64,000 nucleotides of DNA from Vampirovibrio chlorellavorus (GTDB taxonomy: Bacteria; Cyanobacteriota; Vampirovibrionia; Vampirovibrionales; Vampirovibrionaceae). The DNA lies in contig NZ_QFWH01000007.1 in the NCBI RefSeq assembly GCF_003149375.1, positions 1 to 64,000 of the forward strand. Direction: 5' to 3'. The translations under genes were made by a program, and so were the position numbers. Position 1 is the first letter of the stretch. Every line of letters begins with the position of its first letter. The notes under the pieces were generated by a model. It saw only the letters and a program-made list of their open reading frames with translations. It had not been told where the DNA came from and made no database searches. Positions 1 through 64,000 of this stretch are shown here, piece after piece.

Positions 1-840
1 GCCAAACTCTACCTGGAACGGTGCGATCACACTCGCAGTCACCATGATAAAGTCCAGCGAGTGCGGGATCATCTGCTTCCGTTTTTTAAAGATAAGGCGC
101 TAACCCAAATCACCACGTTCGACGGCGAGCAGTATAAACGCCAACGATTAGAGGCAGGCGCTGCATCCGGTACCATCAACCGGGAGTTGGCTATTCTATC
201 CCATATCCTCAATAAAGCGATTGAATGGGGCTGGATTGAGAAGCGTTCCTGTAAGCTCAAGAAACTGAAAGAGGACAGTGGACGGATTACTTATCTCACC
301 GTAGAGCAAGCCAATCGGCTGGTTGAGGCGGCTAAGGCGGATGTTCACCCTTACATTTACGCCATTATCCTGATTGCGCTGGAAACCGCCATGCGGCGCT
401 CGGAAGTCCTGTCCATCCTCTTGAAGCACATCGATCTGAACCGGCGTATGATTTATATCCCCGAAGCCAAGGCTGGCAGCCGGGAGCAACCCATCACCGA
501 GCATCTAGCTCAATTCCTGAGCCAATTCATGCTGGGGATTCCCCACGATCAGCCGTTCCTCTTCCCGCAGCCCAAGTCCAAGACCGGCCATATGGTAGAA
601 CTTTTCAAACCTTTTAAACGGGTCGTAAAGGCTGCTGGCCTTGATCCCGAGGAAATTGTCTTCCATTCCCTGCGCCACACAGCCATTACGCATTTAGTAC
701 AAGCAGGTGTCGATTTGGTGACGGTGAAACGGATCTCCGGCCACAAGACCTTACAGATGGTTGAGCGCTACGCCCACCAGAACGGCCAACACATTCAGGC
801 GGCAATGGACAAGTTGCAGAGTCGCTATAACCTGAGTTAA
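1..840 (+). CDS. Tyrosine site-specific integrase (5' end outside window)
   Basis: Phage/ICE-type tyrosine recombinase. The reading frame is open from base 1, so the true start lies upstream and only the 3' part is seen (280 codons). An N-terminal SAM-like core-binding part is followed by the catalytic domain. Visible catalytic residues are the first Arg in ETAMRRSEVL, the H-x-x-R box in FHSLRHTAITHL, and the nucleophilic Tyr in MVERYAHQ near the C-terminus. It reads toward a tRNA-Phe gene whose 3' end faces it 460 bp away, the usual arrangement for an integrase at the edge of an integrated element. What the element carries lies outside the window. Confidence 0.9.
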   Translation, partial: AKLYLERCDHTRSHHDKVQRVRDHLLPFFKDKALTQITTFDGEQYKRQRLEAGAASGTINRELAILSHILNKAIEWGWIEKRSCKLKKLKEDSGRITYLTVEQANRLVEAAKADVHPYIYAIILIALETAMRRSEVLSILLKHIDLNRRMIYIPEAKAGSREQPITEHLAQFLSQFMLGIPHDQPFLFPQPKSKTGHMVELFKPFKRVVKAAGLDPEEIVFHSLRHTAITHLVQAGVDLVTVKRISGHKTLQMVERYAHQNGQHIQAAMDKLQSRYNLS

Positions 841-1043
841 TCAGAGACTTGATTTCTAAACTCTTCAAGAAGTCGTGTTAATCTCCTAATTTCAGTTCTA
901 ATCGTATTAAAACTTTGACTGACTTTAGGTTTCTGGCCTTGGTTTATTGCGATTACAATTTCTTCTAATTGTGTTTCGTATTTCTTAATCTGTCCCTCAA
1001 TAACAGTACTGTACTCTAAAGCAGAAATAATATTAGCTTTCAT
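837..1043 (-). CDS. Small AT-rich hypothetical protein, predicted coiled coil
   Basis: A 68-residue frame convergent with the integrase, overlapping its last 4 bases. The protein is rich in Glu, Lys, Ile and Gln with heptad-like spacing (KKYETQLEEIVIAI, RRLTRLLEEF), suggesting a helical or coiled-coil product. Base composition is clearly more AT-rich than the host genes, which fits cargo of the integrated element. The Shine-Dalgarno is weak (GGGA about 12 nt upstream). No family is recognised. An excisionase is possible from position alone, but no helix-turn-helix is evident. Confidence 0.45.
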   Translation of the reverse strand: MKANIISALEYSTVIEGQIKKYETQLEEIVIAINQGQKPKVSQSFNTIRTEIRRLTRLLEEFRNQVSD

Positions 1044-1123
1044 TGAATAAAAAATCCCATTTATATAAACCCATAATAATATTAAAACATATAGAGAGGT
1101 TCATCTTTACTTAAGGTTCAGCT

Positions 1124-1153
1124 TCCCGGTAAATCCCGGCACGTCCCAGTCGT
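1124..1153. repeat. Three tandem 10-bp repeats, TCCCGGYA type (array 1)
   Basis: Three copies at exactly 10-bp steps start at 1124 (TCCCGGTAAA), 1134 (TCCCGGCACG) and 1144 (TCCCAGTCGT). One-helical-turn spacing between an integrase gene and its probable tRNA target suggests arm-type recombinase or accessory-factor binding sites. The repeats are seen directly; the role is inferred. Confidence 0.7.
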
Positions 1154-1179
1154 TCTTTGTATATCGCTTACCCCTGAAA

Positions 1180-1209
1180 TCCCACTGTTTCCCGGCACTT
1201 CCCGGCAAG
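1180..1209. repeat. Three tandem 10-bp repeats, TCCCGGCA type (array 2)
   Basis: A second triad in the same orientation, with copies starting at 1180 (TCCCACTGTT), 1190 (TCCCGGCACT) and 1200 (TCCCGGCAAG). It begins 56 bp after array 1 and ends 90 bp before the tRNA-Phe CCA end. Confidence 0.7.
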
Positions 1210-1248
1210 ACTGCACCAAAGCGACACCTTGGCCTAAGATGACCCTCA

Positions 1249-1290
1249 TCCCCTAAAAACTCAAAAACCCCGAAACACTGTCCAGGGTTT
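1249..1290 (-). terminator. Possible terminator of tRNA-Phe
   Basis: On the minus strand just beyond the tRNA, AAACCC pairs with GGGTTT across a loop of about 13 nt and is followed by T-rich sequence (TTTTTGAGTTTTT). The stem is short, so this is tentative. Confidence 0.35.
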
Positions 1291-1299
1291 AAAAGAAGG

Positions 1300-1375
<76 letters not shown>

Positions 1376-1571
1376 TTGCAATCGACAACATTGCTATTAA
1401 CCTCCAAAGACAAAGCGCTGTCAAGACATCGCAGCTGAGTTCCCGCCCGATGGACATCTCATCTTTACTTGAGAAATCTTGAAGCAAGGGAGCCAGTAAT
1501 CACACTTGTCAAAGGATAACCCGCCCTGCGGTATGGTACGATTGTGATGGGTAAAAATTGAGGGGAACATA

Positions 1572-1778
1572 ATGGAAGTGATGATTCTGCTGGGCTTGCC
1601 GCTGATTTTCTTGTATTTCTTGCCAACCTGGGTGGCCCTGCGTTTCAGGCATCGACAGTTGCCGGGCATTTTTACAGTAAACCTGCTGGCTGGATGGAGC
1701 TTGGCGGGCTGGTTGATGGCGCTGGCTTGGGCCATCTTCCCGTGGGGACACCGAAAATATCAACTATCCCCCGCATAG
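1572..1778 (+). CDS. Superinfection immunity-type small membrane protein
   Basis: A 68-residue protein with two hydrophobic helices (about residues 4-22 and 38-58) separated by a basic segment (RFRHRQLPG). The pattern LPTWVALRFRH...IFTVNLLAGW...GWLMALAWAI matches the superinfection immunity (Imm) family of two-helix inner-membrane proteins, named after the phage protein that blocks DNA entry but common in bacterial chromosomes. GAGGGGAA precedes the ATG at good spacing. It lies just beyond tRNA-Phe, on the side away from the integrase. Whether it acts in phage exclusion here is unknown. Confidence 0.72.
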   Translation: MEVMILLGLPLIFLYFLPTWVALRFRHRQLPGIFTVNLLAGWSLAGWLMALAWAIFPWGHRKYQLSPA

Positions 1779-1939
1779 GACACAGGCAAGCAGCAATAAG
1801 CCCAAGAGGGTCACGGAACGGGATCAGTGCGGATTTTCGGGTGAAAAAGCTGTAAGCTTTATAGGCGGAAACACTGAGCCATCAGGCATCTTCTCTGACC
1901 TACGCCATGCGGTTTCTAAAAGCCGTTAATAAAGCAGGT

Positions 1940-2998
1940 CTATGCAGACGGATCGGCAGGGTCCTGATTTTGGGGGCTGGGTAAGGGGAAAATCTTTCGT
2001 ACCAGCATGATTAATAAGAAAGCGAGCAGGAACATCACCGCCAAAGAGGCGATATAAATGGGCAGGTAGTTCACGTACCACACGGAAATCAATCCACCCA
2101 CCACGCATAAGCTGTAAAGGTAAGTGACTGTGCGTATTTGACCCATACCCGCCTTTAAAAACTGGTGATGGATGTGATCCGCATCCGGCAGGAAGGGGTT
2201 TTTACCCCGCAGGAGTCGCCGAAACACCGAGTAGGTAATATCCAGAATGGGTACACTCAACACGAAAATGGGCAGTAACATGACGGCCACCTTGGTCTTT
2301 AAAACCCCGGTCACCGCAATACAGGCCAGTAAAAATCCGCAAAACAAAGCCCCACTGTCTCCCATAAAAATGCGGGCCGGATGAAAATTGTAAACCAGAA
2401 AACCCAGACTGGAGCCGGCCAATAGCGCGGCCAACAACGCCGAGGAAGGCTGATTGGTAAACAACGCGACGATGGTGAGGGTCAGCGCCGATAAGGTCGT
2501 GACCCCGGCGGCCAGCCCATCAATGCCATCAATGAAATTCATGGCGTTCATCAGGCCGACCAGCCAAATCACAGTCACCGGGAGACTGAGCGCATTGAGA
2601 ACCAGCAGTTGGGCGCCCGGTAAATCCAGATTGTTGATTTGAATGCCCAGAAAGAAAGCGGTCAGGGCGGCAATGAACTGGATACTCAACTTCAGGTAGG
2701 GCGACAGATTGAAGAGATCATCCAGTAAGCCCAGTAAAAAAACGATGGTGCCTCCCGCCAGAATACCGGGCAGGGCGTTGTGTAGCTCCGGACGCCAGCC
2801 CAGAAACACAATCACCCCCAGCGACAACATGAAAGCCAGCCAGATGGCCACACCGCCCAGGCGGGGGATAGGGTACTTGTGGATTTTTCTGGCCCCGGGC
2901 GCATCGTAATAACCGGCGGCAATGGCCTGCTTCCGAACGATAGGAACCAGAATGAAACTGACCATTAAGGCCACGATAAAACCAATCGCATCGATCAA
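1940..2998 (-). CDS. Undecaprenyl-phosphate sugar-1-phosphate transferase (WecA/TagO/MraY superfamily)
   Basis: Multi-pass membrane enzyme that transfers a sugar-1-phosphate from a UDP-sugar to undecaprenyl phosphate, starting a lipid-linked glycan. Diagnostic motifs are RKIHKYPIPRLGG near residue 38, MNFIDGIDGLAAG, the Asp-rich FMGDSGALFCGF, and the basic cytoplasmic loop DADHIHHQFL, typical of WecA/TagO rather than MraY. Length (352) is normal. The start used is a TTG at 2998, which leaves a 25-bp gap after glyA; no convincing in-frame ATG is present, so the start is uncertain. It is the last gene of an rpiB-glyA-wecA unit. Confidence 0.88.
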   Translation of the reverse strand: MIDAIGFIVALMVSFILVPIVRKQAIAAGYYDAPGARKIHKYPIPRLGGVAIWLAFMLSLGVIVFLGWRPELHNALPGILAGGTIVFLLGLLDDLFNLSPYLKLSIQFIAALTAFFLGIQINNLDLPGAQLLVLNALSLPVTVIWLVGLMNAMNFIDGIDGLAAGVTTLSALTLTIVALFTNQPSSALLAALLAGSSLGFLVYNFHPARIFMGDSGALFCGFLLACIAVTGVLKTKVAVMLLPIFVLSVPILDITYSVFRRLLRGKNPFLPDADHIHHQFLKAGMGQIRTVTYLYSLCVVGGLISVWYVNYLPIYIASLAVMFLLAFLLIMLVRKIFPLPSPQNQDPADPSA

Positions 2999-3023
2999 GA
3001 AGGGTGAATTGGCATATTCCAGC

Positions 3024-4304
3024 TTAATGATGGCTGAGCGCCTCCCGTTTCAGGCTTGTTCCCAGTTCCGGATAGAGGGGAAACTGTTGACTCAAAGCCT
3101 GTACTTCCTTTACCAGAGTCTCTATATTTTCACCCTTTTTGAGCGCTTCGGCAATAATTTGTCCCAATTTGCGCATGGCCGCTTCATCAAAGCCCCGGCT
3201 GGTCAGGGCAGGCGTACCCAGACGAATGCCGCTGGTGATGAAAGGCGATTGAGGATCGTTGGGGATGGTGTTCTTATTGGCGGTAATATGAATCTCTTCC
3301 AGCAGGTTTTGGGCGGCCTTGCCAGTCAGATTAACATTGCGCAAGTCCAGCATCATCAAGTGATTGTCGGTACCGCCGCTCACAATATTGATGCCGTTCT
3401 CCATCAGGGATTCAGACAGCGCCTTGGCATTGGCGATGACCTGCTTTGAGTAGGTCTTAAACTCGGGGGACAGGGCCTCTTTGAAGGCTACCGCCTTGGC
3501 GGCGATGACGTGCATGAGTGGACCGCCTTGAATACCGGGGAAAACGGCCTTGTCCACGGCCTTAGCGTAATCGGCCTGGCATAAAATGAGTCCGCCACGA
3601 GGTCCCCGCAGGGTTTTGTGGGTGGTGGTGGTCACAAACTGGCAGTGCGGAATGGGGCTGGGGTGCAAGCCACTGACCACCAGACCGGCGATATGGGCAA
3701 TATCGGCCAGCAACAAAGCGCCCACTTCATCGGCGATGGCTCGGAATTTGGCGAAATCGATGACGCGGGAATAAGCGCTGGCCCCGCAGATGATCAGCTT
3801 GGGTTTTTCCCGCAAGGCGATTTCCCGAACCGCATCATAATCAATCATTCCGGTGTCGGGGTTGACGCCGTACGCCACCACCCGGAAAAACAGCCCGGAG
3901 AAGTTGACGGGCGAACCGTGGGTCAAGTGCCCGCCATGGGAGAGGTCCATCCCCATGATGGTATCGCCGGATTTTAACCCCGTGGCCAGAAATACGGCCA
4001 TATTGGCCTGAGCGCCACTGTGGGGCTGTACGTTGGCGTGATCGGCTCCAAATAACTCCTTGGCCCGGGCAATGGCGATTTCTTCAGCGGTATCCACATG
4101 CTCGCAGCCGCCATAGTAGCGTTTGCCGGGCAAGCCTTCCGCGTATTTATTGGTCAGCACGCTGCCCATGGCCTGCATGACGGCCAAACTGGTAAAGTTT
4201 TCGCTGGCAATCATCTCCAGGGTGTTCTGCTCCCGGTGCAGCTCATCCACAACGGTTTGGTAAATCTGGGGGTCGGTCTGTTGGAGCAGATCGAGGTTCA
4301 GCAT
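3024..4304 (-). CDS. glyA: Serine hydroxymethyltransferase
   Basis: Cytosolic PLP enzyme interconverting serine plus tetrahydrofolate and glycine plus 5,10-methylene-THF, the main one-carbon source. The length (426) is normal and the sequence is well conserved: MIASENFTS near residue 31, [23 protein letters not shown], and the PLP lysine in [15 protein letters not shown] (K230). AAGGAG lies 9 nt before the ATG, inside the end of rpiB. The genes overlap by 7 bp, suggesting translational coupling. Confidence 0.97.
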
Positions 4305-4810
4305 GATGGCATCTCCTTTGCGGCGCAGGTTTCAGCGCTTTGTTTCGTAATATCAATCCGGGGATCACTCATCATATCCACCCGCTTTTGATGACGGCCG
4401 CCGTCAAAGGGCGTTTCCAGCCATTCGTCGATGAGTGTAAAAGCCAATTCAGGGGCCAGAACCCGCCCGCCCAGACAAAGCACGTTGCTGTCGTTGTGGC
4501 GACGGCTGAGAATGGCCGTGTTGTGATCGTGGGCTTCAATGGCCCGAATCCAGGGGTAGCGATTGGCGGCAATGCAAACCCCAATGCCACTGCCGCAGCA
4601 TAAAATTCCGTAATGCGTTTGCTCGGGAGCTTCTTGCTGGATGCCTTGCACGGCCTGGGCCAGCTGGGCGGATATGCTCGGGTAATCAACCGAATCCCCG
4701 TTGTGGCAGCCGATATCAATAATCTCAAACCCTTTGTGGCGCAAATGTTCAGCGATTTTTTCCTTGAGGGGAAAGCCAGCGTGATCGGAGCCTAGAACCA
4801 GTTTTTTCAT
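4298..4810 (-). CDS. rpiB: Ribose-5-phosphate isomerase B
   Basis: Interconverts ribose-5-phosphate and ribulose-5-phosphate in the pentose phosphate pathway. The N-terminus [16 protein letters not shown], the active-site Cys loop [16 protein letters not shown], and [14 protein letters not shown] are RpiB/LacAB signatures. At 170 residues it is about 20 longer than usual at the C-terminus, and this tail overlaps the start of glyA. It is the first gene of the rpiB-glyA-wecA minus-strand unit. Confidence 0.95.
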
Positions 4811-4967
4811 CGAAATCCAGCGACCTTTTTATCCAGCTATCTTTTTTACAGTTTGTGTAAATTGTGCAATGTTCTTTATTGCTTGCTGTTGCAGGAAAAT
4901 TGCAAGCGATTTTTGAACATTTTTTATACGTTCGGCCAGCAATGGCTTGGGGAAACCTGAAACGCCG

Positions 4968-5546
4968 TTAGTCTAACACAATGGCCCCACTTCTTAAAAG
5001 TTGTATCTCATCATTGGACTTGACCCGAACCACGGTAGGGGCAACGCTTTCCAGAACCTCAGCGTCCCCATGCACCACAAAATCAACGTCATCCCCAAAG
5101 GTATTGTAAACCGCGGCGGCTTCCCGCGCCGGAAGATCGGTGCCACGGCCCGCTCCCAGGGTCACCAGCAATCCGGTGGGGTTCAGGGACAGCAAATCCA
5201 TCAGCAGGGCGCTATCAGGCTGCAAGATTTTGAGAGGCCCCCAGGCGCTGAAAGTTTCTGGGGACGGCTGGGGTTGATCCAGTAGCAGTATCAGGGGGGC
5301 GGGCCAGTGGCGCTTGATGAGTGCTGTGGCCTTGGGCGGAAGCGGTCCAATAAACGGGGTAAAGGCTGGCAGATCCCAACCCAGAAGCAGCAAGGGTTCT
5401 GTTCGTCCTTTCAGCCGGGCCAGACGTTCGAGGGCCGTCGGTCGATCCGGCCTGACCGCAAGAATATAGCCTTCCGGGCCGGGCAAGGCAATCAGTCCGT
5501 CCGGCTTTTCCAAATGAGACAAGGCATTCAGCAAAGTCAAATCCAT
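4968..5546 (-). CDS. TsaC/Sua5/YrdC-domain protein, divergent
   Basis: A 192-residue single-domain protein of the YrdC fold, the family that makes threonylcarbamoyl-AMP for tRNA t6A. The opening LARLKGRTEPLLLL corresponds to the K-x-R/KPL phosphate-binding region, and the C-terminal PTVVRVKSNDEIQLLRSGAI matches the STVVD...ILRxGAI ending. The usual SxN motif (TSANxSG) is replaced by VTLGAGRG, and the N-terminal nucleotide loop is shortened, so catalysis is doubtful. A second, canonical copy may exist elsewhere. It may be a YciO-like paralogue. It is divergent from rmlB. Confidence 0.7.
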   Translation of the reverse strand: MDLTLLNALSHLEKPDGLIALPGPEGYILAVRPDRPTALERLARLKGRTEPLLLLGWDLPAFTPFIGPLPPKATALIKRHWPAPLILLLDQPQPSPETFSAWGPLKILQPDSALLMDLLSLNPTGLLVTLGAGRGTDLPAREAAAVYNTFGDDVDFVVHGDAEVLESVAPTVVRVKSNDEIQLLRSGAIVLD

Positions 5547-5583
5547 AGTTTTATTTTACCCTGATTGCGGCAGGCCAAACCGG

Positions 5584-5609
5584 CGGGACTTAACAAAATC
5601 CCGATTTTT
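5584..5609 (+). terminator. Hairpin plus T-tract in the leader of rmlB
   Basis: CGGGA (5584-5588) pairs with TCCCG (5599-5603) across a 10-nt loop, followed by ATTTTT. No plus-strand gene precedes it, so if transcribed it would be an attenuator-like leader element of rmlB. The stem is only 5 bp. Confidence 0.3.
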
Positions 5610-5665
5610 CCGTAGCATAGAGCTATTGATTGTGATTGTTATGCCGTGCGCAGAGAGTTCCCCCG

Positions 5666-6679
5666 ATGTCTGAGAAAATCAGGTTATTGATTACCGGCGG
5701 CTGTGGCTTTATTGGCAGCTGGCTGATTCGTCATTTGCTGCAACAACACACCGATATCCACATCACCAACCTGGATCTACTCACCTATGCGGGCAATCCG
5801 GAGAATCTGAAGTCCGTGGCGTCCGATGAGCGCTATCGCTTTGTGCAGGGGGATATTTGCGATGAGGCGCTGGTATCCCGCCTGATGGCAGAGGCCGATG
5901 TTTGCGTGAACGTGGCGGCCCAAACCCACGTGGATCGCAGTATCAGCGGTCCCAGCGAGTTTATTCGCACCAATGTATGGGGCACCCAGGTTTTGTTAGA
6001 GGCGGCCAGACAGCGGGGCGTGCGGAAGTTTGTGCAGGTGTCCACTGATGAGGTGTATGGCAGCATCGAAGGGACGGCCAAATTTACCGAAGCATCGCCG
6101 CTGGAGCCCAGCAGTCCCTACTCCTCCAGCAAAGCCGCCGCCGATTTGATCGCCCTCAGCTATTGGAAAACCTACGGGATGCCGGTGTGCGTGACCCGGT
6201 GCACCAACAACTACGGCCCCAACCAGTACCCGGAAAAGCTGATTCCCCTGTTCATCCTGAACGCCTCGGAGAACAAGCCGGTGCCGGTTTATGGGGATGG
6301 CCTGAATGTGCGGGACTGGATTCACGTTCAGGATCACAGCGCCGGGGTGGCCCGGGTGATATGGGACGGGGCTCCCGGTGAAGTCTACAACATCGGCTCC
6401 GGGAATGAGCTGAACAACCTGCAAATCACCGGGCTTATCCTCAAAGCCCTGGGCAAGGATGAGAGCCTGATTCGTTTTGTCACCGATCGGCCCGGACACG
6501 ATCGCCGTTATGCGCTGGATTCCGGAAAAATTGAACGGGCGCTGGGCTGGAAGGCCCAAATTCCCTTTGAGCAAGGCATGGCCGAAACGGTGCGATGGTA
6601 TCTGGATAATCCCCAATGGGTGGCCAATGTGCGCCAGCGGGAACCACAAAGCCCCTTGGCCAGCGCAGCTGCTCAGTAG
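5666..6679 (+). CDS. rmlB: dTDP-glucose 4,6-dehydratase
   Basis: Extended SDR enzyme converting dTDP-glucose to dTDP-4-keto-6-deoxyglucose, second step of dTDP-L-rhamnose synthesis. The Rossmann motif ITGGCGFIGSW is at the N-terminus. VSTDEVYGSIEG and the catalytic Tyr/Lys in PYSSSKAAADL are intact. NNYGPNQYPEKLIPLFI and RDWIHVQDHSAGV are RmlB-specific. The ATG at 5666 (MSEKIR) is preferred over an upstream in-frame ATG at 5636, which would add 10 atypical residues. It heads the rmlB-rmlD-csaB operon. Confidence 0.93.
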   Translation: MSEKIRLLITGGCGFIGSWLIRHLLQQHTDIHITNLDLLTYAGNPENLKSVASDERYRFVQGDICDEALVSRLMAEADVCVNVAAQTHVDRSISGPSEFIRTNVWGTQVLLEAARQRGVRKFVQVSTDEVYGSIEGTAKFTEASPLEPSSPYSSSKAAADLIALSYWKTYGMPVCVTRCTNNYGPNQYPEKLIPLFILNASENKPVPVYGDGLNVRDWIHVQDHSAGVARVIWDGAPGEVYNIGSGNELNNLQITGLILKALGKDESLIRFVTDRPGHDRRYALDSGKIERALGWKAQIPFEQGMAETVRWYLDNPQWVANVRQREPQSPLASAAAQ

Positions 6680-6712
6680 CCGATGACCATTCTGTAAAGG
6701 AAGTGATGCGTT

Positions 6713-7570
6713 ATGGGTTTTAAGAACATTGTGGTGGTTGGTGCTGCCGGGATGCTGGGCCAGGAGTTGGTCACCCACTTTCGTGGGAAAGGCTATTCGG
6801 TGTTTCCCACCACCAGCGAGACCTTGAACCTGTTGGTCACCGAAGATGAGATGACGGAAAAACTGGAGCCTTTCCAGCCGGAAGTGGTCATTCAGTGTGC
6901 CGCCTTCACCAATGTGGATGCTTGCGAACGGGATCCGGACATGGCGATGGCCATTAATAAGGATGGCACCCATAAATTGGGCTTGGCCAGCCAGAAACTG
7001 GGCGCTGTTTTTGCCTACATTAGCACCGATTACGTGTTTGACGGCCTGAAGTCAGAGCCGTACCTGCCCGAGGATCGTCCCAACCCTATCAATACCTACG
7101 GCCTGTCCAAGTATTACGGCGAGCTGTTGACCACTGAGCAATTGGAGGCTTATTACATTATTCGCACCAGCTGGCTGTTTGGCATCCATCGGAATAATTT
7201 TGCTCAATGGATACTGGATCAGGCCCGTCAGGGGAAAGCGGTGAAGGCCGCTGAAGACTGGGTGGGAACCCCCACCTGGACGGGGAATCTGGCCGTGGCC
7301 ATTGAAAACATCATAAACTCAGGACAGTTTGGGGTACATCATGCCGCTGATGCCGGTGCCATATCCCGGTACGAGCAAGCGATCCGCATTTGCCAGATGG
7401 CGGGCCTGTCCACCGAGGGTATTCACCGGGTTCACAGCAGTGACCTGGGCTTGCCAGCCAACCGTCCCCAGTTCACCCCGCTGGCCTGTCCCAATCTGGC
7501 TGTTCCCTCCTGGGAAACCGGCTTTCAGGCTTACTTCACCCAGTATCAGCAACAATCAACGGTATTGTGA
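6713..7570 (+). CDS. rmlD: dTDP-4-dehydrorhamnose reductase
   Basis: NADPH-dependent SDR for the last step of dTDP-L-rhamnose synthesis. Motifs: VVGAAGMLGQELV (cofactor loop), VVIQCAAFTNVDACERD, ISTDYVFDG, and NTYGLSKYYGEL (Tyr-x3-Lys); RTSWLFG is typical of RmlD. AAAGGAAG lies about 10 nt before the ATG. It follows rmlB by 33 bp and overlaps the csaB frame by 4 bp. No rmlA or rmlC is next to it; a nucleotidyltransferase at 35603-36418 is a possible but unproven partner. Confidence 0.92.
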   Translation: MGFKNIVVVGAAGMLGQELVTHFRGKGYSVFPTTSETLNLLVTEDEMTEKLEPFQPEVVIQCAAFTNVDACERDPDMAMAINKDGTHKLGLASQKLGAVFAYISTDYVFDGLKSEPYLPEDRPNPINTYGLSKYYGELLTTEQLEAYYIIRTSWLFGIHRNNFAQWILDQARQGKAVKAAEDWVGTPTWTGNLAVAIENIINSGQFGVHHAADAGAISRYEQAIRICQMAGLSTEGIHRVHSSDLGLPANRPQFTPLACPNLAVPSWETGFQAYFTQYQQQSTVL

Positions 7571-8871
7571 ATCTCGCTATGAAAAAACGCCCCTCCGATC
7601 AGTCCAAAACATCCGGCAAATCCGTCGGTAAATCCGCCAGCGCTTCCTCCAAAAAGAAAAAAAGCGCGGGAAAACCAGCCAAAGCGGTGTCGCCTAAAGG
7701 GGCCGGTAAAGGAAAAGCCGGAAAAACCCCTAAAAGTAAGTCGGGCTTAACCCCCAGCGTGCTGATTTCGGGGTATTACGGCTTTGACAATCTGGGGGAC
7801 GAGTTGATCCTGAAGGTGCTGGTGGACGAACTGAAGGATCGGGGCGTTAAAATCACCGTGCTTTCCCAAAATCCCAAAAAAACCACCGCCCAATACGGGG
7901 TGAATGCCATCAAGCGCACCAGCTTTATTGATATTGTGGACGCCCTGGCCTCGGCCAATCTGTTCATCAGTGGGGGCGGCGGCTTGTTTCAGGATGCCAC
8001 CGGCCCCATGAGCGCGTTGTACTATGGCGGCCTGATTCATTTGGCCCGTTTTTTCGACGTGCCGGTGGTGTTCTGGGCGCAGGGGGTGGGCCCGCTGCGA
8101 AAGGCACTCTCTCGAAAAATGACCGCCGCCGCCTTGCGCAAGTGCGAGAAAATTATGGTGCGCGATGAAAAAAGCGCTTTGCTGGTGCAAGAACTCACTG
8201 GTGAAAAGCCGGAGATCACCGCCGATCCGGTGTGGTTGCTGAGAAATCCGCTTGCAGAAAAGGCTGCCGCCCCATCCAAACGGGCATCGGCGGAAGCCGC
8301 AAGGGCGTCCCGCTCCTGCGATGCCACCCCGTCCGAGGCATGGACGGTGGGTGTGTCTTTGCGTCCGTGGCATGAGCTGAACGCCCAACGATTAAACGCT
8401 TTGGCTGACTGTTTAAACGCCCTGGCCCAGCAGCATGAAGGGCCGGTTTGCTTCAGGCTGCTGCCCTTTCAGAAGAAAGAAGATACGGAGCTATTAGAGG
8501 GTTTTGCCAAACAGTTAAAGTCCACCAGCCGGATTTCCGTGTCTCTTGTGCCGCCAGAGGGCGTGCTGGACAGTCTGGCCGGATGTGATGTCATTTTGGG
8601 CATGCGTTTCCACAGCCTGATTTTGGGCTTGCTCTTTAACATTCCGGTTTACGGGCTGGTCTACGATCCCAAGGTCGCTTCCCTGCTGAGTATGTTTAAT
8701 CTGCAAGGCACCACCATTGCCGGGCTGAAAGCCATTAGCCCCGACGCCATCAAGACGGCCCTGGAGCAGTACCCCAAGGTTGATCTGAAACCCTTTCAGC
8801 AAAAATCCCGAAAAAACCTGACCGCTCTGGAGCGCCTGCTGGATATCCCGGCTGCCCGCCTGGCTTTGTAG
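7567..8871 (+). CDS. csaB: Polysaccharide pyruvyl transferase, CsaB type
   Basis: Transfers pyruvate from PEP onto a cell-wall polysaccharide, a modification that in Gram-positives anchors SLH-domain surface proteins. The core begins near residue 60 with VLISGYYGFDNLGDELIL, followed by ISGGGGLFQDATGP, FWAQGVGPL and LGMRFHSLILGL, all CsaB-like. An unusual N-terminal extension of about 55 residues is almost only Lys, Ser, Ala, Gly and Pro, apparently disordered and highly basic. The start may be GTG 7567 (overlapping rmlD) or ATG 7579; neither has a strong Shine-Dalgarno. Confidence 0.85.
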   Translation: MNLAMKKRPSDQSKTSGKSVGKSASASSKKKKSAGKPAKAVSPKGAGKGKAGKTPKSKSGLTPSVLISGYYGFDNLGDELILKVLVDELKDRGVKITVLSQNPKKTTAQYGVNAIKRTSFIDIVDALASANLFISGGGGLFQDATGPMSALYYGGLIHLARFFDVPVVFWAQGVGPLRKALSRKMTAAALRKCEKIMVRDEKSALLVQELTGEKPEITADPVWLLRNPLAEKAAAPSKRASAEAARASRSCDATPSEAWTVGVSLRPWHELNAQRLNALADCLNALAQQHEGPVCFRLLPFQKKEDTELLEGFAKQLKSTSRISVSLVPPEGVLDSLAGCDVILGMRFHSLILGLLFNIPVYGLVYDPKVASLLSMFNLQGTTIAGLKAISPDAIKTALEQYPKVDLKPFQQKSRKNLTALERLLDIPAARLAL

Positions 8872-9012
8872 CCACACCGCTCTCAAAACTTTTCGGCTAG
8901 TCTCTAAAAACAATTGCACATTCTGTGATTTTGAATTAGCGTATTAAAGTTTGGTTCGTCACTTTTATTTTTTGGTTTGATGGGTCCTAAAGTTTAGACG
9001 GGAACTTTTGAG

Positions 9013-9486
9013 ATGATGGATTACACGGGAGTTTCACTCTACCCGGTTGCCGATACTGCCGAGAAAAGAAAAGCAGAGGCGGTGAAGGCCGACGGGGCTT
9101 CCCCGTTTATGAACCGGCCTGCGGTGAGTGCCGGGCAGGCTTCAGCGGTGAATCCATTTCAGTTGTATCAACCCCTGCAACAAGACGCCTCGACTTTTCG
9201 TTTTAAAGAGCCGCTGGCCCCGCCCAATCCCAATTTACCGCAATCCACGCAAACCCGGGTGACCCCGTTGGGCTTACTGCCTGCCAATTTGGCTCAACTG
9301 GTCAATGCCAATATGGAAAAGCTGGCCGGGCAAATTATGAGCTTTTTTAACGGGAACCGCAAGCAGAAACCCAGTGAGGAAGAGCAGTTGAACCGACAGC
9401 TCAATGACGCCTTCGGGGTGGGTTTGTTGGGAGAAGTGGTTAAAGTGGAAGAAGCCGCCAGCAGCCAAATGCAGGAAGGCGAATAG
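9013..9486 (+). CDS. Hypothetical protein
   Basis: A 157-residue protein of unrecognised family. The N-terminal two-thirds is Pro/Gln/Ala-rich and probably disordered (QLYQPLQQDAS, PLAPPNPNLPQS). The C-terminus is more ordered (LAQLVNANMEKLAGQIMSFF, EEEQLNRQLNDAFG) and ends in acidic residues. There is no signal peptide or membrane helix. It stands alone after an AT-rich 140-bp spacer that may hold its promoter. It could be a lineage-specific structural or secreted protein; function unknown. Confidence 0.7.
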   Translation: MMDYTGVSLYPVADTAEKRKAEAVKADGASPFMNRPAVSAGQASAVNPFQLYQPLQQDASTFRFKEPLAPPNPNLPQSTQTRVTPLGLLPANLAQLVNANMEKLAGQIMSFFNGNRKQKPSEEEQLNRQLNDAFGVGLLGEVVKVEEAASSQMQEGE

Positions 9487-9525
9487 GCTGAAGCGCCTTA
9501 GCTCATTCGGTTTAGACGATGCTGT

Positions 9526-9909
9526 TTACAGATTTGAGACCACAAAAAAGCTGGTGACGTAGTTAAGCAAGCGGCACGCCAGAAATAACCCCGCCGCATT
9601 GCGGTGAAAGACCCGACTGACTTCCCGCCCCTTGGCCAGACGGATACCGGTGCCGATTTGCACAAAGTATAAAACCAGCATAAAGGCCGACACCGAGACG
9701 TGAAAATAAAGAAGGCCTTCATCCGCCCCGCTGCTCATGGTTTTCTGCAAGGTGGCGATGGCGTGCCGGTTCAGTTCAATGTACAGCAACAGGCCCAGGT
9801 CAATCAGGAAGGCCAGACTCATGGCCGGGATATGTACAGCCCGTTGCTTCTTGAACTTCCAGCCAACCAAAATTAGTAGGACTGCCAGTGTGGAAATCGC
9901 GATCAACAT
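9526..9909 (-). CDS. Four-helix membrane protein, DUF420-like
   Basis: 127 residues with four hydrophobic segments (about 2-17, 28-47, 66-88, 103-125). Histidines lie at helix boundaries (VHIPAMSLAFLIDL, YFHVSVSAFML, VFHRNAAGLFL), a pattern resembling DUF420/YozB-type membrane proteins, some linked to cytochrome oxidase biogenesis. The assignment is by pattern only. It is convergent with the preceding hypothetical gene and 62 bp downstream of the 252-residue gene on the same strand. Confidence 0.65.
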   Translation of the reverse strand: MLIAISTLAVLLILVGWKFKKQRAVHIPAMSLAFLIDLGLLLYIELNRHAIATLQKTMSSGADEGLLYFHVSVSAFMLVLYFVQIGTGIRLAKGREVSRVFHRNAAGLFLACRLLNYVTSFFVVSNL

Positions 9910-9971
9910 AGTGGCATTCTAGGGGAAGCGCTGCGGTTCCGCAAGTCAATCCGGGATATCCCTTTTGCGGG

Positions 9972-10730
9972 TTACTTTGGCGCCTTCTCCAACAGGAAAA
10001 ACAGGGCCAGTAAGGCAAAGCGGGGCAGCAAAAAGACCTTGCGCAAGGCGCTGGGGCAGTTGATTTTCTGCAGACCTTTATGAATAAGAGTGAACGGAGC
10101 GGCCAGAAAGCGAACCCAGCTTTTGGTCAAGGCGTTTTTAGCGTTTACTAACTTAGCTAAGTTTCTATATAACCAGCTACCTTTGGTTTTCTCACTGATT
10201 TGTAACTTCTTCTGGATTTTCTGGTTATTCTCAAAGTCAGCGCTACCGGGTTTGGCAGGAAACAGGGAACCGATGAAGTTGTTCCAGCGTGTGGACAACT
10301 CATTGAAACTGACGGTATCTTTGTTCCAGTGGTTGGCGATTTCCTCCGCCCGCACCGCCGGATGATTCTGCAGGCTGGGGTCCTTGGTATAAGTTTCCAG
10401 GGCCTTGTCGCCTTTTTTGCTCAGGTAGCCAGCAACGGGCATCCCCAGAATGCCCAGCGCCCAGCCCACAACCGGAATGGTAAACAGCGCCGGGAAAACG
10501 ACATCGGTGCCGTATTTTTTAACGAAAGCCTTGGCCACTTGCGGGTTGTTTTTATTGCTAAAATGGCTGCGCAAGGTCTGCCAGGCGGTTCCCAGGGAGA
10601 TGCCGGTGGTGCTTCCCCCGCCAAACTGAACCGAAGCAGGCCTGTTGACCTGACTGCGAACGACCGCCCCCGCCAATTGTCGGGGCTGTTGCAGCGGTAA
10701 CGATGACATTGAGTGGGAATTGACGTTCAC
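9972..10730 (-). CDS. Hypothetical protein with ASVQFGG leader motif
   Basis: 252 residues of unrecognised family. A Ser/Gln/Pro-rich N-terminal leader ends in ASVQFGG (residues 32-38). A nearly identical heptad, ASVQFAG, ends the leader of the hydrolase at 60032-61261. A Gly/Val/Pro-rich hydrophobic segment (FPALFTIPVVGWALGILG, about 82-105) could be a membrane hairpin, and the C-terminus has a second hydrophobic stretch (LPRFALLALFFLLEK). The context gives no function. Confidence 0.68.
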   Translation of the reverse strand: MNVNSHSMSSLPLQQPRQLAGAVVRSQVNRPASVQFGGGSTTGISLGTAWQTLRSHFSNKNNPQVAKAFVKKYGTDVVFPALFTIPVVGWALGILGMPVAGYLSKKGDKALETYTKDPSLQNHPAVRAEEIANHWNKDTVSFNELSTRWNNFIGSLFPAKPGSADFENNQKIQKKLQISEKTKGSWLYRNLAKLVNAKNALTKSWVRFLAAPFTLIHKGLQKINCPSALRKVFLLPRFALLALFFLLEKAPK

Positions 10731-10897
10731 GAGAATCCTTCTGGCCCGACACGGACTTCCTGACGCTCGACGAGCGCTTGCGTTGACTGAGGCTATAAAA
10801 CCGAAAAATGCACTTTGTTGACTCCGATTATCACAAAGTATTACAAAAGTTTTCGATTTTTACGAATAGCCTCAAGTTTTTAGACGCATGGTTCGAT

Positions 10898-10990
10898 AAG
10901 GAGGTAATACAAAAGGTGTAGTTAATGGATAAAGTCCCCGGCGTGAGATAGGGGTTTCCCCAAGCAGCGTGATAGCACGAGGAACGAGAT
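10898..10990 (+). promoter_or_regulatory. Structured leader of the YvyF-like gene
   Basis: The leader holds a full consensus Shine-Dalgarno AAGGAGGT (10898-10905), followed by GTG directly joined to TAG (10916-10921). An 8-codon mini-frame ATG...TAG runs 10925-10951. Two hairpins follow, GGGG-TTT-CCCC (10951-10961) and CGTG-ATAG-CACG (10968-10979), the second touching the GAGGA before the ATG at 10991. This could be a translational control leader. The elements are seen; a regulatory role is inferred. Confidence 0.35.
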
Positions 10991-11479
10991 ATGGTTGGAT
11001 CAGTCATTAATTGCAAGCGTTGTAACAAGATTTTTCAGAAAGTAACCGCCAATGAGCATTGCCCGGCCTGTATTCGGCTGGAGGAAGAGGAAGTGACCAA
11101 ACTGTACCGACGGTTGCAAAAAAGTTCCGCCGATGGCGGCATCACCATTGATGAACTGTCCGTGGAATTGGAAATTTCGGTGGAAACCATTGAACGCTAC
11201 TATCTGGAAGGCAAGTTGACCACCGGGGTAATGTTCCTGAAAACCGCCTGTCAGGGATGCGGGGCCATTATCCGGGAAATTCAGCGGAAAGGCCGCTTTT
11301 GCGTCACCTGTAGCGAGGAAACCGCCAACAAAGCCGGGGTGGAGGTCAAATACATGCAAACCATCCAGAAAGAAGAGGAAGCCGAACGACGTCGGCAGGA
11401 GCAATTGCAATTGCTCAAGAAAAATCAGCCCAGTAAGACCCAGCCCCGTAAATTTGGATTCAGCCGTTCCGGTTTTTAG
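10991..11479 (+). CDS. YvyF-like flagellar-operon-type zinc protein
   Basis: 162 residues. The N-terminal zinc finger INCKRCNKIF...EHCPACIRLEEEE, followed by a small HTH-like region (GITIDELSVELEISVETIERYYLEGKL), matches the YvyF/TIGR03826 proteins often coded near flgM-flgK in Gram-positives. A second knuckle (CQGCG...FCVTC) follows near residue 88, then a charged helix and a Lys/Arg/Gln-rich tail. The role in flagellar gene expression in relatives is poorly defined. No flagellar structural gene is adjacent, though an FlbD-like gene lies 5 kb away. Confidence 0.72.
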   Translation: MVGSVINCKRCNKIFQKVTANEHCPACIRLEEEEVTKLYRRLQKSSADGGITIDELSVELEISVETIERYYLEGKLTTGVMFLKTACQGCGAIIREIQRKGRFCVTCSEETANKAGVEVKYMQTIQKEEEAERRRQEQLQLLKKNQPSKTQPRKFGFSRSGF

Positions 11480-11609
11480 GGGGGGACACGCCTCCGGCTC
11501 AGGCCTTCATTTCTGGCAAGCTGAACTTTCAATGGTCAACTCCGCTAAAAAGCGGGATAATAGTGATTGGGGAAATCTGTGATGTTGACCAAAGAGGGGC
11601 CCAGCGTTC

Positions 11610-13136
11610 ATGACCAATCCGGTAACGCCTGAGACGGACAGCAATCAATCGCTTCAGCAACCTGCGGCCACGGCCCACCCGGTGCCGGATGGAAAGCCCG
11701 GGCCGACCAGGGCGGTGAACGAGCAAACCGTGCATCGCCGCACCAGCGTGGCCGATCCCATTCACGGGCTGATTCAGTTCGACCGCAACGATCCCTCCCA
11801 AAACCTGCTGCTCAGCGTGATGAACAGCAAGGCCTTCCAGCGCTTGCGGCGGGTCAAGCAAATGGGTCTGGCCGAATTTGTCTTTCCCGGGGCCACCCAC
11901 TCCCGCTTTGTGCATAGCATTGGGTCGGCCTCCCTGATGATGCAGGCATTGGAGCAGTTGAACCGGCATCCCAAGACCAAAGTCTTGCTGGACAGCCATT
12001 ACCCCAATACCAATATTCCTCTCAGTCGCTTGCTGTTGCTGGGCATTCTGGTGCATGACATTGGCCATACCCCGCTCTCCCACACCCTGGAAGACATTCT
12101 GGGGCTGGAAGAGCAGGGTTTGCTGCACGACAAGCACTGGAACCGGAAAATCCTGACCGAAGATCCAGAGTTGCAAAAGATCTGGAAGCGCTTTGGCCCG
12201 GAACTGCCCCAGGCCATGCTGAACTTTATGGGCGATGGGGCCCCCAAGCACTTTTTAGCCCAACTGATCTCCAGTCAGCTGGACATGGACCGTCTGGATT
12301 ATTTACAGCGGGACAGCCACTTTTTAGGCGTGCAGTACGGACGCATCGAGGCAGCCCGCATCATCGCCAACCTGGAATTGGCCAAGCTGCCCAACGGCAA
12401 GGACGTGGTGGCGGTTCGGGAAGAGGCCGTTCCGGCCATTGAGCATTACCTGTTCGGGCGGCATCAGGCTTACAAAATGGCCTTGCACTCTTTGGATAAA
12501 GCCTCCGAGGCCCTGTTGAAGAAGGTGCTGATGCGCTTTCAGTGGGCACGCCAGCAGGGCATTTCCACCGGGGCTCCGGCTGATGAACTGTATCAACTCA
12601 TGACCGACGGCAAGGCCCTGAGTACCGAGCAGTACCTGCGTATGGATGATTGCTACCTGTGGGAGAAGATCAACCAGTGGGCCAGCCATAGCGAGGATCA
12701 ACTGCTCAGCGATTTGGCTAACCGCATGCTGCGCCATAACCTGCTGAAGTTTGTGGACCTGGCCAAGTACGGTTTTGGCGGAGCCAGCGTGCAGGAATTA
12801 GAACCCGTATACGCTGCTTTGCAGGCCCACTACGAAAAACGGGGCCTGTCCATGGAGTTTTGCTTTGAGGAAACCGTGGTGCATTCCAAGCCCATGTACC
12901 AGCCGCCGGATTGCCGGGAACCCATCTGGATTCGCACCACCCGGGGCAATGTGGTGGATCTGCGGGAAATTTCCTCCTTTTCCCTGTCCGTCAAGCCGGA
13001 TACCAATTTAAAGCACCTGCTGTTCGTGTGGGATCGCGAAGCCATGAAAGTGCTGATTCAGGCCTTGGAGCAGCATCTGCCCATTCCGGCCCTGCCCAAG
13101 GGGGAAGAACATCTGGAGAACGAGGGCTGGTTGTGA
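11610..13136 (+). CDS. HD-domain phosphohydrolase, dGTPase/SAMHD1-like
   Basis: 508 residues. A disordered N-terminus of about 45 residues leads into SVADPIHGLIQF and RLRRVKQMGLAEFVFPGATH. The metal-binding HD residues are visible in HSRFVHSIG, LVHDIGHTPLSH (HD pair) and LDMDRLDYLQRDS (distal Asp). These are hallmarks of the YwfO/dNTPase-like HD family, which removes triphosphate from dNTPs or acts on related nucleotides. Substrate cannot be assigned. AGAGGGG precedes the ATG by about 11 nt. The gene is monocistronic in appearance. Confidence 0.88.
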   Translation: MTNPVTPETDSNQSLQQPAATAHPVPDGKPGPTRAVNEQTVHRRTSVADPIHGLIQFDRNDPSQNLLLSVMNSKAFQRLRRVKQMGLAEFVFPGATHSRFVHSIGSASLMMQALEQLNRHPKTKVLLDSHYPNTNIPLSRLLLLGILVHDIGHTPLSHTLEDILGLEEQGLLHDKHWNRKILTEDPELQKIWKRFGPELPQAMLNFMGDGAPKHFLAQLISSQLDMDRLDYLQRDSHFLGVQYGRIEAARIIANLELAKLPNGKDVVAVREEAVPAIEHYLFGRHQAYKMALHSLDKASEALLKKVLMRFQWARQQGISTGAPADELYQLMTDGKALSTEQYLRMDDCYLWEKINQWASHSEDQLLSDLANRMLRHNLLKFVDLAKYGFGGASVQELEPVYAALQAHYEKRGLSMEFCFEETVVHSKPMYQPPDCREPIWIRTTRGNVVDLREISSFSLSVKPDTNLKHLLFVWDREAMKVLIQALEQHLPIPALPKGEEHLENEGWL

Positions 13137-13270
13137 GGGCTGTCGTTTCGGACCAATCATTAAATCATCCTAAACTTTCCGGCCATTGGTTGAGTCCGGG
13201 GGGATAATACCATTAGTAAGGGGGCTACCCGGCCCGGTCACAATGCCCGGCTTTGCGGTTACTCCCGGTC

Positions 13271-13290
13271 AATTGCAACTAATTGCAACT
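13271..13290. repeat. Perfect tandem duplication of a 10-mer before clpB
   Basis: AATTGCAACT occurs twice back to back (13271-13280 and 13281-13290), ending at the Shine-Dalgarno AGGGG of clpB. It may be simple slippage or a paired binding site. Confidence 0.75.
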
Positions 13291-13304
13291 AGGGGATGCA
13301 CACC

Positions 13305-15992
13305 ATGATTGATATGGATAAACTGACCACTCAGGCCCAGGACGCGTTTGTGGACGCCCAGAGTATCCTGAAGCGTTTTGAGCAGAACCAGCTGGATGCC
13401 GAGCATATTTTGCTGGCCCTGCTGGAGAACGACAAGGGACTGGTGGCCCGTATCTTTCAACAACTCAATATTGAGCCCCGAGACTTGCGCCAGGAGCTGG
13501 AAGCCGCCTTGGCCAAGCGCACCCGGGCCACCGTGCATGCTCTGGAATCGGGTCAGGTATTTATCACCCCCCGGTTGAAAAAACTGCTGGATGAAGCGGC
13601 GGGTGAAGCCGAGCGGCTCAAGGATTCCTATGTCAGCACCGAGCATATTTTGCTGGCCATGCTGGAAACCGGCGGGGAAGTCAGCGATTTGCTGCGCAAG
13701 CGGAACCTGAGCAAGAACAATATTTACGCCATCCTCAAGGACATCCGGGGCGGGCGCAAAGCGGATTCTCAGAATGCCGAGGGCAACTATCAGTCCCTGG
13801 AAAAGTACGGCAAGGATCTCACCGCCGTGGCCCGCAGCGGCAAGCTGGACCCGGTCATCGGGCGGCAGGAAGAGATTCGCCGGGTCATTCAGGTCCTCAG
13901 CCGCCGCACCAAGAACAACCCGGTCTTAATCGGGGAGCCCGGCGTGGGGAAAACGGCCATTGTGGAGGGCTTGGCCCTGCGCATTATCAACGGGGATGTG
14001 CCGGAGAGCCTGAAAAACCGCAAGCTGATTTCGCTGGATATGGGCGCGTTAATCGCCGGGGCCAAGTACCGGGGCGAGTTCGAGGAGCGCCTGAAATCCG
14101 TCTTGAAAGAAGTGCAATCGGCGGAAGGCGATATCATCCTGTTCATCGATGAATTGCACACCGTGGTGGGGGCTGGGGCGACCGATGGGGCCATGGATGC
14201 CAGCAACCTGCTGAAGCCCATGCTGGCCCGGGGGGAGCTGCATTGCATTGGGGCCACCACCATTAATGAGTACCGAAAGTACATTGAGAAAGACGCCGCC
14301 CTGGAGCGCCGTTTTCAGCCGGTCATGGTCAATGAGCCCAGCGTGGAAGATACCATTAGCATTTTGCGGGGCTTGAAAGACCGCTACGAAGTGCATCACG
14401 GGGTGCGCATCAAGGATTCCGCCATTATCGCCGCCGCCACGTTATCGCACCGTTACATCAGCGATCGGTTTTTGCCGGACAAGGCCATTGATTTGATCGA
14501 CGAGGCCTCTTCCAAGATTCGCATGGAAATTGACAGCCTGCCTCAGGAACTGGACGAGATTTCCCGGCATCTCATGCAACTGGAAATTGAGGCCGAAGCG
14601 CTGAAGAAGGAGCAGGACAGCGCTTCTCAGGACCGTTTGAAACGGCTGGAGCAGGAAATCGCCACATTGCGCCAGCAAAAAGACGCCTTTGAATCGGCCT
14701 GGAAAGCGGAGAAAGAAGACATTCAGGCCGTTCAACGCATTAAGGAGGCCATGGAGCAAACCCGGGTGGAAATTGAGCAGGCCGAACGGGAAACCGATCT
14801 GGCCCGGGCCGCTGAGCTGAAATATGGCCGCCTGCGGGAATTGCAAACCCAGCTGGAAGCGGAAGAACGCAAGCTGAATGCCGGGACAAAAGCCGATGGC
14901 AAGCCCATGCTGAAAGAAGAAATCGACGAAGAGGACATCGCCGAGGTCATCAGCCGCTGGACGGGCATTCCGGTGGCCAAGCTGATGGAAGGCGAGGTGG
15001 AAAAGCTGCTGAAGATGGAAGAATTTCTGCACCAACGGGTGGTGGGACAGGAACAGGCCGTGCAGGTCGTTTCCGAAGCGGTGCGCCGGGCAAGGGCTGG
15101 ACTGAAGGACGAAAGCCGTCCCATTGGGGCGTTTCTGTTCCTGGGGCCCACCGGGGTGGGTAAAACGGAGCTGACCAAAGCCCTGGCCGAATACCTGTTT
15201 AACGATGACAGCGCCGTGGTGCGCATTGATATGAGCGAGTACATGGAGAAACACGCCGTGGCCCGGCTGATTGGGGCCCCTCCCGGCTATGTGGGCTACG
15301 ATGAGGGTGGACAGTTGACCGAGGCCGTTCGCCGCAAGCCCTATTCCGTGGTGCTGTTTGATGAGGTGGAAAAAGCCCACCCGGATGTCTTTAACGTCCT
15401 GCTGCAAGTGATGGATGAGGGGCGTCTGACCGACAGCAAGGGCCGCACCGTGGACTTCCGCAACACGCTGATCATCCTGACCAGTAACATCGGCAGTCCC
15501 ATCATTCTGGAAGCTCGACTGAAGGGTAGTCTGGCCCAGCCGGGTAGCGATGAAGCCATGCGGGAGCGGGTCATGGAAGAAGTGCGGGCCAGCTTCCGCC
15601 CCGAATTCATTAACCGGCTGGATGACATCGTGTTCTTTGAAGCGCTGAAGCCCCAAGACCTGCGGCGGATTGTGGATATTCAGTTAAAGCGCTTGCACAA
15701 GCTGTTGGCCAACCGTCACATCGCCATCGAACTGAGCGAGGAGGCCAAAGATCATTTGGGCAATCTGGGCTATGACCCCATTTACGGGGCCCGTCCGCTG
15801 AAGCGGGTCATTCGCAAGTACCTGGAAAATCCCCTGGCCAGTCTGTTGCTGGAAGGGCGTTTCAAGGATGGGGATCGGGTTCTTGCCGAAGTGGATCCGC
15901 TGAACGACAAGCTGTTATTCAGCCGGAAACCGGCCTCAGCGCAAAGCAGTCATCAAGCCACGGAAACCGCAGCGGGGAGCCAGCGTCCATGA
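13305..15992 (+). CDS. clpB: ATP-dependent disaggregase ClpB
   Basis: Hexameric AAA+ chaperone that, with DnaK, extracts polypeptides from aggregates. Domains in order: double Clp-N repeat (about 1-145), first AAA+ with Walker A GEPGVGKT and Walker B ILFIDELH, a coiled-coil middle domain (about 405-520, rich in Glu/Lys/Gln), second AAA+ with GPTGVGKT and [11 protein letters not shown], and the C-terminal small domain with [10 protein letters not shown]. The start at 13305 is chosen because AGGGG sits 9 nt upstream; the in-frame ATG at 13296 would touch the Shine-Dalgarno. Length (895) is standard. Its stop overlaps flbD by 4 bp. Confidence 0.97.
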
Positions 15993-16222
15993 TTGAAGTC
16001 TCTCGATTAAACGGCAGTATTTATTTTCTCAATCCGGATTTGATCCTGACTCTGGAGGCCACCCCGGATACGGTGATCACCCTGACCACCGGGGAGAAAC
16101 TGATGGTGCGGGAATCCCCGCAGGAGCTGATTGATCGCTTTGTGGCCTTCAAGCGGCGCATTGTCTCTGAACTGCCCGAGGTCAAGGCGCAAACGCCCCT
16201 GACTTCAACCATTTCGGAATGA
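15989..16222 (+). CDS. flbD: Flagellar FlbD family protein
   Basis: 77 residues matching the FlbD family of small proteins: [36 protein letters not shown], and ESPQELIDRFVAFKRRI. In other bacteria it sits in flagellar operons near motA/fliL. Here its ATG overlaps the clpB stop (ATGA), implying translational coupling to the chaperone, an unusual partner. The C-terminal Pro/Thr tail is variable. No flagellar genes follow; an inverted-repeat element lies downstream. Confidence 0.85.
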   Translation: MIEVSRLNGSIYFLNPDLILTLEATPDTVITLTTGEKLMVRESPQELIDRFVAFKRRIVSELPEVKAQTPLTSTISE

Positions 16223-16240
16223 TTCTCCACCGTGCTATTT

Positions 16241-16363
16241 GTCATTCCCGCGGAAGCGGGAATCCAGATTTATAGTGCTTAATTAGCCAGAAAATATCCC
16301 TCCTAATGCTCTTTTCCTGGATTCCCGCTTTCCGCGGGAATGACAGCTCAAGTGCGGGAATGA
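16241..16363. mobile_element. MITE-like inverted repeat element (GTCATTCCCGCG family)
   Basis: The left arm (16241-16267, starting GTCATTCCCGCGGAAGCGGG) is repeated in inverted orientation at 16317-16344 with one base of length difference. The spacer is a 49-bp AT-rich stretch. Each arm is itself a hairpin (CCCGC/GCGGG). A third partial copy, GCGGGAATGAC, lies at 16353-16363. This resembles the widespread CATTCCCGC small palindromic repeats of many bacteria. It sits between convergent flbD and the hydrolase gene and may also terminate both transcripts. Confidence 0.72.
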
Positions 16364-16469
16364 CCGTCCTAGATATGAAAAGCAAAGTAAAACAAGTGCA
16401 TCCAACTTGGACAGTCGGCCTTGGGATAGTATCGAATTATTTTGGGCTGCCGTCTGCTAAGTTCAGCTT

Positions 16470-17381
16470 TTAGCTCAATCCGCCAAGGCGCTCGAAGCCA
16501 AGCTGGATGGCTTGTTCGCTGAAGCCATGTTGTTTGAGAATGATGGCCAATTCCAGGGCATGTGCGCCTTGACGCATGTTTTCATTCAGCCAATCTTGCC
16601 AGTGAGGCGGGAGTTCAGAAGTACCCATGGGCAGGTCGAAATCCAGCAAGTGCTTTGCCAGCACCGCATCCATTTGCCCCTGATCGATCAGATGCTGCAC
16701 CACGGCATGCCCGGAGCGGGGCACCGGATACAGGCTGCAATTGGGCAATGCACCGTAGCGATGGGCGTGTAACACATCCAGATTGACCGACTCCGGGGCA
16801 TTGGCATCCGGCTGAGTGCCGAAAATCACCCGTAAGTCACAAGTAGACTGGCGCTCTCGGGATAATTGGGGGAGATCCGCATACAGCGACGGCGGCGGAT
16901 GGTCGTGCAAATCCAGCATGACCCGCAGCCAGCGGCGATCATGATAAGTCAGGGCCTGCTCCACATTCAGAAAGGACAAGGGCCCAAAGGCCACGATGCG
17001 CTTCACCTTGAGCAAAATACCAAACATTATGGCCGCATAGGCTCCCATGGACTGCCCGATGGTAATGACATGACTGGGCTGGATTCGGGCGATGAGCTGT
17101 CGCAGGCTGTCGGCCACTGCATCCACATGGCTGCCCAATCCGGGAATTTCCCGGTGATACCAGCTATTGGTACAATCTCGAATCAAAATACGATTAAACA
17201 CTTGCCCCGTGGTGACTTCCAGCTTTTTGACCCGACCGTAAAAGTCGAAAGCAGGTCGTTGCTCCCAGTTCACAAACCCAAAGCTGAGGATTAAGGGCTT
17301 TCCCGGGTGAATTTGATCCACCAGAACGGCGGCCTCGCTCTGGTCTACAATGTCATTGGTCAAGGGGATGGTAGGAAGCAT
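16470..17381 (-). CDS. Alpha/beta-hydrolase fold protein
   Basis: 303 residues. The nucleophile elbow ITIGQSMGAYAA (G-x-S-x-G) near residue 110 and a late His in SGHAVVQHLID mark a serine hydrolase of the alpha/beta fold. The start (LVDQIHPGKPLILSFGFVNW) resembles the first strands of the fold. The C-terminal 60 residues form a helical add-on (DWLNENMRQGAHALELAIIL). Substrate is unknown. It follows trmD by 13 bp and is the last gene of ylqD-rimM-trmD. Confidence 0.75.
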   Translation of the reverse strand: MLPTIPLTNDIVDQSEAAVLVDQIHPGKPLILSFGFVNWEQRPAFDFYGRVKKLEVTTGQVFNRILIRDCTNSWYHREIPGLGSHVDAVADSLRQLIARIQPSHVITIGQSMGAYAAIMFGILLKVKRIVAFGPLSFLNVEQALTYHDRRWLRVMLDLHDHPPPSLYADLPQLSRERQSTCDLRVIFGTQPDANAPESVNLDVLHAHRYGALPNCSLYPVPRSGHAVVQHLIDQGQMDAVLAKHLLDFDLPMGTSELPPHWQDWLNENMRQGAHALELAIILKQHGFSEQAIQLGFERLGGLS

Positions 17382-17394
17382 ACGAGAGGGTCAT

Positions 17395-18081
17395 TCAGCG
17401 CTGCAACAAGTCGGGACGCAATCGCTGAGTGCGTTCCAAGGCTTGGGCCTTGCGCCATTGCTCGATGGCGGCATGATTGCCGCTAAGTAGTACCTCGGGC
17501 ACCTGTAAGCCCTTATATTCAGCGGGACGGGTGTAGTGGGGGTAATCCAAGAGGCCATCGTAGAAAGAATCCGCCTGCACGGAGGTGAACTTTTGCACCG
17601 CCCCGGGCAGCAGCCGGGTCACAGCATCCACAATGCTCAAGGCGGGCAATTCGCCGCCGGTCAGCACGTAATCTCCCATGGAAACCTCTTCCATCTCAGG
17701 GATCAGGCTCTTGATGCGCTCATCAAAGCCTTCGTAGTGTCCGCAAAAAAGAACCACTTGGCGGGCCTCACTCAATTCCAGGGCGAAACGATGGTCAAAT
17801 CGCCTCCCGGTGGGCGTGGTCATCAGCACCCGGGCCGGTTGCTGGAGTGGTAACAGGCTTTGGTAGGCGCTTTCTAGCGGTTGGCAGGTCAAAACCATGC
17901 CACTACCGCCCCCAAAGGGAGAGTCATCCACCTTGCGATGGGCATCCGCGCTGAAGTCCCGGAAGTTAATGGCCTCAATCTCCACCACGCCTTTTTGGCG
18001 GGCCCGACCCACGATGCTGGCCGAAACATAGGCTTCAATCACGTCTGGAAACAGGGTCAGGATACTGAATTTCATGGGCAA
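17395..18081 (-). CDS. trmD: tRNA (guanine-37-N1)-methyltransferase
   Basis: SPOUT methyltransferase using AdoMet to make m1G37 in tRNAs reading CNN codons, preventing frameshifts. Signatures: MKFSILTLFPDVIEAYVSASI, DDSPFGGGSGMVL, LFCGHYEGFDERI (knot), MGDYVLTGGELPAL and LDYPHYTRP. Length (228) is normal. It follows rimM with a 6-bp gap, the common bacterial order; no rpsP or rplS is present in this unit. Confidence 0.97.
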   Translation of the reverse strand: MPMKFSILTLFPDVIEAYVSASIVGRARQKGVVEIEAINFRDFSADAHRKVDDSPFGGGSGMVLTCQPLESAYQSLLPLQQPARVLMTTPTGRRFDHRFALELSEARQVVLFCGHYEGFDERIKSLIPEMEEVSMGDYVLTGGELPALSIVDAVTRLLPGAVQKFTSVQADSFYDGLLDYPHYTRPAEYKGLQVPEVLLSGNHAAIEQWRKAQALERTQRLRPDLLQR

Positions 18082-18087
18082 CGGCGC

Positions 18088-18651
18088 TTATTGCTCCAGC
18101 CGATCGGCGGTTACCGGATCGGTGGACAGGGCCAGAAAATCGCTGAGGAGGTCAATGGACACCGTCCGCTGTTCCAGGTTCACCTCCGGGAAAAAGCGAT
18201 GGATAAAGGGAATGACCACGGTTTCCTCGCTGTCCTCAATCTGGATCTCCAGAAAATCAGACCCACTGGAAGAGAGCAGATCTTTGACCTTGCCACGGGA
18301 GCGGCCATTCTGGGCGTCCACCACGGTCAAGCCAATCAAATCATCGGCCCAGAACTCATTTTCATCCGGTTTGGGCAAGGCGTCCCGGTTGGCGAACACG
18401 GTACTGCCCACCAGTGGCTCCACCGCGTTTCGATTGTCGATGCCCTCCAGGCTGATGACCAGCAGGGGGCCTTGCTCTCGAACCGATTGCACGGAAAAGT
18501 GCAGATGCTCACCGGTTTTGTGGTGCTTCAGGGTCAGTTTTTGTCTGGCCTTGGCCCAGGCGGGATTTTCCGACGTGGGACGCACCTTGATATCACCACG
18601 CACTCCGTGGCAACCAATGATTTTACCGACCCGAACCAGTTGATCGTTCAT
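18088..18651 (-). CDS. rimM: Ribosome maturation factor RimM
   Basis: 16S rRNA processing factor needed for 30S head assembly, binding S19. The N-terminal domain starts VRVGKIIGCHGVRGDIKV. The linker NEFWADDLIGLTVVD leads to the PRC-barrel domain with DFLEIQ, VVIPFIHRFFPEVNLEQRTV. Length (187) is typical. It lies 11 bp after ylqD and 6 bp before trmD. Confidence 0.94.
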   Translation of the reverse strand: MNDQLVRVGKIIGCHGVRGDIKVRPTSENPAWAKARQKLTLKHHKTGEHLHFSVQSVREQGPLLVISLEGIDNRNAVEPLVGSTVFANRDALPKPDENEFWADDLIGLTVVDAQNGRSRGKVKDLLSSSGSDFLEIQIEDSEETVVIPFIHRFFPEVNLEQRTVSIDLLSDFLALSTDPVTADRLEQ

Positions 18652-18662
18652 CTATTCGGCAT

Positions 18663-19136
18663 CTATCCGTTGATGGCAGTGATCATGCCATCTTCCACCA
18701 GAATTTCGGCGTTTTGCAGACGATCATACAGATTGTCGCCCACCCGCAATTCCACGGTGTTTTCCAGCATGCCGGTCACAATAAACTGGCCGTTTTCAAT
18801 GTTGTCCAGATTCCCCAGTTCCGAGGAAATCTGCATTTTCACGGACGCCATCTGGCTGCGCTTTTGCTGGGCTTCCTGATTGAGCTGTTGCAGTTGGCCT
18901 TGCACGTTTTGACCTTGTTGGGCCACTTTTTCCAGTTGTTGCAAGGAATACTGGTACTGGGCTTCCAGTTGCTGCATTTGGGTGTCGATTAACTTGAGTT
19001 CGTTGTCCAGTTCGCTTTTGGCACGGGTGCGGAAATTATCGGTGACCTTGGTTTTTACGGTCACCTGGCGCTTCAGTTGAATGCTGGCTTGGGACGTCAT
19101 GGGGGCCTCAGTTGCTTTTTCCATAATGGACTGCAT
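18663..19136 (-). CDS. ylqD: YlqD family protein
   Basis: 157 residues. An N-terminal segment IQLKRQVTVKTKVTD is followed by a long Gln/Glu/Leu-rich coiled coil (about 45-110), then a beta-rich C-terminus (ENTVELRVGDNLYDRLQNAEILVEDG). The fold and the position directly before rimM-trmD match Bacillus-type YlqD (DUF). Function is not established; genomic position suggests a link to ribosome maturation. AAAGG lies 9 nt before the ATG. Confidence 0.82.
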   Translation of the reverse strand: MQSIMEKATEAPMTSQASIQLKRQVTVKTKVTDNFRTRAKSELDNELKLIDTQMQQLEAQYQYSLQQLEKVAQQGQNVQGQLQQLNQEAQQKRSQMASVKMQISSELGNLDNIENGQFIVTGMLENTVELRVGDNLYDRLQNAEILVEDGMITAING

Positions 19137-19342
19137 GGGGATTGAACCTTTCGATATTAATTTAAGTCCATTCTAACAGAAGCGGGTTTGAAAGTGGGAT
19201 GACTGGCCCCGGAAATAAACATGCGGGGCAGCGGTTGATGATGGCCGACCACTGTGCCAGAATAAACGCATCCCTCTCCCGTGTAAGATCCGATTCCAAC
19301 CTCCTTCCACCCGTCGCCCTGACGCAATAAAGGTCCTCTGCC

Positions 19343-19720
19343 ATGACCCAGATTACCGTTTTGTATTCCAAAATCCACCGAGCCACCGTCACCGATGCCC
19401 AGCTGCACTACGAAGGCAGCCTGACCATTGATCATCACCTGATGCAACAGGCCGGACTGGTGGAGTATCAGCAGATTGACGTGTACAACATCACCAATGG
19501 GGAGCGTTTTACCACCTACGCCATCGTGGGAGAAGCCCACACCGGCATTATTCAGGTCAATGGGGCGGCGGCCCATAAAGCCCGCACCGGGGATCTCATC
19601 ATCATTGCCTCCTATGCCAACATACCCCAGTCTGAAGGCCCCTTGTGGAAACCCAAGCTGGTCTTTGTGGATCGGCAAAACAAGCCCTCTGCTGACAAAC
19701 CGGCCATGTTACCGGTTTAA
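19343..19720 (+). CDS. panD: Aspartate 1-decarboxylase (proenzyme)
   Basis: Pyruvoyl enzyme making beta-alanine for pantothenate and CoA. The self-cleavage site is the Gly25-Ser26 bond in HYEGSLTIDH; the new N-terminal Ser becomes the pyruvoyl group. Other marks are KIHRATVTDAQL, IDVYNITNGERFTTYAI and NGAAAHKARTGDLIIIASYA. Length (125) is normal. AAAGG precedes the ATG. It is divergent from ylqD and overlaps the convergent oxidoreductase by 4 bp. Confidence 0.96.
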   Translation: MTQITVLYSKIHRATVTDAQLHYEGSLTIDHHLMQQAGLVEYQQIDVYNITNGERFTTYAIVGEAHTGIIQVNGAAAHKARTGDLIIIASYANIPQSEGPLWKPKLVFVDRQNKPSADKPAMLPV

Positions 19721-21264
19721 CCCTTTAAAATAAAATTGCTCTTGCGCAGGGCGTCTACAATGGCTTTATCGGCTTTGAGTAGCGAATTGGCTTCAATTTG
19801 CGCGGGGCTCCAGGTGGCCTTCCCCTCAATGCGTAAAGTACCGCCTTGTCGGTGGGCCAAACAGGCTTGTATATCCGCGATGCGTTGGGTGGCAGTATCC
19901 AGCAGCGACTGACCGGACAGGCTGGCCAGTGCGGCGGCCACCCCCACGCCTTCGCCCAGCAGGGCGTTGTGCTGTACAATGCGCCCCGTCCCTTGCCCGA
20001 TGGGGGAATAGCCGGCGGAACGGCTGACGAAGGCGAAATTCTGAACGGCGGTTGTGGCAGGTAAGGCCACCTCCAGACCCACGTTGAAGATGGGCTTGGG
20101 CAAATGCTCGTTGGGATACAGTTGCCAGAGTTGGGTGCCCCGCAAATCCAGCCAGTAGGAGAACGTGCCGATGGCTTTTTCTGGAGCGACGCCACCCTCA
20201 ATGGCCCGGCGGGCGGTCAGTGTCTCCCGGGACAACAGGTTCACGGTCTGGCGTACATAAAGCTCGGAGGGGGGAATGACAGACACTTGCGGAAACGGGC
20301 CTTGCTCTCTCAGGTAGCGCTCAAAGTGACGCATTTCCGCTTGCAGGATGGCAGGAGTCGGCCCGCCCTGGGATAACGCGATCAAGCCCTCCAAATCCAG
20401 ATTTAGCGCCTTGACCTGGGCCACCAGCCCGTTGAATCCCAGACTGCCATCGCTGAGGCGAGACACGTTGCCGCCATCAATGAATATATCGGCGCTGGCG
20501 TAACTGGCCGCGGATTTATTCCGCCACAGGTGGTAATCAATGCCGATCACAGGGTTCAAGATATCCAGGTAATCCTGATCCGGGGGAGCGAAGGTTGGCC
20601 GGGTGAGGTACTCAGTCCGAAGATCCGAGGGGTGATACGGCAGGGCCTGCGCCAGAATCTGTGGTAACTCCGGGTTTTGGCGCAGACGGGCCTCAAAGGC
20701 CTGAAAGGCTTCCACTGACAGGCCGGTAATCCGAAATACCGGGGAAACCCCCAGAAAGTTCTGCTCGGCCCCCAAAATCCCGCCCAATCCTTCCACAAAG
20801 GGCAAGCCCAGGGAGCGGGCCACATCCGCATCGGGGGAGGCGTCAATCACCACCCGGGGATGTAGCACTTCAGGCTTCAGGACTTCGGAGCTGCCCTTTG
20901 GGTTTGTGAGCAGGGCTTGCTCCGGGAAACCTGCCGAATTCAGGGTGAGTTGCACTGTCATCCCGCTGATCACCCGAACCTTGGCCTCTGCTAGCATGGC
21001 TTGCAGCACGGCATGGGCTTTATCCGGGTTTAAAGCCACCCGAATAAAACCACAGCGACTTAAGAACTCCTGAAACAACCCGCACAACAGCTCGGGGGTG
21101 ATGTCCATGTAGGACAAGCCGCCTCGCACGGAAAGTCCACCCAGGGGGCCGGTGCTGCGCCGGGCCAATACGGTAACGGCTCCGGCCCGGCTGGCCGAAA
21201 TAGCGGTCAGGATGCTTTCAATTTCATCCCCAACCACCAGCACCTGGCATTGTGTCTCACGCAT
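19717..21264 (-). CDS. FAD-dependent oxidoreductase
   Basis: 515 residues. The N-terminal dinucleotide-binding region CQVLVVGDEIESILTAISASRAG replaces the classic GxGxxG with GDEIES, but the following GPLGGLSVRGGLSYMD and VVIDASPDADVARSLGLPF are typical of the FAD_oxidored family (pfam12831-like). The substrate is unknown. The altered dinucleotide loop is worth noting. It is the last of three minus-strand genes and overlaps panD tail to tail by 4 bp. Confidence 0.75.
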   Translation of the reverse strand: MRETQCQVLVVGDEIESILTAISASRAGAVTVLARRSTGPLGGLSVRGGLSYMDITPELLCGLFQEFLSRCGFIRVALNPDKAHAVLQAMLAEAKVRVISGMTVQLTLNSAGFPEQALLTNPKGSSEVLKPEVLHPRVVIDASPDADVARSLGLPFVEGLGGILGAEQNFLGVSPVFRITGLSVEAFQAFEARLRQNPELPQILAQALPYHPSDLRTEYLTRPTFAPPDQDYLDILNPVIGIDYHLWRNKSAASYASADIFIDGGNVSRLSDGSLGFNGLVAQVKALNLDLEGLIALSQGGPTPAILQAEMRHFERYLREQGPFPQVSVIPPSELYVRQTVNLLSRETLTARRAIEGGVAPEKAIGTFSYWLDLRGTQLWQLYPNEHLPKPIFNVGLEVALPATTAVQNFAFVSRSAGYSPIGQGTGRIVQHNALLGEGVGVAAALASLSGQSLLDTATQRIADIQACLAHRQGGTLRIEGKATWSPAQIEANSLLKADKAIVDALRKSNFILKG

Positions 21265-21275
21265 GTCGGGTCTGC

Positions 21276-21806
21276 CTACTGCCCAGGGCTGGCCTGATTT
21301 TGCGGTTGCCGGGGCTGGTTTTTCAGCTCGTCAATTTCCAGGATGGGTGGCCCACTGGTCACTTCCAGTTCTCCCCAGTATCCGGCCAAAAAGTAGGTGT
21401 CCCCTTGCTTGTAGAAATAGTCAATGGCCCCGTAGTCCACGGTGCCCGTGGCCGGGTCAATGTAGGGCTGGATGCGGCTTTGCCACTTGACCTGTTCCAT
21501 GTTGGGAAAGAAAATGCGGCCTCGGCGGTAGCTGAACTTGGGACTTTCCTCCTCCCCTTCCTTGCTCATATCAAAGCCTTCGGGGATTTCCCCCTCCTCG
21601 TCGTCCGGATCGTCCGCCGGGGGCTTTACCGGGACTTCCGGTGGGGTGTACAGCGGGTACTTTTCGTTAATGGCCAATTCCAGTTGGAAATCGACAAAGC
21701 TCATGGTGGTTTTCAGGTTCAGCACAAAGCTCTCCTCCAGAACCACCGTATCAAAACCGCCTCCAAAGTCCGTGTAGTTGACCCGTTCCATCGTCCGCAC
21801 CTTCAT
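21276..21806 (-). CDS. Hypothetical acidic-linker protein
   Basis: 176 residues of unknown family. Two beta-rich parts (about 1-50 and 88-155) flank a Pro/Asp/Glu-rich linker (PPADDPDDEEGEIPEG). The C-terminal part reads WQSRIQPYIDPATGTVDYGAIDYFYKQ-like and could be a small ligand or partner domain. No signal peptide or membrane helix. ATG 21791 (fifteen bases in) also has a plausible AAGG upstream. It lies 11 bp upstream of the FAD oxidoreductase, so the two are probably cotranscribed. Confidence 0.65.
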   Translation of the reverse strand: MKVRTMERVNYTDFGGGFDTVVLEESFVLNLKTTMSFVDFQLELAINEKYPLYTPPEVPVKPPADDPDDEEGEIPEGFDMSKEGEEESPKFSYRRGRIFFPNMEQVKWQSRIQPYIDPATGTVDYGAIDYFYKQGDTYFLAGYWGELEVTSGPPILEIDELKNQPRQPQNQASPGQ

Positions 21807-21829
21807 TCCGCAAAACTGTACCAGTTTCT

Positions 21830-21835
21830 ATTATA
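21830..21835 (-). promoter_or_regulatory. -10 element TATAAT upstream of the 176-residue gene
   Basis: A perfect TATAAT on the minus strand 24 bp before the start at 21806; the -35 region is not recognisable. Confidence 0.4.
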
Positions 21836-21901
21836 CGTGTTGCGGGCGGGTATGGGGGATTCCGGGTTCAGCTTGTCGGCGGCTTGGGAATGCAGCCCCA
21901 C

Positions 21902-22375
21902 CTAGCTGTAGTACTTCAGGGTGAACTGTTTGTAGGCGATCATCCCGAAAATGCCCACGGCAGGCAGGGCATAGATGAAACTGTCCACGTCTGTGGTCAG
22001 GAAGCGGGGCATAAAGCGGGAGTACAAGCCGCCAATGGTGTGAATGTCCTGATAGGAAAACCAGCCAAACAGCAACAGCGCCAGCAGGGCCAGGGTAAAC
22101 AGACCCAGCCCGCCGCTTTCATCTTCCATTTTTTGCCGGATTAAAACCCCGGCAATAAACGTGCTTAGCAAGAGCAGGGTAGGCGCCATCCAGCTTTCCG
22201 TGTAAAAGTTGCTTTGGGTAAAGAAGTACACGGCCCAGTTGACGATAATGACCGTTAATACGGGCAGCAAAAAAAAGTAGAACAGCAGAAAGAAATGCCT
22301 CAGGAATGAGGGCAAGAAGCCTTTGGCGGCCTCTTTCTCCGCCGGGTTGCTCGCTGAATGCGGCGTCCTCAACAA
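21902..22375 (-). CDS. Hypothetical membrane protein, four helices
   Basis: 157 residues with four hydrophobic helices: about 26-48 (FFLLFYFFLLPVLTVIIVNW), 64-80, 93-111 (LGLFTLALLALLLFGW) and 134-150. Short charged loops separate them. No conserved functional residues are recognised. It precedes the 176-residue gene by 95 bp and may be independent, because a TATAAT box lies between them. Confidence 0.62.
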   Translation of the reverse strand: MLRTPHSASNPAEKEAAKGFLPSFLRHFFLLFYFFLLPVLTVIIVNWAVYFFTQSNFYTESWMAPTLLLLSTFIAGVLIRQKMEDESGGLGLFTLALLALLLFGWFSYQDIHTIGGLYSRFMPRFLTTDVDSFIYALPAVGIFGMIAYKQFTLKYYS

Positions 22376-22412
22376 GCCAGGAACTCCTTCAGAATCGTGG
22401 TTCTGTTGCGGG

Positions 22413-22418
22413 TATAAT
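22413..22418 (+). promoter_or_regulatory. -10 element TATAAT upstream of era
   Basis: A perfect TATAAT in GGGTATAATAG, 108 bp before the era start; a weak TTCAGA lies 19 bp upstream of it. Confidence 0.42.
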
Positions 22419-22525
22419 AGTGGGCAAAGTGATCATAGCTGTTTTCTAAGTTCCTTATTCGGCACTTTTTTAATCGACTTTAATTCATTTTTTCAGTTCC
22501 CTTACCCAATTCAGGAATCCCTCTT

Positions 22526-23434
22526 ATGTTTCGTTCCGGTTTTGCCGCTCTGCTGGGTCGGCCCAATGTGGGAAAATCCACGCTGCTCAACCGTTTGGTG
22601 GGCCAAAAAATTGCCATCACCAGTCCGGTGGCCCAAACCACCCGTCACCGCATCAAGGGCGTGGTGACCACGGAAAAAGGACAGGTGGTGTTTTTGGACA
22701 CCCCGGGCTTTTCCAAGCCGCTGGACAAGCTGGGTACCTATCTGACGGATGAGAGTCTGGCCGCTTTATCGGAGGCCGACGTGTTCCTGATGGTGGTGGA
22801 TGTCTCTCAACCGCCGGGCAAAGGGGATGAATGGGTGGCCACCCAGATTCGGGAAACCGGCAAGTTTGTGCTGCTGGTGCTGAACAAAAGCGATGTACTG
22901 AAAAACAAGCCGGTGAAGCTATTGGCGCATCGCAAGGCCTACAATGAGCTGTTTACCGGCTACCCCAAGGTGAAAGCTCTCAGCGTTTCGGCCAAGACCG
23001 GCAAGCACATGGGCGAACTGATTGAGACCATCATCCGTAAACTGCCGGAAGGCCCTGCCTATTACCCGGAGGACGCCGTGACCGATCAGCGGTTGCGGGA
23101 AATTACCGCTGAAATCATTCGGGAAAAAGTCTTGCTGAACACCCGGGAGGAGATCCCGCACAGTGTGGCCGTGGGGATTGAGAGTTTTAACGAGGATGAT
23201 CCCGCCATTACCCACATTGAAGCCACCTTGTACGTGGATCAAAAGTCCCAGAAAGGCATTTTGATTGGACAGGCGGGCAGCATGATCAAGGAAATCGGCA
23301 CGCAAGCCCGTTTGGAAATTGAAACGCTACTGGAGCAGAAAGTGCATCTGGCCCTGAACGTGAAACTGAAGGAAAACTGGCGCAAGGATAAAATTTTCCT
23401 CAAATCTCTGGGCCTGGCCCCACCAGAGCATTAG
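22526..23434 (+). CDS. era: GTPase Era
   Basis: Essential GTPase binding the 16S rRNA 3' end during 30S maturation. The G1 motif GRPNVGKSTL (about 11-20), switch TTRHR, G3 DTPGF and G4 NKSD are all present, and the C-terminal KH domain holds GILIGQAGSMIKEIG. Length (302) is standard. AGGAAT precedes the ATG. It stands alone, 120 bp before the next gene. Confidence 0.96.
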   Translation: MFRSGFAALLGRPNVGKSTLLNRLVGQKIAITSPVAQTTRHRIKGVVTTEKGQVVFLDTPGFSKPLDKLGTYLTDESLAALSEADVFLMVVDVSQPPGKGDEWVATQIRETGKFVLLVLNKSDVLKNKPVKLLAHRKAYNELFTGYPKVKALSVSAKTGKHMGELIETIIRKLPEGPAYYPEDAVTDQRLREITAEIIREKVLLNTREEIPHSVAVGIESFNEDDPAITHIEATLYVDQKSQKGILIGQAGSMIKEIGTQARLEIETLLEQKVHLALNVKLKENWRKDKIFLKSLGLAPPEH

Positions 23435-23593
23435 GCCACGCTCGGCCATCCGCTTTTCAGTATCTTTTCCCAAGTCTTTCTCGTCTTTCCGTTAAAATAA
23501 ACAAAACTTTTCGGTGTATGGGCGACAACCCCCTCGACCCCCTGGCCCGCCCAAATGATTTTCAGCCTACCGGACACGCAAAGGAACCCGCTT

Positions 23594-24484
23594 ATGACTA
23601 TTTCTACCCTTCGAAACTCCAAACGGTTTGTGGCTCAGGCCTTATTGCTGGTGACCCTGCTGGCGGGGGGCGCTAACTCCAAGGTACTGGCTCAAAACCT
23701 GCCCGGGCAGCCCACCATGGCTGCGCCCATCAAGGCTGGTGGCATTATGGCCCTGGATTTACCCGACAGCAGCGCCCAGTCGGTTTCTCTGGATATTGTC
23801 AAAGGCCGCTTCTCCGATTATTCCGTGGGGCGTATTGTCCTCACCGGCTCCGGCATTGATTTTCGGAACGGAACCTTGCAGGGCCTCAAGGCCAACATTC
23901 TGGAGGGGGATTTTGACAACCTGCTAGTCGACAAGCTCTCGCTGGTCACTCCGGCCTTTTCCTTCGATACCATGCAGTTGTTGAACAACCGGGCCTTTGT
24001 CTTGTCCCAGCCCGTCACCGCTCAGGTTAGTCTGGCCATTAGCGAAAGCGGGATCAACCGCTTTCTGGCCAACCCAAAAACCCTGGGGAAAATTGAAAAA
24101 TCCCTGCAAAAGCAAACCGGCGGCCTCAAGCTGATCACCTTTTCCAACCCCAACTTTAGTTTGCTGGGTGGGAACAAGGTTAAGCTCAACCTGACCGGAG
24201 TGGTGGCCCAAGGGTTGGCCGTGCCGCTGGAAATGACCGGCAAGCTGGCCCTGCAAGGCGGGCAACTCAGCCTGCAAAACCTGCAAATGGCCTCAGGCGG
24301 GAATGACCTGAACCTGCCCATGGACGTCTCCAAGACCTTTCAGGACAAAATCAACGAGCTGATTGACCTGAAGCGTCTGGGAAAAAACAGTATGGTCATT
24401 TACGCCGACAGCATGAAGGTCAGTGGTAAAACCCTGAATATTGACGGCCATGCCACCCTGACCAAGCTGCAGTTCGGAGCTTAA
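23594..24484 (+). CDS. Exported DUF2993 family protein
   Basis: 296 residues starting at the ATG with AAAGGA 9 nt upstream; an in-frame ATG at 23555 would add 13 unlikely residues. A signal peptide (basic start, LLLVTLLAGGANSKVLA) ends near residue 34. The mature part carries DUF2993 features (GTLQGLKANILEGDFDN, LAISESGINRFLANP, LLGGNKVKLNLTGVV), a family common in cyanobacteria and actinobacteria and related to lipid-binding LmeA. It probably acts in the envelope. The transcript ends at the strong terminator about 100 bp downstream. Confidence 0.78.
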   Translation: MTISTLRNSKRFVAQALLLVTLLAGGANSKVLAQNLPGQPTMAAPIKAGGIMALDLPDSSAQSVSLDIVKGRFSDYSVGRIVLTGSGIDFRNGTLQGLKANILEGDFDNLLVDKLSLVTPAFSFDTMQLLNNRAFVLSQPVTAQVSLAISESGINRFLANPKTLGKIEKSLQKQTGGLKLITFSNPNFSLLGGNKVKLNLTGVVAQGLAVPLEMTGKLALQGGQLSLQNLQMASGGNDLNLPMDVSKTFQDKINELIDLKRLGKNSMVIYADSMKVSGKTLNIDGHATLTKLQFGA

Positions 24485-24578
24485 ATTCATACAATTCAAG
24501 GTGAGGCTACCATTACACACGCCTTTCACGGGTAGTCTCTCCCGGATTCTATAGCTATTAGCAGGCCTATAAAAAGTA

Positions 24579-24611
24579 CCCCCGCCAACCGAAGTTGACG
24601 GGGGCTTTTTT
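24579..24611. terminator. Bidirectional Rho-independent terminator
   Basis: CCCCCGCCAAC (24579-24589) pairs with GTTGACGGGGG (24594-24604), with one mismatch and a CGAA loop, followed by CTTTTTT on plus. On minus the stem is followed by TACTTTTTAT. It serves the DUF2993 gene and the convergent Cys-rich mini-gene. Confidence 0.88.
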
Positions 24612-24647
24612 GATGTCGCTACTTTTTAGTGCGGCGATTAGGGCTAA

Positions 24648-24770
24648 CTATTTGCAGCACTCAGCGCCGGAACCACAGCAGGGCCCCGGGCAGCAGCCGC
24701 TGTTTGCCAAAGCGATGGTACCGCCAAACACGCTGGCCAGCACAATGAGGGTGGCGAATAATTTTTTCAT
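24648..24770 (-). CDS. Secreted Cys-pair mini-protein (40 aa)
   Basis: ATG at 24770 with AGGAGT 11 nt upstream; a longer frame from 24908 lacks support. A signal peptide MKKLFATLIVLASVFGGTIALA is followed by an 18-residue mature peptide containing six Cys in three CC pairs (GCCPGPCCGSGAECCK). Such density suggests metal binding (copper, zinc) or a tightly disulfide-bonded peptide. The next gene upstream is also secreted with CC pairs. No family is recognised. Confidence 0.72.
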   Translation of the reverse strand: MKKLFATLIVLASVFGGTIALANSGCCPGPCCGSGAECCK

Positions 24771-24889
24771 ACTAACAAGTACTCCTGAATCATAATACTG
24801 TACGTTTAACGGGCGGTCATTGACAGTCTGGTGAGACTGAAAACGGGACACCGGGCTCATTTTCTCCACCGTAAAAAGAGCCCCGCTGC

Positions 24890-25228
24890 CTAGTTCAGGA
24901 GGACGCACAGTTCAAGGTATCGGTGGGATTGATCCGGAACAAACGCCAGATCGGTTCGAGATTGCCCCAAAACGGGTTGCAAATCCAGGAACGCCCAATA
25001 ATCAAAGGGTAAACCTGAAAGGGCCAAATCCGGCAGGGGGCCACTAAAGCCGGTCTGATCCGGTTGGGTTTGCGTGGCGGGTTGCACCACACAACAGGCT
25101 GGCAACTCCTTTTGAACCGCATGCCCACCTTGTTGGCAACAGGCATGAGAGGGCCCGGTCAACAGGCAAAGTGAGGTCAACCAAGCGGCTAACGCGACGA
25201 CAATGACCAAAAACCGGTTTGACTTCAT
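24890..25228 (-). CDS. Secreted protein with Cys-Cys motifs
   Basis: 112 residues from the ATG at 25228 (MKSNRF); a TTG at 25240 is an alternative. A signal peptide (FLVIVVALAAWLTSLCLLTG) is followed immediately by HACCQQGGHAVQKELPACCVV, a His/CC-rich motif reminiscent of small metal-handling exported proteins. The remainder is Leu/Asp/Pro-rich and ends LELCVLLN. It is 119 bp upstream of the 40-residue CC mini-gene on the same strand. A metal role is inference. Confidence 0.6.
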   Translation of the reverse strand: MKSNRFLVIVVALAAWLTSLCLLTGPSHACCQQGGHAVQKELPACCVVQPATQTQPDQTGFSGPLPDLALSGLPFDYWAFLDLQPVLGQSRTDLAFVPDQSHRYLELCVLLN

Positions 25229-25320
25229 GTGCGATCTCAAGTTGCTAATTTCAGGTTAGCACTGATTATTATGACTTACCACCAACGAAACAGCTTTCGG
25301 GCCATAATGGCGTGAAAGGT

Positions 25321-26256
25321 TTACTTCAGCGAGGGGCTTTTGATATCCACCAGACTGCACCAGTGGCTGTACTTGGGCACCTTGTTGCGCACCACGTCAA
25401 AGTACAAATCCTGCAAGCGCTGGGTAATGGGGCCAATCTTGCCATGGCCCACCGGACGATGCTCGATCATGGTCACCGGGGCCACCTGGGCAGCCGTGCC
25501 GGTGAAGAAGATCTCCTCGGCCCGGTACAATTCGGTACGATCCACCACCCGTTCTTCCACCACCAGGCCCAGTTCCTCCCGGGCCAGGGTCATAATGCTA
25601 TCCCGGGTCACGCCTTCCAGAATGTTCTCGGTGGAAGGCGGGGTGACCAGCTTGCCTTTGCGCACCAGAAAGACGTTCATGGCGCTCCCTTCCGAGACAT
25701 GCCCTTCGTTGGTCAGGGAGATGACCTCATCAAAACCCTTGCGCTTGGCGTCGGTAATCATGATGGCCGTGTTCATGTAAGCCCCGCTGGCTTTAGCCGC
25801 AGGCGGAATGGCGTTGTCATCCACCCGGCGCCAGGCCGATACGCACACATGCAAGCCGTCCCGGGTGTTGACGTAATCGCCCAGTGGCTGGGTCCAGGCG
25901 CAGTAGTCGGTTTTCACCTTGTCCAGAAACGGGCCAATGCTGGAGCCGGACTTGTAGATGGTAAAGCGAATGTAGAAATCCTGTTGGTGGGCGTTTTTGC
26001 GGGCCAATTCCTCGGTCATGGCCATCAGCTGCTCCAGAGAGGCCTCCGGGGTCATGTAGAAAATGCGGCTATTGGCCAGAATGCGCTCGTAATGCTCTTT
26101 CATCCTGAAAATGGAGACCTGGCCGGTTTCCGGCAGCCAATAACCCCGAATGCCTTCAAAAATGGCGGTGCCATAGAGGAAAGAGTGGTTTTTAATGCCC
26201 AGATTGGCTTGCTCGGTGGGGATATACTGCCCTTCAAAAAAAGAAATGTCACTCAT
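25321..26256 (-). CDS. ilvE: Branched-chain amino acid aminotransferase
   Basis: PLP fold-type IV transaminase interconverting Val, Leu and Ile with their 2-keto acids and glutamate. Motifs: GTAIFEGIRGYW, the PLP lysine in PAAKASGAYMNTAIM, and EGSAMNVFLVRKGKLVTPP with SIMTLAREELGL. Length (311) is standard. It can both complete synthesis of branched-chain amino acids and open leucine degradation, whose later enzymes are at 47.5-53 kb. A 5+2+5 palindrome, GTATGAACATAC, lies 45 bp upstream (26300-26311). Confidence 0.94.
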   Translation of the reverse strand: MSDISFFEGQYIPTEQANLGIKNHSFLYGTAIFEGIRGYWLPETGQVSIFRMKEHYERILANSRIFYMTPEASLEQLMAMTEELARKNAHQQDFYIRFTIYKSGSSIGPFLDKVKTDYCAWTQPLGDYVNTRDGLHVCVSAWRRVDDNAIPPAAKASGAYMNTAIMITDAKRKGFDEVISLTNEGHVSEGSAMNVFLVRKGKLVTPPSTENILEGVTRDSIMTLAREELGLVVEERVVDRTELYRAEEIFFTGTAAQVAPVTMIEHRPVGHGKIGPITQRLQDLYFDVVRNKVPKYSHWCSLVDIKSPSLK

Positions 26257-26431
26257 AGTTACTGCTTTCCATGCTTGCGGTTTGAGTCTGGCTCACTGGG
26301 TATGAACATACCACAAAGGCACAGCCGAGTGAGGAAGCGCGGAGCCAGCCGTCAGGCGCTGCCTGCCCTTGAGGCCAATCCTCCCTTTGTCTGTCGGCAT
26401 AAGGGCCTTGATCTGGCCTTGCCTCAGCGCA

Positions 26432-26842
26432 CTAGGAAAGCAGGATGCGCCCATCCTCCTGCGGATAGGCTTTCACCGTGATCTGGCATATTTCATTCAA
26501 AAGGCTGCGATAGACCATGCGCCGCAGATGGTCCGAAGCGTCTGCCGGACTGAGCGTGGCCTCTCTCAAATGGATTTCCAGCACGGTGCCGGGAGAAAAG
26601 TCCAGCATGCCAAAGGATCGCACTTCGATCCCCTCCATAATCTCACCCATGTACCGGGTGTTCAGTCTCAACCGATCCCGCTCCGCCCAGGCCCCCAAAA
26701 GGCTATCACTGAAATCGTCTTCGTAGATCAGCAGAATGGTTTCGTAAAATCGTGCGGCATCCACCAGTCGCCGGGCTGAAGGGCCCAAGGTATCCGAAAC
26801 AATGATCCGGGGGCTGGTACTCGCTTCCAGTAAGCGCTCCAT
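26432..26842 (-). CDS. Hypothetical protein
   Basis: 136 residues of unknown family, mixed alpha/beta (RLVDAARFYETILLIYEDD, SFGMLDFSPGTVLEIHLREA, LRRMVYRSLLNEICQITVKAY). It has neither signal peptide nor membrane helix. A GAGAG Shine-Dalgarno lies before the ATG. It is upstream of ilvE by 175 bp on the same strand. Confidence 0.6.
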   Translation of the reverse strand: MERLLEASTSPRIIVSDTLGPSARRLVDAARFYETILLIYEDDFSDSLLGAWAERDRLRLNTRYMGEIMEGIEVRSFGMLDFSPGTVLEIHLREATLSPADASDHLRRMVYRSLLNEICQITVKAYPQEDGRILLS

Positions 26843-27148
26843 AAAACTCTCTCACTCTACGGTTAGACGGTATAGGGACAAAGCCGGGCTTTTGGGTGGT
26901 TTGTGGAAACAACAAACCTCTGACACGACGCCATGGGGTTTGTTGGCAAATGTGATTAAGCCCTCGGGAAAATCCAGTTTTTGTCGTGAATTAAACCAAT
27001 AAGATGCTGAACGCAATGAAATGTTCCCAATCCCGGGTGGTGAATTCTGCGTTTATTTCCGAGGAGGATGGGATGGGGTGTGAGTATCCGGCGGTCCACG
27101 GACGGGGCCATGCGTTTGGCGCGGTCCGCAAGGGAAGGCCTGTTTCCC
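26843..27148. other. Non-coding stretch with a short hairpin
   Basis: 306 bp between two minus-strand genes. GGTTTGT (26898-26904) and ACAAACC (26912-26918) can form a 7-bp stem with a 7-nt loop. GCGGTCC occurs twice near 27091 and 27120. No convincing ORF, tRNA or terminator was seen. Confidence 0.4.
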
Positions 27149-27940
27149 TCAGGGGGTGGAAAGGCTGGCAAGTCGCAGGAGTAGTTTCTGATAAGCCGTC
27201 TCCAGCTCTTCCAGCCGCCCTGCTTCGGCCAGCGCTTTGATCGAGGAGATTTCGGCCCATTGCAACACTTCGTCGTTGCTTAAGTGGTGTTCCCGCTGTA
27301 AGGCCAGAATCTGGTTGGCTTTGTTGAGCGCTTGACTCCGAACGGCGCTGGCTTCTTCTTTCAAGGTTCCATCCAGACCGTCGCTCAACTTCTCGCTGAG
27401 GGGCTCTCTTGCCCCGGTGGCCGCTGTCACCCGGCGTTCGTACGACGGTCGTCCCTTGCCTTCGGGAATGGCTCTGGGCGTTGCTACCTGCGACTTGAGG
27501 GCACTCCCCACCGGCTGGCTGTCCTCGCGTTCCGGGTCGTCTTCGGTGGCAATTCCAAAAAACTTGAGGTAAAAGTACTTGTTGGCCCCGGTGGTGGCCT
27601 TGTAAATGGCTTTGTCAAAGGTGTCCTCCGCATAGCCGGTGAATTGGGAGTCAATGGCTTCACCGGTTTCGGCATCCACCACCCGAAATAACAGGGTCAC
27701 CGAAGCCCAGTTCTTGCCATCGGCTTTGGTGCCGGTGGACTGGTCTAAAGTGGTGGGCAATACCATCAGGCCGTGGGTGTTCAGGATTTGCTTAACGGTT
27801 AAAATGTCTGCTTCCGTGGCGTAATGGTATTTATGAAAGGCGTTAAACCCCCGTTTGGGAACGGATTCAATGGCTTTTTGCACCGTGAGTATTTTGGCGT
27901 AAAGGCCGTGCGGTTTTGTTTTGGCAGTGTTGCCGCTCAT
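27149..27940 (-). CDS. ERF-family single-strand annealing protein
   Basis: 263 residues. The N-terminal domain (about 10-140) reads LYAKILTVQKAIESVPKRGFN, YHYATEADILTVKQILNTHGLMVLP, and AIYKATTGANKYFYLKFFGIAT, typical of phage ERF (P22-type) recombinases, which anneal single-stranded DNA. The conserved aromatic/Gly motif near ANKYFYLKFFGI is intact. The C-terminal half is a charged linker plus a helical tail. GGGGGA precedes the ATG. No other phage genes flank it, so it is either a domesticated gene or a relic. Confidence 0.82.
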   Translation of the reverse strand: MSGNTAKTKPHGLYAKILTVQKAIESVPKRGFNAFHKYHYATEADILTVKQILNTHGLMVLPTTLDQSTGTKADGKNWASVTLLFRVVDAETGEAIDSQFTGYAEDTFDKAIYKATTGANKYFYLKFFGIATEDDPEREDSQPVGSALKSQVATPRAIPEGKGRPSYERRVTAATGAREPLSEKLSDGLDGTLKEEASAVRSQALNKANQILALQREHHLSNDEVLQWAEISSIKALAEAGRLEELETAYQKLLLRLASLSTP

Positions 27941-28722
27941 AATGATGGATCCCCCGACTTTGGCGTGTCAAAGCTACGGTCTGACTTCAAATGAAAACCA
28001 ACAGCACAGCGTTTGCCCTGTGTGGCCTGGAGGTTCAATGTCGTGCGGGGGGCTTAAAAGTTCCCAAACGGCAATAGGGATGAGGCAACTGTTACTATTT
28101 CAGGGAATGAACCGTTTAGGACGCACGACGTGAAAACCAGCTTAGGCCTTGGCCCGGCAGGGATGACGGAAGAATTCCGCCCTCGGGTGGCTAGAGGAAA
28201 AACAGGTAGAAGAAATCGGAAACAGCGCCGCGAATTCGGGTAAACTCACGCTGAAAACGAAAAACAGAGCGGGTTTTGGTCATTTGCCTGACCTGTTGGA
28301 GCAAGTTTGTCTGTGCCACGGTGCCATCCTGTCGTGTGTTAAATACTCTAACTACCATCCATTTAAAAAGTTGCTTAACCCAAAATTATTAAGCGACTGC
28401 CAAAATAGTCCTGGACTTAACCAATCTCAATTTCCAGAGTGGCAAAATTCGATTTGATCAGTGAGCAGTAACAGGAAAATCAATCAATCGAGCTATGCAA
28501 ACAATGTTGAATCAACTGGTACTGTAATAGTCTCAAACCGCTCAAACAATAGCCTTATTGGTTCATTATATATAACCTATCGGCAAAAATAAACGGTCCT
28601 GAAGGGTTTGAGGTTAAAGAATTTGTAAAGATCCTCCGTTTGGTGGGTACTTTCAGGCTATCTTTTGAACGCTGGTTCCTCCATGATGGTCGGTTGTTGA
28701 TACGCATTGGGAATACTGAATC
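27941..28722. other. Long intergenic region, no recognised gene
   Basis: 782 bp without a supported ORF. The first 250 bp are GC-rich; from about 28330 the DNA becomes AT-rich and ends before a glycosyltransferase operon, so promoters probably lie in 28330-28700. The part around 28140-28300 is purine-rich with several short complementary runs and could encode a structured RNA, but no known RNA family (RNase P, SRP, tmRNA) is recognisable. Confidence 0.4.
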
Positions 28723-29952
28723 TTGGCTCACCGGGTCTTGTTTATTTGTCATGATGGTGATTTGTACGGCTCTCAGCGCAGCCTTTGCCTGATGGTAGCC
28801 AATCTTCCGCCGTCGGAGTATCAGTGTCTGGTCTCCATGGCCAGAACCGGTCCGCTGGCTCAGTTGTTGGCACAGTATCCCCACGTTCGGGTGCTGACTC
28901 ACAAACGCCTGCAGTGGGTCAAGCATGATCCCCGTAACCTGTGGCAACGACTGGGGGATTGCCTGTCTCTGGCGGTTGCTGTCATTCCCAGAACCTGGTA
29001 TCTGCTCAATACCATTCGGCGGGAGAAAATAAACCTGGTGCATACCAATGTTACGGTTTCTTTGGAAGGAGCCTTGGCGGCGGCGTTGACCGGGCTTCCC
29101 CACGTTTGGCATATCCGGGAACTGTTTATGGAAAAAAGCCCCAAATTCCACATGGTGCTGGGGCGTCGGTTCAGCCGGTGGATCATTGACCGCTTTTCCG
29201 ATCAGGTCATTTGTATCTCCCGGGCGGTTCGGGAGCAGTTTGGTCCTTATTTGGCCCAGGACCCTGACAAGTATCCATTGATCTATAACGCCCTGCCCCT
29301 GGAGCAGTTACCCCCGATCTTGCGATGGAACGACCCCCAACGGGGGATTCTGAAGGCCCTGGCTTTGGCGACGCTCTCCCTGCCGGAAGGCCCCGGTTTT
29401 CGGGTGGGCTATATCGGCAGGTTGTCAGAGGGTAAGGGGTTTCACGAGTTGCTAGAGGCCTTTATTCTGCTGAAAAACCGCCAGTTGCCGGTGGAACTGC
29501 TGGTGGCCGGTAGCTTTGTGGACGCCGCCTACGAGCAGCGAATTCTCGATCGCGTGGTCGAGTGCGGCTGGCAGGACTCCATCCATTTTTTGGGCCAGCA
29601 ACAGGACTTGACCCCTCTCTATGAGGCCATTGGCCTGCTGGTGGTGCCTTCGGTCAATGAGCCGTTTGGTCGGGTGGTCATCGAAGCCATGGCCCAGGGC
29701 GTTCCCTGCATTGGAGCCAACGCCGGAGGGATTCCTGAAATTATTACCGATCAGGAAACGGGCTGGTTGTACCCAACCGGCCAAGTGGAAGCGTTGGCCG
29801 ACTTGTTGGCGGACTTGAGCGGCAGCTTGTGGAAACTGGAAACAATTCGTCAAAACGCTAGACGGATGGTTTGCGAACGGTTTAACATTGAGACTCAAAT
29901 CAGGATGTTGCGAGCATGTTATCAGTCGGCGATGATGCGTCATCAGTTTTAA
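28723..29952 (+). CDS. Glycosyltransferase family 4
   Basis: 409 residues of GT-B fold. The N-terminus VLFICHDGDLYGSQRSL and the C-terminal donor site RVGYIGRLSEGKGFHELLEA, VVPSVNEPFGRVVIEAMAQGVPCIGANAGGIPEII (E-x7-E motif) are characteristic of GT4 retaining transferases, which add sugars to a lipid-linked or surface glycan. The start is TTG at 28723; it is uncertain because no strong Shine-Dalgarno is present. It overlaps the next GT by 37 bp. Confidence 0.88.
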   Translation: MAHRVLFICHDGDLYGSQRSLCLMVANLPPSEYQCLVSMARTGPLAQLLAQYPHVRVLTHKRLQWVKHDPRNLWQRLGDCLSLAVAVIPRTWYLLNTIRREKINLVHTNVTVSLEGALAAALTGLPHVWHIRELFMEKSPKFHMVLGRRFSRWIIDRFSDQVICISRAVREQFGPYLAQDPDKYPLIYNALPLEQLPPILRWNDPQRGILKALALATLSLPEGPGFRVGYIGRLSEGKGFHELLEAFILLKNRQLPVELLVAGSFVDAAYEQRILDRVVECGWQDSIHFLGQQQDLTPLYEAIGLLVVPSVNEPFGRVVIEAMAQGVPCIGANAGGIPEIITDQETGWLYPTGQVEALADLLADLSGSLWKLETIRQNARRMVCERFNIETQIRMLRACYQSAMMRHQF

Positions 29953-31259
29953 GCGCCTCTGCCCGTCAAAAAATACGGGTGGGCATGGTGCTGGATCAAC
30001 CCTTTCCCCCGGACGCCCGGGTGGAGCGGGAAGCCATGGCCCTGGTGGCCGCCGGGTTTGAGGTGCATTTGCTGTGCGCCGTGCATCCCGATGACCTGAA
30101 CACCCCGGGACGTCTTCGGGATGAAGCCTATCAGGGGTTTTATATTCACCGGGTCAACCCTAAGGAAGTGAGCATCGAGATTCCGCTGGTCAAAAAGCCG
30201 TCCCGCTTTTTGTACAAGGGTGCCCTGAAAAATTACTTTCACCACTTTAAAAATATCGATACGGCCTGGCACACCCTGATTCACCGCTTTTGCAAGAACT
30301 ACAACATCCAGATCCTGCATATCCACGATTTACGGCTGGTGGATACCGGCTTGAGCGTGTCCGCCCGCTATGGCTTGCCCTTGGTGGCCGACTTGCACGA
30401 GAACTACCCGGCCCTCATGCAGATGATGAAGGGGCGGCACAATGCCGAGCATGGCTTAAAACAGCGGGAGCGCTGGGAAGAGATTGAACTCAATTCCATC
30501 CAGCGGGCCACCCACGTGATTACTGTCACTCAGGAGGCCAAGGAGCGTTTGCTGGCTAAAGGCCTGCCGGAGTCCAAGGTGCTGGTGGTTGAAAACACGG
30601 TGGATACCGAGAAGTTTCTGGCCGCTCCGGTCAATCAGGAGGTCATTCGCCACTTTAAGCCTAATTTCGTGCTGACTTACGTGGGGCATTTGAACGACAC
30701 CCACCGGGGCATTCAGACCGTCATTGAAGCCATGGGCCTGCTGAGGGATGAAATTCCGGAGTTGCGCTTTATCGGGGCCGGGGCCATGCGGGACCCCTAC
30801 TATCAAAAGCTGGAACCACTGATTCAGCAGTTTGGCTTGCAGGACCGGGTGCATTTCACCGGTTGGCTGGATGAAACCGACTTTGTAACTTACATCGAGG
30901 CCAGCGATATCTGCCTGTGCCCACACCTGGTGAACGATCACACCAACGCCACTTTTCCGAACAAAGTGTATTTGTATCATTTATTCAAGAAGCCCATCAT
31001 CACAAGCAATGCCGTTCCTTTACAGCGTTATATAGAGAGTACCGGCGGTGGTCTGGTCTTTCAGTCGGGTGACGCTCCAATGCTGGCCGAATTGATTCGC
31101 ATGCTGTACAGTCGTCCCGATTTGCGCCGGGAAATGGCCTTGCGCGGTTTTCAGGCGGTCATGTCGCAGTACAACTGGCAACAAACGGCCCGTCAATTCA
31201 CCGAGCTATATCAGCAACTCTCCAGCAGCCTGAGACAATCGCCGACAGCCCACGGATAG
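29916..31259 (+). CDS. Glycosyltransferase family 4
   Basis: 447 residues. KIRVGMVLDQPFPPDARVEREAMAL is a typical GT4 acceptor-domain start. LVADLHENYPALM lies mid-domain. The donor domain has FVLTYVGHLNDTHRGIQTVIEAM, VHFTGWLDETDFVTYIEASDICLCPH, and LFKKPIITSNAVPLQRYI. The first ~20 residues before KIRVG are extra, so translation may begin downstream of 29916. It is between a GT4 and wecC in a surface-glycan operon. Confidence 0.85.
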   Translation: MLSVGDDASSVLSASARQKIRVGMVLDQPFPPDARVEREAMALVAAGFEVHLLCAVHPDDLNTPGRLRDEAYQGFYIHRVNPKEVSIEIPLVKKPSRFLYKGALKNYFHHFKNIDTAWHTLIHRFCKNYNIQILHIHDLRLVDTGLSVSARYGLPLVADLHENYPALMQMMKGRHNAEHGLKQRERWEEIELNSIQRATHVITVTQEAKERLLAKGLPESKVLVVENTVDTEKFLAAPVNQEVIRHFKPNFVLTYVGHLNDTHRGIQTVIEAMGLLRDEIPELRFIGAGAMRDPYYQKLEPLIQQFGLQDRVHFTGWLDETDFVTYIEASDICLCPHLVNDHTNATFPNKVYLYHLFKKPIITSNAVPLQRYIESTGGGLVFQSGDAPMLAELIRMLYSRPDLRREMALRGFQAVMSQYNWQQTARQFTELYQQLSSSLRQSPTAHG

Positions 31260-31303
31260 CCCTTTTTCAAGCCTCAATGCCCTTTTGAGATGGAAAACAA
31301 CCC

Positions 31304-32593
31304 ATGATGAACCCCTCCCTGGATCTCTCCACAAAGGCCACACTGCCAATGAACGCTCCCATTCGGGAAGATCTGGAGGCATTGGCCCTTTCCTACCGGA
31401 ATATTTGCGTGGTGGGTCTGGGGTACGTGGGCTTGCCCACCGCCCTGTTGTTTGCCTTGCACGATTTTTCCGTGCAGGGGGTGGATGTCAGCGAACGGGT
31501 CCTCGACAATATTCAGCACGATCGGATTGGTTCCGTTTACCCGGAGTTGGCCGACTGGTGGCAGGAAGTGCGAGCGGAAGGCCACTTCAAGGCCTCCAGT
31601 AAGCCAGAACCCGCCGACGTGTTCCTGATCACCGTGCCCACCCCGGTGCATCATGCCGATAAAACCTGTGATTTGTCCATGGTGCGGGCCGCGACCGAAT
31701 CCATTTTGCCCGTGCTGCGGCCCGGCAATCTGGTGATTCTGGAGTCCACCGTGCCACCCGGCACTACCCGCAATGTTTTAAAACCACTCATTGAAGAAAA
31801 GACCGGCTTACGGGTGGGGCAGGATATTTACCTGTGCTTCTCTCCGGAGCGGGTTTTGCCCGGCAATACCACCTACGAGCTGATCCACAATCACCGGGTC
31901 ATCGGGGGCACCACCCCCGAGGCGGCCATCATCGGGCGCACCTTGCTGGGGCAGGTCATGCAGGGTGAGTTGTTCATCACTACCGATGTGTCTGCCGAGT
32001 TCTGCAAGCTGGCCGAGAATACTTACCGGGATGTGAACATCGCCCTGGCCAACGAGTTGTCCATACTGGCCGATGAATACGGCGTGGATATGACAGAAGC
32101 CCGTCAGCTGATTAACATGCACCCTCGGGTGAACCTGTTGAAGCCGGGCATTGGGGTGGGTGGTCACTGTATCGCCGTGGACCCCTGGTTTTTTGTGGAG
32201 GCCTCCCCCATTAACACCCGCCTGATTGCCACCTCTCGACTGGTCAACGATCGCATGCCCGATTACACCGTTCAGAAAATTTTGCAAGCGGTGGCCGATA
32301 TTGAGCGTCCCAAGGTGGTGCTGGTGGGCTTGTCCTACAAGCCGGATGTGGCCGATACCCGGGAGAGCCCGGCCATGCGGGTGGTGGAATTATTGCAGGC
32401 GCAAACCCATGTGGAAGTGATCACCTACGATCCGCTACTGGAAGATTACGCTGAACTCACGCTGCAAGCGGTGGCTGAAGGCGCCGATTACCTGGCCGTG
32501 CTGGTCGGCCATACTGCCGTGCTGGAATCGTTGGACTTGCACGGCGAGCCGATTCGCCAAGTCATGCGCACCCCCCGCATTCAGGTGTTTTAA
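31304..32593 (+). CDS. wecC: UDP-N-acetyl-D-mannosamine dehydrogenase-like nucleotide-sugar dehydrogenase
   Basis: NAD-dependent four-electron oxidation of a UDP-sugar to a uronic acid. Motifs: VVGLGYVGLPTALLFA (NAD loop), VPTPVH, LESTVPPGTTRNV, EFCKLAENTYRDVNIALANEL, and the catalytic Cys in GIGVGGHCIAVDPWF, with C-terminal VGLSYKPDVADTRESPA. The VDPWF context favours WecC (ManNAc) over UDP-glucose dehydrogenase. No wecB epimerase is adjacent. It ends the three-gene plus-strand glycan unit. Confidence 0.88.
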   Translation: MMNPSLDLSTKATLPMNAPIREDLEALALSYRNICVVGLGYVGLPTALLFALHDFSVQGVDVSERVLDNIQHDRIGSVYPELADWWQEVRAEGHFKASSKPEPADVFLITVPTPVHHADKTCDLSMVRAATESILPVLRPGNLVILESTVPPGTTRNVLKPLIEEKTGLRVGQDIYLCFSPERVLPGNTTYELIHNHRVIGGTTPEAAIIGRTLLGQVMQGELFITTDVSAEFCKLAENTYRDVNIALANELSILADEYGVDMTEARQLINMHPRVNLLKPGIGVGGHCIAVDPWFFVEASPINTRLIATSRLVNDRMPDYTVQKILQAVADIERPKVVLVGLSYKPDVADTRESPAMRVVELLQAQTHVEVITYDPLLEDYAELTLQAVAEGADYLAVLVGHTAVLESLDLHGEPIRQVMRTPRIQVF

Positions 32594-32606
32594 ACTGCTA
32601 GAATAC

Positions 32607-32634
32607 CCCCTCCCCAAGGCAGGAGGAGGGGTTT
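32607..32634. terminator. Hairpin between convergent genes
   Basis: CCCCTCC (32607-32613) pairs with GGAGGGG (32625-32631), followed by TTT. It lies 14 bp after wecC and 22 bp from the convergent gene. The T-tract is short. Confidence 0.5.
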
Positions 32635-32653
32635 CTGGCAAGGCTGTTTAAAG

Positions 32654-33427
32654 CTAGCTCAGTGGGGTAATGCCCATCAGTTCTTTCAGGGCAGCCGACT
32701 TTTGGCAATTGGAGCCTTCCGTCATAGCCTTGGCGAAATCCACCACCGCTTTGGTGTGCAAGTTCGGCCCGAACCCGGCTTTTTCAAAGGCCTTGACCAA
32801 TTTGGGGTTCCCTGCTTTGGCCGCCTGGGAGGCCAGATTCCAGCCTTTCTCGTTTTGGACGGGCAAGTTGATCACATCAACCAGGCGCCGTACCGTTTCC
32901 GGGTAGGCAGCCGCTTTTTCAAAAAGTGTTTTCGGATTTTTTTTAAATATTGCTTGCACCGAAGATCGGAGCTGTTCAAATTTCCTCTGAACCAGCTCAG
33001 GATCGATTTCCGTTTTCGTTCTTTTAATATCCTCCCAGAGGCTCTTAACATCATAGTGACTATTTTTATCCAGATGCTTTTCCAGAAACTCTTTAGACTC
33101 AAGCGTTGCTTTGTAGGGCTCATTTGTCTGGTTCAACGCAGCGTGATCTTGCAGACTGCGCACACACGCTTCCAAGTGCTGTATTAATTGCTCCTGGTAC
33201 AGTAATGACATTTCTGGAAGGTTTTTGGGGAGCGCAATCCCCGAAGCTAAATCTTGATAAATCCAATTCAATAGGGCTTTTTGGGGTTCTCGATGAACAG
33301 AGGAATCTTCATATAAGCCTTGTATATTTTGAGCAAGCGCCAGGTTTTTTTCTCTTTGCGCTCTATCGCTCACTTTGGTGGAAAAATATCCCTGAGAGTT
33401 GTTTGAAGCAGAGCCAATGGTGGGCAT
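32654..33427 (-). CDS. Hypothetical helical protein with ankyrin-like tail
   Basis: 257 residues, mostly alpha-helical and charged. The region GWNLASQAAKAGNPKLVKAFEKAGFGPNL (about 195-223) resembles one ankyrin-type helix-turn-helix repeat. The N-terminus (MPTIGSASNNSQGYF) is Ser/Asn-rich. No signal peptide or membrane helix. Codons in the middle third are AT-richer than neighbours, possibly foreign. No family is recognised. Confidence 0.65.
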   Translation of the reverse strand: MPTIGSASNNSQGYFSTKVSDRAQREKNLALAQNIQGLYEDSSVHREPQKALLNWIYQDLASGIALPKNLPEMSLLYQEQLIQHLEACVRSLQDHAALNQTNEPYKATLESKEFLEKHLDKNSHYDVKSLWEDIKRTKTEIDPELVQRKFEQLRSSVQAIFKKNPKTLFEKAAAYPETVRRLVDVINLPVQNEKGWNLASQAAKAGNPKLVKAFEKAGFGPNLHTKAVVDFAKAMTEGSNCQKSAALKELMGITPLS

Positions 33428-33575
33428 CGTATGCCATCCCTTTATATGTGTTTTGAATTGGGTTTGCGGATTCAGTGATGAAACAAGCCAATACAGCCAA
33501 TGGTGAAATCTATACTATAAAATCAGGACAAATCAAAATGATGCGCCCGGATCCAAACAAGTTCTTTAAAAGGGC

Positions 33576-34580
33576 CTAAACGTTGTAGATGCCTGTTTTG
33601 TAGCGCCCCAGGCTGGCCTCAATGGCTTCAATGGTCTGAGTTAGCCCTTGACGAAAATGGGTATGGGGCTGCCAGTTGAGCAATTCCAGCGCTTTGCGGT
33701 TATCCGCCAATAACAGGCCCACCTCGCTTTTTTCGGGGCGAATCCGCTGGGCTTCCGTGATGACCGGAATATCGGGCTGCCCCAGAATATCCAGAATCAG
33801 GTTCAGGGTATCCCCAATGGTTTGGGTCTGTCCGCTGCCCACGTTGATCACTTGCCCCACGCTGGCCTCACATTCAGCCACCCGGATAAAGCCCTGAGCG
33901 GTGTCTTTGACAAAGGTGAAATCTCTCTGGGGCTCCAGGGAGCCGACCTTGATAGGTTGTCGGGTTTTGCCATAGGCCAGCGCCTGGCTGATGATAGTGG
34001 GAATGATGGCCCGGGCCGATTGGCGGGGGCCAAAGGTGTTAAAGGGTCGAATGGTGGCCACCGGCAAATCGAAGGAAAGATAGTAGCTTTCCGCCATTTT
34101 ATCGGCGGCGATTTTACTGGCCGAATAAGGCGACTGCCCCTGCAAGGGGTGGGCCTCATCAATGGGTGTGTATAAGGCTGTCCCATACGTTTCACTGGTG
34201 GAGGTATGCACCAGTTTTTGCACACCCTCACTGCGGCAGGCTTCCAGCACGTTCAGCGTCCCTTGCACGTTGACGTTCACATAATGCTGCGGGGCCACAT
34301 AAGAGTAGGGAATTCCAATCAGGGCGGCCAGGTGAAAGACCGCCGCACAGCCTTTGACGGCCTGACGCACCAGAAAGGGGTCGGTGATATCCCCGCTGAT
34401 GATTTCCAGTTGGGCCTGTGACTCCGGGGGCAGTTGCTCCAGATTTCCCCAGTCATTGCGGGAGTTGTATTTAACCAAGGCCCGCACTCGACAGCCTTTG
34501 GCCAACAGGGCTTCTACCAAATGGCTGCCAATAAAGCCGCCCGCCCCGGTCACTAAAACGGTTTGATTGCTTAAATCCAT
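33576..34580 (-). CDS. legB: NAD-dependent nucleotide-sugar 4,6-dehydratase, LegB-like
   Basis: 334-residue extended SDR. VLVTGAGGFIGSHLVEAL starts the Rossmann fold. ALVKYNSRNDWGNLEQLP, HTSTSETYGTALYTPIDE, PYSASKIAADKMAESY (Tyr-x3-Lys) and FGPRQSARAIIPTIISQAL match the LegB/TIGR04180 family, which makes 4-keto-6-deoxy UDP-HexNAc on the way to nonulosonic (legionaminic-type) or bacillosamine-type sugars. The C-terminal YKTGIYNV is characteristic. The companion aminotransferase (LegC) is not adjacent, so the product sugar is uncertain. Confidence 0.82.
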   Translation of the reverse strand: MDLSNQTVLVTGAGGFIGSHLVEALLAKGCRVRALVKYNSRNDWGNLEQLPPESQAQLEIISGDITDPFLVRQAVKGCAAVFHLAALIGIPYSYVAPQHYVNVNVQGTLNVLEACRSEGVQKLVHTSTSETYGTALYTPIDEAHPLQGQSPYSASKIAADKMAESYYLSFDLPVATIRPFNTFGPRQSARAIIPTIISQALAYGKTRQPIKVGSLEPQRDFTFVKDTAQGFIRVAECEASVGQVINVGSGQTQTIGDTLNLILDILGQPDIPVITEAQRIRPEKSEVGLLLADNRKALELLNWQPHTHFRQGLTQTIEAIEASLGRYKTGIYNV

Positions 34581-34627
34581 TGGAACAAACCCCCAAGGCT
34601 CAATAAATACGAATCAATATCCATTAA

Positions 34628-35599
34628 TCAGGACAGGCGGACATTTACCGGCGGCGCATCCTCTGCGATATTGTTTCGCCAGTATTCAAGTTCTTGCCAC
34701 AGTCCAGTGTTCAAGTCCACTTGCGGACGCCACCCGGTCTGTTCCTGAATTTTGCTAATATCAGCCCAGCTTTTATCTTCCTGCTGTGCCCCGTTTAATA
34801 TGACGTTCAGCTGTTGGCGCTGATCAGCGGGCAGGGTGGAGTGGGCCAGTAGCAAATCCAGAATCGTACTCAGGGCGGTGGATTGCCCTGAGGCGATATT
34901 ATAAATCTTTCCAGTCAGATCATTCCGGGTAAGACGACCGCCAAGCGTCGTCAGGGCGCTAACCACGTCATCAATGTGGATGAAATCCCGGTGGCCTTTC
35001 AGGTTGAACACATGCAATTCAGCGGGGGACGGGGCGATCGCTTCGGCTTGGGCAATTTGGGCGGCCAGTGCGGCAATGGCCAAGTGCCTTGCCGTATGAC
35101 CATAAGCGTTAAACACCCGCCCGATGATTACCGGCAAATGGTAGCGCCGGGCGTAGCTTTGGGCGATTTGAGTCTGGGCCAGCTTGGCAATGCCGTATTC
35201 CCCTTCGGGTTGACAGGGGGTATTTTCATCCACTGGCTCATCCCGTAAGCCATATTCCGCGGCGGAGCCCACCACGACTACCCCGGGTCGCAAATTTGCG
35301 TCCACCAACGCTTGCAGCAGGCATCGGGTGCCTTCGGCATTGACACGCAACTGATGCTCAAAGGGGGCATTCGGGCTGGCGCCAATGCAGTGATAAATCA
35401 CATGGGGCCGGACCTGTCTCAGCCAGCCTAAAAGATCGGCCTCCAGCACGTTCCCTGCCAGACTGTGATGGGGGGCCAGCTTGCTATCATCGGTTTGGTT
35501 CAACCCAAACACCTCGGTATCCTCAAGCGTGAACAGATGCCGGGCCAGATGCCCGCCAATATAGCCATTGCTGCCGGTCACCAGAATCCGCTGCGCCAT
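34628..35599 (-). CDS. NAD(P)-dependent nucleotide-sugar epimerase/reductase (SDR)
   Basis: 323-residue extended SDR. ILVTGSNGYIGGHLARHLF is the cofactor loop; VVVGSAAEYGLRDEPVDENTP and EYGIAKLAQTQIAQSY supply Ser-Tyr-Lys. IGRVFNAYGH and HRDFIHIDDVVSAL resemble GDP-4-keto-6-deoxymannose reductase (Rmd) and related enzymes. Substrate is unknown. It lies 47 bp before legB and 3 bp after the nucleotidyltransferase, so all three are cotranscribed. Confidence 0.8.
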   Translation of the reverse strand: MAQRILVTGSNGYIGGHLARHLFTLEDTEVFGLNQTDDSKLAPHHSLAGNVLEADLLGWLRQVRPHVIYHCIGASPNAPFEHQLRVNAEGTRCLLQALVDANLRPGVVVVGSAAEYGLRDEPVDENTPCQPEGEYGIAKLAQTQIAQSYARRYHLPVIIGRVFNAYGHTARHLAIAALAAQIAQAEAIAPSPAELHVFNLKGHRDFIHIDDVVSALTTLGGRLTRNDLTGKIYNIASGQSTALSTILDLLLAHSTLPADQRQQLNVILNGAQQEDKSWADISKIQEQTGWRPQVDLNTGLWQELEYWRNNIAEDAPPVNVRLS

Positions 35600-35602
35600 A
35601 TA

Positions 35603-36418
35603 CTAGCTGGTGACCTCGGGCTGTTCTGTGGGGAGTAGTTGCGCGCGCTTGGTTTTAAAGTCGTTGACTGCGGTTTCGTAATCATCCACCCGGCCAATGT
35701 CCAGCCAATAGCTATTAAACGGATAAGCCTGAATGGCTTGCTGCTGTTGAATCAGCGTTTTCATCAGTTGATCGAAACCAAAAAAGGTATTCTCAGGAAT
35801 AAATTCCCGCACGGCCCGATTGAACACGTAAATGCCCATACTCACAGAATGATCCAGCATGGGTTTTTCAATAAAGTTGTGAATGCGGTGACTTACACTG
35901 TCGAACTCCAACACCCCGAAGTCAATTTTGGAGGTGCGTCGATACACGGCAATGGTGGCCAGATTGGGAGGCTGATCGGGGCGGGCTTGACAGTGGAAAT
36001 CAAACAAGGTCCGAAAGTTGATGTCGGAGACGATATCGGCGTTCATCACCAGAAAATTTTCCGGCAAATCCTCTAAAGCCCGCAGCGGCCCAGCGGTGCC
36101 CAAGGGTTGATCCTCCCGGGCGTAGGTGATGGAAATACCCAGTTTCCGGCCATCCCCGAAAAAGGCCTCAATCAATTCGCTAAGGTGCCCAACGGCTAGC
36201 GTAATTTCAGTAAACCCGTGCGCTTTCAGCTGCCGTAGCACCAGCTCCAGCACCGGCATTTCTTCCAACGGCACCAGGGCTTTGGGAAAGAGGGTAGTAT
36301 AAGGCTTCAGGCGGGTGCCCTGCCCACCGGCCAGAATAATGGCCCGACCGGGTGACGAGCTGGCGCCAGAAGAACTGCTTGATGAATTGCTGGATGAATT
36401 GGACGAAAAAGCCGACAT
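35603..36418 (-). CDS. Sugar-1-phosphate nucleotidyltransferase
   Basis: 271 residues from the ATG at 36418, which has AAGGA 7 nt upstream; a longer frame starts at 36487. The core begins IILAGGQGTRLKPYTTLFPKALVPL (signature G-x-G-T-R...PK), with LGTAGPLRAL and VMNADIVSDINF (metal-binding Asp). It is closest in pattern to mannose-1-P guanylyltransferase and glucose-1-P thymidylyltransferase types. A run of about 20 Ser/Asn/Gly precedes the core, an odd low-complexity leader. It feeds activated sugar to the neighbouring SDR and LegB. Confidence 0.82.
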   Translation of the reverse strand: MSAFSSNSSSNSSSSSSGASSSPGRAIILAGGQGTRLKPYTTLFPKALVPLEEMPVLELVLRQLKAHGFTEITLAVGHLSELIEAFFGDGRKLGISITYAREDQPLGTAGPLRALEDLPENFLVMNADIVSDINFRTLFDFHCQARPDQPPNLATIAVYRRTSKIDFGVLEFDSVSHRIHNFIEKPMLDHSVSMGIYVFNRAVREFIPENTFFGFDQLMKTLIQQQQAIQAYPFNSYWLDIGRVDDYETAVNDFKTKRAQLLPTEQPEVTS

Positions 36419-36544
36419 GCCGAAGTCCTTGGTTGGAGAGCGCTCTGGCGTATTACCATGTGCCCAATATATCATAAACACCGGCATCCGTTAGGGGCGT
36501 CTCGACGGGTCATTGCCTGCCCTTGTTTAGGCTATAGTAAGTCA

Positions 36545-37039
36545 ATGCGACCGCCCAATCAGTCTAAAGTTCCACAATCCTCATCCATCTTGAAATGGCG
36601 TCTGGCTCAAGTGAGCGATCAGGGCGACTTGTGCCGCCTGATTAGCGCCATGGCTCTGGAAAGTGAAAACCGCCAGCTGCATGCGGAAACACTTGCCGCC
36701 GGGGTGTTGGGCGTGTTTGAGCAGGCCGCTCGGGGCACTTACTGGGTGCTGTGCTTCGGAGAAGTGGCGGTGGGCTGCACCCTGATTACCTCCGAATGGA
36801 GTGACTGGAACAACGCCACCTATTGGTGGATTCAGAGTTTGTACATTGAACCGGACTATCGGGGACAAGGGGGCTTTGAGTCCTTGCTCATCGAACTGGA
36901 GCAGGCGGCCCAGGTAGAGAATGTTCCCGAATTGCGCTTATACGTGGAGCAACACAACCAGCGAGCCCAGCGGGTTTATTTGCGCAATGGCTTTGAGGGC
37001 CAGCATTACCGCTGCATGACTAAGACCATTTCGCACTAG
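36545..37039 (+). CDS. GNAT-family N-acetyltransferase
   Basis: 164 residues from ATG 36545 (MRPPNQ); an upstream ATG at 36458 is possible. The AcCoA-binding motif IEPDYRGQGGFESLLIELEQAA (R-x-x-G-x-G-type; GQGGF) and the late RVYLRNGFEGQHYRCM (YxxxGF) define GNAT. The acceptor is unknown. Start leader KVPQSSSILKW appears disordered. It is divergent from the nucleotidyltransferase and convergent with glpK. Confidence 0.78.
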   Translation: MRPPNQSKVPQSSSILKWRLAQVSDQGDLCRLISAMALESENRQLHAETLAAGVLGVFEQAARGTYWVLCFGEVAVGCTLITSEWSDWNNATYWWIQSLYIEPDYRGQGGFESLLIELEQAAQVENVPELRLYVEQHNQRAQRVYLRNGFEGQHYRCMTKTISH

Positions 37040-37054
37040 CGACCGATCGTCAAT

Positions 37055-38572
37055 TCATTCAAATGAGGGCTTGCTTAAAACGCGGCTCACAGCCTGATGC
37101 CAGCCCGTAAGTAAACGCTCTCGCTCTTGAGCGGACATGCGGGGCTCAAAGCGTTGAACTGGTTCCGGTAAACTCTGAATGGCCTGCGGGTTGGCCCAGA
37201 AGCCCACCGCCAGACCGGCCAGATACCCGGCCCCCTTGGCCGTCAACTCCGGGTCATCGGTGCGTTCCACCGGCACGTTTAAAATATCGGCCAAAAACTG
37301 CATTAAAAAGTCTGATCGGGTCACCCCGCCATCCACACGCAAGCGCTCCAAGGTCAGGCCCGCTTCCGACTGCATGGCCGCCAGAACGGCCTGGGTCTGA
37401 TAGGCCATGGATTCCAGGGCGGCCCGCACCAGGTGGGCTTTCCCGGTGTCCTGGGTAATCCCGAATACGGCCCCCCGGGCGTCGCTGTCCCAGTAGGGAG
37501 CGCCCAGTCCGGCAAATGCAGGCACCAGATATACCCCTTCATTGCTGGCAAGACTGTGGGCCAGCGTGTCGATTTCCCGCACGTGATCAAAAGCGTCCAA
37601 CTTTTTATTCAGCCATTCCAATGCGGCCCCGGCGAAGAAGATGGCCCCCTCCAGGGCGAAGGCCGGTTTACCGAGAGCATCCGTGCCCAAGGTGGTCAGT
37701 AAGCCCTGGCTGGAATGCACCGGGGTTTGTCCGGTGTTCATCACCAAAAAGGCCCCGGTGCCGTAAGTGCTTTTGGCCGTACCGGGCACCCAGCATTTCT
37801 GCCCATGCAAGGCGGCCTGCTGATCGCCCACGATGCCTGCCAGAGGAACGCTCACCCCGTTGGTGAAGGCCGGATCAATCATGCCGATTTGCTCACAAGA
37901 GCCCACCACTTTGGGCAAAATCGCCGCCGGGATTTCAAACAGTTCTAGCAATTCGCTGTCCCAGTCCCGCTGATGAATATTAAACAACATGGTGCGGGAG
38001 GCGTTGGTCACATCGCTCACATGGCACTGACCGCCACTGAGTTTCCATAAAATGTAAGTGTCCACGGTGCCAAACAGCAGCCGATTGCGGGCCAGCAAGT
38101 GCTGGGCTTGCGGTACGTTTTGCAGTAGCCAACGAATTTTAGAAGCGGAGAAATAGGCGTCGATAACCAGCCCGGTCTTTTCCTGAATCATGGGCCCATG
38201 ACCCTGGCGCTTGAGTGCCTCACAAAACGGGGCGGTACGACGGCATTGCCACACAATGGCGTTGTAGACCGGCACTCCGGTTTCAGAATCCCACAAAATG
38301 ACCGTTTCCCGCTGGTTGGTCAATCCGGCCACCGCCAGATTTTCCCATCCTAACCCGGCTTCCTGCAAGGCGGCCCGGGCCACTTGCAGCGTAATTTCCC
38401 ACAGCTCAGCGGGGTTATGTTCCACCCAGCCCGGTTGGGGATAAATCTGCTCAAAGTTCCGCTGGTGGCGGGCAATAATGGCGCCGCTGGCATCCATGAT
38501 ACAAGCCCGAATGCTGGTGGTGCCGTGATCAAACACCAAAACGTGAGAGCGGTTCAACGGACTAGACCTCAA
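37055..38572 (-). CDS. glpK: Glycerol kinase
   Basis: FGGY kinase phosphorylating glycerol to sn-glycerol-3-phosphate. VLVFDHGTTSIRA at the N-terminus departs from the usual DQGTTSSR at one residue. QPGWVEHNPAELW, TNQRETVILWDSETG, VTNASRTMLFNIHQRDWDSELL, GIVGDQQAALHGQKC, YGTGAFLVMNTG and VDGGVTRSDFLMQFLADIL fit GlpK well. Length (505) is normal. The start is TTG 38572 or TTG 38557 (the second has AGG at better spacing). It overlaps xseB by 11 bp. Confidence 0.94.
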   Translation of the reverse strand: MRSSPLNRSHVLVFDHGTTSIRACIMDASGAIIARHQRNFEQIYPQPGWVEHNPAELWEITLQVARAALQEAGLGWENLAVAGLTNQRETVILWDSETGVPVYNAIVWQCRRTAPFCEALKRQGHGPMIQEKTGLVIDAYFSASKIRWLLQNVPQAQHLLARNRLLFGTVDTYILWKLSGGQCHVSDVTNASRTMLFNIHQRDWDSELLELFEIPAAILPKVVGSCEQIGMIDPAFTNGVSVPLAGIVGDQQAALHGQKCWVPGTAKSTYGTGAFLVMNTGQTPVHSSQGLLTTLGTDALGKPAFALEGAIFFAGAALEWLNKKLDAFDHVREIDTLAHSLASNEGVYLVPAFAGLGAPYWDSDARGAVFGITQDTGKAHLVRAALESMAYQTQAVLAAMQSEAGLTLERLRVDGGVTRSDFLMQFLADILNVPVERTDDPELTAKGAGYLAGLAVGFWANPQAIQSLPEPVQRFEPRMSAQERERLLTGWHQAVSRVLSKPSFE

Positions 38573-38795
38573 AAGGACGGGTCACGCTTTCCCCATCTTC
38601 CTGCAAGGTTTTAACCAGTTCCTCCACCTTGCCCCGGGCTTCGTTCAACTGGGTCTGGCACACTTTAATGTGGCCCACCCCCTCCTTAAACAAGGTCAGG
38701 GCCTCTTCCAGAGGCAACGATTCCGAGCGAAAGCGCTCCACGATTTCTTCCAGTGCCTGGGAGGATTCCGAGAATGTGGGAGTCTTGGCAGCCAT
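38562..38795 (-). CDS. xseB: Exodeoxyribonuclease VII small subunit
   Basis: 77 residues matching XseB: FSESSQALEEIVERFRSESLPLEEALTLFKEGVGHIKVCQTQLNEA shows the conserved LEEIV...LEEAL...YEEGM-like pattern. Several copies bind each XseA to form the processive single-strand nuclease. It lies 44 bp after xseA, confirming the pair, and overlaps glpK. Confidence 0.92.
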   Translation of the reverse strand: MAAKTPTFSESSQALEEIVERFRSESLPLEEALTLFKEGVGHIKVCQTQLNEARGKVEELVKTLQEDGESVTRPFEV

Positions 38796-38839
38796 GGGGA
38801 TTTATCCTTGTGCGTTGTGATTGAAATAGACTGAAAAAT

Positions 38840-40168
38840 TTAGGGAAGCGCCGGGGCGGTGAGCGACTCCAGGGCTTGTACCTGCTTGACCTGGGCGGAG
38901 ATGTTGCCATCGGCCAACCGTAGCTCAAACGTTTCACCGGCTTTTAACTGCTGAATGGAGCGAACCACATAGCCCTGAGCGGTGCTGGCCACCCCATAGC
39001 CCCGGGCCAGCGTGGTCAGGGGATTGTAGGCATTCAGCACCGAGACCGATTCGGCCAACCCCTGTTCCTTCTTCTGGAAGAGCATATCAAAGCGGGATAA
39101 CAGACGTTCTTTCTTTTGCGCCAACTGGTGGCCGCAAGTTTCCAGAAAACTCTGGTGCAATTCCACCATGCGGGTGGCGTTTAAATCCAGGGTTTGCTCG
39201 TGATACAAGATGACCTCGGCCATGGATTCCATCAGTTCACGGGCCAGGCTGGCCTGATGCTCCAGAATGGCCTGCAAGTCCGGCACGGCCCAGTCGGCAG
39301 CCGCCGTGGGGGTGGAGGCCGAATAATCCGCGGCGGCGTCGGCGAGTGAATAGTCCGGTTCGTGCCCGATGCCCGTGACCACTGGAATCTGGCTTTCAAA
39401 AATGGCCCGCACCACGGGTTCTTCACTAAAGCAGAATAAATCTTCAAACGAGCCGCCGCCCCGTCCCACAATCAGGGTATCCAGCCGGTAATGGGGATGG
39501 TTCAGTTCCCGAATGGCCGCGGCGATTTCCTGAGCAGCCCCCTCCCCCTGCACTTTGACCGGATGCAGCAAGACATCCACCATGGGGTTTTTACGCCGAA
39601 TGACTCGCAGCATGTCGTGGATGACCGCCCCGGTGGCAGAAGTGACAATGCCGATGCGTTGGGGAAATTCAGGAATTTCCTGCTTGTACGCTTCCATAAA
39701 AAGCCCCTCGGCTTCCAGCCGGGCTTTAATTTGCTGGAAGGCCAGTTGCAAAGCGCCCACGCCCACCGGTTCCAGTTTGCTGCCCACAATGGAGTAGCTG
39801 CCACTGGGGCGGTAAATTTCCAGACGCCCGGTGAGGTAGACTTCCAGCCCGTCTTTAAGATCGAAAGTCAGCCGGTTGGCCGTGCTGGCCCATAAAATGC
39901 CGTTGATGGAGGCCCCTTCGTCTTTCAGTGTGTAGTAGACATGCCCCCGGGAGGAGCGCTTGACGTTGGAGATTTCCCCCTGAATGACCAGGGACTGCCC
40001 AATGACCGGGTGTTCCTCAATGGCTGCTTCCAGCAGGGCGGTAATCTCAGTGACCGTATAGCTGCTTTTTTCAGGGGCAGAAGTTTCCCGCCCGGCAGTC
40101 CCCAGCAGGTTTGAAAAATCCAGTTGCTGCTGACTGATATTGGCTGTTTTGGCCTTTCGGGGAGGCAT
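38840..40168 (-). CDS. xseA: Exodeoxyribonuclease VII large subunit
   Basis: Catalytic subunit of ExoVII, degrading single-stranded DNA to oligonucleotides. The ATG at 40168 (MPPRKAK) is used; an in-frame start at 40225 adds 19 atypical residues. The OB-fold with VQGEISNVKRSSRGHVYYTLKDE is near residue 55, then IGIVTSATGAVIHDML, DTLIVGRGGGSFEDLFCFSEE and PVVTGIGHEPDYSLAD. A Lys-rich stretch of about 15 residues and a Gln/Leu segment precede the OB fold. Length (442) is normal. Confidence 0.94.
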   Translation of the reverse strand: MPPRKAKTANISQQQLDFSNLLGTAGRETSAPEKSSYTVTEITALLEAAIEEHPVIGQSLVIQGEISNVKRSSRGHVYYTLKDEGASINGILWASTANRLTFDLKDGLEVYLTGRLEIYRPSGSYSIVGSKLEPVGVGALQLAFQQIKARLEAEGLFMEAYKQEIPEFPQRIGIVTSATGAVIHDMLRVIRRKNPMVDVLLHPVKVQGEGAAQEIAAAIRELNHPHYRLDTLIVGRGGGSFEDLFCFSEEPVVRAIFESQIPVVTGIGHEPDYSLADAAADYSASTPTAAADWAVPDLQAILEHQASLARELMESMAEVILYHEQTLDLNATRMVELHQSFLETCGHQLAQKKERLLSRFDMLFQKKEQGLAESVSVLNAYNPLTTLARGYGVASTAQGYVVRSIQQLKAGETFELRLADGNISAQVKQVQALESLTAPALP

Positions 40169-40358
40169 ATCAACTCTCTTAAAAAATAACTTTTCCAAAA
40201 TATTTTGAGGACAATTTGAGAACATGACCCGAGGAGATGCCCCTCAGACGCACTTTCTCAGATGGAAAAGCAACGCTCGCTCATCGTGAATGACCTGGTT
40301 AGCCATCCACCATCAGCATACGATAAATGCCGGTGAAAATTAAGCGCTTACCGACAGG

Positions 40359-40877
40359 TTACTGATCGGACTCAATTTCCCCTTCAAACTTGAAGTCGGA
40401 TGCTTTTAAATTGGATAAGAAGTTTTTAAATGCCTCCGCCTCTGCCTCATCCCGTTCCTGATCGGTGGAGATGGTGCCTTCGGCCATCACGTTGGCCGTG
40501 GCGAAAATTTGCACCTTGGCTTTCAAGGCCAGGGCGATGGCGTCCGACGGTCGGGCGTCGATGATGTGTTGTGTCCCTTCCCCGTTGCTGAGATAAACAC
40601 TGGCGAAGTAAGTGTCTGAGTTGATGTCGTTGATTTCAATTTTGGTGATGCTGAAGCCCAGGGTTTCTACGATGTTTCCCAGCAAATCGTGGGTCATGGG
40701 TCGGGCAGACTTGATATCTTCCAGCTGGCGGATAATGGCGCTGGCTTCGGCAGTACCAATCCAGATGGGCAAGGCGCGACGGTTTTCCTGATCGTTTAAC
40801 ACCACAATCGGTGTTCCCGTTCTTGTATCCAGGGCGATGCCCATCACATACAGTTCAACTAGCGGTAAACTCTCCAA
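40359..40877 (-). CDS. Bifunctional nuclease (DUF151) family protein
   Basis: 172 residues. LVELYVMGIALDTRTGTPIVVLND, RALPIWIGTAEASAIIRQLE, MTHDLLGNIVETLG and the BFN core FASVYLS...IDARPSDAIALALKAK are clear. Some members have dual DNase/RNase activity; the bacterial role is unclear. The C-terminus is acidic (EEGE-like). The start is a TTG at 40877 preceded by GAGGA; TATAAT lies 49 bp upstream, with a stem AAAGCC...GGCTTT in the leader. Confidence 0.88.
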   Translation of the reverse strand: MESLPLVELYVMGIALDTRTGTPIVVLNDQENRRALPIWIGTAEASAIIRQLEDIKSARPMTHDLLGNIVETLGFSITKIEINDINSDTYFASVYLSNGEGTQHIIDARPSDAIALALKAKVQIFATANVMAEGTISTDQERDEAEAEAFKNFLSNLKASDFKFEGEIESDQ

Positions 40878-40926
40878 ATCCTAATCCTCAACAGAAACGA
40901 TAAAGCCCCTTTAGTCTATAGGCTTT

Positions 40927-40932
40927 ATTATA
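40927..40932 (-). promoter_or_regulatory. -10 element TATAAT of the bifunctional nuclease gene
   Basis: A perfect TATAAT on the minus strand, 50 bp before the TTG start. The AT-rich region beyond it (TTTAGTAAATATACAG) has no clear -35. Confidence 0.5.
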
Positions 40933-40974
40933 CTGTATATTTACTAAAATTCGGAAACATTGCGGGTGAAACTG

Positions 40975-42060
40975 CTATGGTTCCACCTGGTAGGGGGCAG
41001 GCGGTAAGGTTCCCACCCGATTCAGCGGCCAAATCCGGAAAACAGCCCGACCAATCACCCGTTCATCCCGGGCAAATCCCCAATAGCGACTATCCAGACT
41101 CTGATTCCGGTTGTCGCCCATCATGTAGTACTGTCCGGCGGGGATTTTAACCGGGCCGCAGTAAGGCTCCGGTTTGACCAGGGTGCAGGTGGCGGCAACC
41201 TCATTGATGTAGGGTTCGTCCAGCTTTTTACCGTTGACCCAGACCCCTTGTCCGGGAACCACTTCCACCGTATCGCCGGGCAAGCCGATCAAGCGTTTGA
41301 TATAGGCCACGTCAATGTAGTCATCTTTTTTATAAAGCAGACCGGAAAACCCCGTCCAGCGCAGAAACAAACTCACCGGATCCTTTTTCAGCTGACTCAT
41401 GGGCGGGTAGAACACCAGAACATCCCCCCGTTGGTAAGGCCGCTTCCATCGGGTGACCCGCTCAATCACCAGCCGATCGTTCACCTGCAGGCCCGGCAGC
41501 ATCGATTCCGAGGGAATCAGTCGCAGTTCGCCGATAAAACTTTTAATCACAATCAGGAAAAACAGGACAAAGACAACCACCTCTATCAGCTCTTTGGCTA
41601 AAAAGAGGGCCGTGTTGCGTCCCTGTTTTTGCTTGACCCGGATTAAGCTGGCATCAATTTTTTCTGGGGAAATCTGAAATTGTTTAACGACCTGCATCAG
41701 GGCCGCATCGCTGGATATACAAGCCGCTTTCAGCCAATGCTCCACATCCACCAGGGCCGTTTTGGACCCAGCCGTGGGGGTGCTGGCTTTGGCCAGTGTC
41801 TCGGCGGTGGCCAGTAAACTTTCCGCGGAGGAAGGCGGGGAGGCCGATACCGGGGTTTGCTTCAGGACTTTGCCGATTGCCCGGGGGGAGGCCTGCAGTT
41901 CTTTCAGTACGCTGTCCAGCCGGTTAAACGGACGATGGGTCATCAGCAGAGCCTGAAAGTACACACGGTCGCTGGGCTTGGAGAGTCCTGCCTTTTTGGC
42001 CAGTTTGCCCGCCAGATGAATGGCGTCTTTTACATCTTCGGAATAGCGAACGGTGTCCAA
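40975..42060 (-). CDS. lepB: Signal peptidase I with N-terminal Clp-N-like domain
   Basis: 361 residues, about 150 longer than a usual LepB. Residues 6-67 (YSEDVKDAIHLAGKLAKK...ALLMTHR...SPRAIGKVL) and 80-142 (VDVEHWLKAA...SPEKIDASLI) align by eye with the two Clp-N repeats of ClpB encoded at 13305 in this window. One membrane helix follows (about 156-175), then the peptidase domain with catalytic Ser186 in IPSESMLPGL, Lys255 in YIKRLIGLPGD, and GDNRNQSLDSRYWG. TTG start with GAGGA. It cleaves signal peptides at the outer face of the membrane, so the extension should lie on the cytoplasmic side. Confidence 0.85.
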   Translation of the reverse strand: MDTVRYSEDVKDAIHLAGKLAKKAGLSKPSDRVYFQALLMTHRPFNRLDSVLKELQASPRAIGKVLKQTPVSASPPSSAESLLATAETLAKASTPTAGSKTALVDVEHWLKAACISSDAALMQVVKQFQISPEKIDASLIRVKQKQGRNTALFLAKELIEVVVFVLFFLIVIKSFIGELRLIPSESMLPGLQVNDRLVIERVTRWKRPYQRGDVLVFYPPMSQLKKDPVSLFLRWTGFSGLLYKKDDYIDVAYIKRLIGLPGDTVEVVPGQGVWVNGKKLDEPYINEVAATCTLVKPEPYCGPVKIPAGQYYMMGDNRNQSLDSRYWGFARDERVIGRAVFRIWPLNRVGTLPPAPYQVEP

Positions 42061-42127
42061 GTAAAAATCCTCGTACGGCCCAAAACTAGCGACTGCTCAA
42101 GTGGATGGCAGGCACCCCATTCTAATA

Positions 42128-43651
42128 TCAGTCGGTTGAAATCTCAATGCAATTTCCACCCCGACGACGTGCGGCACTGAGGGCATTCTCGGCGGTGCGA
42201 ACCAGAGCGGAGACCGAGGTGTGTCGCTCGCTCAGGGGCACTACCCCGGCGCACACCTTCAGGGGCATGGTGTTGTCCTGCCAGATCATGGATGATTTCT
42301 CAACCCGGGCCCGAAACCGTTCCAAAGCTACATAGGCTTGCTCCCGGGCGGTTTGTGGCAGTAAAACGGCCAGACTTTTACTACTGTAGCGGGCCAGAAA
42401 ATCTATGCCCCGAAAACTCTCTTCCAGAATGCGGGAAACGTGCTGCAAGGCTTGATCCCCGCACGCATGCCCCCACTCCTCGTTCATTTCCCGAAAGCCA
42501 TCCAGACCAATCATGGCCAGGGCCATGCTCTGTTCATAGCGTTTGGCCGATTTGAACTCTCTTTGCAGCACGCTCATAAAGTGCTTGTGGTTGAACAGAC
42601 CCGTCAGGCTGTCCGTAATCGCCCACATTTGCGCCTGTGAGTAGAGATGGCGAAGTTTCATCAGCAGCCGGATCTCGTCTTCCACCAAATGAACCGGGAA
42701 AATTTTGCTGTAATCCACCTTTTGCTTGGCATAAAAGGCCACGGCCCCAATCAGGGTGGCATCCAGGTAAAAATCTTTCACATAAACCGTTTCGTAATGG
42801 GTGGCGGCCGCTTCGTCATCCAGCTGCCCGATGACTTGCGATTCCTGAAGCTCCAGCAGGGCAGGGGACAAGCCCTGCGTCTTAAAGCGCTCAAAAAACG
42901 TTTCCATCAGCTGCTCAATCTTTTCCGTGGGCTGCTTTTCTCCTTCCGGCAAATGAAAGGTCAGAATGCGGGGCCCTTTGTCGGTGTCGTTGTAGAAAAT
43001 GGCCGCCGCGTCGTATTCCAGAATGCTTTCCAGCAGGCTGAAGAACATGTAGTTCATCAAATCGGCGTCATGCACCAGATCGGACAGACTGCGAAATTCC
43101 ACCATCAGCATGGACTCAACCAGCGAGGTGTCCAAAATCTGGTTCAGACGGGTACGGATATTGAACGGATGTTGGGTGTTGCTGGCCTTTAGCAGTGTTT
43201 TTTCCTGGATATTCATGCGGTCATAAATTTCCAGAACCATCTGGGTCTTTTGTAGCAACCGGGCTTCTAATTCATCTTTTCCCAAAAAGTCATCGGCCCC
43301 GGCCTTCATGCCCCAAAAGCGATCCATCTTCAGCGTTTGCTCGGCAATCAGCAGAATGGGAATCTTGCGCATGACCGGATCGTTCTTGACCAGTCGGCAA
43401 ATCTGGTAGCCGTTCAGTTCCGGGGTGGTGCTACCGGCCAAAATCATATCCGGAATCAGTCGATAGACTTTCTGGATCCCCTCGGTGCCGTCCTGGGCGT
43501 AGTCAATGTCGTAACCATGCTTTTCCAGGGCCAGACGACAGGCGTTCACCACCAGTTCATCCTGATGGATAATCAGAATGAGTGGCTTGCCTTGCCGGGC
43601 GGGCTCATTGAGCTGTTCTGGATTACTATGACTCTCTGAGAACACGTTCAC
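42128..43651 (-). CDS. Receiver-GGDEF protein with degenerate active sites
   Basis: 507 residues: receiver-like domain (about 23-140), middle region (about 150-330, GAF-like or unclassified), and C-terminal GGDEF fold (about 340-505). In the receiver the phosphoacceptor Asp is Gly73 (PDMILAGSTTP) and the acidic pair is His29-Gln30. In the GGDEF domain D-x8-GHACGDQAL remains, but the signature is SSKSL (423-427) instead of GGDEF. Both activities are probably lost; it may bind c-di-GMP or partner proteins. It is divergent from the HD-GYP gene. Confidence 0.85.
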   Translation of the reverse strand: MNVFSESHSNPEQLNEPARQGKPLILIIHQDELVVNACRLALEKHGYDIDYAQDGTEGIQKVYRLIPDMILAGSTTPELNGYQICRLVKNDPVMRKIPILLIAEQTLKMDRFWGMKAGADDFLGKDELEARLLQKTQMVLEIYDRMNIQEKTLLKASNTQHPFNIRTRLNQILDTSLVESMLMVEFRSLSDLVHDADLMNYMFFSLLESILEYDAAAIFYNDTDKGPRILTFHLPEGEKQPTEKIEQLMETFFERFKTQGLSPALLELQESQVIGQLDDEAAATHYETVYVKDFYLDATLIGAVAFYAKQKVDYSKIFPVHLVEDEIRLLMKLRHLYSQAQMWAITDSLTGLFNHKHFMSVLQREFKSAKRYEQSMALAMIGLDGFREMNEEWGHACGDQALQHVSRILEESFRGIDFLARYSSKSLAVLLPQTAREQAYVALERFRARVEKSSMIWQDNTMPLKVCAGVVPLSERHTSVSALVRTAENALSAARRRGGNCIEISTD

Positions 43652-43718
43652 GTCGTTTGAAAACTCTAAATCGTATTAGTTATCGTATCCCAATATATTG
43701 TTTTTGCGGCTTTATTTG

Positions 43719-43748
43719 TCGAAATATCAAGCAATCGAAATATCAAGC
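43719..43748. repeat. Two direct repeats of TCGAAATATCAAGC
   Basis: The 14-mer occurs at 43719-43732 and 43735-43748, a 16-bp period, in the gap between the divergent degenerate GGDEF and HD-GYP genes. A candidate shared operator. Confidence 0.65.
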
Positions 43749-43990
43749 GGTCATCGTCAATCACAATCCGGGGAAAATAATCATTGGCCGCTGTGGTTTT
43801 GATCGGCCACTGGGTCAGGGCAATCTCAAACTCCTCTGCCTGATGGACGCCCTAAAGCGCACTCATTCTTTATGATGACATCAACGATTTTTCGATGCGG
43901 GCACAAATTGCCTCAAGGCCAAAATCAGGGTTTCAAACCGATTTGGTAGCCTTTTCGGGGCACAGTGACAGGAACGGATCCCTATCTTTC

Positions 43991-46648
43991 ATGGACAGCT
44001 TGGATACCCAGCCATTTGAAGAGTACCCGGTGTATGACTCCATACAAGGCCTGGTCTCTGTTGGAGAGCCTCAGGACGGGCTGAGTCCGTTTGCCACGCT
44101 GGGCACTCCGGGAAACGTCTCAACTTCTCCTGCCCGAAGCCTGTATGAACAGGGGGTGTTGTTCAATTTCAAAAAGGATACGGAGCAGGCCTTGTCCTGT
44201 CTGGAGAGGGCGTATGGTCTTTTCTTGCAGGAGCATCAATACCTGGGGGCCATCGAGTGTCTGGTAGAGCTGGCCTGGCTGAAGTACAACACCGATTCCC
44301 CGGATGCGGCCAACAAGTCGGCTCGCCTGTTTTCCGAGGCCCTGAAGATGATTAACGTGCATATGCACGAGGTGGGCGTGAACGAAGTGCGGGCCCGCCT
44401 CCTGCACTATCAGGGTCTGGTCAGGTATCGGGAAAAACGCTTTGGTGAGGCGGTCAAGCATTTTATGTACGCCCGCACCTTCTGCCACCCGGAGGGCATT
44501 GAGTCCGCCCGCATTCTGGACAGTTTGGCCGTTCACTACGAGCATACCAACGATTACTATCGGGCCATACAGTGCCTGCAAAAGGCGCTGGAAATTAAAG
44601 CAAGGCTGGGTTGCGAGGCCGAGCAGGCCGTCAGTTGCCAGATTATTGGCCGTATTTACATCCTGCGGGAAGAATACCCCCAGGCCGAGCGGTTTTTGAA
44701 TCAGGCCCTGCAAATCGCCATCCGGCTTGAGGACGCCTACCGTTGCGCCCGCATTAAAAACGATCTGGTGCGGCTCAGCATCTATCAGGGGCATTTTGAT
44801 CAGGCGCAGGCCCTGATTGCCCAGCTGGAAGCCGAGTGTACCCACAAGCCCATGCGCATCCCCTTTGGGAAGAGCCAGTTTTACAAGGCTTACATTTATT
44901 ACAGTCAGCTCCGCTTCGGGGAGTCCCAGCAACTGCTCGAGACGGATGTACTGCCCATTTTCAAGCGGCAGGGATACCGCAAGGGCTTTGCCATGGCCAG
45001 CCGCCTGCTGGCCTGTCTGCATTACCAGAGCGGGCAAGGGGCCCGTGCTATTGAAGAGATGAGTGAAGTGATCGCCATCTTCAAGGAAGAGGGCAGCATT
45101 TCGGAACTCTCCAAGACCTACTTTGAACTGGGCAAGATTTATTTATCGCTCAATGAGCCGAAGCTGGCTTTGGCCAGCATGCTGGAGTCATTGCGAATCG
45201 CTGAAAGCAACGGGCTCAGCTTTATTATCAGCCATATTGAAGATGAAATCTTCCGGCTGGACGAGCGAAAATGGCAAGAAATTGTTGAAAAGCGGGCCAA
45301 CCACGACCGGGTGTTTGAGAAAGACCTGAACCTGATGGATGCCTTGCAGGTCGTGTCCGAGCAGCCAGAGGAGCAGGCCCCCCAAAACCCCAATCAGCGG
45401 CTGCTATCCCTGTTGCGGGTGGGGCAGGCCATGTCCGCCGAGCGGGATCTGGACAAACTGCTGACCCTGATTCGAAATGAAACGGAGCAGGCCCTGGACG
45501 CCGAGCGCTGCACCGTCTTTTTGTACGATCGGGAGAATAATGAACTGTGGTCCAAAGTGGCTACCGGTATGGAAACCAGTGAGGAAATCCGCTTTCCGGC
45601 CCATTTGGGTCTGGCGGGATATGTGGTGAAAACCGGGGAAATCCTGAATATCCGGGACGCCTACGAAGATCCCCGCTTCAATCAGGATATTGACCGCAAG
45701 ACGGGCTACCGAACCCGGAACATTTTATGTTTGCCCATGCGCAACCGTAAAATGGAGATCATCGGCGTCTTTCAGGTTTTAAACAAGCGGGTCTCCCACT
45801 TTGACAAGGTGGATGAGGACTTGTTAACGGCCATTTCGACCAATGCGGGGGTGGCCCTGGAAAACGCCACCCTGGCCAAGGAGATGAAAATCTCCTTTGA
45901 CAGCTTTGTGAAAACTCTCTCCAGCACCATTGACGCCCGAGATCCCATCACTGCCGGTCATTCCGAGCGGGTGGCCGAATACTCCCTGCTGTTGGGGGAG
46001 GAAATGGAAATGCAACGTGATGAGTTGGAGGCCCTCAAGTACGCTTCCCTGTTGCATGACATCGGCAAAATTGGCATTCAGGAGGATATTCTCAAAAAAG
46101 ATGGCCGTCTGACCGAGCGAGAGTATCGTCATATTCAAAAGCATGTCTACTACACCCATGAAATCCTGAAAAACGTCCACTTTGAACGCCATCTGCAACT
46201 GGTGCCCGAGATCGCCGCTTCTCACCACGAGAAAATGGACGGCACCGGCTATCATCGGGGGCTAAAGGGACAGGAAATTTTACTGTCAGGGCGCATTTTG
46301 GCTATTTCCGATGTCTTTGACGCCATCACCTCCCGCAGGCACTACCGCAATCGCATGGCCTTCGACAAGGTGCTGACCATTATGAAACGGGACGCCGGCA
46401 CGCATTTCGACCCGGAGTGCGTGGACGCCTTTTTCAATATTCCGCTATTCCGCATGGGTGCCGTGTTGTTAATGGATCGGGGGAGCGGGGTTCACGAAGA
46501 GGGGCTGGGCCTGCTGGAGCAGCTGGACCCGGGCATTACCGTGGGTGAGTATTACAAGTGCCTGAACAAAGAGGTGATGAGCAAGGGCGAGGCCGATGTG
46601 CATCGGGTGTTCAGCAACCTGTACCACTTCACCGGAAAGACCGATTAA
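43991..46648 (+). CDS. TPR-GAF-HD-GYP signalling protein
   Basis: 885 residues from ATG 43991; ATG 43895 would add 32 residues without a Shine-Dalgarno. The N-terminal half is tetratricopeptide repeats (LYEQGVLFNFKKDTEQALSCLERAYGLF, AIQCLQKALEIKARLG, YFELGKIYLSLNEPKLALASM), then GAF (about 465-640; LLSLLRVGQAMSAERDLDKLL, AERCTVFLYD), then HD-GYP with DPITAGHSERVAEY, LLHDIGKIGI and ASHHEKMDGTGYHRGL. The GYP triad reads GYH, but HD metal residues look intact. A likely c-di-GMP phosphodiesterase. Confidence 0.9.
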   Translation: MDSLDTQPFEEYPVYDSIQGLVSVGEPQDGLSPFATLGTPGNVSTSPARSLYEQGVLFNFKKDTEQALSCLERAYGLFLQEHQYLGAIECLVELAWLKYNTDSPDAANKSARLFSEALKMINVHMHEVGVNEVRARLLHYQGLVRYREKRFGEAVKHFMYARTFCHPEGIESARILDSLAVHYEHTNDYYRAIQCLQKALEIKARLGCEAEQAVSCQIIGRIYILREEYPQAERFLNQALQIAIRLEDAYRCARIKNDLVRLSIYQGHFDQAQALIAQLEAECTHKPMRIPFGKSQFYKAYIYYSQLRFGESQQLLETDVLPIFKRQGYRKGFAMASRLLACLHYQSGQGARAIEEMSEVIAIFKEEGSISELSKTYFELGKIYLSLNEPKLALASMLESLRIAESNGLSFIISHIEDEIFRLDERKWQEIVEKRANHDRVFEKDLNLMDALQVVSEQPEEQAPQNPNQRLLSLLRVGQAMSAERDLDKLLTLIRNETEQALDAERCTVFLYDRENNELWSKVATGMETSEEIRFPAHLGLAGYVVKTGEILNIRDAYEDPRFNQDIDRKTGYRTRNILCLPMRNRKMEIIGVFQVLNKRVSHFDKVDEDLLTAISTNAGVALENATLAKEMKISFDSFVKTLSSTIDARDPITAGHSERVAEYSLLLGEEMEMQRDELEALKYASLLHDIGKIGIQEDILKKDGRLTEREYRHIQKHVYYTHEILKNVHFERHLQLVPEIAASHHEKMDGTGYHRGLKGQEILLSGRILAISDVFDAITSRRHYRNRMAFDKVLTIMKRDAGTHFDPECVDAFFNIPLFRMGAVLLMDRGSGVHEEGLGLLEQLDPGITVGEYYKCLNKEVMSKGEADVHRVFSNLYHFTGKTD

Positions 46649-46692
46649 AAGTCATTGCCCCTGCTCGTGTTGCCGGGCAAGCGGGTCCCATT

Positions 46693-46767
46693 CTTTTGAA
46701 TTCAAAAGGCAAACGTCCACCAATGGGGTTCCCTAATTAATCGGAACAGGCCATACAGCGGACGTTT
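46693..46767. repeat. Palindrome and flanking inverted repeat between convergent genes
   Basis: CTTTTGAATTCAAAAG (46693-46708) is a perfect 16-bp palindrome. AAACGTCC (46711-46718) is repeated inverted as GGACGTTT (46760-46767). It sits between the HD-GYP gene and the convergent Cys-motif gene; it could be a transcription end structure or a mobile-repeat remnant. Confidence 0.6.
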
Positions 46768-46790
46768 ACGCCAACAGGATGACTCTGGGG

Positions 46791-47156
46791 TCAGGTGGAC
46801 TTGAACCGTCGGGACTTGTCGTTGGCGGGCGGAGTGTCAAGCGTGTCCGGCTTGTCCACGACTTGCAAGTGCCGTTTAAATTCAACGTAAAAGCCACAGT
46901 TCTTCACCTGAACATCACCGTCCAAATGTGCCACCCCCACGGCCAATGCTTCCAGCAGCGGGCACATGACCCCTTTGAGAAAGTACTCGCAGGAGTAACA
47001 TTGGTCTTCTTCTTCAATGTGGACGTGACCATCGTAATACATGAGTTGTAGGACTTCCTTAAGGTGGGAGTTTGGGTCATTTCCGAGTCCGGCAAGTGGC
47101 CTGCCAAGGGCATCGGGAGGGGTTTGGGAATGTGTCTGTATAGCTTGTCTTGCCAC
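46791..47156 (-). CDS. Hypothetical protein with CxxC and spaced Cys
   Basis: 121 residues. The central part, DQCYSCEYFLKGVMCPLLEAL and VKNCGFYVEFKRHL, holds four Cys in CxxC-x9-C...C spacing, fit for zinc or an iron-sulfur centre. N- and C-terminal tails are polar and probably disordered. No family is recognised. TATAAT lies 30 bp before the start. Confidence 0.65.
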   Translation of the reverse strand: MARQAIQTHSQTPPDALGRPLAGLGNDPNSHLKEVLQLMYYDGHVHIEEEDQCYSCEYFLKGVMCPLLEALAVGVAHLDGDVQVKNCGFYVEFKRHLQVVDKPDTLDTPPANDKSRRFKST

Positions 47157-47500
47157 TATAGTTCAAAATGTATACCGACATTTTTATTATAGCCTCCAGC
47201 CCTCCATAATTAAAGTGGCAAAGCTGGGCAATTGCACCACAAACACATGAGGTGTGGGGAAGCGGTGACCCTTAAACGGATTTCCGTTTTCATGAAAAAA
47301 AATCGAACTTTACAATGCGTTACAATTTGTCTGGAAGTCATCTTTTTGTTACAAAGAGGTTAAGATAAAGAGAGCTGTGTTGGGCGATCGAGGGAATATT
47401 CGGCTTGTTCTGGCCTTCAGAAAATCTGATTTCTTTGTCAACACTGATTTTTCGGTGACTACACAGGTTTAAGTTGAGGCAATCGAGGGTAGTCCTTGCT
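47157..47500. other. 344-bp divergent promoter region
   Basis: AT-rich spacer between the Cys-motif gene (minus) and mccB (plus). It includes the minus-strand TATAAT, a 7+2+7 dyad AAACGGA-TT-TCCGTTT (47274-47289), a poly-A run (47294-47301), and ATCGAGG repeated at 47388 and 47481. Promoter and operator for the leucine cluster probably lie here. Confidence 0.5.
47186..47191 (-). promoter_or_regulatory. -10 element TATAAT of the Cys-motif gene
   Basis: A perfect TATAAT on minus, 30 bp before the start at 47156; the -35 is poor. Confidence 0.45.
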
Positions 47501-49111
47501 ATGGATGTTATAAGCTCAGCCATAAACACCACGTCCGTGTTGTATCAGGAGAACGCGGCGGCCATGCGGGAGCAGGTTGAACGCTTGCGGGAGCGCATTC
47601 TGGCGGCCCGGCTGGGCGGCGGGCAAGCCCTGATTGAAAAACACACCCAGCGGGGCAAGTGGTTCGTGCGAGATCGCATTGAGGCCCTGCTGGACGCCGA
47701 TACTCCCTTTCTGGAATTTAGCGCCCTGGCCGCTTACGACCTCTACGACAACGCTGCCCCGGGTGCTGGTCTGGTCACTGGCATTGGCCGGGTTCATGGG
47801 CAGGAATGCCTGATTGTGGCCAATGACGCCACTGTCAAAGGGGGCACTTACTTTCCCATGACGGTCAAAAAGCACTTGCGGGCCCAGGAAATCGCCCAGC
47901 AAAACGGGCTGCCCTGCATTTATCTGGTGGATTCCGGCGGGGCCTTTTTGCCCATGCAGGATGAGGTCTTCCCGGATAAAGACCACTTTGGGCGCATTTT
48001 CTACAATCAGGCCCAAATGTCGGCGCAGGGGCTTCCTCAAATCGCCGTGGTCATGGGCTCTTGCACGGCGGGTGGGGCCTATATCCCCGCCATGTGTGAT
48101 GAAAGCGTTATCGTCAAAGGGCAAGGCACCATTTTTCTGGGCGGGCCTCCCTTGGTGAAGGCGGCCACCGGCGAAGAGGTCTCCGCCGAGGATTTGGGCG
48201 GGGCCGACGTGCATTGCCGCACCTCGGGGGTGACCGATCACTACGCCCTGAATGATGAGGACGCCATCGGCATTACCCGCAACATTCTGCAGAATTTAAA
48301 CCGCAGGCCTCAGGCCCGCCTGAATCAGGACCCACCGGAAGATCCCTTGTACGACCCTGCGGAATTGTACGGCATCATCAACAAGGACATTCGCAAACCC
48401 TACGATGTACGGGAAATCATTGCCCGGCTGGTGGATGGCAGTCGCTTCCACGAGTTCAAGGCCCTGTACGGCACCACTTTGGTGTGTGGCTTTGCCCGCA
48501 TTCTGGGATACCCGGTGGGCATCATCGCCAACAACGGGGTGCTGTTCTCGGAAAGCGCCCTGAAGGCCGCTCACTTTGTGGAATTGTGTAATCAGCGGGG
48601 CGTTCCTCTGGTCTTTTTGCAAAACATCACCGGCTTTATGGTGGGCCGTCAGTACGAAGCGGGCGGCATCGCCCGGGATGGGGCCAAAATGGTCATGGCG
48701 GTGTCGAACGCCTCGGTGCCCAAGTTCACCGTGATCATCGGGGGATCTTACGGGGCCGGGAACTACGGCATGTGCGGACGGGCCTTTGGGGCAAGGCAAG
48801 TGTGGATGTGGCCCAATGCCCGCATTTCGGTCATGGGGGGGGAACAAGCGGCCAATGTGCTGCTCACGGTCAAGAAAGATCAGTTGGCCGCCCAGGGCAA
48901 ACCGGCCATGAGCCCGGAGGAAGAGGAGGCCTTCAAGGCCCCCACCCTGGAAAAATACGCCCGGGAAAGCAGCGCCTACTACAGCACGGCCCGCCTCTGG
49001 GATGATGGTATTATTGACCCCGTGGACACCCGTATGGTTTTGGGGCTGGGCATAGCGGCATCTTTAAACGCTCCCTTCCCCGATCGGAAACAAGGGGTAT
49101 TCCGCTTTTAG
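47501..49111 (+). CDS. mccB: Methylcrotonyl-CoA carboxylase, carboxyltransferase (beta) subunit
   Basis: 536 residues from ATG 47501 (MDVISSAI). It transfers CO2 from carboxybiotin to 3-methylcrotonyl-CoA in leucine degradation. [26 protein letters not shown] near the start, [99 protein letters not shown] and [34 protein letters not shown] are MCC-beta-like. It opens the leucine operon. Confidence 0.95.
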
Positions 49112-49197
49112 GCGCTTCAGGCATTGTACAGGTTTGTCGCTTGCTGGTACGCTAGTGCAGACGAGACCCGTCAGAGGGAGATGAGAGGGACACAGGC

Positions 49198-50010
49198 GTG
49201 GGAGATTTTATCCGGATTGCGGTAGAAGAAAAAGCAAGCGGGGCCATTGCCACCGTGACCCTGGGGCGGCCCGAGCTGCACAATGCCTTTAACGCCCCCA
49301 TGATCGCCGAATTGCGAGACGCATTTACCGGTTTTGGTAAAAATTCTCCGGTGCGGGCCATTGTACTGCGAGGCGAAGGCAAGTCCTTCTGTGCCGGGGC
49401 CGATCTCAACTGGATGCGGCAAATGGTGGACTACAGCTTTGAGCAGAACGTGGAGGACGCCCATGCACTGGCCGCCATGTTCCGGGCCATTCAGCAGTGC
49501 CCCAAGCCGGTCATCGCCCGGGTGCATGGGGCGGCCTTTGGCGGCGGAGTGGGTTTGGTGGCCGCCTGCGATATGGCCTTCGCCACGGCATCGGCCAGTT
49601 TTTGCCTGAGCGAAGTGAAGCTGGGCTTACTGCCCGCCGTGATTTCTCCCTTTGTGCTGAAAAAAATCGGGGAAGCGCATGCCCGTCGCTACTTTTTAAC
49701 CGCCGAGAAATTTAGCGCCACCGAAGCCCATCGCATCGGCCTGCTTTCTGAAGCGCTGCCCGATGAAGCCGCCCTGGACAACCAGCTTGAAACGGTGCTT
49801 GCCGCCCTGTGCGCCAACGGGCCGGAGGCCCTGGCCCACAGCAAGATCCTGATCGAGCAGGTGTGCCGGTTTGACTGGGAACGGGCCGTGGACATTACCA
49901 CCAAGCTGATTGCAGAGCGTCGCATTTCCGCCGAAGGGCAGGAGGGCATGCAGGCCTTTCTGGAAAAACGCAGCCCGACCTGGGTGCAGGTCGGGGAGAA
50001 GGTCAATTGA
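49198..50010 (+). CDS. Methylglutaconyl-CoA hydratase (enoyl-CoA hydratase family)
   Basis: 270-residue crotonase. The oxyanion-hole segments GEGKSFCAGADLNWMRQMVDY and VHGAAFGGGVGLVAACDMAFA are present; ADLNWM is typical of AUH/LiuC, which hydrates 3-methylglutaconyl-CoA to HMG-CoA, the step between MCC and HMG-CoA lyase. GTG start with GAGAGGG upstream. It lies 86 bp after mccB and 20 bp before the biotin carboxylase. Confidence 0.88.
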   Translation: MGDFIRIAVEEKASGAIATVTLGRPELHNAFNAPMIAELRDAFTGFGKNSPVRAIVLRGEGKSFCAGADLNWMRQMVDYSFEQNVEDAHALAAMFRAIQQCPKPVIARVHGAAFGGGVGLVAACDMAFATASASFCLSEVKLGLLPAVISPFVLKKIGEAHARRYFLTAEKFSATEAHRIGLLSEALPDEAALDNQLETVLAALCANGPEALAHSKILIEQVCRFDWERAVDITTKLIAERRISAEGQEGMQAFLEKRSPTWVQVGEKVN

Positions 50011-50030
50011 TGGAATCGTTTCAATGAACA

Positions 50031-51575
50031 ATGCAGAGCGAGGGCACGGTGCAGCAGCGCTTATTTAATAAAATACTGGTGGCCAACCGGGGAGAAATCG
50101 CCGTGCGGGTCATGAAAACCGTTCAGGAAATGGGTATTCAGGCCGTGGCCTTGGCCTCCGACGCGGATTTACAGGCCGAGCATGTGCGACAGGCTGACGC
50201 GGTAATCCACCTGCCCGGCGAGAAGCCCGCGGACACGTATCTGCAGGGCGAAAAAATCGTGCAACTGGCCAAAGCCATGGGCGTGGATGCCGTGCATCCG
50301 GGGTACGGGTTTTTATCGGAAAACGCCAATTTTGCCGAAGCCTGCCAAGCCGCTGGCATCACCTTTATCGGGCCCAGTCCGCAGGTCATTCGGGATATGG
50401 GCGATAAAATCATCGCCAAAACGCTGATGCAACAGGCCGGCGTGCCCGTGGTGCCCGGTTGGGCCGGGAATTTGGAAACCGACTTTTCCCAGATTGAAAA
50501 AGAGGCTGAGCGCATTGGCTATCCCCTGTTGGTAAAAGCCGCCGCCGGGGGTGGAGGAAAAGGCATGCGTCTGGTGCATTCGCCGCAGGAGTTGGAGGGT
50601 GCCTTTGCGGCAGCCGCCCGAGAAGCCCAAAGCGCCTTTGGCGATGCCCGGGTCTTTCTGGAGAAGTACATTACCAAGCCCCGCCACGTGGAGTTCCAGA
50701 TCTTCGGCGATAGCCAGGGGAATGGGGTGCATTTGTTCGAGCGGGAATGCTCCATTCAGCGCCGCCACCAGAAGATCATCGAGGAAAGCCCCTCCCCTGC
50801 CCTAAACGCCGATTTGCGGGAGCGGATGGGCTCTGCCGCGGTGAAAGCGGCGCAGGCCATGGGCTACACCAACGCCGGGACGGTGGAATTTATCGTCTCT
50901 GAAAGCGGGGAGTTTTACTTTTTGGAGGTGAATACCCGCTTGCAGGTGGAACATCCGGTCACCGAGATGATCACCCAACTGGATTTAGTGCGTTTGCAAA
51001 TTCAGGTGGCGGCAGGCTTGCCGTTACCCTTTCAGCAGGCCGATCTCCGCCAGACCGGCCATGCGCTGGAATGCCGCATTTACGCTGAAGATCCGGCCCG
51101 CAATTTTATGCCCGGCATCGGAAAACTGGCTTTTTACCGCCCCCCCAGCGGGCCCTTTATCCGCCTGGATAGCGGGGTACGGGAGGGTTCGGAAGTGACC
51201 GTGCATTATGATCCCATGCTGGCCAAGTTAATCGTGTGGGGGCCGGATCGCTCAGCGGCCCTGCAAAAAATGAGCTGGGCCCTGTCTCGCTTTGTGGTGC
51301 TGGGGGTGCCCAACAACGTGGAATATCTAAAGGCCATCGTGGATCACCCGGCCTTTGTGGCTGGGCAGTTGCACACCCATTTTCTGGACGAACATGGCAT
51401 TACCGTCCGCACCCCAGAACCATCGGAGGCGGTTTGGGCTTTGGGCACGCTCAGCGCCAGCCTGTTGCAAAACGGCTCTCACTCGAATGCGGCGAAATCC
51501 GATGAGAGTGGGCAGGCCCTATTTACCCCTTGGCAGCAAGGGGGCGCCTGGAGGGCTTTGTCATGCCAAAAGTAA
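50031..51575 (+). CDS. mccA: Biotin carboxylase subunit of methylcrotonyl-CoA carboxylase
   Basis: 514-residue ATP-grasp enzyme carboxylating biotin with bicarbonate and ATP. FNKILVANRGEIAVRVMKT, HPGYGFLSENANFAEAC, AAAGGGGKGMRLVHS (ATP loop), HVEFQIFGDSQGN, ERECSIQRRHQKIIEE and FLEVNTRLQVEHPVTEMI are intact. A normal MCC-alpha is about 660 residues with BC, BT and biotin domains in one chain; here it stops at the start of the BT domain (GGAWRALSCQK), and the rest is a second overlapping gene in another frame. Confidence 0.92.
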   Translation: MQSEGTVQQRLFNKILVANRGEIAVRVMKTVQEMGIQAVALASDADLQAEHVRQADAVIHLPGEKPADTYLQGEKIVQLAKAMGVDAVHPGYGFLSENANFAEACQAAGITFIGPSPQVIRDMGDKIIAKTLMQQAGVPVVPGWAGNLETDFSQIEKEAERIGYPLLVKAAAGGGGKGMRLVHSPQELEGAFAAAAREAQSAFGDARVFLEKYITKPRHVEFQIFGDSQGNGVHLFERECSIQRRHQKIIEESPSPALNADLRERMGSAAVKAAQAMGYTNAGTVEFIVSESGEFYFLEVNTRLQVEHPVTEMITQLDLVRLQIQVAAGLPLPFQQADLRQTGHALECRIYAEDPARNFMPGIGKLAFYRPPSGPFIRLDSGVREGSEVTVHYDPMLAKLIVWGPDRSAALQKMSWALSRFVVLGVPNNVEYLKAIVDHPAFVAGQLHTHFLDEHGITVRTPEPSEAVWALGTLSASLLQNGSHSNAAKSDESGQALFTPWQQGGAWRALSCQK

Positions 51576-52120
51576 AACTGTCCGTACCGGGCCAGCCGCC
51601 AGAGGTGTTGGAGTGTCAGCTTCAGGGAAATACTTTTTCCATTCAGCGTTTGATACAGGGGGCGATTCAGGGAGAGGGGCAAACCCAAACCGGCACCGTG
51701 GTCCTGAGCGGTTCGGGAGAAGGTTGGCTGAACCTGAACGGGAACATTCTGCCCTTTTTTATGACCCAGCAAACGGATGGCCCTGTGGAACGCCTGAGCA
51801 TTTGGCTGCAAGGGCAGGTCTATACGCTGGAGCGGCACAACGCCCACGCCCGAGCCACGGGGGCCAAGTCCTCGCTGGTGGCCGACGGGGATATTAAAGC
51901 GCCCATGCCGGGTACGGTGCTTAAAATTCTGGCCCAGCCGGGAGACAACGTGGCCGCTAACCAGCCGCTGATTATTATGGAATCCATGAAGATGGAAATG
52001 ACCTTAACACTGCCAGCGGCGGGCATGGTGAAGACAGTGCGTTGTGAGGCCGGGCAGTTGGTGGACATGGGTGCCCTGCTGATGCAGGTGACCCTCACCC
52101 CGCCGGAAGAGCCCGCTTGA
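51563..52120 (+). CDS. Biotin carboxyl carrier (BT-BCCP) half of split MccA
   Basis: 185 residues starting at an ATG with GGAGGG 7 nt upstream, overlapping the biotin carboxylase gene by 13 bp in another frame. The first ~110 residues are a beta-rich BT-like domain (LECQLQGNTFSIQ, ERLSIWLQGQVYTLERH). The biotinyl domain follows: IKAPMPGTVLKILAQPGD and the biotin-accepting Lys in ESMKMEM. It probably pairs with the 514-residue carboxylase to form an MCC-alpha equivalent. A frameshift of a fused ancestor is the alternative. Confidence 0.88.
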   Translation: MPKVKLSVPGQPPEVLECQLQGNTFSIQRLIQGAIQGEGQTQTGTVVLSGSGEGWLNLNGNILPFFMTQQTDGPVERLSIWLQGQVYTLERHNAHARATGAKSSLVADGDIKAPMPGTVLKILAQPGDNVAANQPLIIMESMKMEMTLTLPAAGMVKTVRCEAGQLVDMGALLMQVTLTPPEEPA

Positions 52121-52201
52121 GTTTGAGCAAAGGCGATTTGGCTTGTATTGCCGTAGGGACGATTTACAATATAGGCACACCAGCCAGGGAGAACAGCCGC
52201 C

Positions 52202-53173
52202 ATGGGAAATCCGATCAACGCAGTGAACCCCGACAACGCAGGCAAAGCCAAAACAGTCAAAATCGTGGAAGTGGGCCCTCGGGATGGCCTTCAGAACGAG
52301 AAGGCCCTGATCGATACGGCCACCAAGCGGCAGTTTATTGAAAAACTGGCCAATGCCGGATTGAAATTCATTGAGGTGACCTCCTTTGTCAGCCCCAAGG
52401 CGGTGCCCCAACTGGCCGATGCCCTGGAGTTGGTGCGCAGTCTACCCCCTCGGGACGGGGTGCATTATTCGGCGTTGGTGCCCAATATTAAAGGGCTGGA
52501 ACGGGCTCTGGAATCGGGAATTCGGGAGATTGCCGTGTTCACGGCGGCCTCCAACAGCTTTACCAAAAACAACATCAATATGAGCATTGAGGAATCCCTG
52601 GCCGTCTTCGCCCCCGTGGTGGAGCGGGCCAACCGGGAAGGTCTGTTCGTGCGGGGCTATATTTCCACCGCCTTTTACTGCCCCTTTGAGGGCAAAGTTG
52701 AGAAAGAGCCGGTGCTAGAGGTCTGTCAGCGCTTGCTGGCCATGGGCGTGCAGGAGCTGTCCATCGGGGATACCATCGGGCAGGCCGTGCCCGATGATGT
52801 GCAAAACACCCTGAGCCACCTGCTTCGGTTTTTACCCTTAGAGCAACTGGCCATGCACTTCCACGATACCAACGGGCTGGCCCTTGAAAATGTGATGGCC
52901 TCTCTGGATTTGGGTATTTCCATCTTCGATTCCTCCGCCGGGGGGCTGGGTGGTTGCCCTTACGCCCCGGGGGCTTCCGGCAATCTCTCCACTGATGCTC
53001 TGGTGCATTTTCTGCACAAACAAGGCATTCAGACCGGGGTGGATGAAGCCAGACTGGCCGAGGCATCGGCGTTAATTCGGCAGGTCCTGAAAAATACGGA
53101 TGATTTGGTGGCCGATATCGGCAATCTGGAGTATCTGGGGCAAGTGACCTACCCACCGGCCAGTCCCTTATAA
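52202..53173 (+). CDS. Hydroxymethylglutaryl-CoA lyase
   Basis: 323-residue TIM-barrel lyase splitting HMG-CoA to acetoacetate and acetyl-CoA, last step of leucine degradation. KIVEVGPRDGLQNEKALI, EVTSFVSPKAVPQLAD, GYISTAFYCPFEGKV, HFHDTNGLALENVMASLDLGI and the active-site Cys loop GLGGCPYAPGASGNLSTD are all HMGCL signatures. A polar N-terminal stretch precedes KIVEV. It follows the BCCP by 81 bp. Confidence 0.95.
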   Translation: MGNPINAVNPDNAGKAKTVKIVEVGPRDGLQNEKALIDTATKRQFIEKLANAGLKFIEVTSFVSPKAVPQLADALELVRSLPPRDGVHYSALVPNIKGLERALESGIREIAVFTAASNSFTKNNINMSIEESLAVFAPVVERANREGLFVRGYISTAFYCPFEGKVEKEPVLEVCQRLLAMGVQELSIGDTIGQAVPDDVQNTLSHLLRFLPLEQLAMHFHDTNGLALENVMASLDLGISIFDSSAGGLGGCPYAPGASGNLSTDALVHFLHKQGIQTGVDEARLAEASALIRQVLKNTDDLVADIGNLEYLGQVTYPPASPL

Positions 53174-53198
53174 CGCAAACGCAAGCAATCCCCTCCGA

Positions 53199-53915
53199 AT
53201 GTTCCCACAGACGCGCTTTCACTATATAGAGGCTCCTGAACTGGACTCCACCAACGAGGAGGCCAGGCGCCTGCTACAGGCGGAAGCCCTGAGCGGGCCA
53301 GCCATCATTCGGGCCCATCAGCAAACCGCCGGTCGAGGCACTCAGGGGCGCACCTGGCATTCGCCTGCCGGGGCGGGGTTATATTTTTCCGTGGTGCATC
53401 CTTTTGCCGGGTGGGTGGAGGTGCCCCCCGCACTGGTGCCCATTACCCCCCTGTTTACTCTCGCCGCCGGGGTGGCCTGCGCTGAAAGCGTTCGGGATCT
53501 GACGGGGTTGGAGCTTCAACTGAAACCCATTAACGATTTGTGCGTGAATGGGCAAAAACTGGGCGGTATTCTGGTGGAAAGCCTGATCAGCCAGAATCAG
53601 TGTCAGGCCCTGATTACGGGCATTGGCATTAACGTCTTTGAACAGGATTCCATCATTGCGGCTTGTTTAGAGGAAGGGCGGGGTAACCAGCCCATTAGCC
53701 TGCAAGCCTGTATTCCGCCCCATCACTTTGAGCAGTTTCTACGTCTGGATGGAGGGCAGGGGCAAGCCCTGATGCGGGAATTGTGTGACGCCATTGCTGG
53801 TACTGTGGATGACCTGTACCGGGCTTTGATTCTGGGGGAGCATCGGTCCATTTTGGCTCGTTATCGTGAATGCCAACTGCCCGGAACTGAATTGAGGATA
53901 CCTCCCACGTTATAG
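53199..53915 (+). CDS. birA: Biotin-[acetyl-CoA-carboxylase] ligase, class I
   Basis: 238 residues, ligase without an N-terminal HTH, hence no repressor function. AGRGTQGRTWHSPAGAGLYFS is the GRGRxGR-type adenylation loop. The usual KWPND reads KPINDL, followed by KLGGILVESLI. It lies 25 bp after HMG-CoA lyase and would biotinylate the carrier encoded in the same operon. The C-terminus (SILARYRECQLPG) is slightly short. Confidence 0.86.
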   Translation: MFPQTRFHYIEAPELDSTNEEARRLLQAEALSGPAIIRAHQQTAGRGTQGRTWHSPAGAGLYFSVVHPFAGWVEVPPALVPITPLFTLAAGVACAESVRDLTGLELQLKPINDLCVNGQKLGGILVESLISQNQCQALITGIGINVFEQDSIIAACLEEGRGNQPISLQACIPPHHFEQFLRLDGGQGQALMRELCDAIAGTVDDLYRALILGEHRSILARYRECQLPGTELRIPPTL

Positions 53916-54029
53916 AAGATATGCTTACCCTGAACGTTTATAATTGATGCAATCCTCACATTAAAGTATTAGACCCAATGGTCGATAAAGATATCAGATA
54001 AATTTCCAGACCGATTTGAGAGGACTGAG

Positions 54030-54653
54030 ATGCGAATTCGTGATCCCAAAGGTATCCGTGCTGGTTTCAGTTTGTCGGAATTATTGATTTCCCTGCTCAT
54101 TTTGGCGGAAATTGCCACGTTCACCATTCCCAAGGTGTTGAGCGCCCAGCAAAACGGGCAAAACAACGCCAGGGCCAAATCCGTGGCGGCCATGATCTCC
54201 GAGGCTTTCTATATTCACAAAATCAATGGCTTGGTGAACGCCAACACACGGGCAACCGATTTGACCCCTTACATGAACTACATATCCTACGATACGACCT
54301 CTGGCAGTACCGTGGATAATACTCCTCGGTACTCGTGGTGGTACACCTGTAATAGTTTTTACCCATGTATGGACTTGCATGGTGGGGGCGTGTTGTTATT
54401 ATTGAATAATTGTCGGCTTGGGGGAACCACCAGCCTGAATTACCTGGATTTTCTCTATGATCCCGATGGCACATTCAATGGGGATTATGTGGTGAATACC
54501 TTCAATGGGCAAGGAAAGTCCATCTATTTTGCACTGTACGCCGATGGCTTTTTGACCACCCGAAATAAGATGAGAGCTGGTAGTATTCAAGGTGGTTGTG
54601 CAGGAACTACCGGGCCTGATACGGGCTTTGATCCGAGCTGGTTCAGCTGGTAA
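54030..54653 (+). CDS. Type IV pilin-like protein (prepilin N-methylation site)
   Basis: 207 residues. A short basic leader ends in Gly12, cleaved before Phe13 in RAGFSLSELLISLLILAE; Glu17 is the conserved Glu5 of mature pilins. The hydrophobic helix (13-35) is followed by a globular domain rich in Gly, Tyr, Asn and Thr with six Cys. It is the only pilin gene in the window and no assembly genes are near. GAGAGGA precedes the ATG. Confidence 0.85.
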   Translation: MRIRDPKGIRAGFSLSELLISLLILAEIATFTIPKVLSAQQNGQNNARAKSVAAMISEAFYIHKINGLVNANTRATDLTPYMNYISYDTTSGSTVDNTPRYSWWYTCNSFYPCMDLHGGGVLLLLNNCRLGGTTSLNYLDFLYDPDGTFNGDYVVNTFNGQGKSIYFALYADGFLTTRNKMRAGSIQGGCAGTTGPDTGFDPSWFSW

Positions 54654-54662
54654 GCAAAACAA

Positions 54663-54702
54663 CGGACTCCCCTTTGGGGCTTGTGCCCAGCCAGAGAGTC
54701 CG
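54663..54702. terminator. Hairpin between convergent genes
   Basis: CGGACTC (54663-54669) pairs with GAGTCCG (54696-54702); the loop holds an inner CCCC-TTT-GGGG hairpin. There is no strong T-tract, so it may be a structural barrier rather than a classic terminator. Confidence 0.4.
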
Positions 54703-54727
54703 CAGTCGTTTATGAGTATTTGTTGGG

Positions 54728-55612
54728 TTAAGCCACCACGCCGTTCAGGCGATCCGCTTCTAGCCCATTCCAGAAGGCGGCCAGGCCTTCCAGCATTTCC
54801 TTGCCGCCTGCTAAAAATTTGGCCCGATCAAAGCGGGGATCCTCAAAGATCTCTTTCAGTTCCTCCTGGGTGTGGGCGGCGTGTTGGGCTTCCAGCCGGT
54901 TGTGCCAGGCAAAAAAGGCCAACGATAAATCCGGCACCTGGGTTTTGCGAATTTTCAGCAACCCGTCTTCCAGTTCCTGCCAGAACCCGGCGGCGGCCCA
55001 GTTTTCAATGGCAAAACTGGCCCCGGCGGCAATGCTGGCGTCTTCGCTGCCATACAGGCGGGACAGTTCATCACAGAAAAACAGGGTAGAGGCCGTGCCG
55101 TGACGGCGCTTGCCCAAATCATCGAAGCCCAGACCCAGTGGCTTGCCGAATTTCAGGAGCCATTCAAAATGCGCCGCCCCAAAGCGGAAGGTGCCCCCTT
55201 CAATGGTGCCTTCAGTGCTGACGAATTCCGGGTCGCCTTCCTGATCGGTGTTATCGCCCGATTGTGCTGGAGCGGCCTTGCCCTTATGGTTGAAAATCAC
55301 CCCCAGCTCATTGGCCAGAATCTCTTTGGCTTGGTGCATGGATTCCAGCGAGTCGGCGTTTAGCATTTTTTTGAGCTGGGCGATTAAAAACAGGTTGGAA
55401 AACACGGAAAACTGAATGGCAAAGTGCCGCAGTTGGGGAATGGTCACATCGCCGGAGGCAAACCATTGGGTAAAGCGGTTGCTGACCACGATGGGGTGCT
55501 GCAAAAATTCTCGCTCCACCAGCTTGGTAAAGCGCTCATAATCCATTTGGTTCAGATCCTGAACAGAATAAGTCATCGCTTTGCCCTCAGTCCCGGTTGC
55601 TAATACAGTCAT
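54728..55612 (-). CDS. Haem-oxygenase-like fold protein (diiron oxidase-like)
   Basis: 294 residues from ATG 55612 with GGAGGG upstream; upstream codons to 55852 are not credible. Helical, with FTKLVEREFLQHPIVVSNRFTQWF, ILANELGVIFNHKG, HFEWLLKFGKPLGLGFDD, SFAIENWAAAGFWQELEDGL and WHNRLEAQHAAHTQEELKEIFEDP. Glu and His placements (ANELG, AAHFEW, AIEN, EAQHAAH) fit the haem-oxygenase-like iron enzymes of the TENA/CADD/UndA type. Substrate unknown. It is next to an Lrp-type regulator. Confidence 0.68.
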   Translation of the reverse strand: MTVLATGTEGKAMTYSVQDLNQMDYERFTKLVEREFLQHPIVVSNRFTQWFASGDVTIPQLRHFAIQFSVFSNLFLIAQLKKMLNADSLESMHQAKEILANELGVIFNHKGKAAPAQSGDNTDQEGDPEFVSTEGTIEGGTFRFGAAHFEWLLKFGKPLGLGFDDLGKRRHGTASTLFFCDELSRLYGSEDASIAAGASFAIENWAAAGFWQELEDGLLKIRKTQVPDLSLAFFAWHNRLEAQHAAHTQEELKEIFEDPRFDRAKFLAGGKEMLEGLAAFWNGLEADRLNGVVA

Positions 55613-55662
55613 GTGCTTTCCCTCCTTCACTTTATACGATGTTCTACAAAAACGGAACCCGC

Positions 55663-56133
55663 CTATGTCGTGGTGTGGATGGCGGGCAGCGGCGGATGGG
55701 CCCGCTTCAACATCTTTAAAACGGTCATGGATTCCATGCGATCGATGCACCCCAAGGGCAACAGTTTTTGGTTGATAAATTGGGAGAGGGCCTGAATATC
55801 GGCCACCGCCACATGGGCCAGAAAATCCGCCTGACCCAGGGTTTGAGCGCAACTCAGCACCTCGTCCAGATCCCGCACAATGGCTTCAAAGCGCTCAATT
55901 TCCGCGGGATTCTGGTTCTTGAGGGTGAAAGTCATAAACAACTCCAGAGGACGACCCACCTGAGCGGGTTCCACCAGGGCGGCGTACCCGCTGATCATGC
56001 CGCTTCCCTCCAACCGTCGCACCCGTTCCAGTGTGGCCGATTCGGACAGGCCGATGGCTTTGGCCAGCCGGTTGTTACTCAGGCGACCGTCCAGCATAAG
56101 CTGGCGAAGAATGTGCTGATCAATAACATCCAT
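55663..56133 (-). CDS. Lrp/AsnC family transcriptional regulator
   Basis: 156 residues. N-terminal HTH: IDQHILRQLMLDGRLSNNRLAKAIGLSESATLERVRRLEGSGMISGY (about 3-49). The C-terminal RAM domain (LELFMTFTLKNQ, VLSCAQTLGQADFLAHVAVAD) binds amino acids in the family. A perfect dyad lies 32 bp upstream, suggesting autoregulation. It is 50 bp upstream of the haem-oxygenase-like gene, which it may control. Confidence 0.93.
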   Translation of the reverse strand: MDVIDQHILRQLMLDGRLSNNRLAKAIGLSESATLERVRRLEGSGMISGYAALVEPAQVGRPLELFMTFTLKNQNPAEIERFEAIVRDLDEVLSCAQTLGQADFLAHVAVADIQALSQFINQKLLPLGCIDRMESMTVLKMLKRAHPPLPAIHTTT

Positions 56134-56164
56134 AGAATATTATTTAGAACAAATGGCTATTTTT

Positions 56165-56184
56165 AGCAATCTATTTTGATTGCT
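56165..56184. promoter_or_regulatory. Dyad AGCAATC-N6-GATTGCT upstream of the Lrp-type gene
   Basis: A perfect 7-bp inverted repeat around TATTTT, in AT-rich DNA 32 bp before the regulator start. Likely autoregulatory operator; role inferred. Confidence 0.55.
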
Positions 56185-56242
56185 GTGTATTTTTCAGAAT
56201 TTTATTTGGCTTTACGGCTTGCGGCCTGAACGGTTGACCGCA

Positions 56243-57001
56243 TCAGGCAACGGGCGGTTTAACCAGCAACAGGATGGCAATCAGCAACAGCAGCAGGCCA
56301 AAGCCTTGTTTCAACCGGTGCGATCCCACTTTTCGACTCAGGGCAAAACCCTGTAGACTGCCAATCACGGTGCTAAACATCAGGCCATAAAAAATGGGGT
56401 TGCCCCAGGGCAGGCTCGTCCAATAGCCCAGCGTACCGGAGGCGGCGTTAAGGCAGATAATGAGCAGGGACGTGGCAATGGCTCGCCGTGGTTCTGACCT
56501 GTGAAACAGGATCAGGGCCGGGACTATCAGGAAGCCGCCGCCCACCCCCACCAGTCCGGTCAACACCCCAATGGCCAAACCGGCCATCAGTAACTTCAGG
56601 ATCTGACCCGGGGCGTTCACCGGGCGGTTGCTGCTTACACGGATCGGGGCGGGGCAGTACAAGCGCCACACAGACAGCAGAATCAAGCCGATGAGTAATT
56701 GCATCAAAAAGGCCTGCGGGATGGAGGATGCGAACTGGCTTCCGAGAAAGGCGCCCACACTGCCACCCAGCCCCATCCACAGGGCGGCTGGCAAGTCCAC
56801 TTCTTTTTGGCGCCAGTACAAAAGCAGGCTGGGCAACGCGCCCAGAACGACCAGCAGCAGGCTGGCTCCCACGGCCTCCCGGAAGGGGAAGTGGAAGGCG
56901 TACAGCAGAATGGGGATACTGACCAACGCCCCGCCACCGCCCAGCAATCCGAGAATCAGGCCAATCAACAGCCCCCAGAACAGGGTCAGAATCCACATCA
57001 T
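56243..57001 (-). CDS. TauE/SafE-family sulfite/anion exporter
   Basis: 252-residue membrane protein with about seven to eight helices. GLLGGGGALVSIPILLYAFHFPFREAVGASLL and the repeated half VGVGGGFLIVPALILF...RRAIATSLLIICLNAASG are TauE/SafE-type duplicated motifs. It probably exports sulfite or thiosulfate formed by the adjacent persulfide enzymes. Its ATG overlaps the MBL gene stop by 4 bp, so it is cotranslated. Confidence 0.9.
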   Translation of the reverse strand: MMWILTLFWGLLIGLILGLLGGGGALVSIPILLYAFHFPFREAVGASLLLVVLGALPSLLLYWRQKEVDLPAALWMGLGGSVGAFLGSQFASSIPQAFLMQLLIGLILLSVWRLYCPAPIRVSSNRPVNAPGQILKLLMAGLAIGVLTGLVGVGGGFLIVPALILFHRSEPRRAIATSLLIICLNAASGTLGYWTSLPWGNPIFYGLMFSTVIGSLQGFALSRKVGSHRLKQGFGLLLLLIAILLLVKPPVA

Positions 57002-57777
57002 TGGGCGTTAAAGGCCACGTAGTATTCGAGCTGATCGGGTTTTTCCTCCTGCGCGTAGTGCGCGTTCATGAAGGCCACAAATTCAGCTTGAGATGAAATC
57101 TGGAGGCGGTGATTGTGTTGACTGACGGCAGAAAGCGGACTGCTCAGGTGGTTGTTGTAATCGTGCCCGGGGTGAATGGTGAAATCCGCCGGGAACTGGG
57201 CCAGTTGATGAATGGACTGGAACTGCTGTCCCGCGTCACCGCCCGGTAAGTCGGCCCGCCCGCAACTTTTATTGAACAGGCTATCGCCGGTGAACAACCG
57301 CTTACCCAGGCGAATGGTGGTCATATCCACGGTGTGGCCGGGGGTGTGCAAAAACTGGAAGGCCATCCCGCCCAGGGTGCGCTGGTCACCGTCTTTTACC
57401 CGTTCAGTGACAAATTGAGAGGGTGCTTGCTGGTGCATCAGGTAGGGCACTTGCAACAACTGGCTCAGGGTGGGGGCGGCGGTGGCGTGTTCGGCATGGG
57501 TGTGGGTGTCGATGACCGCAGTCAGGCGCAGCTTGTGCTGATCCAGCGTGAGCAGGTAGGAGCCCAGAATTTCCAGATCCGGGTCGATCAGGACCACCTC
57601 GTTGCTTTGCGGGTTGAGAATGAAGTAAGACAGGTTGCCTTCCCCGCTCCACAGGGGATAGATTTCCGCCGGTTCCTCGAAAAAGACATCCACCGCAAAG
57701 TGCTGATAGTGCAGGGGAATGTAGGGGCTGATGCTGGGTTTTGGCAAGATTCCACGCTCGATTTTTTTCTGCAACAT
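56998..57777 (-). CDS. MBL-fold persulfide dioxygenase-like hydrolase
   Basis: 259 residues starting at the ATG with AGGAG 8 nt upstream (57777; 57798 is less likely). Metal ligands THTHAEH (usual THTHADH), PGHT, TGDSLF and HPGHDYNN are visible. LWSGEGNLSYFILN and GRADLPGGDAGQQFQSIHQ resemble ETHE1/Blh-type enzymes that oxidise glutathione persulfide to sulfite. It sits between a rhodanese gene and a sulfite exporter, supporting that role. Confidence 0.86.
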   Translation of the reverse strand: MLQKKIERGILPKPSISPYIPLHYQHFAVDVFFEEPAEIYPLWSGEGNLSYFILNPQSNEVVLIDPDLEILGSYLLTLDQHKLRLTAVIDTHTHAEHATAAPTLSQLLQVPYLMHQQAPSQFVTERVKDGDQRTLGGMAFQFLHTPGHTVDMTTIRLGKRLFTGDSLFNKSCGRADLPGGDAGQQFQSIHQLAQFPADFTIHPGHDYNNHLSSPLSAVSQHNHRLQISSQAEFVAFMNAHYAQEEKPDQLEYYVAFNAQ

Positions 57778-57825
57778 GGTGAGAACTCCTGAATTCAAAG
57801 GCTAATTTGGGGGGGAATGCAGACA

Positions 57826-58371
57826 CTATGGCAAACTGCAATTCGTAGGAGACTTTGAATCCCTTCCGATTCGATTCCAGGGCAGTTTGGCCAGGAGAAC
57901 AGCCATCAGGCAGGTGTTGGTCAGTCCGGCCATCAGCATGCCCGCCCCGGCCATCAGGGCCAGAAACCACAGGGGCTTGTACAGGGTGCCTGTCAGCACC
58001 ATGATGCCCACAATGATCTGCACCTGTTGCATGATGCTGTAGCCTTTTTTGAAGGAAACGGTTTCTCGCCGGGCGGCTTTCCACCCTTGCAAGCCGTCCT
58101 CCAAAAGCCGAACATTATGAAACCCCATGGCCTGTAGTTGCTGATAGGCCTGATTGGCCCGGTTACCGCTGCGGCAGCTCAGAATAAGTTCTGGCAGGGA
58201 CTTTAACTGGTCCACGGAAGCCGACAGGAGGGGCAGGGGAATATTGACGGAGCCGGGAATATGCTCCTGGGCAAATTCATCCGGACTCCGCACGTCGATA
58301 ATGAATTCGTTTTTGAATCCGTTTTCTTTCGCAGAAATTTGATCCGCCTTCAGGCGTTGCATGGCGTTCAT
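57826..58371 (-). CDS. Rhodanese with DUF2892 membrane anchor
   Basis: 181 residues from ATG 58371 with AGAGGA upstream. The rhodanese domain (about 1-105) has IDVRSPDEFAQEHIPGSVNIPL and the catalytic Cys in ILSCRSGNRANQAYQQL. The C-terminal part has two hydrophobic helices (QVQIIVGIMVLTGTLY, FLALMAGAGMLMAGLTN), as in YgaP-like proteins. It moves sulfane sulfur at the membrane, next to the persulfide dioxygenase. Confidence 0.9.
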   Translation of the reverse strand: MNAMQRLKADQISAKENGFKNEFIIDVRSPDEFAQEHIPGSVNIPLPLLSASVDQLKSLPELILSCRSGNRANQAYQQLQAMGFHNVRLLEDGLQGWKAARRETVSFKKGYSIMQQVQIIVGIMVLTGTLYKPLWFLALMAGAGMLMAGLTNTCLMAVLLAKLPWNRIGRDSKSPTNCSLP

Positions 58372-58402
58372 TGTCAGGTCCTCTATTTTGATGGGGGACG
58401 GG

Positions 58403-58696
58403 TTAAACGGGGAGTTCGGGGCAGTAAATACGTTGCAGCAGGAACAGCAGCTCCAATAAACGTTCATCTTTCACTCTGTAAAACACCTGGGTTCCTTCCC
58501 GGCGGGCCACCAGAATGTCCTTGTCTTTTAGGGTCGCCAAATGGGTGGACATATTGGATTGCGAGGTTCCCACGGCTGCTTCCAGGGCCTGCACGCTCTG
58601 CTCGCCGTCTTTCAGCACACACAAAATGGCCAGACGGATAGGGTTGGACAAGGCCTTCAGGCAGCGGCTCGCTTTTTCGATTTTTTCCAGATCCAT
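58403..58696 (-). CDS. ArsR-family regulator (BigR/SqrR-like)
   Basis: 97 residues, winged HTH: CLKALSNPIRLAILCVLKDGEQSVQALEAAVGTSQSNMSTHLATLKDKDILVARREGTQVFYRV. Three Cys (about 12, 26, 92); a pair could form the persulfide-sensing link known from BigR/SqrR, but the assignment of sensing residues is by eye. It is first in an operon of sulfur genes and has a palindrome at its promoter. Confidence 0.9.
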   Translation of the reverse strand: MDLEKIEKASRCLKALSNPIRLAILCVLKDGEQSVQALEAAVGTSQSNMSTHLATLKDKDILVARREGTQVFYRVKDERLLELLFLLQRIYCPELPV

Positions 58697-58710
58697 GGTC
58701 TTGGCTCCTT

Positions 58711-58742
58711 ATCTAAATATCATAATATCATTATATTTAGAT
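58711..58742. promoter_or_regulatory. ArsR-type operator, ATCTAAATAT-N12-ATATTTAGAT
   Basis: A perfect 10-bp inverted repeat with a 12-bp AT-rich spacer, 15 bp before the ArsR-family start. Typical position and composition for an ArsR-type operator that overlaps the promoter of the sulfur operon. Confidence 0.65.
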
Positions 58743-59103
58743 TTATCAAGAAGTATCGTCCCAAACCAGCCAAACCTCAGGAAATTCCGCAACAAGGCCC
58801 ACCTGCCCAACCGGGTAATGCCATAAATTAGCCTTTACGAAGTGAACAGAAGTGTTAAAATTCAACACAACTGTCGCCATCGGGTAGACCCGGACTTATG
58901 GATGAGCGGACTGGCCCAGTGCCGGACAGTGACTCATAAATTTCGGGGCGAATTTTGGGGCATAGAAGTCGCTAGAGAGAAAAAAATAAAATCAGGCAAC
59001 TACAAAGAGAGAGAGAAACAATAAGAGAGGCACTGGCATGGTGTTGCTCTCGGGGTAGTCGGAAGCATCGGATGTGTTCACAACCGAAGGAGGGGAGTCA
59101 ATA
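58743..59103. other. Intergenic region upstream of the YfdX gene
   Basis: About 360 bp between divergent units. The part from 58976 is purine-rich (AGAGAGAAAAAAATAAAA, AGAGAGAGAGAAACAAT), ending in the strong Shine-Dalgarno AAGGAGGGGAG at 59085-59096 for the YfdX gene. A 60-codon frame at 58842 is not supported. No known RNA motif was seen. Confidence 0.45.
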
Positions 59104-59943
59104 ATGATACCAATGAACTGGTCTGGATACTGGCAAAACGCACTGGGAAAAGTAACCTATTTGCTACTCGGGACATGCGTGTGTCTTGGCGTGCCCTCAA
59201 ACCCGGATGCCATGGCCGCGAGTCCTCCGGTCAAGGCACCGGCAAATCCCGCCGCCAAGGCTGGAGAAATGGTTAAACCGGTGATAAAGACCGTTGAAAC
59301 CGAAATGAAAAAGGTGCAGGAGACTGTTCAGAAAGAGATCAGCCCGGTTATGAAACCAGCCGCGAAAAAGGAGCAGAGCCCGCAGGTTTCCCAGTGGGCC
59401 AATGACGCGGTGAATAAAATTGAAGCCGCCCAAAACTCCATTGAACATAACCAGCTACCCGAAGCCAAGCATCAACTGAGCGAGGCCCAGACCTTGCTGG
59501 ATCACATTCAGCAAACGGAGCCCACCGGCAACGCCATCAACCGGGTGGAATCCACCCGCAAACAGCTTGAGGCCGGGCAGATCAGCACGGACAAGGATCT
59601 GGTTCCGCTGGAGCAGGACATTATGATGTTTGAGACGGTCACCCCCGTTCCCAAGGCCAGGCAGCACTTAAACATGGCCAAGCAAAGCCTTCAGGAAAAG
59701 AACAAGGCCCACGCTACCGAGCATCTGGTGGATGTGGAGAGCCAGTTAATCTACGCGGAAGCCAACCTGCCGGTATCTCGAACCAAGCAGGATGTGCTGG
59801 GCGCGCAGACCCTGCTGGAGCAGGGGAAAGCGAAAGAGGCGCACAAGCTGCTCACCGACTCCCTGAAGCACATTCAGGAAGTGGTTATGGAAACCAGCAA
59901 AAGCACACAGATGAAATTGCCCAAAGCCGTGCCCGCCCCTTAA
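59104..59943 (+). CDS. Exported YfdX family protein
   Basis: 279 residues from the ATG after AAGGAGGGGAG; an ORF start at 59074 is not used. A signal peptide (LGKVTYLLLGTCVCLGV...AMA) ends near residue 36. A Pro/Ala/Lys-rich linker follows, then helices; the YfdX core is PLEQDIMMFETVTPVPKARQHLNMAKQSLQEKNK and AEANLPVSRTKQDVLGAQTLLEQGKAKEAHKLL. In enterobacteria YfdX is linked to acid and drug stress; its role here is unknown. Confidence 0.82.
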   Translation: MIPMNWSGYWQNALGKVTYLLLGTCVCLGVPSNPDAMAASPPVKAPANPAAKAGEMVKPVIKTVETEMKKVQETVQKEISPVMKPAAKKEQSPQVSQWANDAVNKIEAAQNSIEHNQLPEAKHQLSEAQTLLDHIQQTEPTGNAINRVESTRKQLEAGQISTDKDLVPLEQDIMMFETVTPVPKARQHLNMAKQSLQEKNKAHATEHLVDVESQLIYAEANLPVSRTKQDVLGAQTLLEQGKAKEAHKLLTDSLKHIQEVVMETSKSTQMKLPKAVPAP

Positions 59944-60031
59944 TCGGCAGGCTGCACTGAAAACCCTTAAACTGATTGAAAACCCTCAAAGCCAATCGAT
60001 TCCCTTACCGGGTGTCGGTTGGTTTTGACGG

Positions 60032-61261
60032 TCAGGGGGTGGGGGCTTCCAGTCCTTTTGCTTTCATGAACTGAAAGAACTGCTCCCCCACTTGTTTGTA
60101 GTCGGATTCCTTGAGTTTATGCTTTACGCCGGGCAGAACCCTTATCTGGTTGAAGCGGCTGTGACCGGGCATTGCCGCACTCAGTTTCCGCACCAGCGAT
60201 ACGGGCGCCGAGCCGTCCTTTTCTCCGTGAATAAACAGGGTGGGGACATTGCTTATCCGGGTTAGATAGTCTTCGCTATTGAGCCGGGTTTGCACCCGCT
60301 CCACAGACTTTGGCCCAATCAGCGATTTCAGCATGAAGAAGCGTTTGTCCAGATTGTGCTGAACGACTTTTTTGAGAGAGGGGAATCCGTTCACTAACAC
60401 GATAGCTTTGGGGCCCTGACCCTGCTGCTGGAGCCAGTAAGCCACCCGGGAGGCCACCGGCGCCCCCAATGAGTACCCCATATGCACCTGCTGCCCCACC
60501 GGCACCTGAAGGCTTTCCAGCTTTTTGGCGGCGGCCAGCCCGGCCTTGTACATGGCCGCTTCACTGGCCCGTCCGGCACTTTTGCCATAACCGGGGTAAT
60601 CGTAAACGAAAACGCCGTAACCCTGCTCTTCCAGGGTTTTCATAATGGGCCCCAGATAGCTGATATTGCTGGCCCGCTGCTGATGAAACAACACCGTGGG
60701 TTTACCCGCTTTGGCCGGAATGTGCCAGGCCCGCAGGCGAATGTGATCGGTGCTGGCATCAATCCCCAGTGTGTTCTTGATTCCGGTTAACTTGCCACGA
60801 ACCGTTTCGTACAGGTTAAAGCTCTGATCCTTAATTTTCTGTTGCAGGCTGTCAGCGTGTTTGAACGGTAAATCCTTGACCTTGACCGGCGGAAAGACGG
60901 CCAGACGCTCGACCCATTGGCGGGTGCTGTTTTTAAGCGGCAAAAAGGCGAACACGCCCAAAAACAGAAAGAGTGCCGTTTTAACCTGGCTGCCCAGATA
61001 GTTGAAAAAGGCCCCGGTTCGCTTTAGGCCGTAAACAAACACCTGGCCCAGATTTTGAAAGAAGGCCCGAATTTTTCCGGGACGAACCGCGCCGGCGAAT
61101 TGCACGGAAGCGGACATTTTGCCGGGTTTTCCCTGAAAGGCATCGGTTTTGGTGGGTGTCGCTGCGGACACACCCCGCAAGGCCCGCTGGGTTCTTGGGG
61201 TAAGATTCGCGGGTTGACCCGAATCGGAATGAAAATGGAAACTGGCTTGCCGAATACTCAT
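60032..61261 (-). CDS. Alpha/beta hydrolase with ASVQFAG leader motif
   Basis: 409 residues. A disordered N-terminal leader of ~58 residues ends in ASVQFAG (51-57), matching the heptad in the 252-residue protein at 9972-10730. A hydrophobic stretch (LGSQVKTALFLFLGVFAFLPL, about 88-108) may anchor it. The hydrolase domain has VLFHQQRASNISYLGPIMK, YDYPGYGKSAGR, the nucleophile GYSLGA, acid in FIHGEKDGSAP and His in GVKHKL. Substrate unknown; resembles bacterial BAAT/serine peptidase-type hydrolases. Confidence 0.82.
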   Translation of the reverse strand: MSIRQASFHFHSDSGQPANLTPRTQRALRGVSAATPTKTDAFQGKPGKMSASVQFAGAVRPGKIRAFFQNLGQVFVYGLKRTGAFFNYLGSQVKTALFLFLGVFAFLPLKNSTRQWVERLAVFPPVKVKDLPFKHADSLQQKIKDQSFNLYETVRGKLTGIKNTLGIDASTDHIRLRAWHIPAKAGKPTVLFHQQRASNISYLGPIMKTLEEQGYGVFVYDYPGYGKSAGRASEAAMYKAGLAAAKKLESLQVPVGQQVHMGYSLGAPVASRVAYWLQQQGQGPKAIVLVNGFPSLKKVVQHNLDKRFFMLKSLIGPKSVERVQTRLNSEDYLTRISNVPTLFIHGEKDGSAPVSLVRKLSAAMPGHSRFNQIRVLPGVKHKLKESDYKQVGEQFFQFMKAKGLEAPTP

Positions 61262-61529
61262 ATGAATGCCTGTGCCTGGCTTTGGGTATCGCCTTAGGGG
61301 CTTTTGGGGTGTTTAGTATTAACAATGGACAAGCAATTTTTGTGCGCCGGTTGAGGTCCTGTGCCTCGGGTTCAAATTACTTTAGGCCCGTATGCCCCGG
61401 GACCGGGGGAAGCGCTTGCGGAATCCCCCGTTTTCCAATAAAGTGAAGGGTATATCCAATCGGATGGGCAAGGGGCCGTTTTCGAGAGGCTTCATTGAGC
61501 GTCGAGACTGAGTTAGGAAGAGGGTCGCC

Positions 61530-62318
61530 ATGAAAATCGTGGTTTTTATCAAACAGGTTCTGGACAACACCAAGTTAAGGTTCAGTGATGGCAAGCCGGT
61601 GCTGGACGGGGTTCCCATGATGATGAACCCTTTCGATGAATACGCTCTGGAAACCGCATTGCGCCTGAAAGAACAGGCCGGGGCCGAGGCCACCGTCACC
61701 GTGCTGACCCTGGGCAGTGCCAACGCCAAAGAAATTATTAAAAAAGCCATTGCCGCCGGTGCGGACGCCGCTTTCCTGTTATCCGATGAAGCGCTGAACG
61801 AGGGGGATAGTCTTTCCACAGCCCGGGCCCTGGCCCAGGGGGTTCAGGCCTTTGTGCCGGATGCCCGGATACTGGTGTTTGGGCAGTTGGCCCTGGATGA
61901 CGCCGCCGGACAGGTAGGCCCCATGGTGGCGGAATTGCTGAATCTTCCCAGCGTCACCAGTGGCAAGGATGCAAAACTGGAAGGGGCCACTTTGACTGTG
62001 CTGCGGGAAACTGAACGGGGCACCGAGACGGTGAGCCTGCAACTGCCTGCCGTGGCCTGCATGATGAAGTGCGATTACGAGTTGCGCAGCTCCAACATTA
62101 AAGGGGTCATGAAGGCCAACAAAACCGACATCCCCATTAAAACACTGGCGGATTTGGGGCTGGCGCCAGCCCTGGCAGGGGCTTCCGGAGCCGCCACCCA
62201 GGTGCTTAAAACATGGCAGCGTCCGGCCAAAGCGGGCGGAAAAGTGGTGGACGGCAGCGATCCGGCTGTGGCCGTCAACCAGTTGCTGGATTACCTGAAA
62301 GAGGCCAAGGTGCTGTAA
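61530..62318 (+). CDS. etfB: Electron transfer flavoprotein beta subunit
   Basis: 262 residues. MKIVVFIKQVLDNTKLRF, MNPFDEYALETALRLKEQAG, and the ETF-beta signature LPAVACMMKCDYELRSSNIKGVMKANKTDI are clear. It carries AMP and, with EtfA, accepts electrons from acyl-CoA dehydrogenases, passing them to ETF-quinone oxidoreductase. AGGAAGAGGG precedes the ATG. It fits the leucine-degradation module 8 kb upstream. Confidence 0.95.
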   Translation: MKIVVFIKQVLDNTKLRFSDGKPVLDGVPMMMNPFDEYALETALRLKEQAGAEATVTVLTLGSANAKEIIKKAIAAGADAAFLLSDEALNEGDSLSTARALAQGVQAFVPDARILVFGQLALDDAAGQVGPMVAELLNLPSVTSGKDAKLEGATLTVLRETERGTETVSLQLPAVACMMKCDYELRSSNIKGVMKANKTDIPIKTLADLGLAPALAGASGAATQVLKTWQRPAKAGGKVVDGSDPAVAVNQLLDYLKEAKVL

Positions 62319-62384
62319 GTCTCGATCTTCTTCCGTTCAGGAACCGTTTTAAGCCTGTATTTCAGTGAGACAGAGGATAGTGAA

Positions 62385-63401
62385 ATGAGTGAATTCCAGG
62401 GCGTTTGGGTCATTGCCGAATTGACCGCCGATGGCCAGTTGACCGAGGCCAGTCAGGAGCTTTTGACCCCGGCTCGACGTCTGGGCGACAAGTTGGGTCA
62501 GCCGGTCACCGGGATTTTGATTTGCGGTGGCCAGAGTTGTCAAAGTGCCCAGCAAGCCTTGGGGCAGTTGGGCGCCAACCGGGTCATTTGCCTCAATCAT
62601 GAGCGTTTGAGCGAGTACAATGTGGACGCTTACACAGCGGCTTTATCCAGCCTGATTGCTGAGCGAAAACCCAATGTGGTTCTGGCTGGCGCGTCCTCCG
62701 GGGTGGCGGATTATATGCCCCGGGTGGCCGTTCGTTCCGGCGGCAGCCTGATTACCCAGGCCAGCGATCTGGATTTGAACGCGCAGGGCAAGGTGGAAGT
62801 CACCCGGGCTTGCTACGCGGAGGGCTTATTGTCCAGTGTGACGGCCAAGGCCTTTCCGCAACTGATCACGGTGAAGAAAAAGGCGTTCCCCAAGCCGGTG
62901 CCGAATGAAACCGTTCAGCCCGAAGTGGAGAACGTCACGCCCGACCTGAGCGGCGTACCGGAGCGGGTCAAACTGATTGCTGTTGAGCAGTCGGAAGCCA
63001 AAGGGGCTAAAAAACTGGAAGAGGCGGAAATTATCGTTTCCGGGGGACGGGGCCTGAAAGAATCCAGTAATTTTCAGGTGGTGGAAGCGCTGGCTGAAGC
63101 CTTGGGGGCGGCAGTGGGCGCTTCCCGGGCCGTGGTGGACGCTGGCTGGCGTCCGCACTCCGAGCAGGTGGGGCAAACCGGCAAAACGGTCAGTCCCAAA
63201 GTGTACTTTGCCCTGGGCATTTCGGGGGCCATTCAGCATCTGGTTGGCATGAACACCAGTCAACTGATTATTGCCATCAACCGGGATGAAAACGCACCCA
63301 TTTTCAAGACGGCGGACTTTGGCATCGTGGGCGATGCCCTAACCATTGTGCCTGAACTGACCCGGGTGATCCGGCAGCAAAACCTGAGCCTGCACGGGTA
63401 A
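62385..63401 (+). CDS. etfA: Electron transfer flavoprotein alpha subunit
   Basis: 338 residues. The C-terminal FAD domain has [69 protein letters not shown] and [22 protein letters not shown], all typical. The N-terminal half ([21 protein letters not shown]) folds with EtfB. It follows etfB by 66 bp with AGAGGA before the ATG. Confidence 0.95.
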
Positions 63402-63428
63402 CTCCCCACACGACACACACAGGCCTCC

Positions 63429-63464
63429 AGCCCTTTTTCATCCAATGGAAAAGGGCTTTGGCTT
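63429..63464 (+). terminator. Hairpin terminator after etfA
   Basis: AGCCCTTTT (63429-63437) pairs with AAAAGGGCT (63449-63457), loop of 11 nt, then TTGGCTTG. A moderate terminator of etfBA. Confidence 0.6.
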
Positions 63465-63581
63465 GTTCGGAACGATTCCCAACTGACACAAAATTCCGGA
63501 CAGCCGTTACAATGAATGCAGATGAGTTTTTCAAGATCGGCCACGTCCGCTGATGTTGAGTAGGGCAAGGTAAACGCTGAG

Positions 63582-63986
63582 ATGACCATTAAACAGTTTG
63601 CTCCCGGAGAAGTCATTATTGCCGAAGGAACCTGCGGGGCCCAGACCTTTCTCATCCAGCAAGGTCAGGTACTCATCTGCAAGGAAACCGGCGGCATTAA
63701 CCGCATCCCCATCACCGTTTTGAAATCGGGTGATGTGTTCGGGGAAATGTACCTGTTTGATGATACCGGTTTCCGCACGGCCACCGTGGTCGCCCAGTCG
63801 GCTGTCACCCTGGAGGTGATCCCCCGGGAGAAAATGGAGGCTTATCTGGCCCAGACCCCACCCATCGTACAATCGATGATCAAAACGCTGAGTGTTCGTC
63901 TGGCTGAAACCTCCCAGGAAAATTCCATTTTGAAATACCGGATGAATCACCCCCTGAAGCGCTTTTTAAAACTTTTTACAAGCTGA
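63582..63986 (+). CDS. Single-domain cyclic nucleotide-binding protein
   Basis: 134 residues, one cNMP-binding (CAP-like) beta-roll. EVIIAEGTCGAQTFLIQQGQVLI, VLKSGDVFGEMYLFDDTGFRTATVVAQSAVTLEVIP matches the phosphate-binding cassette (FGE...R-T-A). It lacks the HTH of CRP; a helical C-terminus (RLAETSQENSILKYRMNHPLKRFLKLF) may dimerise or bind partners. It is 180 bp after etfA and independent in appearance. Whether it still binds cAMP/cGMP is unknown. Confidence 0.82.
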   Translation: MTIKQFAPGEVIIAEGTCGAQTFLIQQGQVLICKETGGINRIPITVLKSGDVFGEMYLFDDTGFRTATVVAQSAVTLEVIPREKMEAYLAQTPPIVQSMIKTLSVRLAETSQENSILKYRMNHPLKRFLKLFTS

Positions 63987-64000
63987 TTGCTTCACGCTTC

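Follow-up and report, generated by a model that had tools for sequence, protein, structure and literature searches.

A conserved exported peptide with three cysteine pairs in Vampirovibrio chlorellavorus and its relatives: a candidate copper buffer putatively coupled to a leader-like gene

The gene for a 40-residue peptide with three Cys-Cys pairs, located in a 64,000-nt stretch of the Vampirovibrio chlorellavorus genome (the window; genome G000, 2.79 Mb), is a real coding gene under selection. The peptide is never encoded alone: a gene of one partner type adjoins it in every carrier, i.e. in 21 genomes of 14 genera and two orders. As relatives of the peptide sit in copper-handling operons, it is most likely a copper buffer acting outside the cytoplasm. 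The case for copper is drawn from these relatives because the neighbours of the unit in the window (an ilvE-like class-IV aminotransferase gene, an LmeA-like gene and era, with no copper genes among them) are housekeeping genes.

The peptide gene and its partner

The copy of the peptide in the genus-level relative G004 is 90% identical to that of the window, and the differences between the G000 and G004 genes are distributed 2/2/10 over the three codon positions. The NG86 estimates for this comparison, against V. chlorellavorus (G004), were dN 0.057 and dS 0.41, which indicates purifying selection; the partner gene gave dN 0.059 and dS 0.50 for the same two genomes. A CC-CC-CC motif at the end of an open reading frame and behind a hydrophobic leader occurred a single time in the window; the 60 control sequences, chain-sampled with the dinucleotide composition of the window, contained no such case. 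Only Met1, Lys2 and the six Cys residues are invariant in an alignment of 15 members. Conservation of the Cys pairs in relatives, which the first-pass annotation had put forward as a test of its proposal, was thus examined; the pairs are conserved, and nothing else in the mature peptide is.

The limits given for the gene by that annotation (24648-24770) were correct; the strand, which was left unstated, is minus (Table 1). Translation of this strand bore out an 18-residue mature peptide with three Cys-Cys pairs, spaced CC-x3-CC-x5-CC, and one third of its residues (6/18) are Cys, as had been noted. The features of the predicted signal peptide, judged by eye, are KK in the n-region, a hydrophobic core and ALA before NSG. 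The Shine-Dalgarno (SD) sequence had rightly been called good, AGGAG lying 11 nt ahead of the ATG (24786-24782, minus strand). The peptide had also been credited with a terminator of its own; the stem is present at 24605-24578, but it probably closes a two-gene unit shared with the upstream gene at 24890-25228. A terminator-like stem is found 3' of the peptide in most relatives too. Neither the partner gene nor its base-pairing with the peptide gene had been noticed. An Rfam search of the window returned a single tRNA and nothing else.

Table 1. Features of the peptide-partner unit in the window
Feature	Position	Strand	Basis or remark
Triple Cys-pair peptide CDS, 40 aa, MKKLFATLIVLASVFGGTIALANSGCCPGPCCGSGAECCK	24648..24770	minus	translation, purifying selection, six invariant Cys
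Predicted Sec signal peptide MKKLFATLIVLASVFGGTIALA	24705..24770	minus	judged by eye; hydrophobic leader in all relatives
Mature peptide NSGCCPGPCCGSGAECCK, 6 Cys in 18 residues	24651..24704	minus	translation
Intrinsic terminator after the peptide, 12-bp stem and T run	24578..24605	minus	
TTCAGGAG, contains peptide SD AGGAG (24782-24786)	24782..24789	minus	
Intergenic region between partner and peptide, 119 nt	24771..24889	minus	SD-hiding fold depends on the stretch folded
CTCCTGAA, within the Leu-Leu-Asn codons ending the partner	24894..24901	minus	anti-SD, exact 8-bp complement of TTCAGGAG (24782-24789)
Partner gene, 112-aa exported protein, SHACC...PACC..., C-terminus PDQSHRYLELCVLLN	24890..25228	minus	directly upstream of the peptide, same orientation

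Homologues with all six Cys residues are present in relatives at the genus, family and order level, and the carriers of the two-gene unit are predatory and soil relatives of cyanobacteria. Peptides sharing the design of the window's were found, for example, in G001 (ESCCPGGSCCGAQAACCK), G003 (VNCCPQSACCEQAADCCQ) and G014 (KPCCKEPPPCCQEHKDCCK), and those of G005 (AGCCPSMCCQGNAPCC), G006 (SACCGGGPCCPGPCC) and G012 (AGCCVGGACCPGPCC) are of like design. The carriers in another order belong to family f4 (G033, G098, G138, G102, G092, G108 and G055), and the peptide occurs in Obscuribacterales relatives, beyond the genus Vampirovibrio. Both loops between the Cys pairs range from x3 to x5 among relatives and vary freely in length and residues. 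Two CC-CC-CC units are found within one peptide in G147, G074 and G139, two peptide genes stand in tandem in G138, and G110 and G042 carry a looser version. Searching the phylum with a profile (386 genomes, E <= 0.005) gave, in addition to members, three weak matches outside the class, which were not credible at their score and thus too weak to show a spread beyond it. No plasmid match was obtained by tblastn with three of the peptides, queries of a kind that the BLAST low-complexity filter may hide. A search for three Cys pairs by a pattern at the DNA level was swamped by antisense Gln repeats; its match in G007 (contig C5) was likewise antisense, inside a partner-like gene.

The partner comes first in 16 of the 21 units and the peptide in five (G033, G055, G092, G102 and G108), the gaps being about 18-140 nt unless the genes overlap, as in G102, where the peptide overlaps the partner start (gap -28). 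The unit of G016 was joined across two contigs overlapping by 127 nt, and the G139 contig carries only the C-terminus of the partner. Since the flanking genes vary from genus to genus, the partner-peptide pair is the conserved item. The partners of both orders have in common a leader, Cys pairs and conserved last residues (RYLxLxxLLN or YLLxRSLLI). Common descent of the partners from the two orders is likely rather than shown, as the hhalign comparison of their profiles was weak (Prob 4.6, E 0.009). A short inverted repeat, GCTAACCTGAAATTAGC, lies just upstream of the partner in the window (25240-25261, minus strand) and is retained in V. chlorellavorus. It was dropped as an operator, being kept in only two close genomes and reading also as an extended -10 element.

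Complementarity between the partner end and the peptide SD

In most partner-first genomes, the 3' end of the partner can pair with the SD of the peptide. The same pairing as in the window is formed with other letters in G016 (TTATTGAAC/GTTCAATAA), G006 (CTTTGTTGCTTA/TAAGCAACAAAG), G001 (CTGAATTAAA/TTTAATTCAG) and G098 (TCTTCTGAT/ATCAGGAGA). The mean duplex energy was -14.0 kcal/mol for own pairs versus -10.6 for swapped pairs, and the fit of the own pairs was reached by 1 of 20,000 permutations in which the sites were swapped between genomes (2 of 20,000 when the closest relatives were left out). In G005, G012, G138 and G042, the own complementarity was no better than the swapped one. The predicted accessibility of the SD (median 0.23) was below that in 48 further gene pairs of these loci (median 0.44; p = 0.004). 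The control sets of these comparisons were picked once the pairing had been seen in a first set, and related genomes are not independent.

Sequestration of the SD exceeded that in shuffled sequences in 7 of 14 genomes (G000, G004, G003, G005, G006, G014 and G098), was not significant in G001 and G147 and was absent in G074, G138, G110, G042 and G012. The 119-nt intergenic region of the window folded alone was not unusual (z -0.95), strong hiding of the SD appearing only when the partner end was included in the fold, and the probability that the SD of G000 is unpaired was 0.00 or 0.32, depending on the stretch folded. That a helix with the partner end hides the peptide SD is supported by these predictions but not proven, because the outcome changes with the stretch folded and is not seen in several genomes. 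If it forms, this helix would make a leader mechanism directly testable.

Metal genes around the unit and its proposed function

In G139, the partner C-terminus, a peptide with two CC-CC-CC units, an OEP outer-membrane channel and a multicopper oxidase follow one another on the same strand. The oxidase is closest to CopA (TIGR01480, E 1.6e-47, below the model cut-off) and has MDHSKM repeats. In five further genomes (G065, G122, G051, G084 and G078) the place of the peptide directly behind the partner is taken by a Csp-like copper-storage protein. The G122 protein matched the NCBIfam Csp1 model TIGR04401, those of G065 and G051 gave phmmer matches to solved CSP3 chains (that of G051 also to Csp1), and those of G084 and G078 were called by pattern, the one tested giving no Pfam match. 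In four cases an RND efflux operon begins with a partner-like gene (G051 contig C34, G076, G102 and G007, the last from the same family as the window genome). The G051 permease is a clear CusA/CzcA protein (TIGR00914, E=0) and the G102 adaptor has heavy-metal-binding domains, while the partner-like genes of G076 and G102 also lie beside a MerT-like gene (PF02411, E 5e-7). The peptide unit of G092 is flanked by FixO/cytochrome c genes on one side and by an RND system on the other, and the layout in G108 is similar.

We consider it fairly likely that the peptide, once exported, acts in the periplasm as a metallothionein-like mini-buffer of Cu(I) and perhaps of other soft metals, and that it is translationally coupled to a CutF/CopL-like leader. 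The signal peptide would direct it to the periplasm, and its three Cys pairs would bind Cu(I) there as thiolate clusters, as the Csp-like protein may do in the sister operons. The partner, by analogy a CutF/CruR/CopL-like leader, would sense the metal through its exported, Cys-bearing nascent chain. Metal on its Cys pairs would alter the stay of the ribosome at the partner end, and a ribosome at this 3' end would open the stem over the peptide SD, so that the peptide would be made when metal is present. In the five peptide-first genomes the partner cannot be the leader of the peptide, which precedes it. More tentatively, the peptides may represent a new class of exported mini-metallothioneins (repeated CC-x(3-5)-CC-x(3-5)-CC, interchangeable with Csp), switched by a novel type of exported, metal-sensing nascent leader with anti-SD last codons (Leu-Leu-Asn/Ile). 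Since these codons are the anti-SD of the peptide, the conserved C-terminus of the partner would, on this possible reading, be selected partly as RNA.

The first-pass annotation had suggested either a periplasmic metal scavenger or a secreted disulfide peptide. A metal role is supported by the G139 copper operon, the Csp-like proteins in the peptide's slot and the nearby RND genes, but uptake, as implied by the word scavenger, is not favoured over buffering or detoxification. A thiol peptide for a soft metal or metalloid other than copper (Zn, Cd, Hg or As) seems unlikely. Vicinal dithiols are good ligands of As(III) and Hg(II), and some partner-like genes stand beside the MerT-like gene and RND efflux genes mentioned above, but only the copper operons place a metal-specific enzyme or store (the CopA-like oxidase, the Csp-like proteins) beside the unit.

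The second suggestion has gained no positive evidence of its own. The periplasm is normally oxidising, and a signal peptide followed by six Cys within 18 residues would suit a secreted peptide stabilised by three disulfides in such a compartment. It might be a toxin, bacteriocin or signal used, for instance, in predation on algae, V. chlorellavorus being a predator (PMC4451040). The freely varying loops and the tandem duplication of the unit are, however, not what a folded knot would show, the peptide is not accompanied by any immunity or export gene, its constant companions being a Cys-pair protein and copper or other metal genes, and it is present in Obscuribacterales relatives and not in the genus Vampirovibrio alone. 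We regard this explanation as distinctly improbable.

Bufferins, like the peptide described here, are exported Cys peptides; they are modified by MNIO enzymes and used against copper stress (PMC12452194). The peptide might accordingly be a bufferin-type RiPP precursor whose Cys residues are turned into thiooxazoles by an MNIO (PF05114) to give a copper chelator, and an MNIO gene is indeed present in 14 of 17 carrier genomes, including G000 (G000:C4:73684-74466). Unlike in bufferin systems, neither an MNIO nor a partner enzyme is encoded beside the CC peptide: the MNIO is encoded apart from the peptide in each of the carriers examined, an exported His/Cys-rich precursor of its own stands immediately before it in G004 and G005, with another conserved gene after it, and the carriers G001, G014 and G139 (the last only 77% complete) have none, all of which makes this alternative very unlikely. 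The MNIO clusters themselves are bufferin-like copper RiPP candidates in Vampirovibrionia (L183 5592-6608, on G000:C4; L184 5174-6449; L186 4859-6093), and the precursor of the G004 and G005 clusters carries KCG/HKC repeats. An exchange of roles, in which the partner would do the work and the CC peptide would serve as a small regulator or leader product, would suit the five peptide-first genomes and the overlap in G102 but is highly improbable, since the partner is first in 16 units and a Csp-like store or efflux genes occupy the peptide's place downstream of it, which casts the peptide as the effector.

Relation to known systems

Searches of Pfam, NCBIfam, PHROGs and the PDB with the peptide and the partner gave no match, and no description of such peptides was found in the open-access literature. 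The defining features of known families were looked for and not found, so that neither protein was assigned to any of them; by analogy, the peptide may work like a metallothionein or Csp and the partner like CutF or CopL.

To our knowledge, the known bacterial metallothioneins are cytosolic and lack a signal peptide. The peptide resembles them (SmtA/BmtA, MymT) in being very small and about one third Cys with nothing else conserved, and with 6 Cys in 18 residues it falls within the range of about 20-35% Cys and little other conservation by which metallothioneins are recognised. It differs in the hydrophobic, signal-peptide-like leader of all its members and in having adjacent CC pairs only, and it has no match among the Pfam or NCBIfam metallothionein models. 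MymT, a 4.9-kDa protein, is the product of a non-annotated ORF (PMC7558416). Csp1-type copper storage proteins (TIGR04401/DUF326) are, like the peptide, exported and Cys-rich, and Csp-like genes fill its slot in the five genomes mentioned. Csp, however, has about 120 residues in a pre-folded four-helix bundle (PMC7558416), a structure that a mature peptide of ~18 residues cannot form.

The partner shares with the CutF/CruR/CopL/CzcI leaders (DUF2946-like) its short length, export signal, Cys metal motif and conserved C-terminus, and in relatives it precedes copper or other metal genes. The intergenic region is short, and a stem over the next SD is predicted in some of the genomes, depending on the stretch folded. 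CutF detects copper through its exported nascent chain, which holds up its own synthesis and opens a stem covering the SD of the following gene (PMC9973294), and CruR is a precedent for leader-type control (PMC9426467). Those leaders have CxxxC or CxxC motifs, whereas the partner has CC...CC; in place of their RAPP or Pro-rich end, an arrest motif that is absent from its C-terminus, the partner ends with the residues given above. It also has no DUF2946, Pfam or NCBIfam match and is second in the unit in five genomes. The gene order of G139 resembles Xanthomonas copLAB in that a partner in the position of copL is followed by genes with putative copB and copA functions; it differs in the CC peptide after the leader and in the channel preceding the oxidase.

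If the proposed function is correct, a peptide of ~18 residues, much smaller than Csp, can act as a copper buffer outside the cytoplasm, and such buffers may be widely missed since the gene is below most gene-calling cut-offs. The partner would then extend the CutF/CruR idea of metal sensing by a nascent exported chain to non-photosynthetic relatives of cyanobacteria with another C-terminal motif. The exchange of a CC peptide for a Csp-like protein behind the same partner would represent a natural experiment on the minimal periplasmic copper store.

Other exported Cys-rich proteins and metal loci were also observed. In G047 (L020, 1501 onward), an exported four-helix protein of the Csp1 type (TIGR04401, E 1.8e-7) ends with GGGKDCCK, the same ending as that of CC peptides. 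A four-gene layout consisting of a MerT-like protein, a Cys-pair partner, an exported protein of 132-143 aa with no assigned family and an RND adaptor with its permease is kept in two Obscuribacterales-like genomes (L171 6009-7608, L176 6154-7571). Two Gastranaerophilales-like genomes and G007 encode another exported family, GCCSxHGGVCGCSxGRAxCCDGxxSPxxxC (L205 1465-1647, L207 1501-1725, L210 1378-1914). Genomes of family f8 encode exported peptides with alternating Cys residues, NCPCGSTCTCSPCNCK and SSCPCSPCHCNPCNCK (L012 1501-1626; L009 around 1501-1599), a CxC counterpart of the CC peptide.
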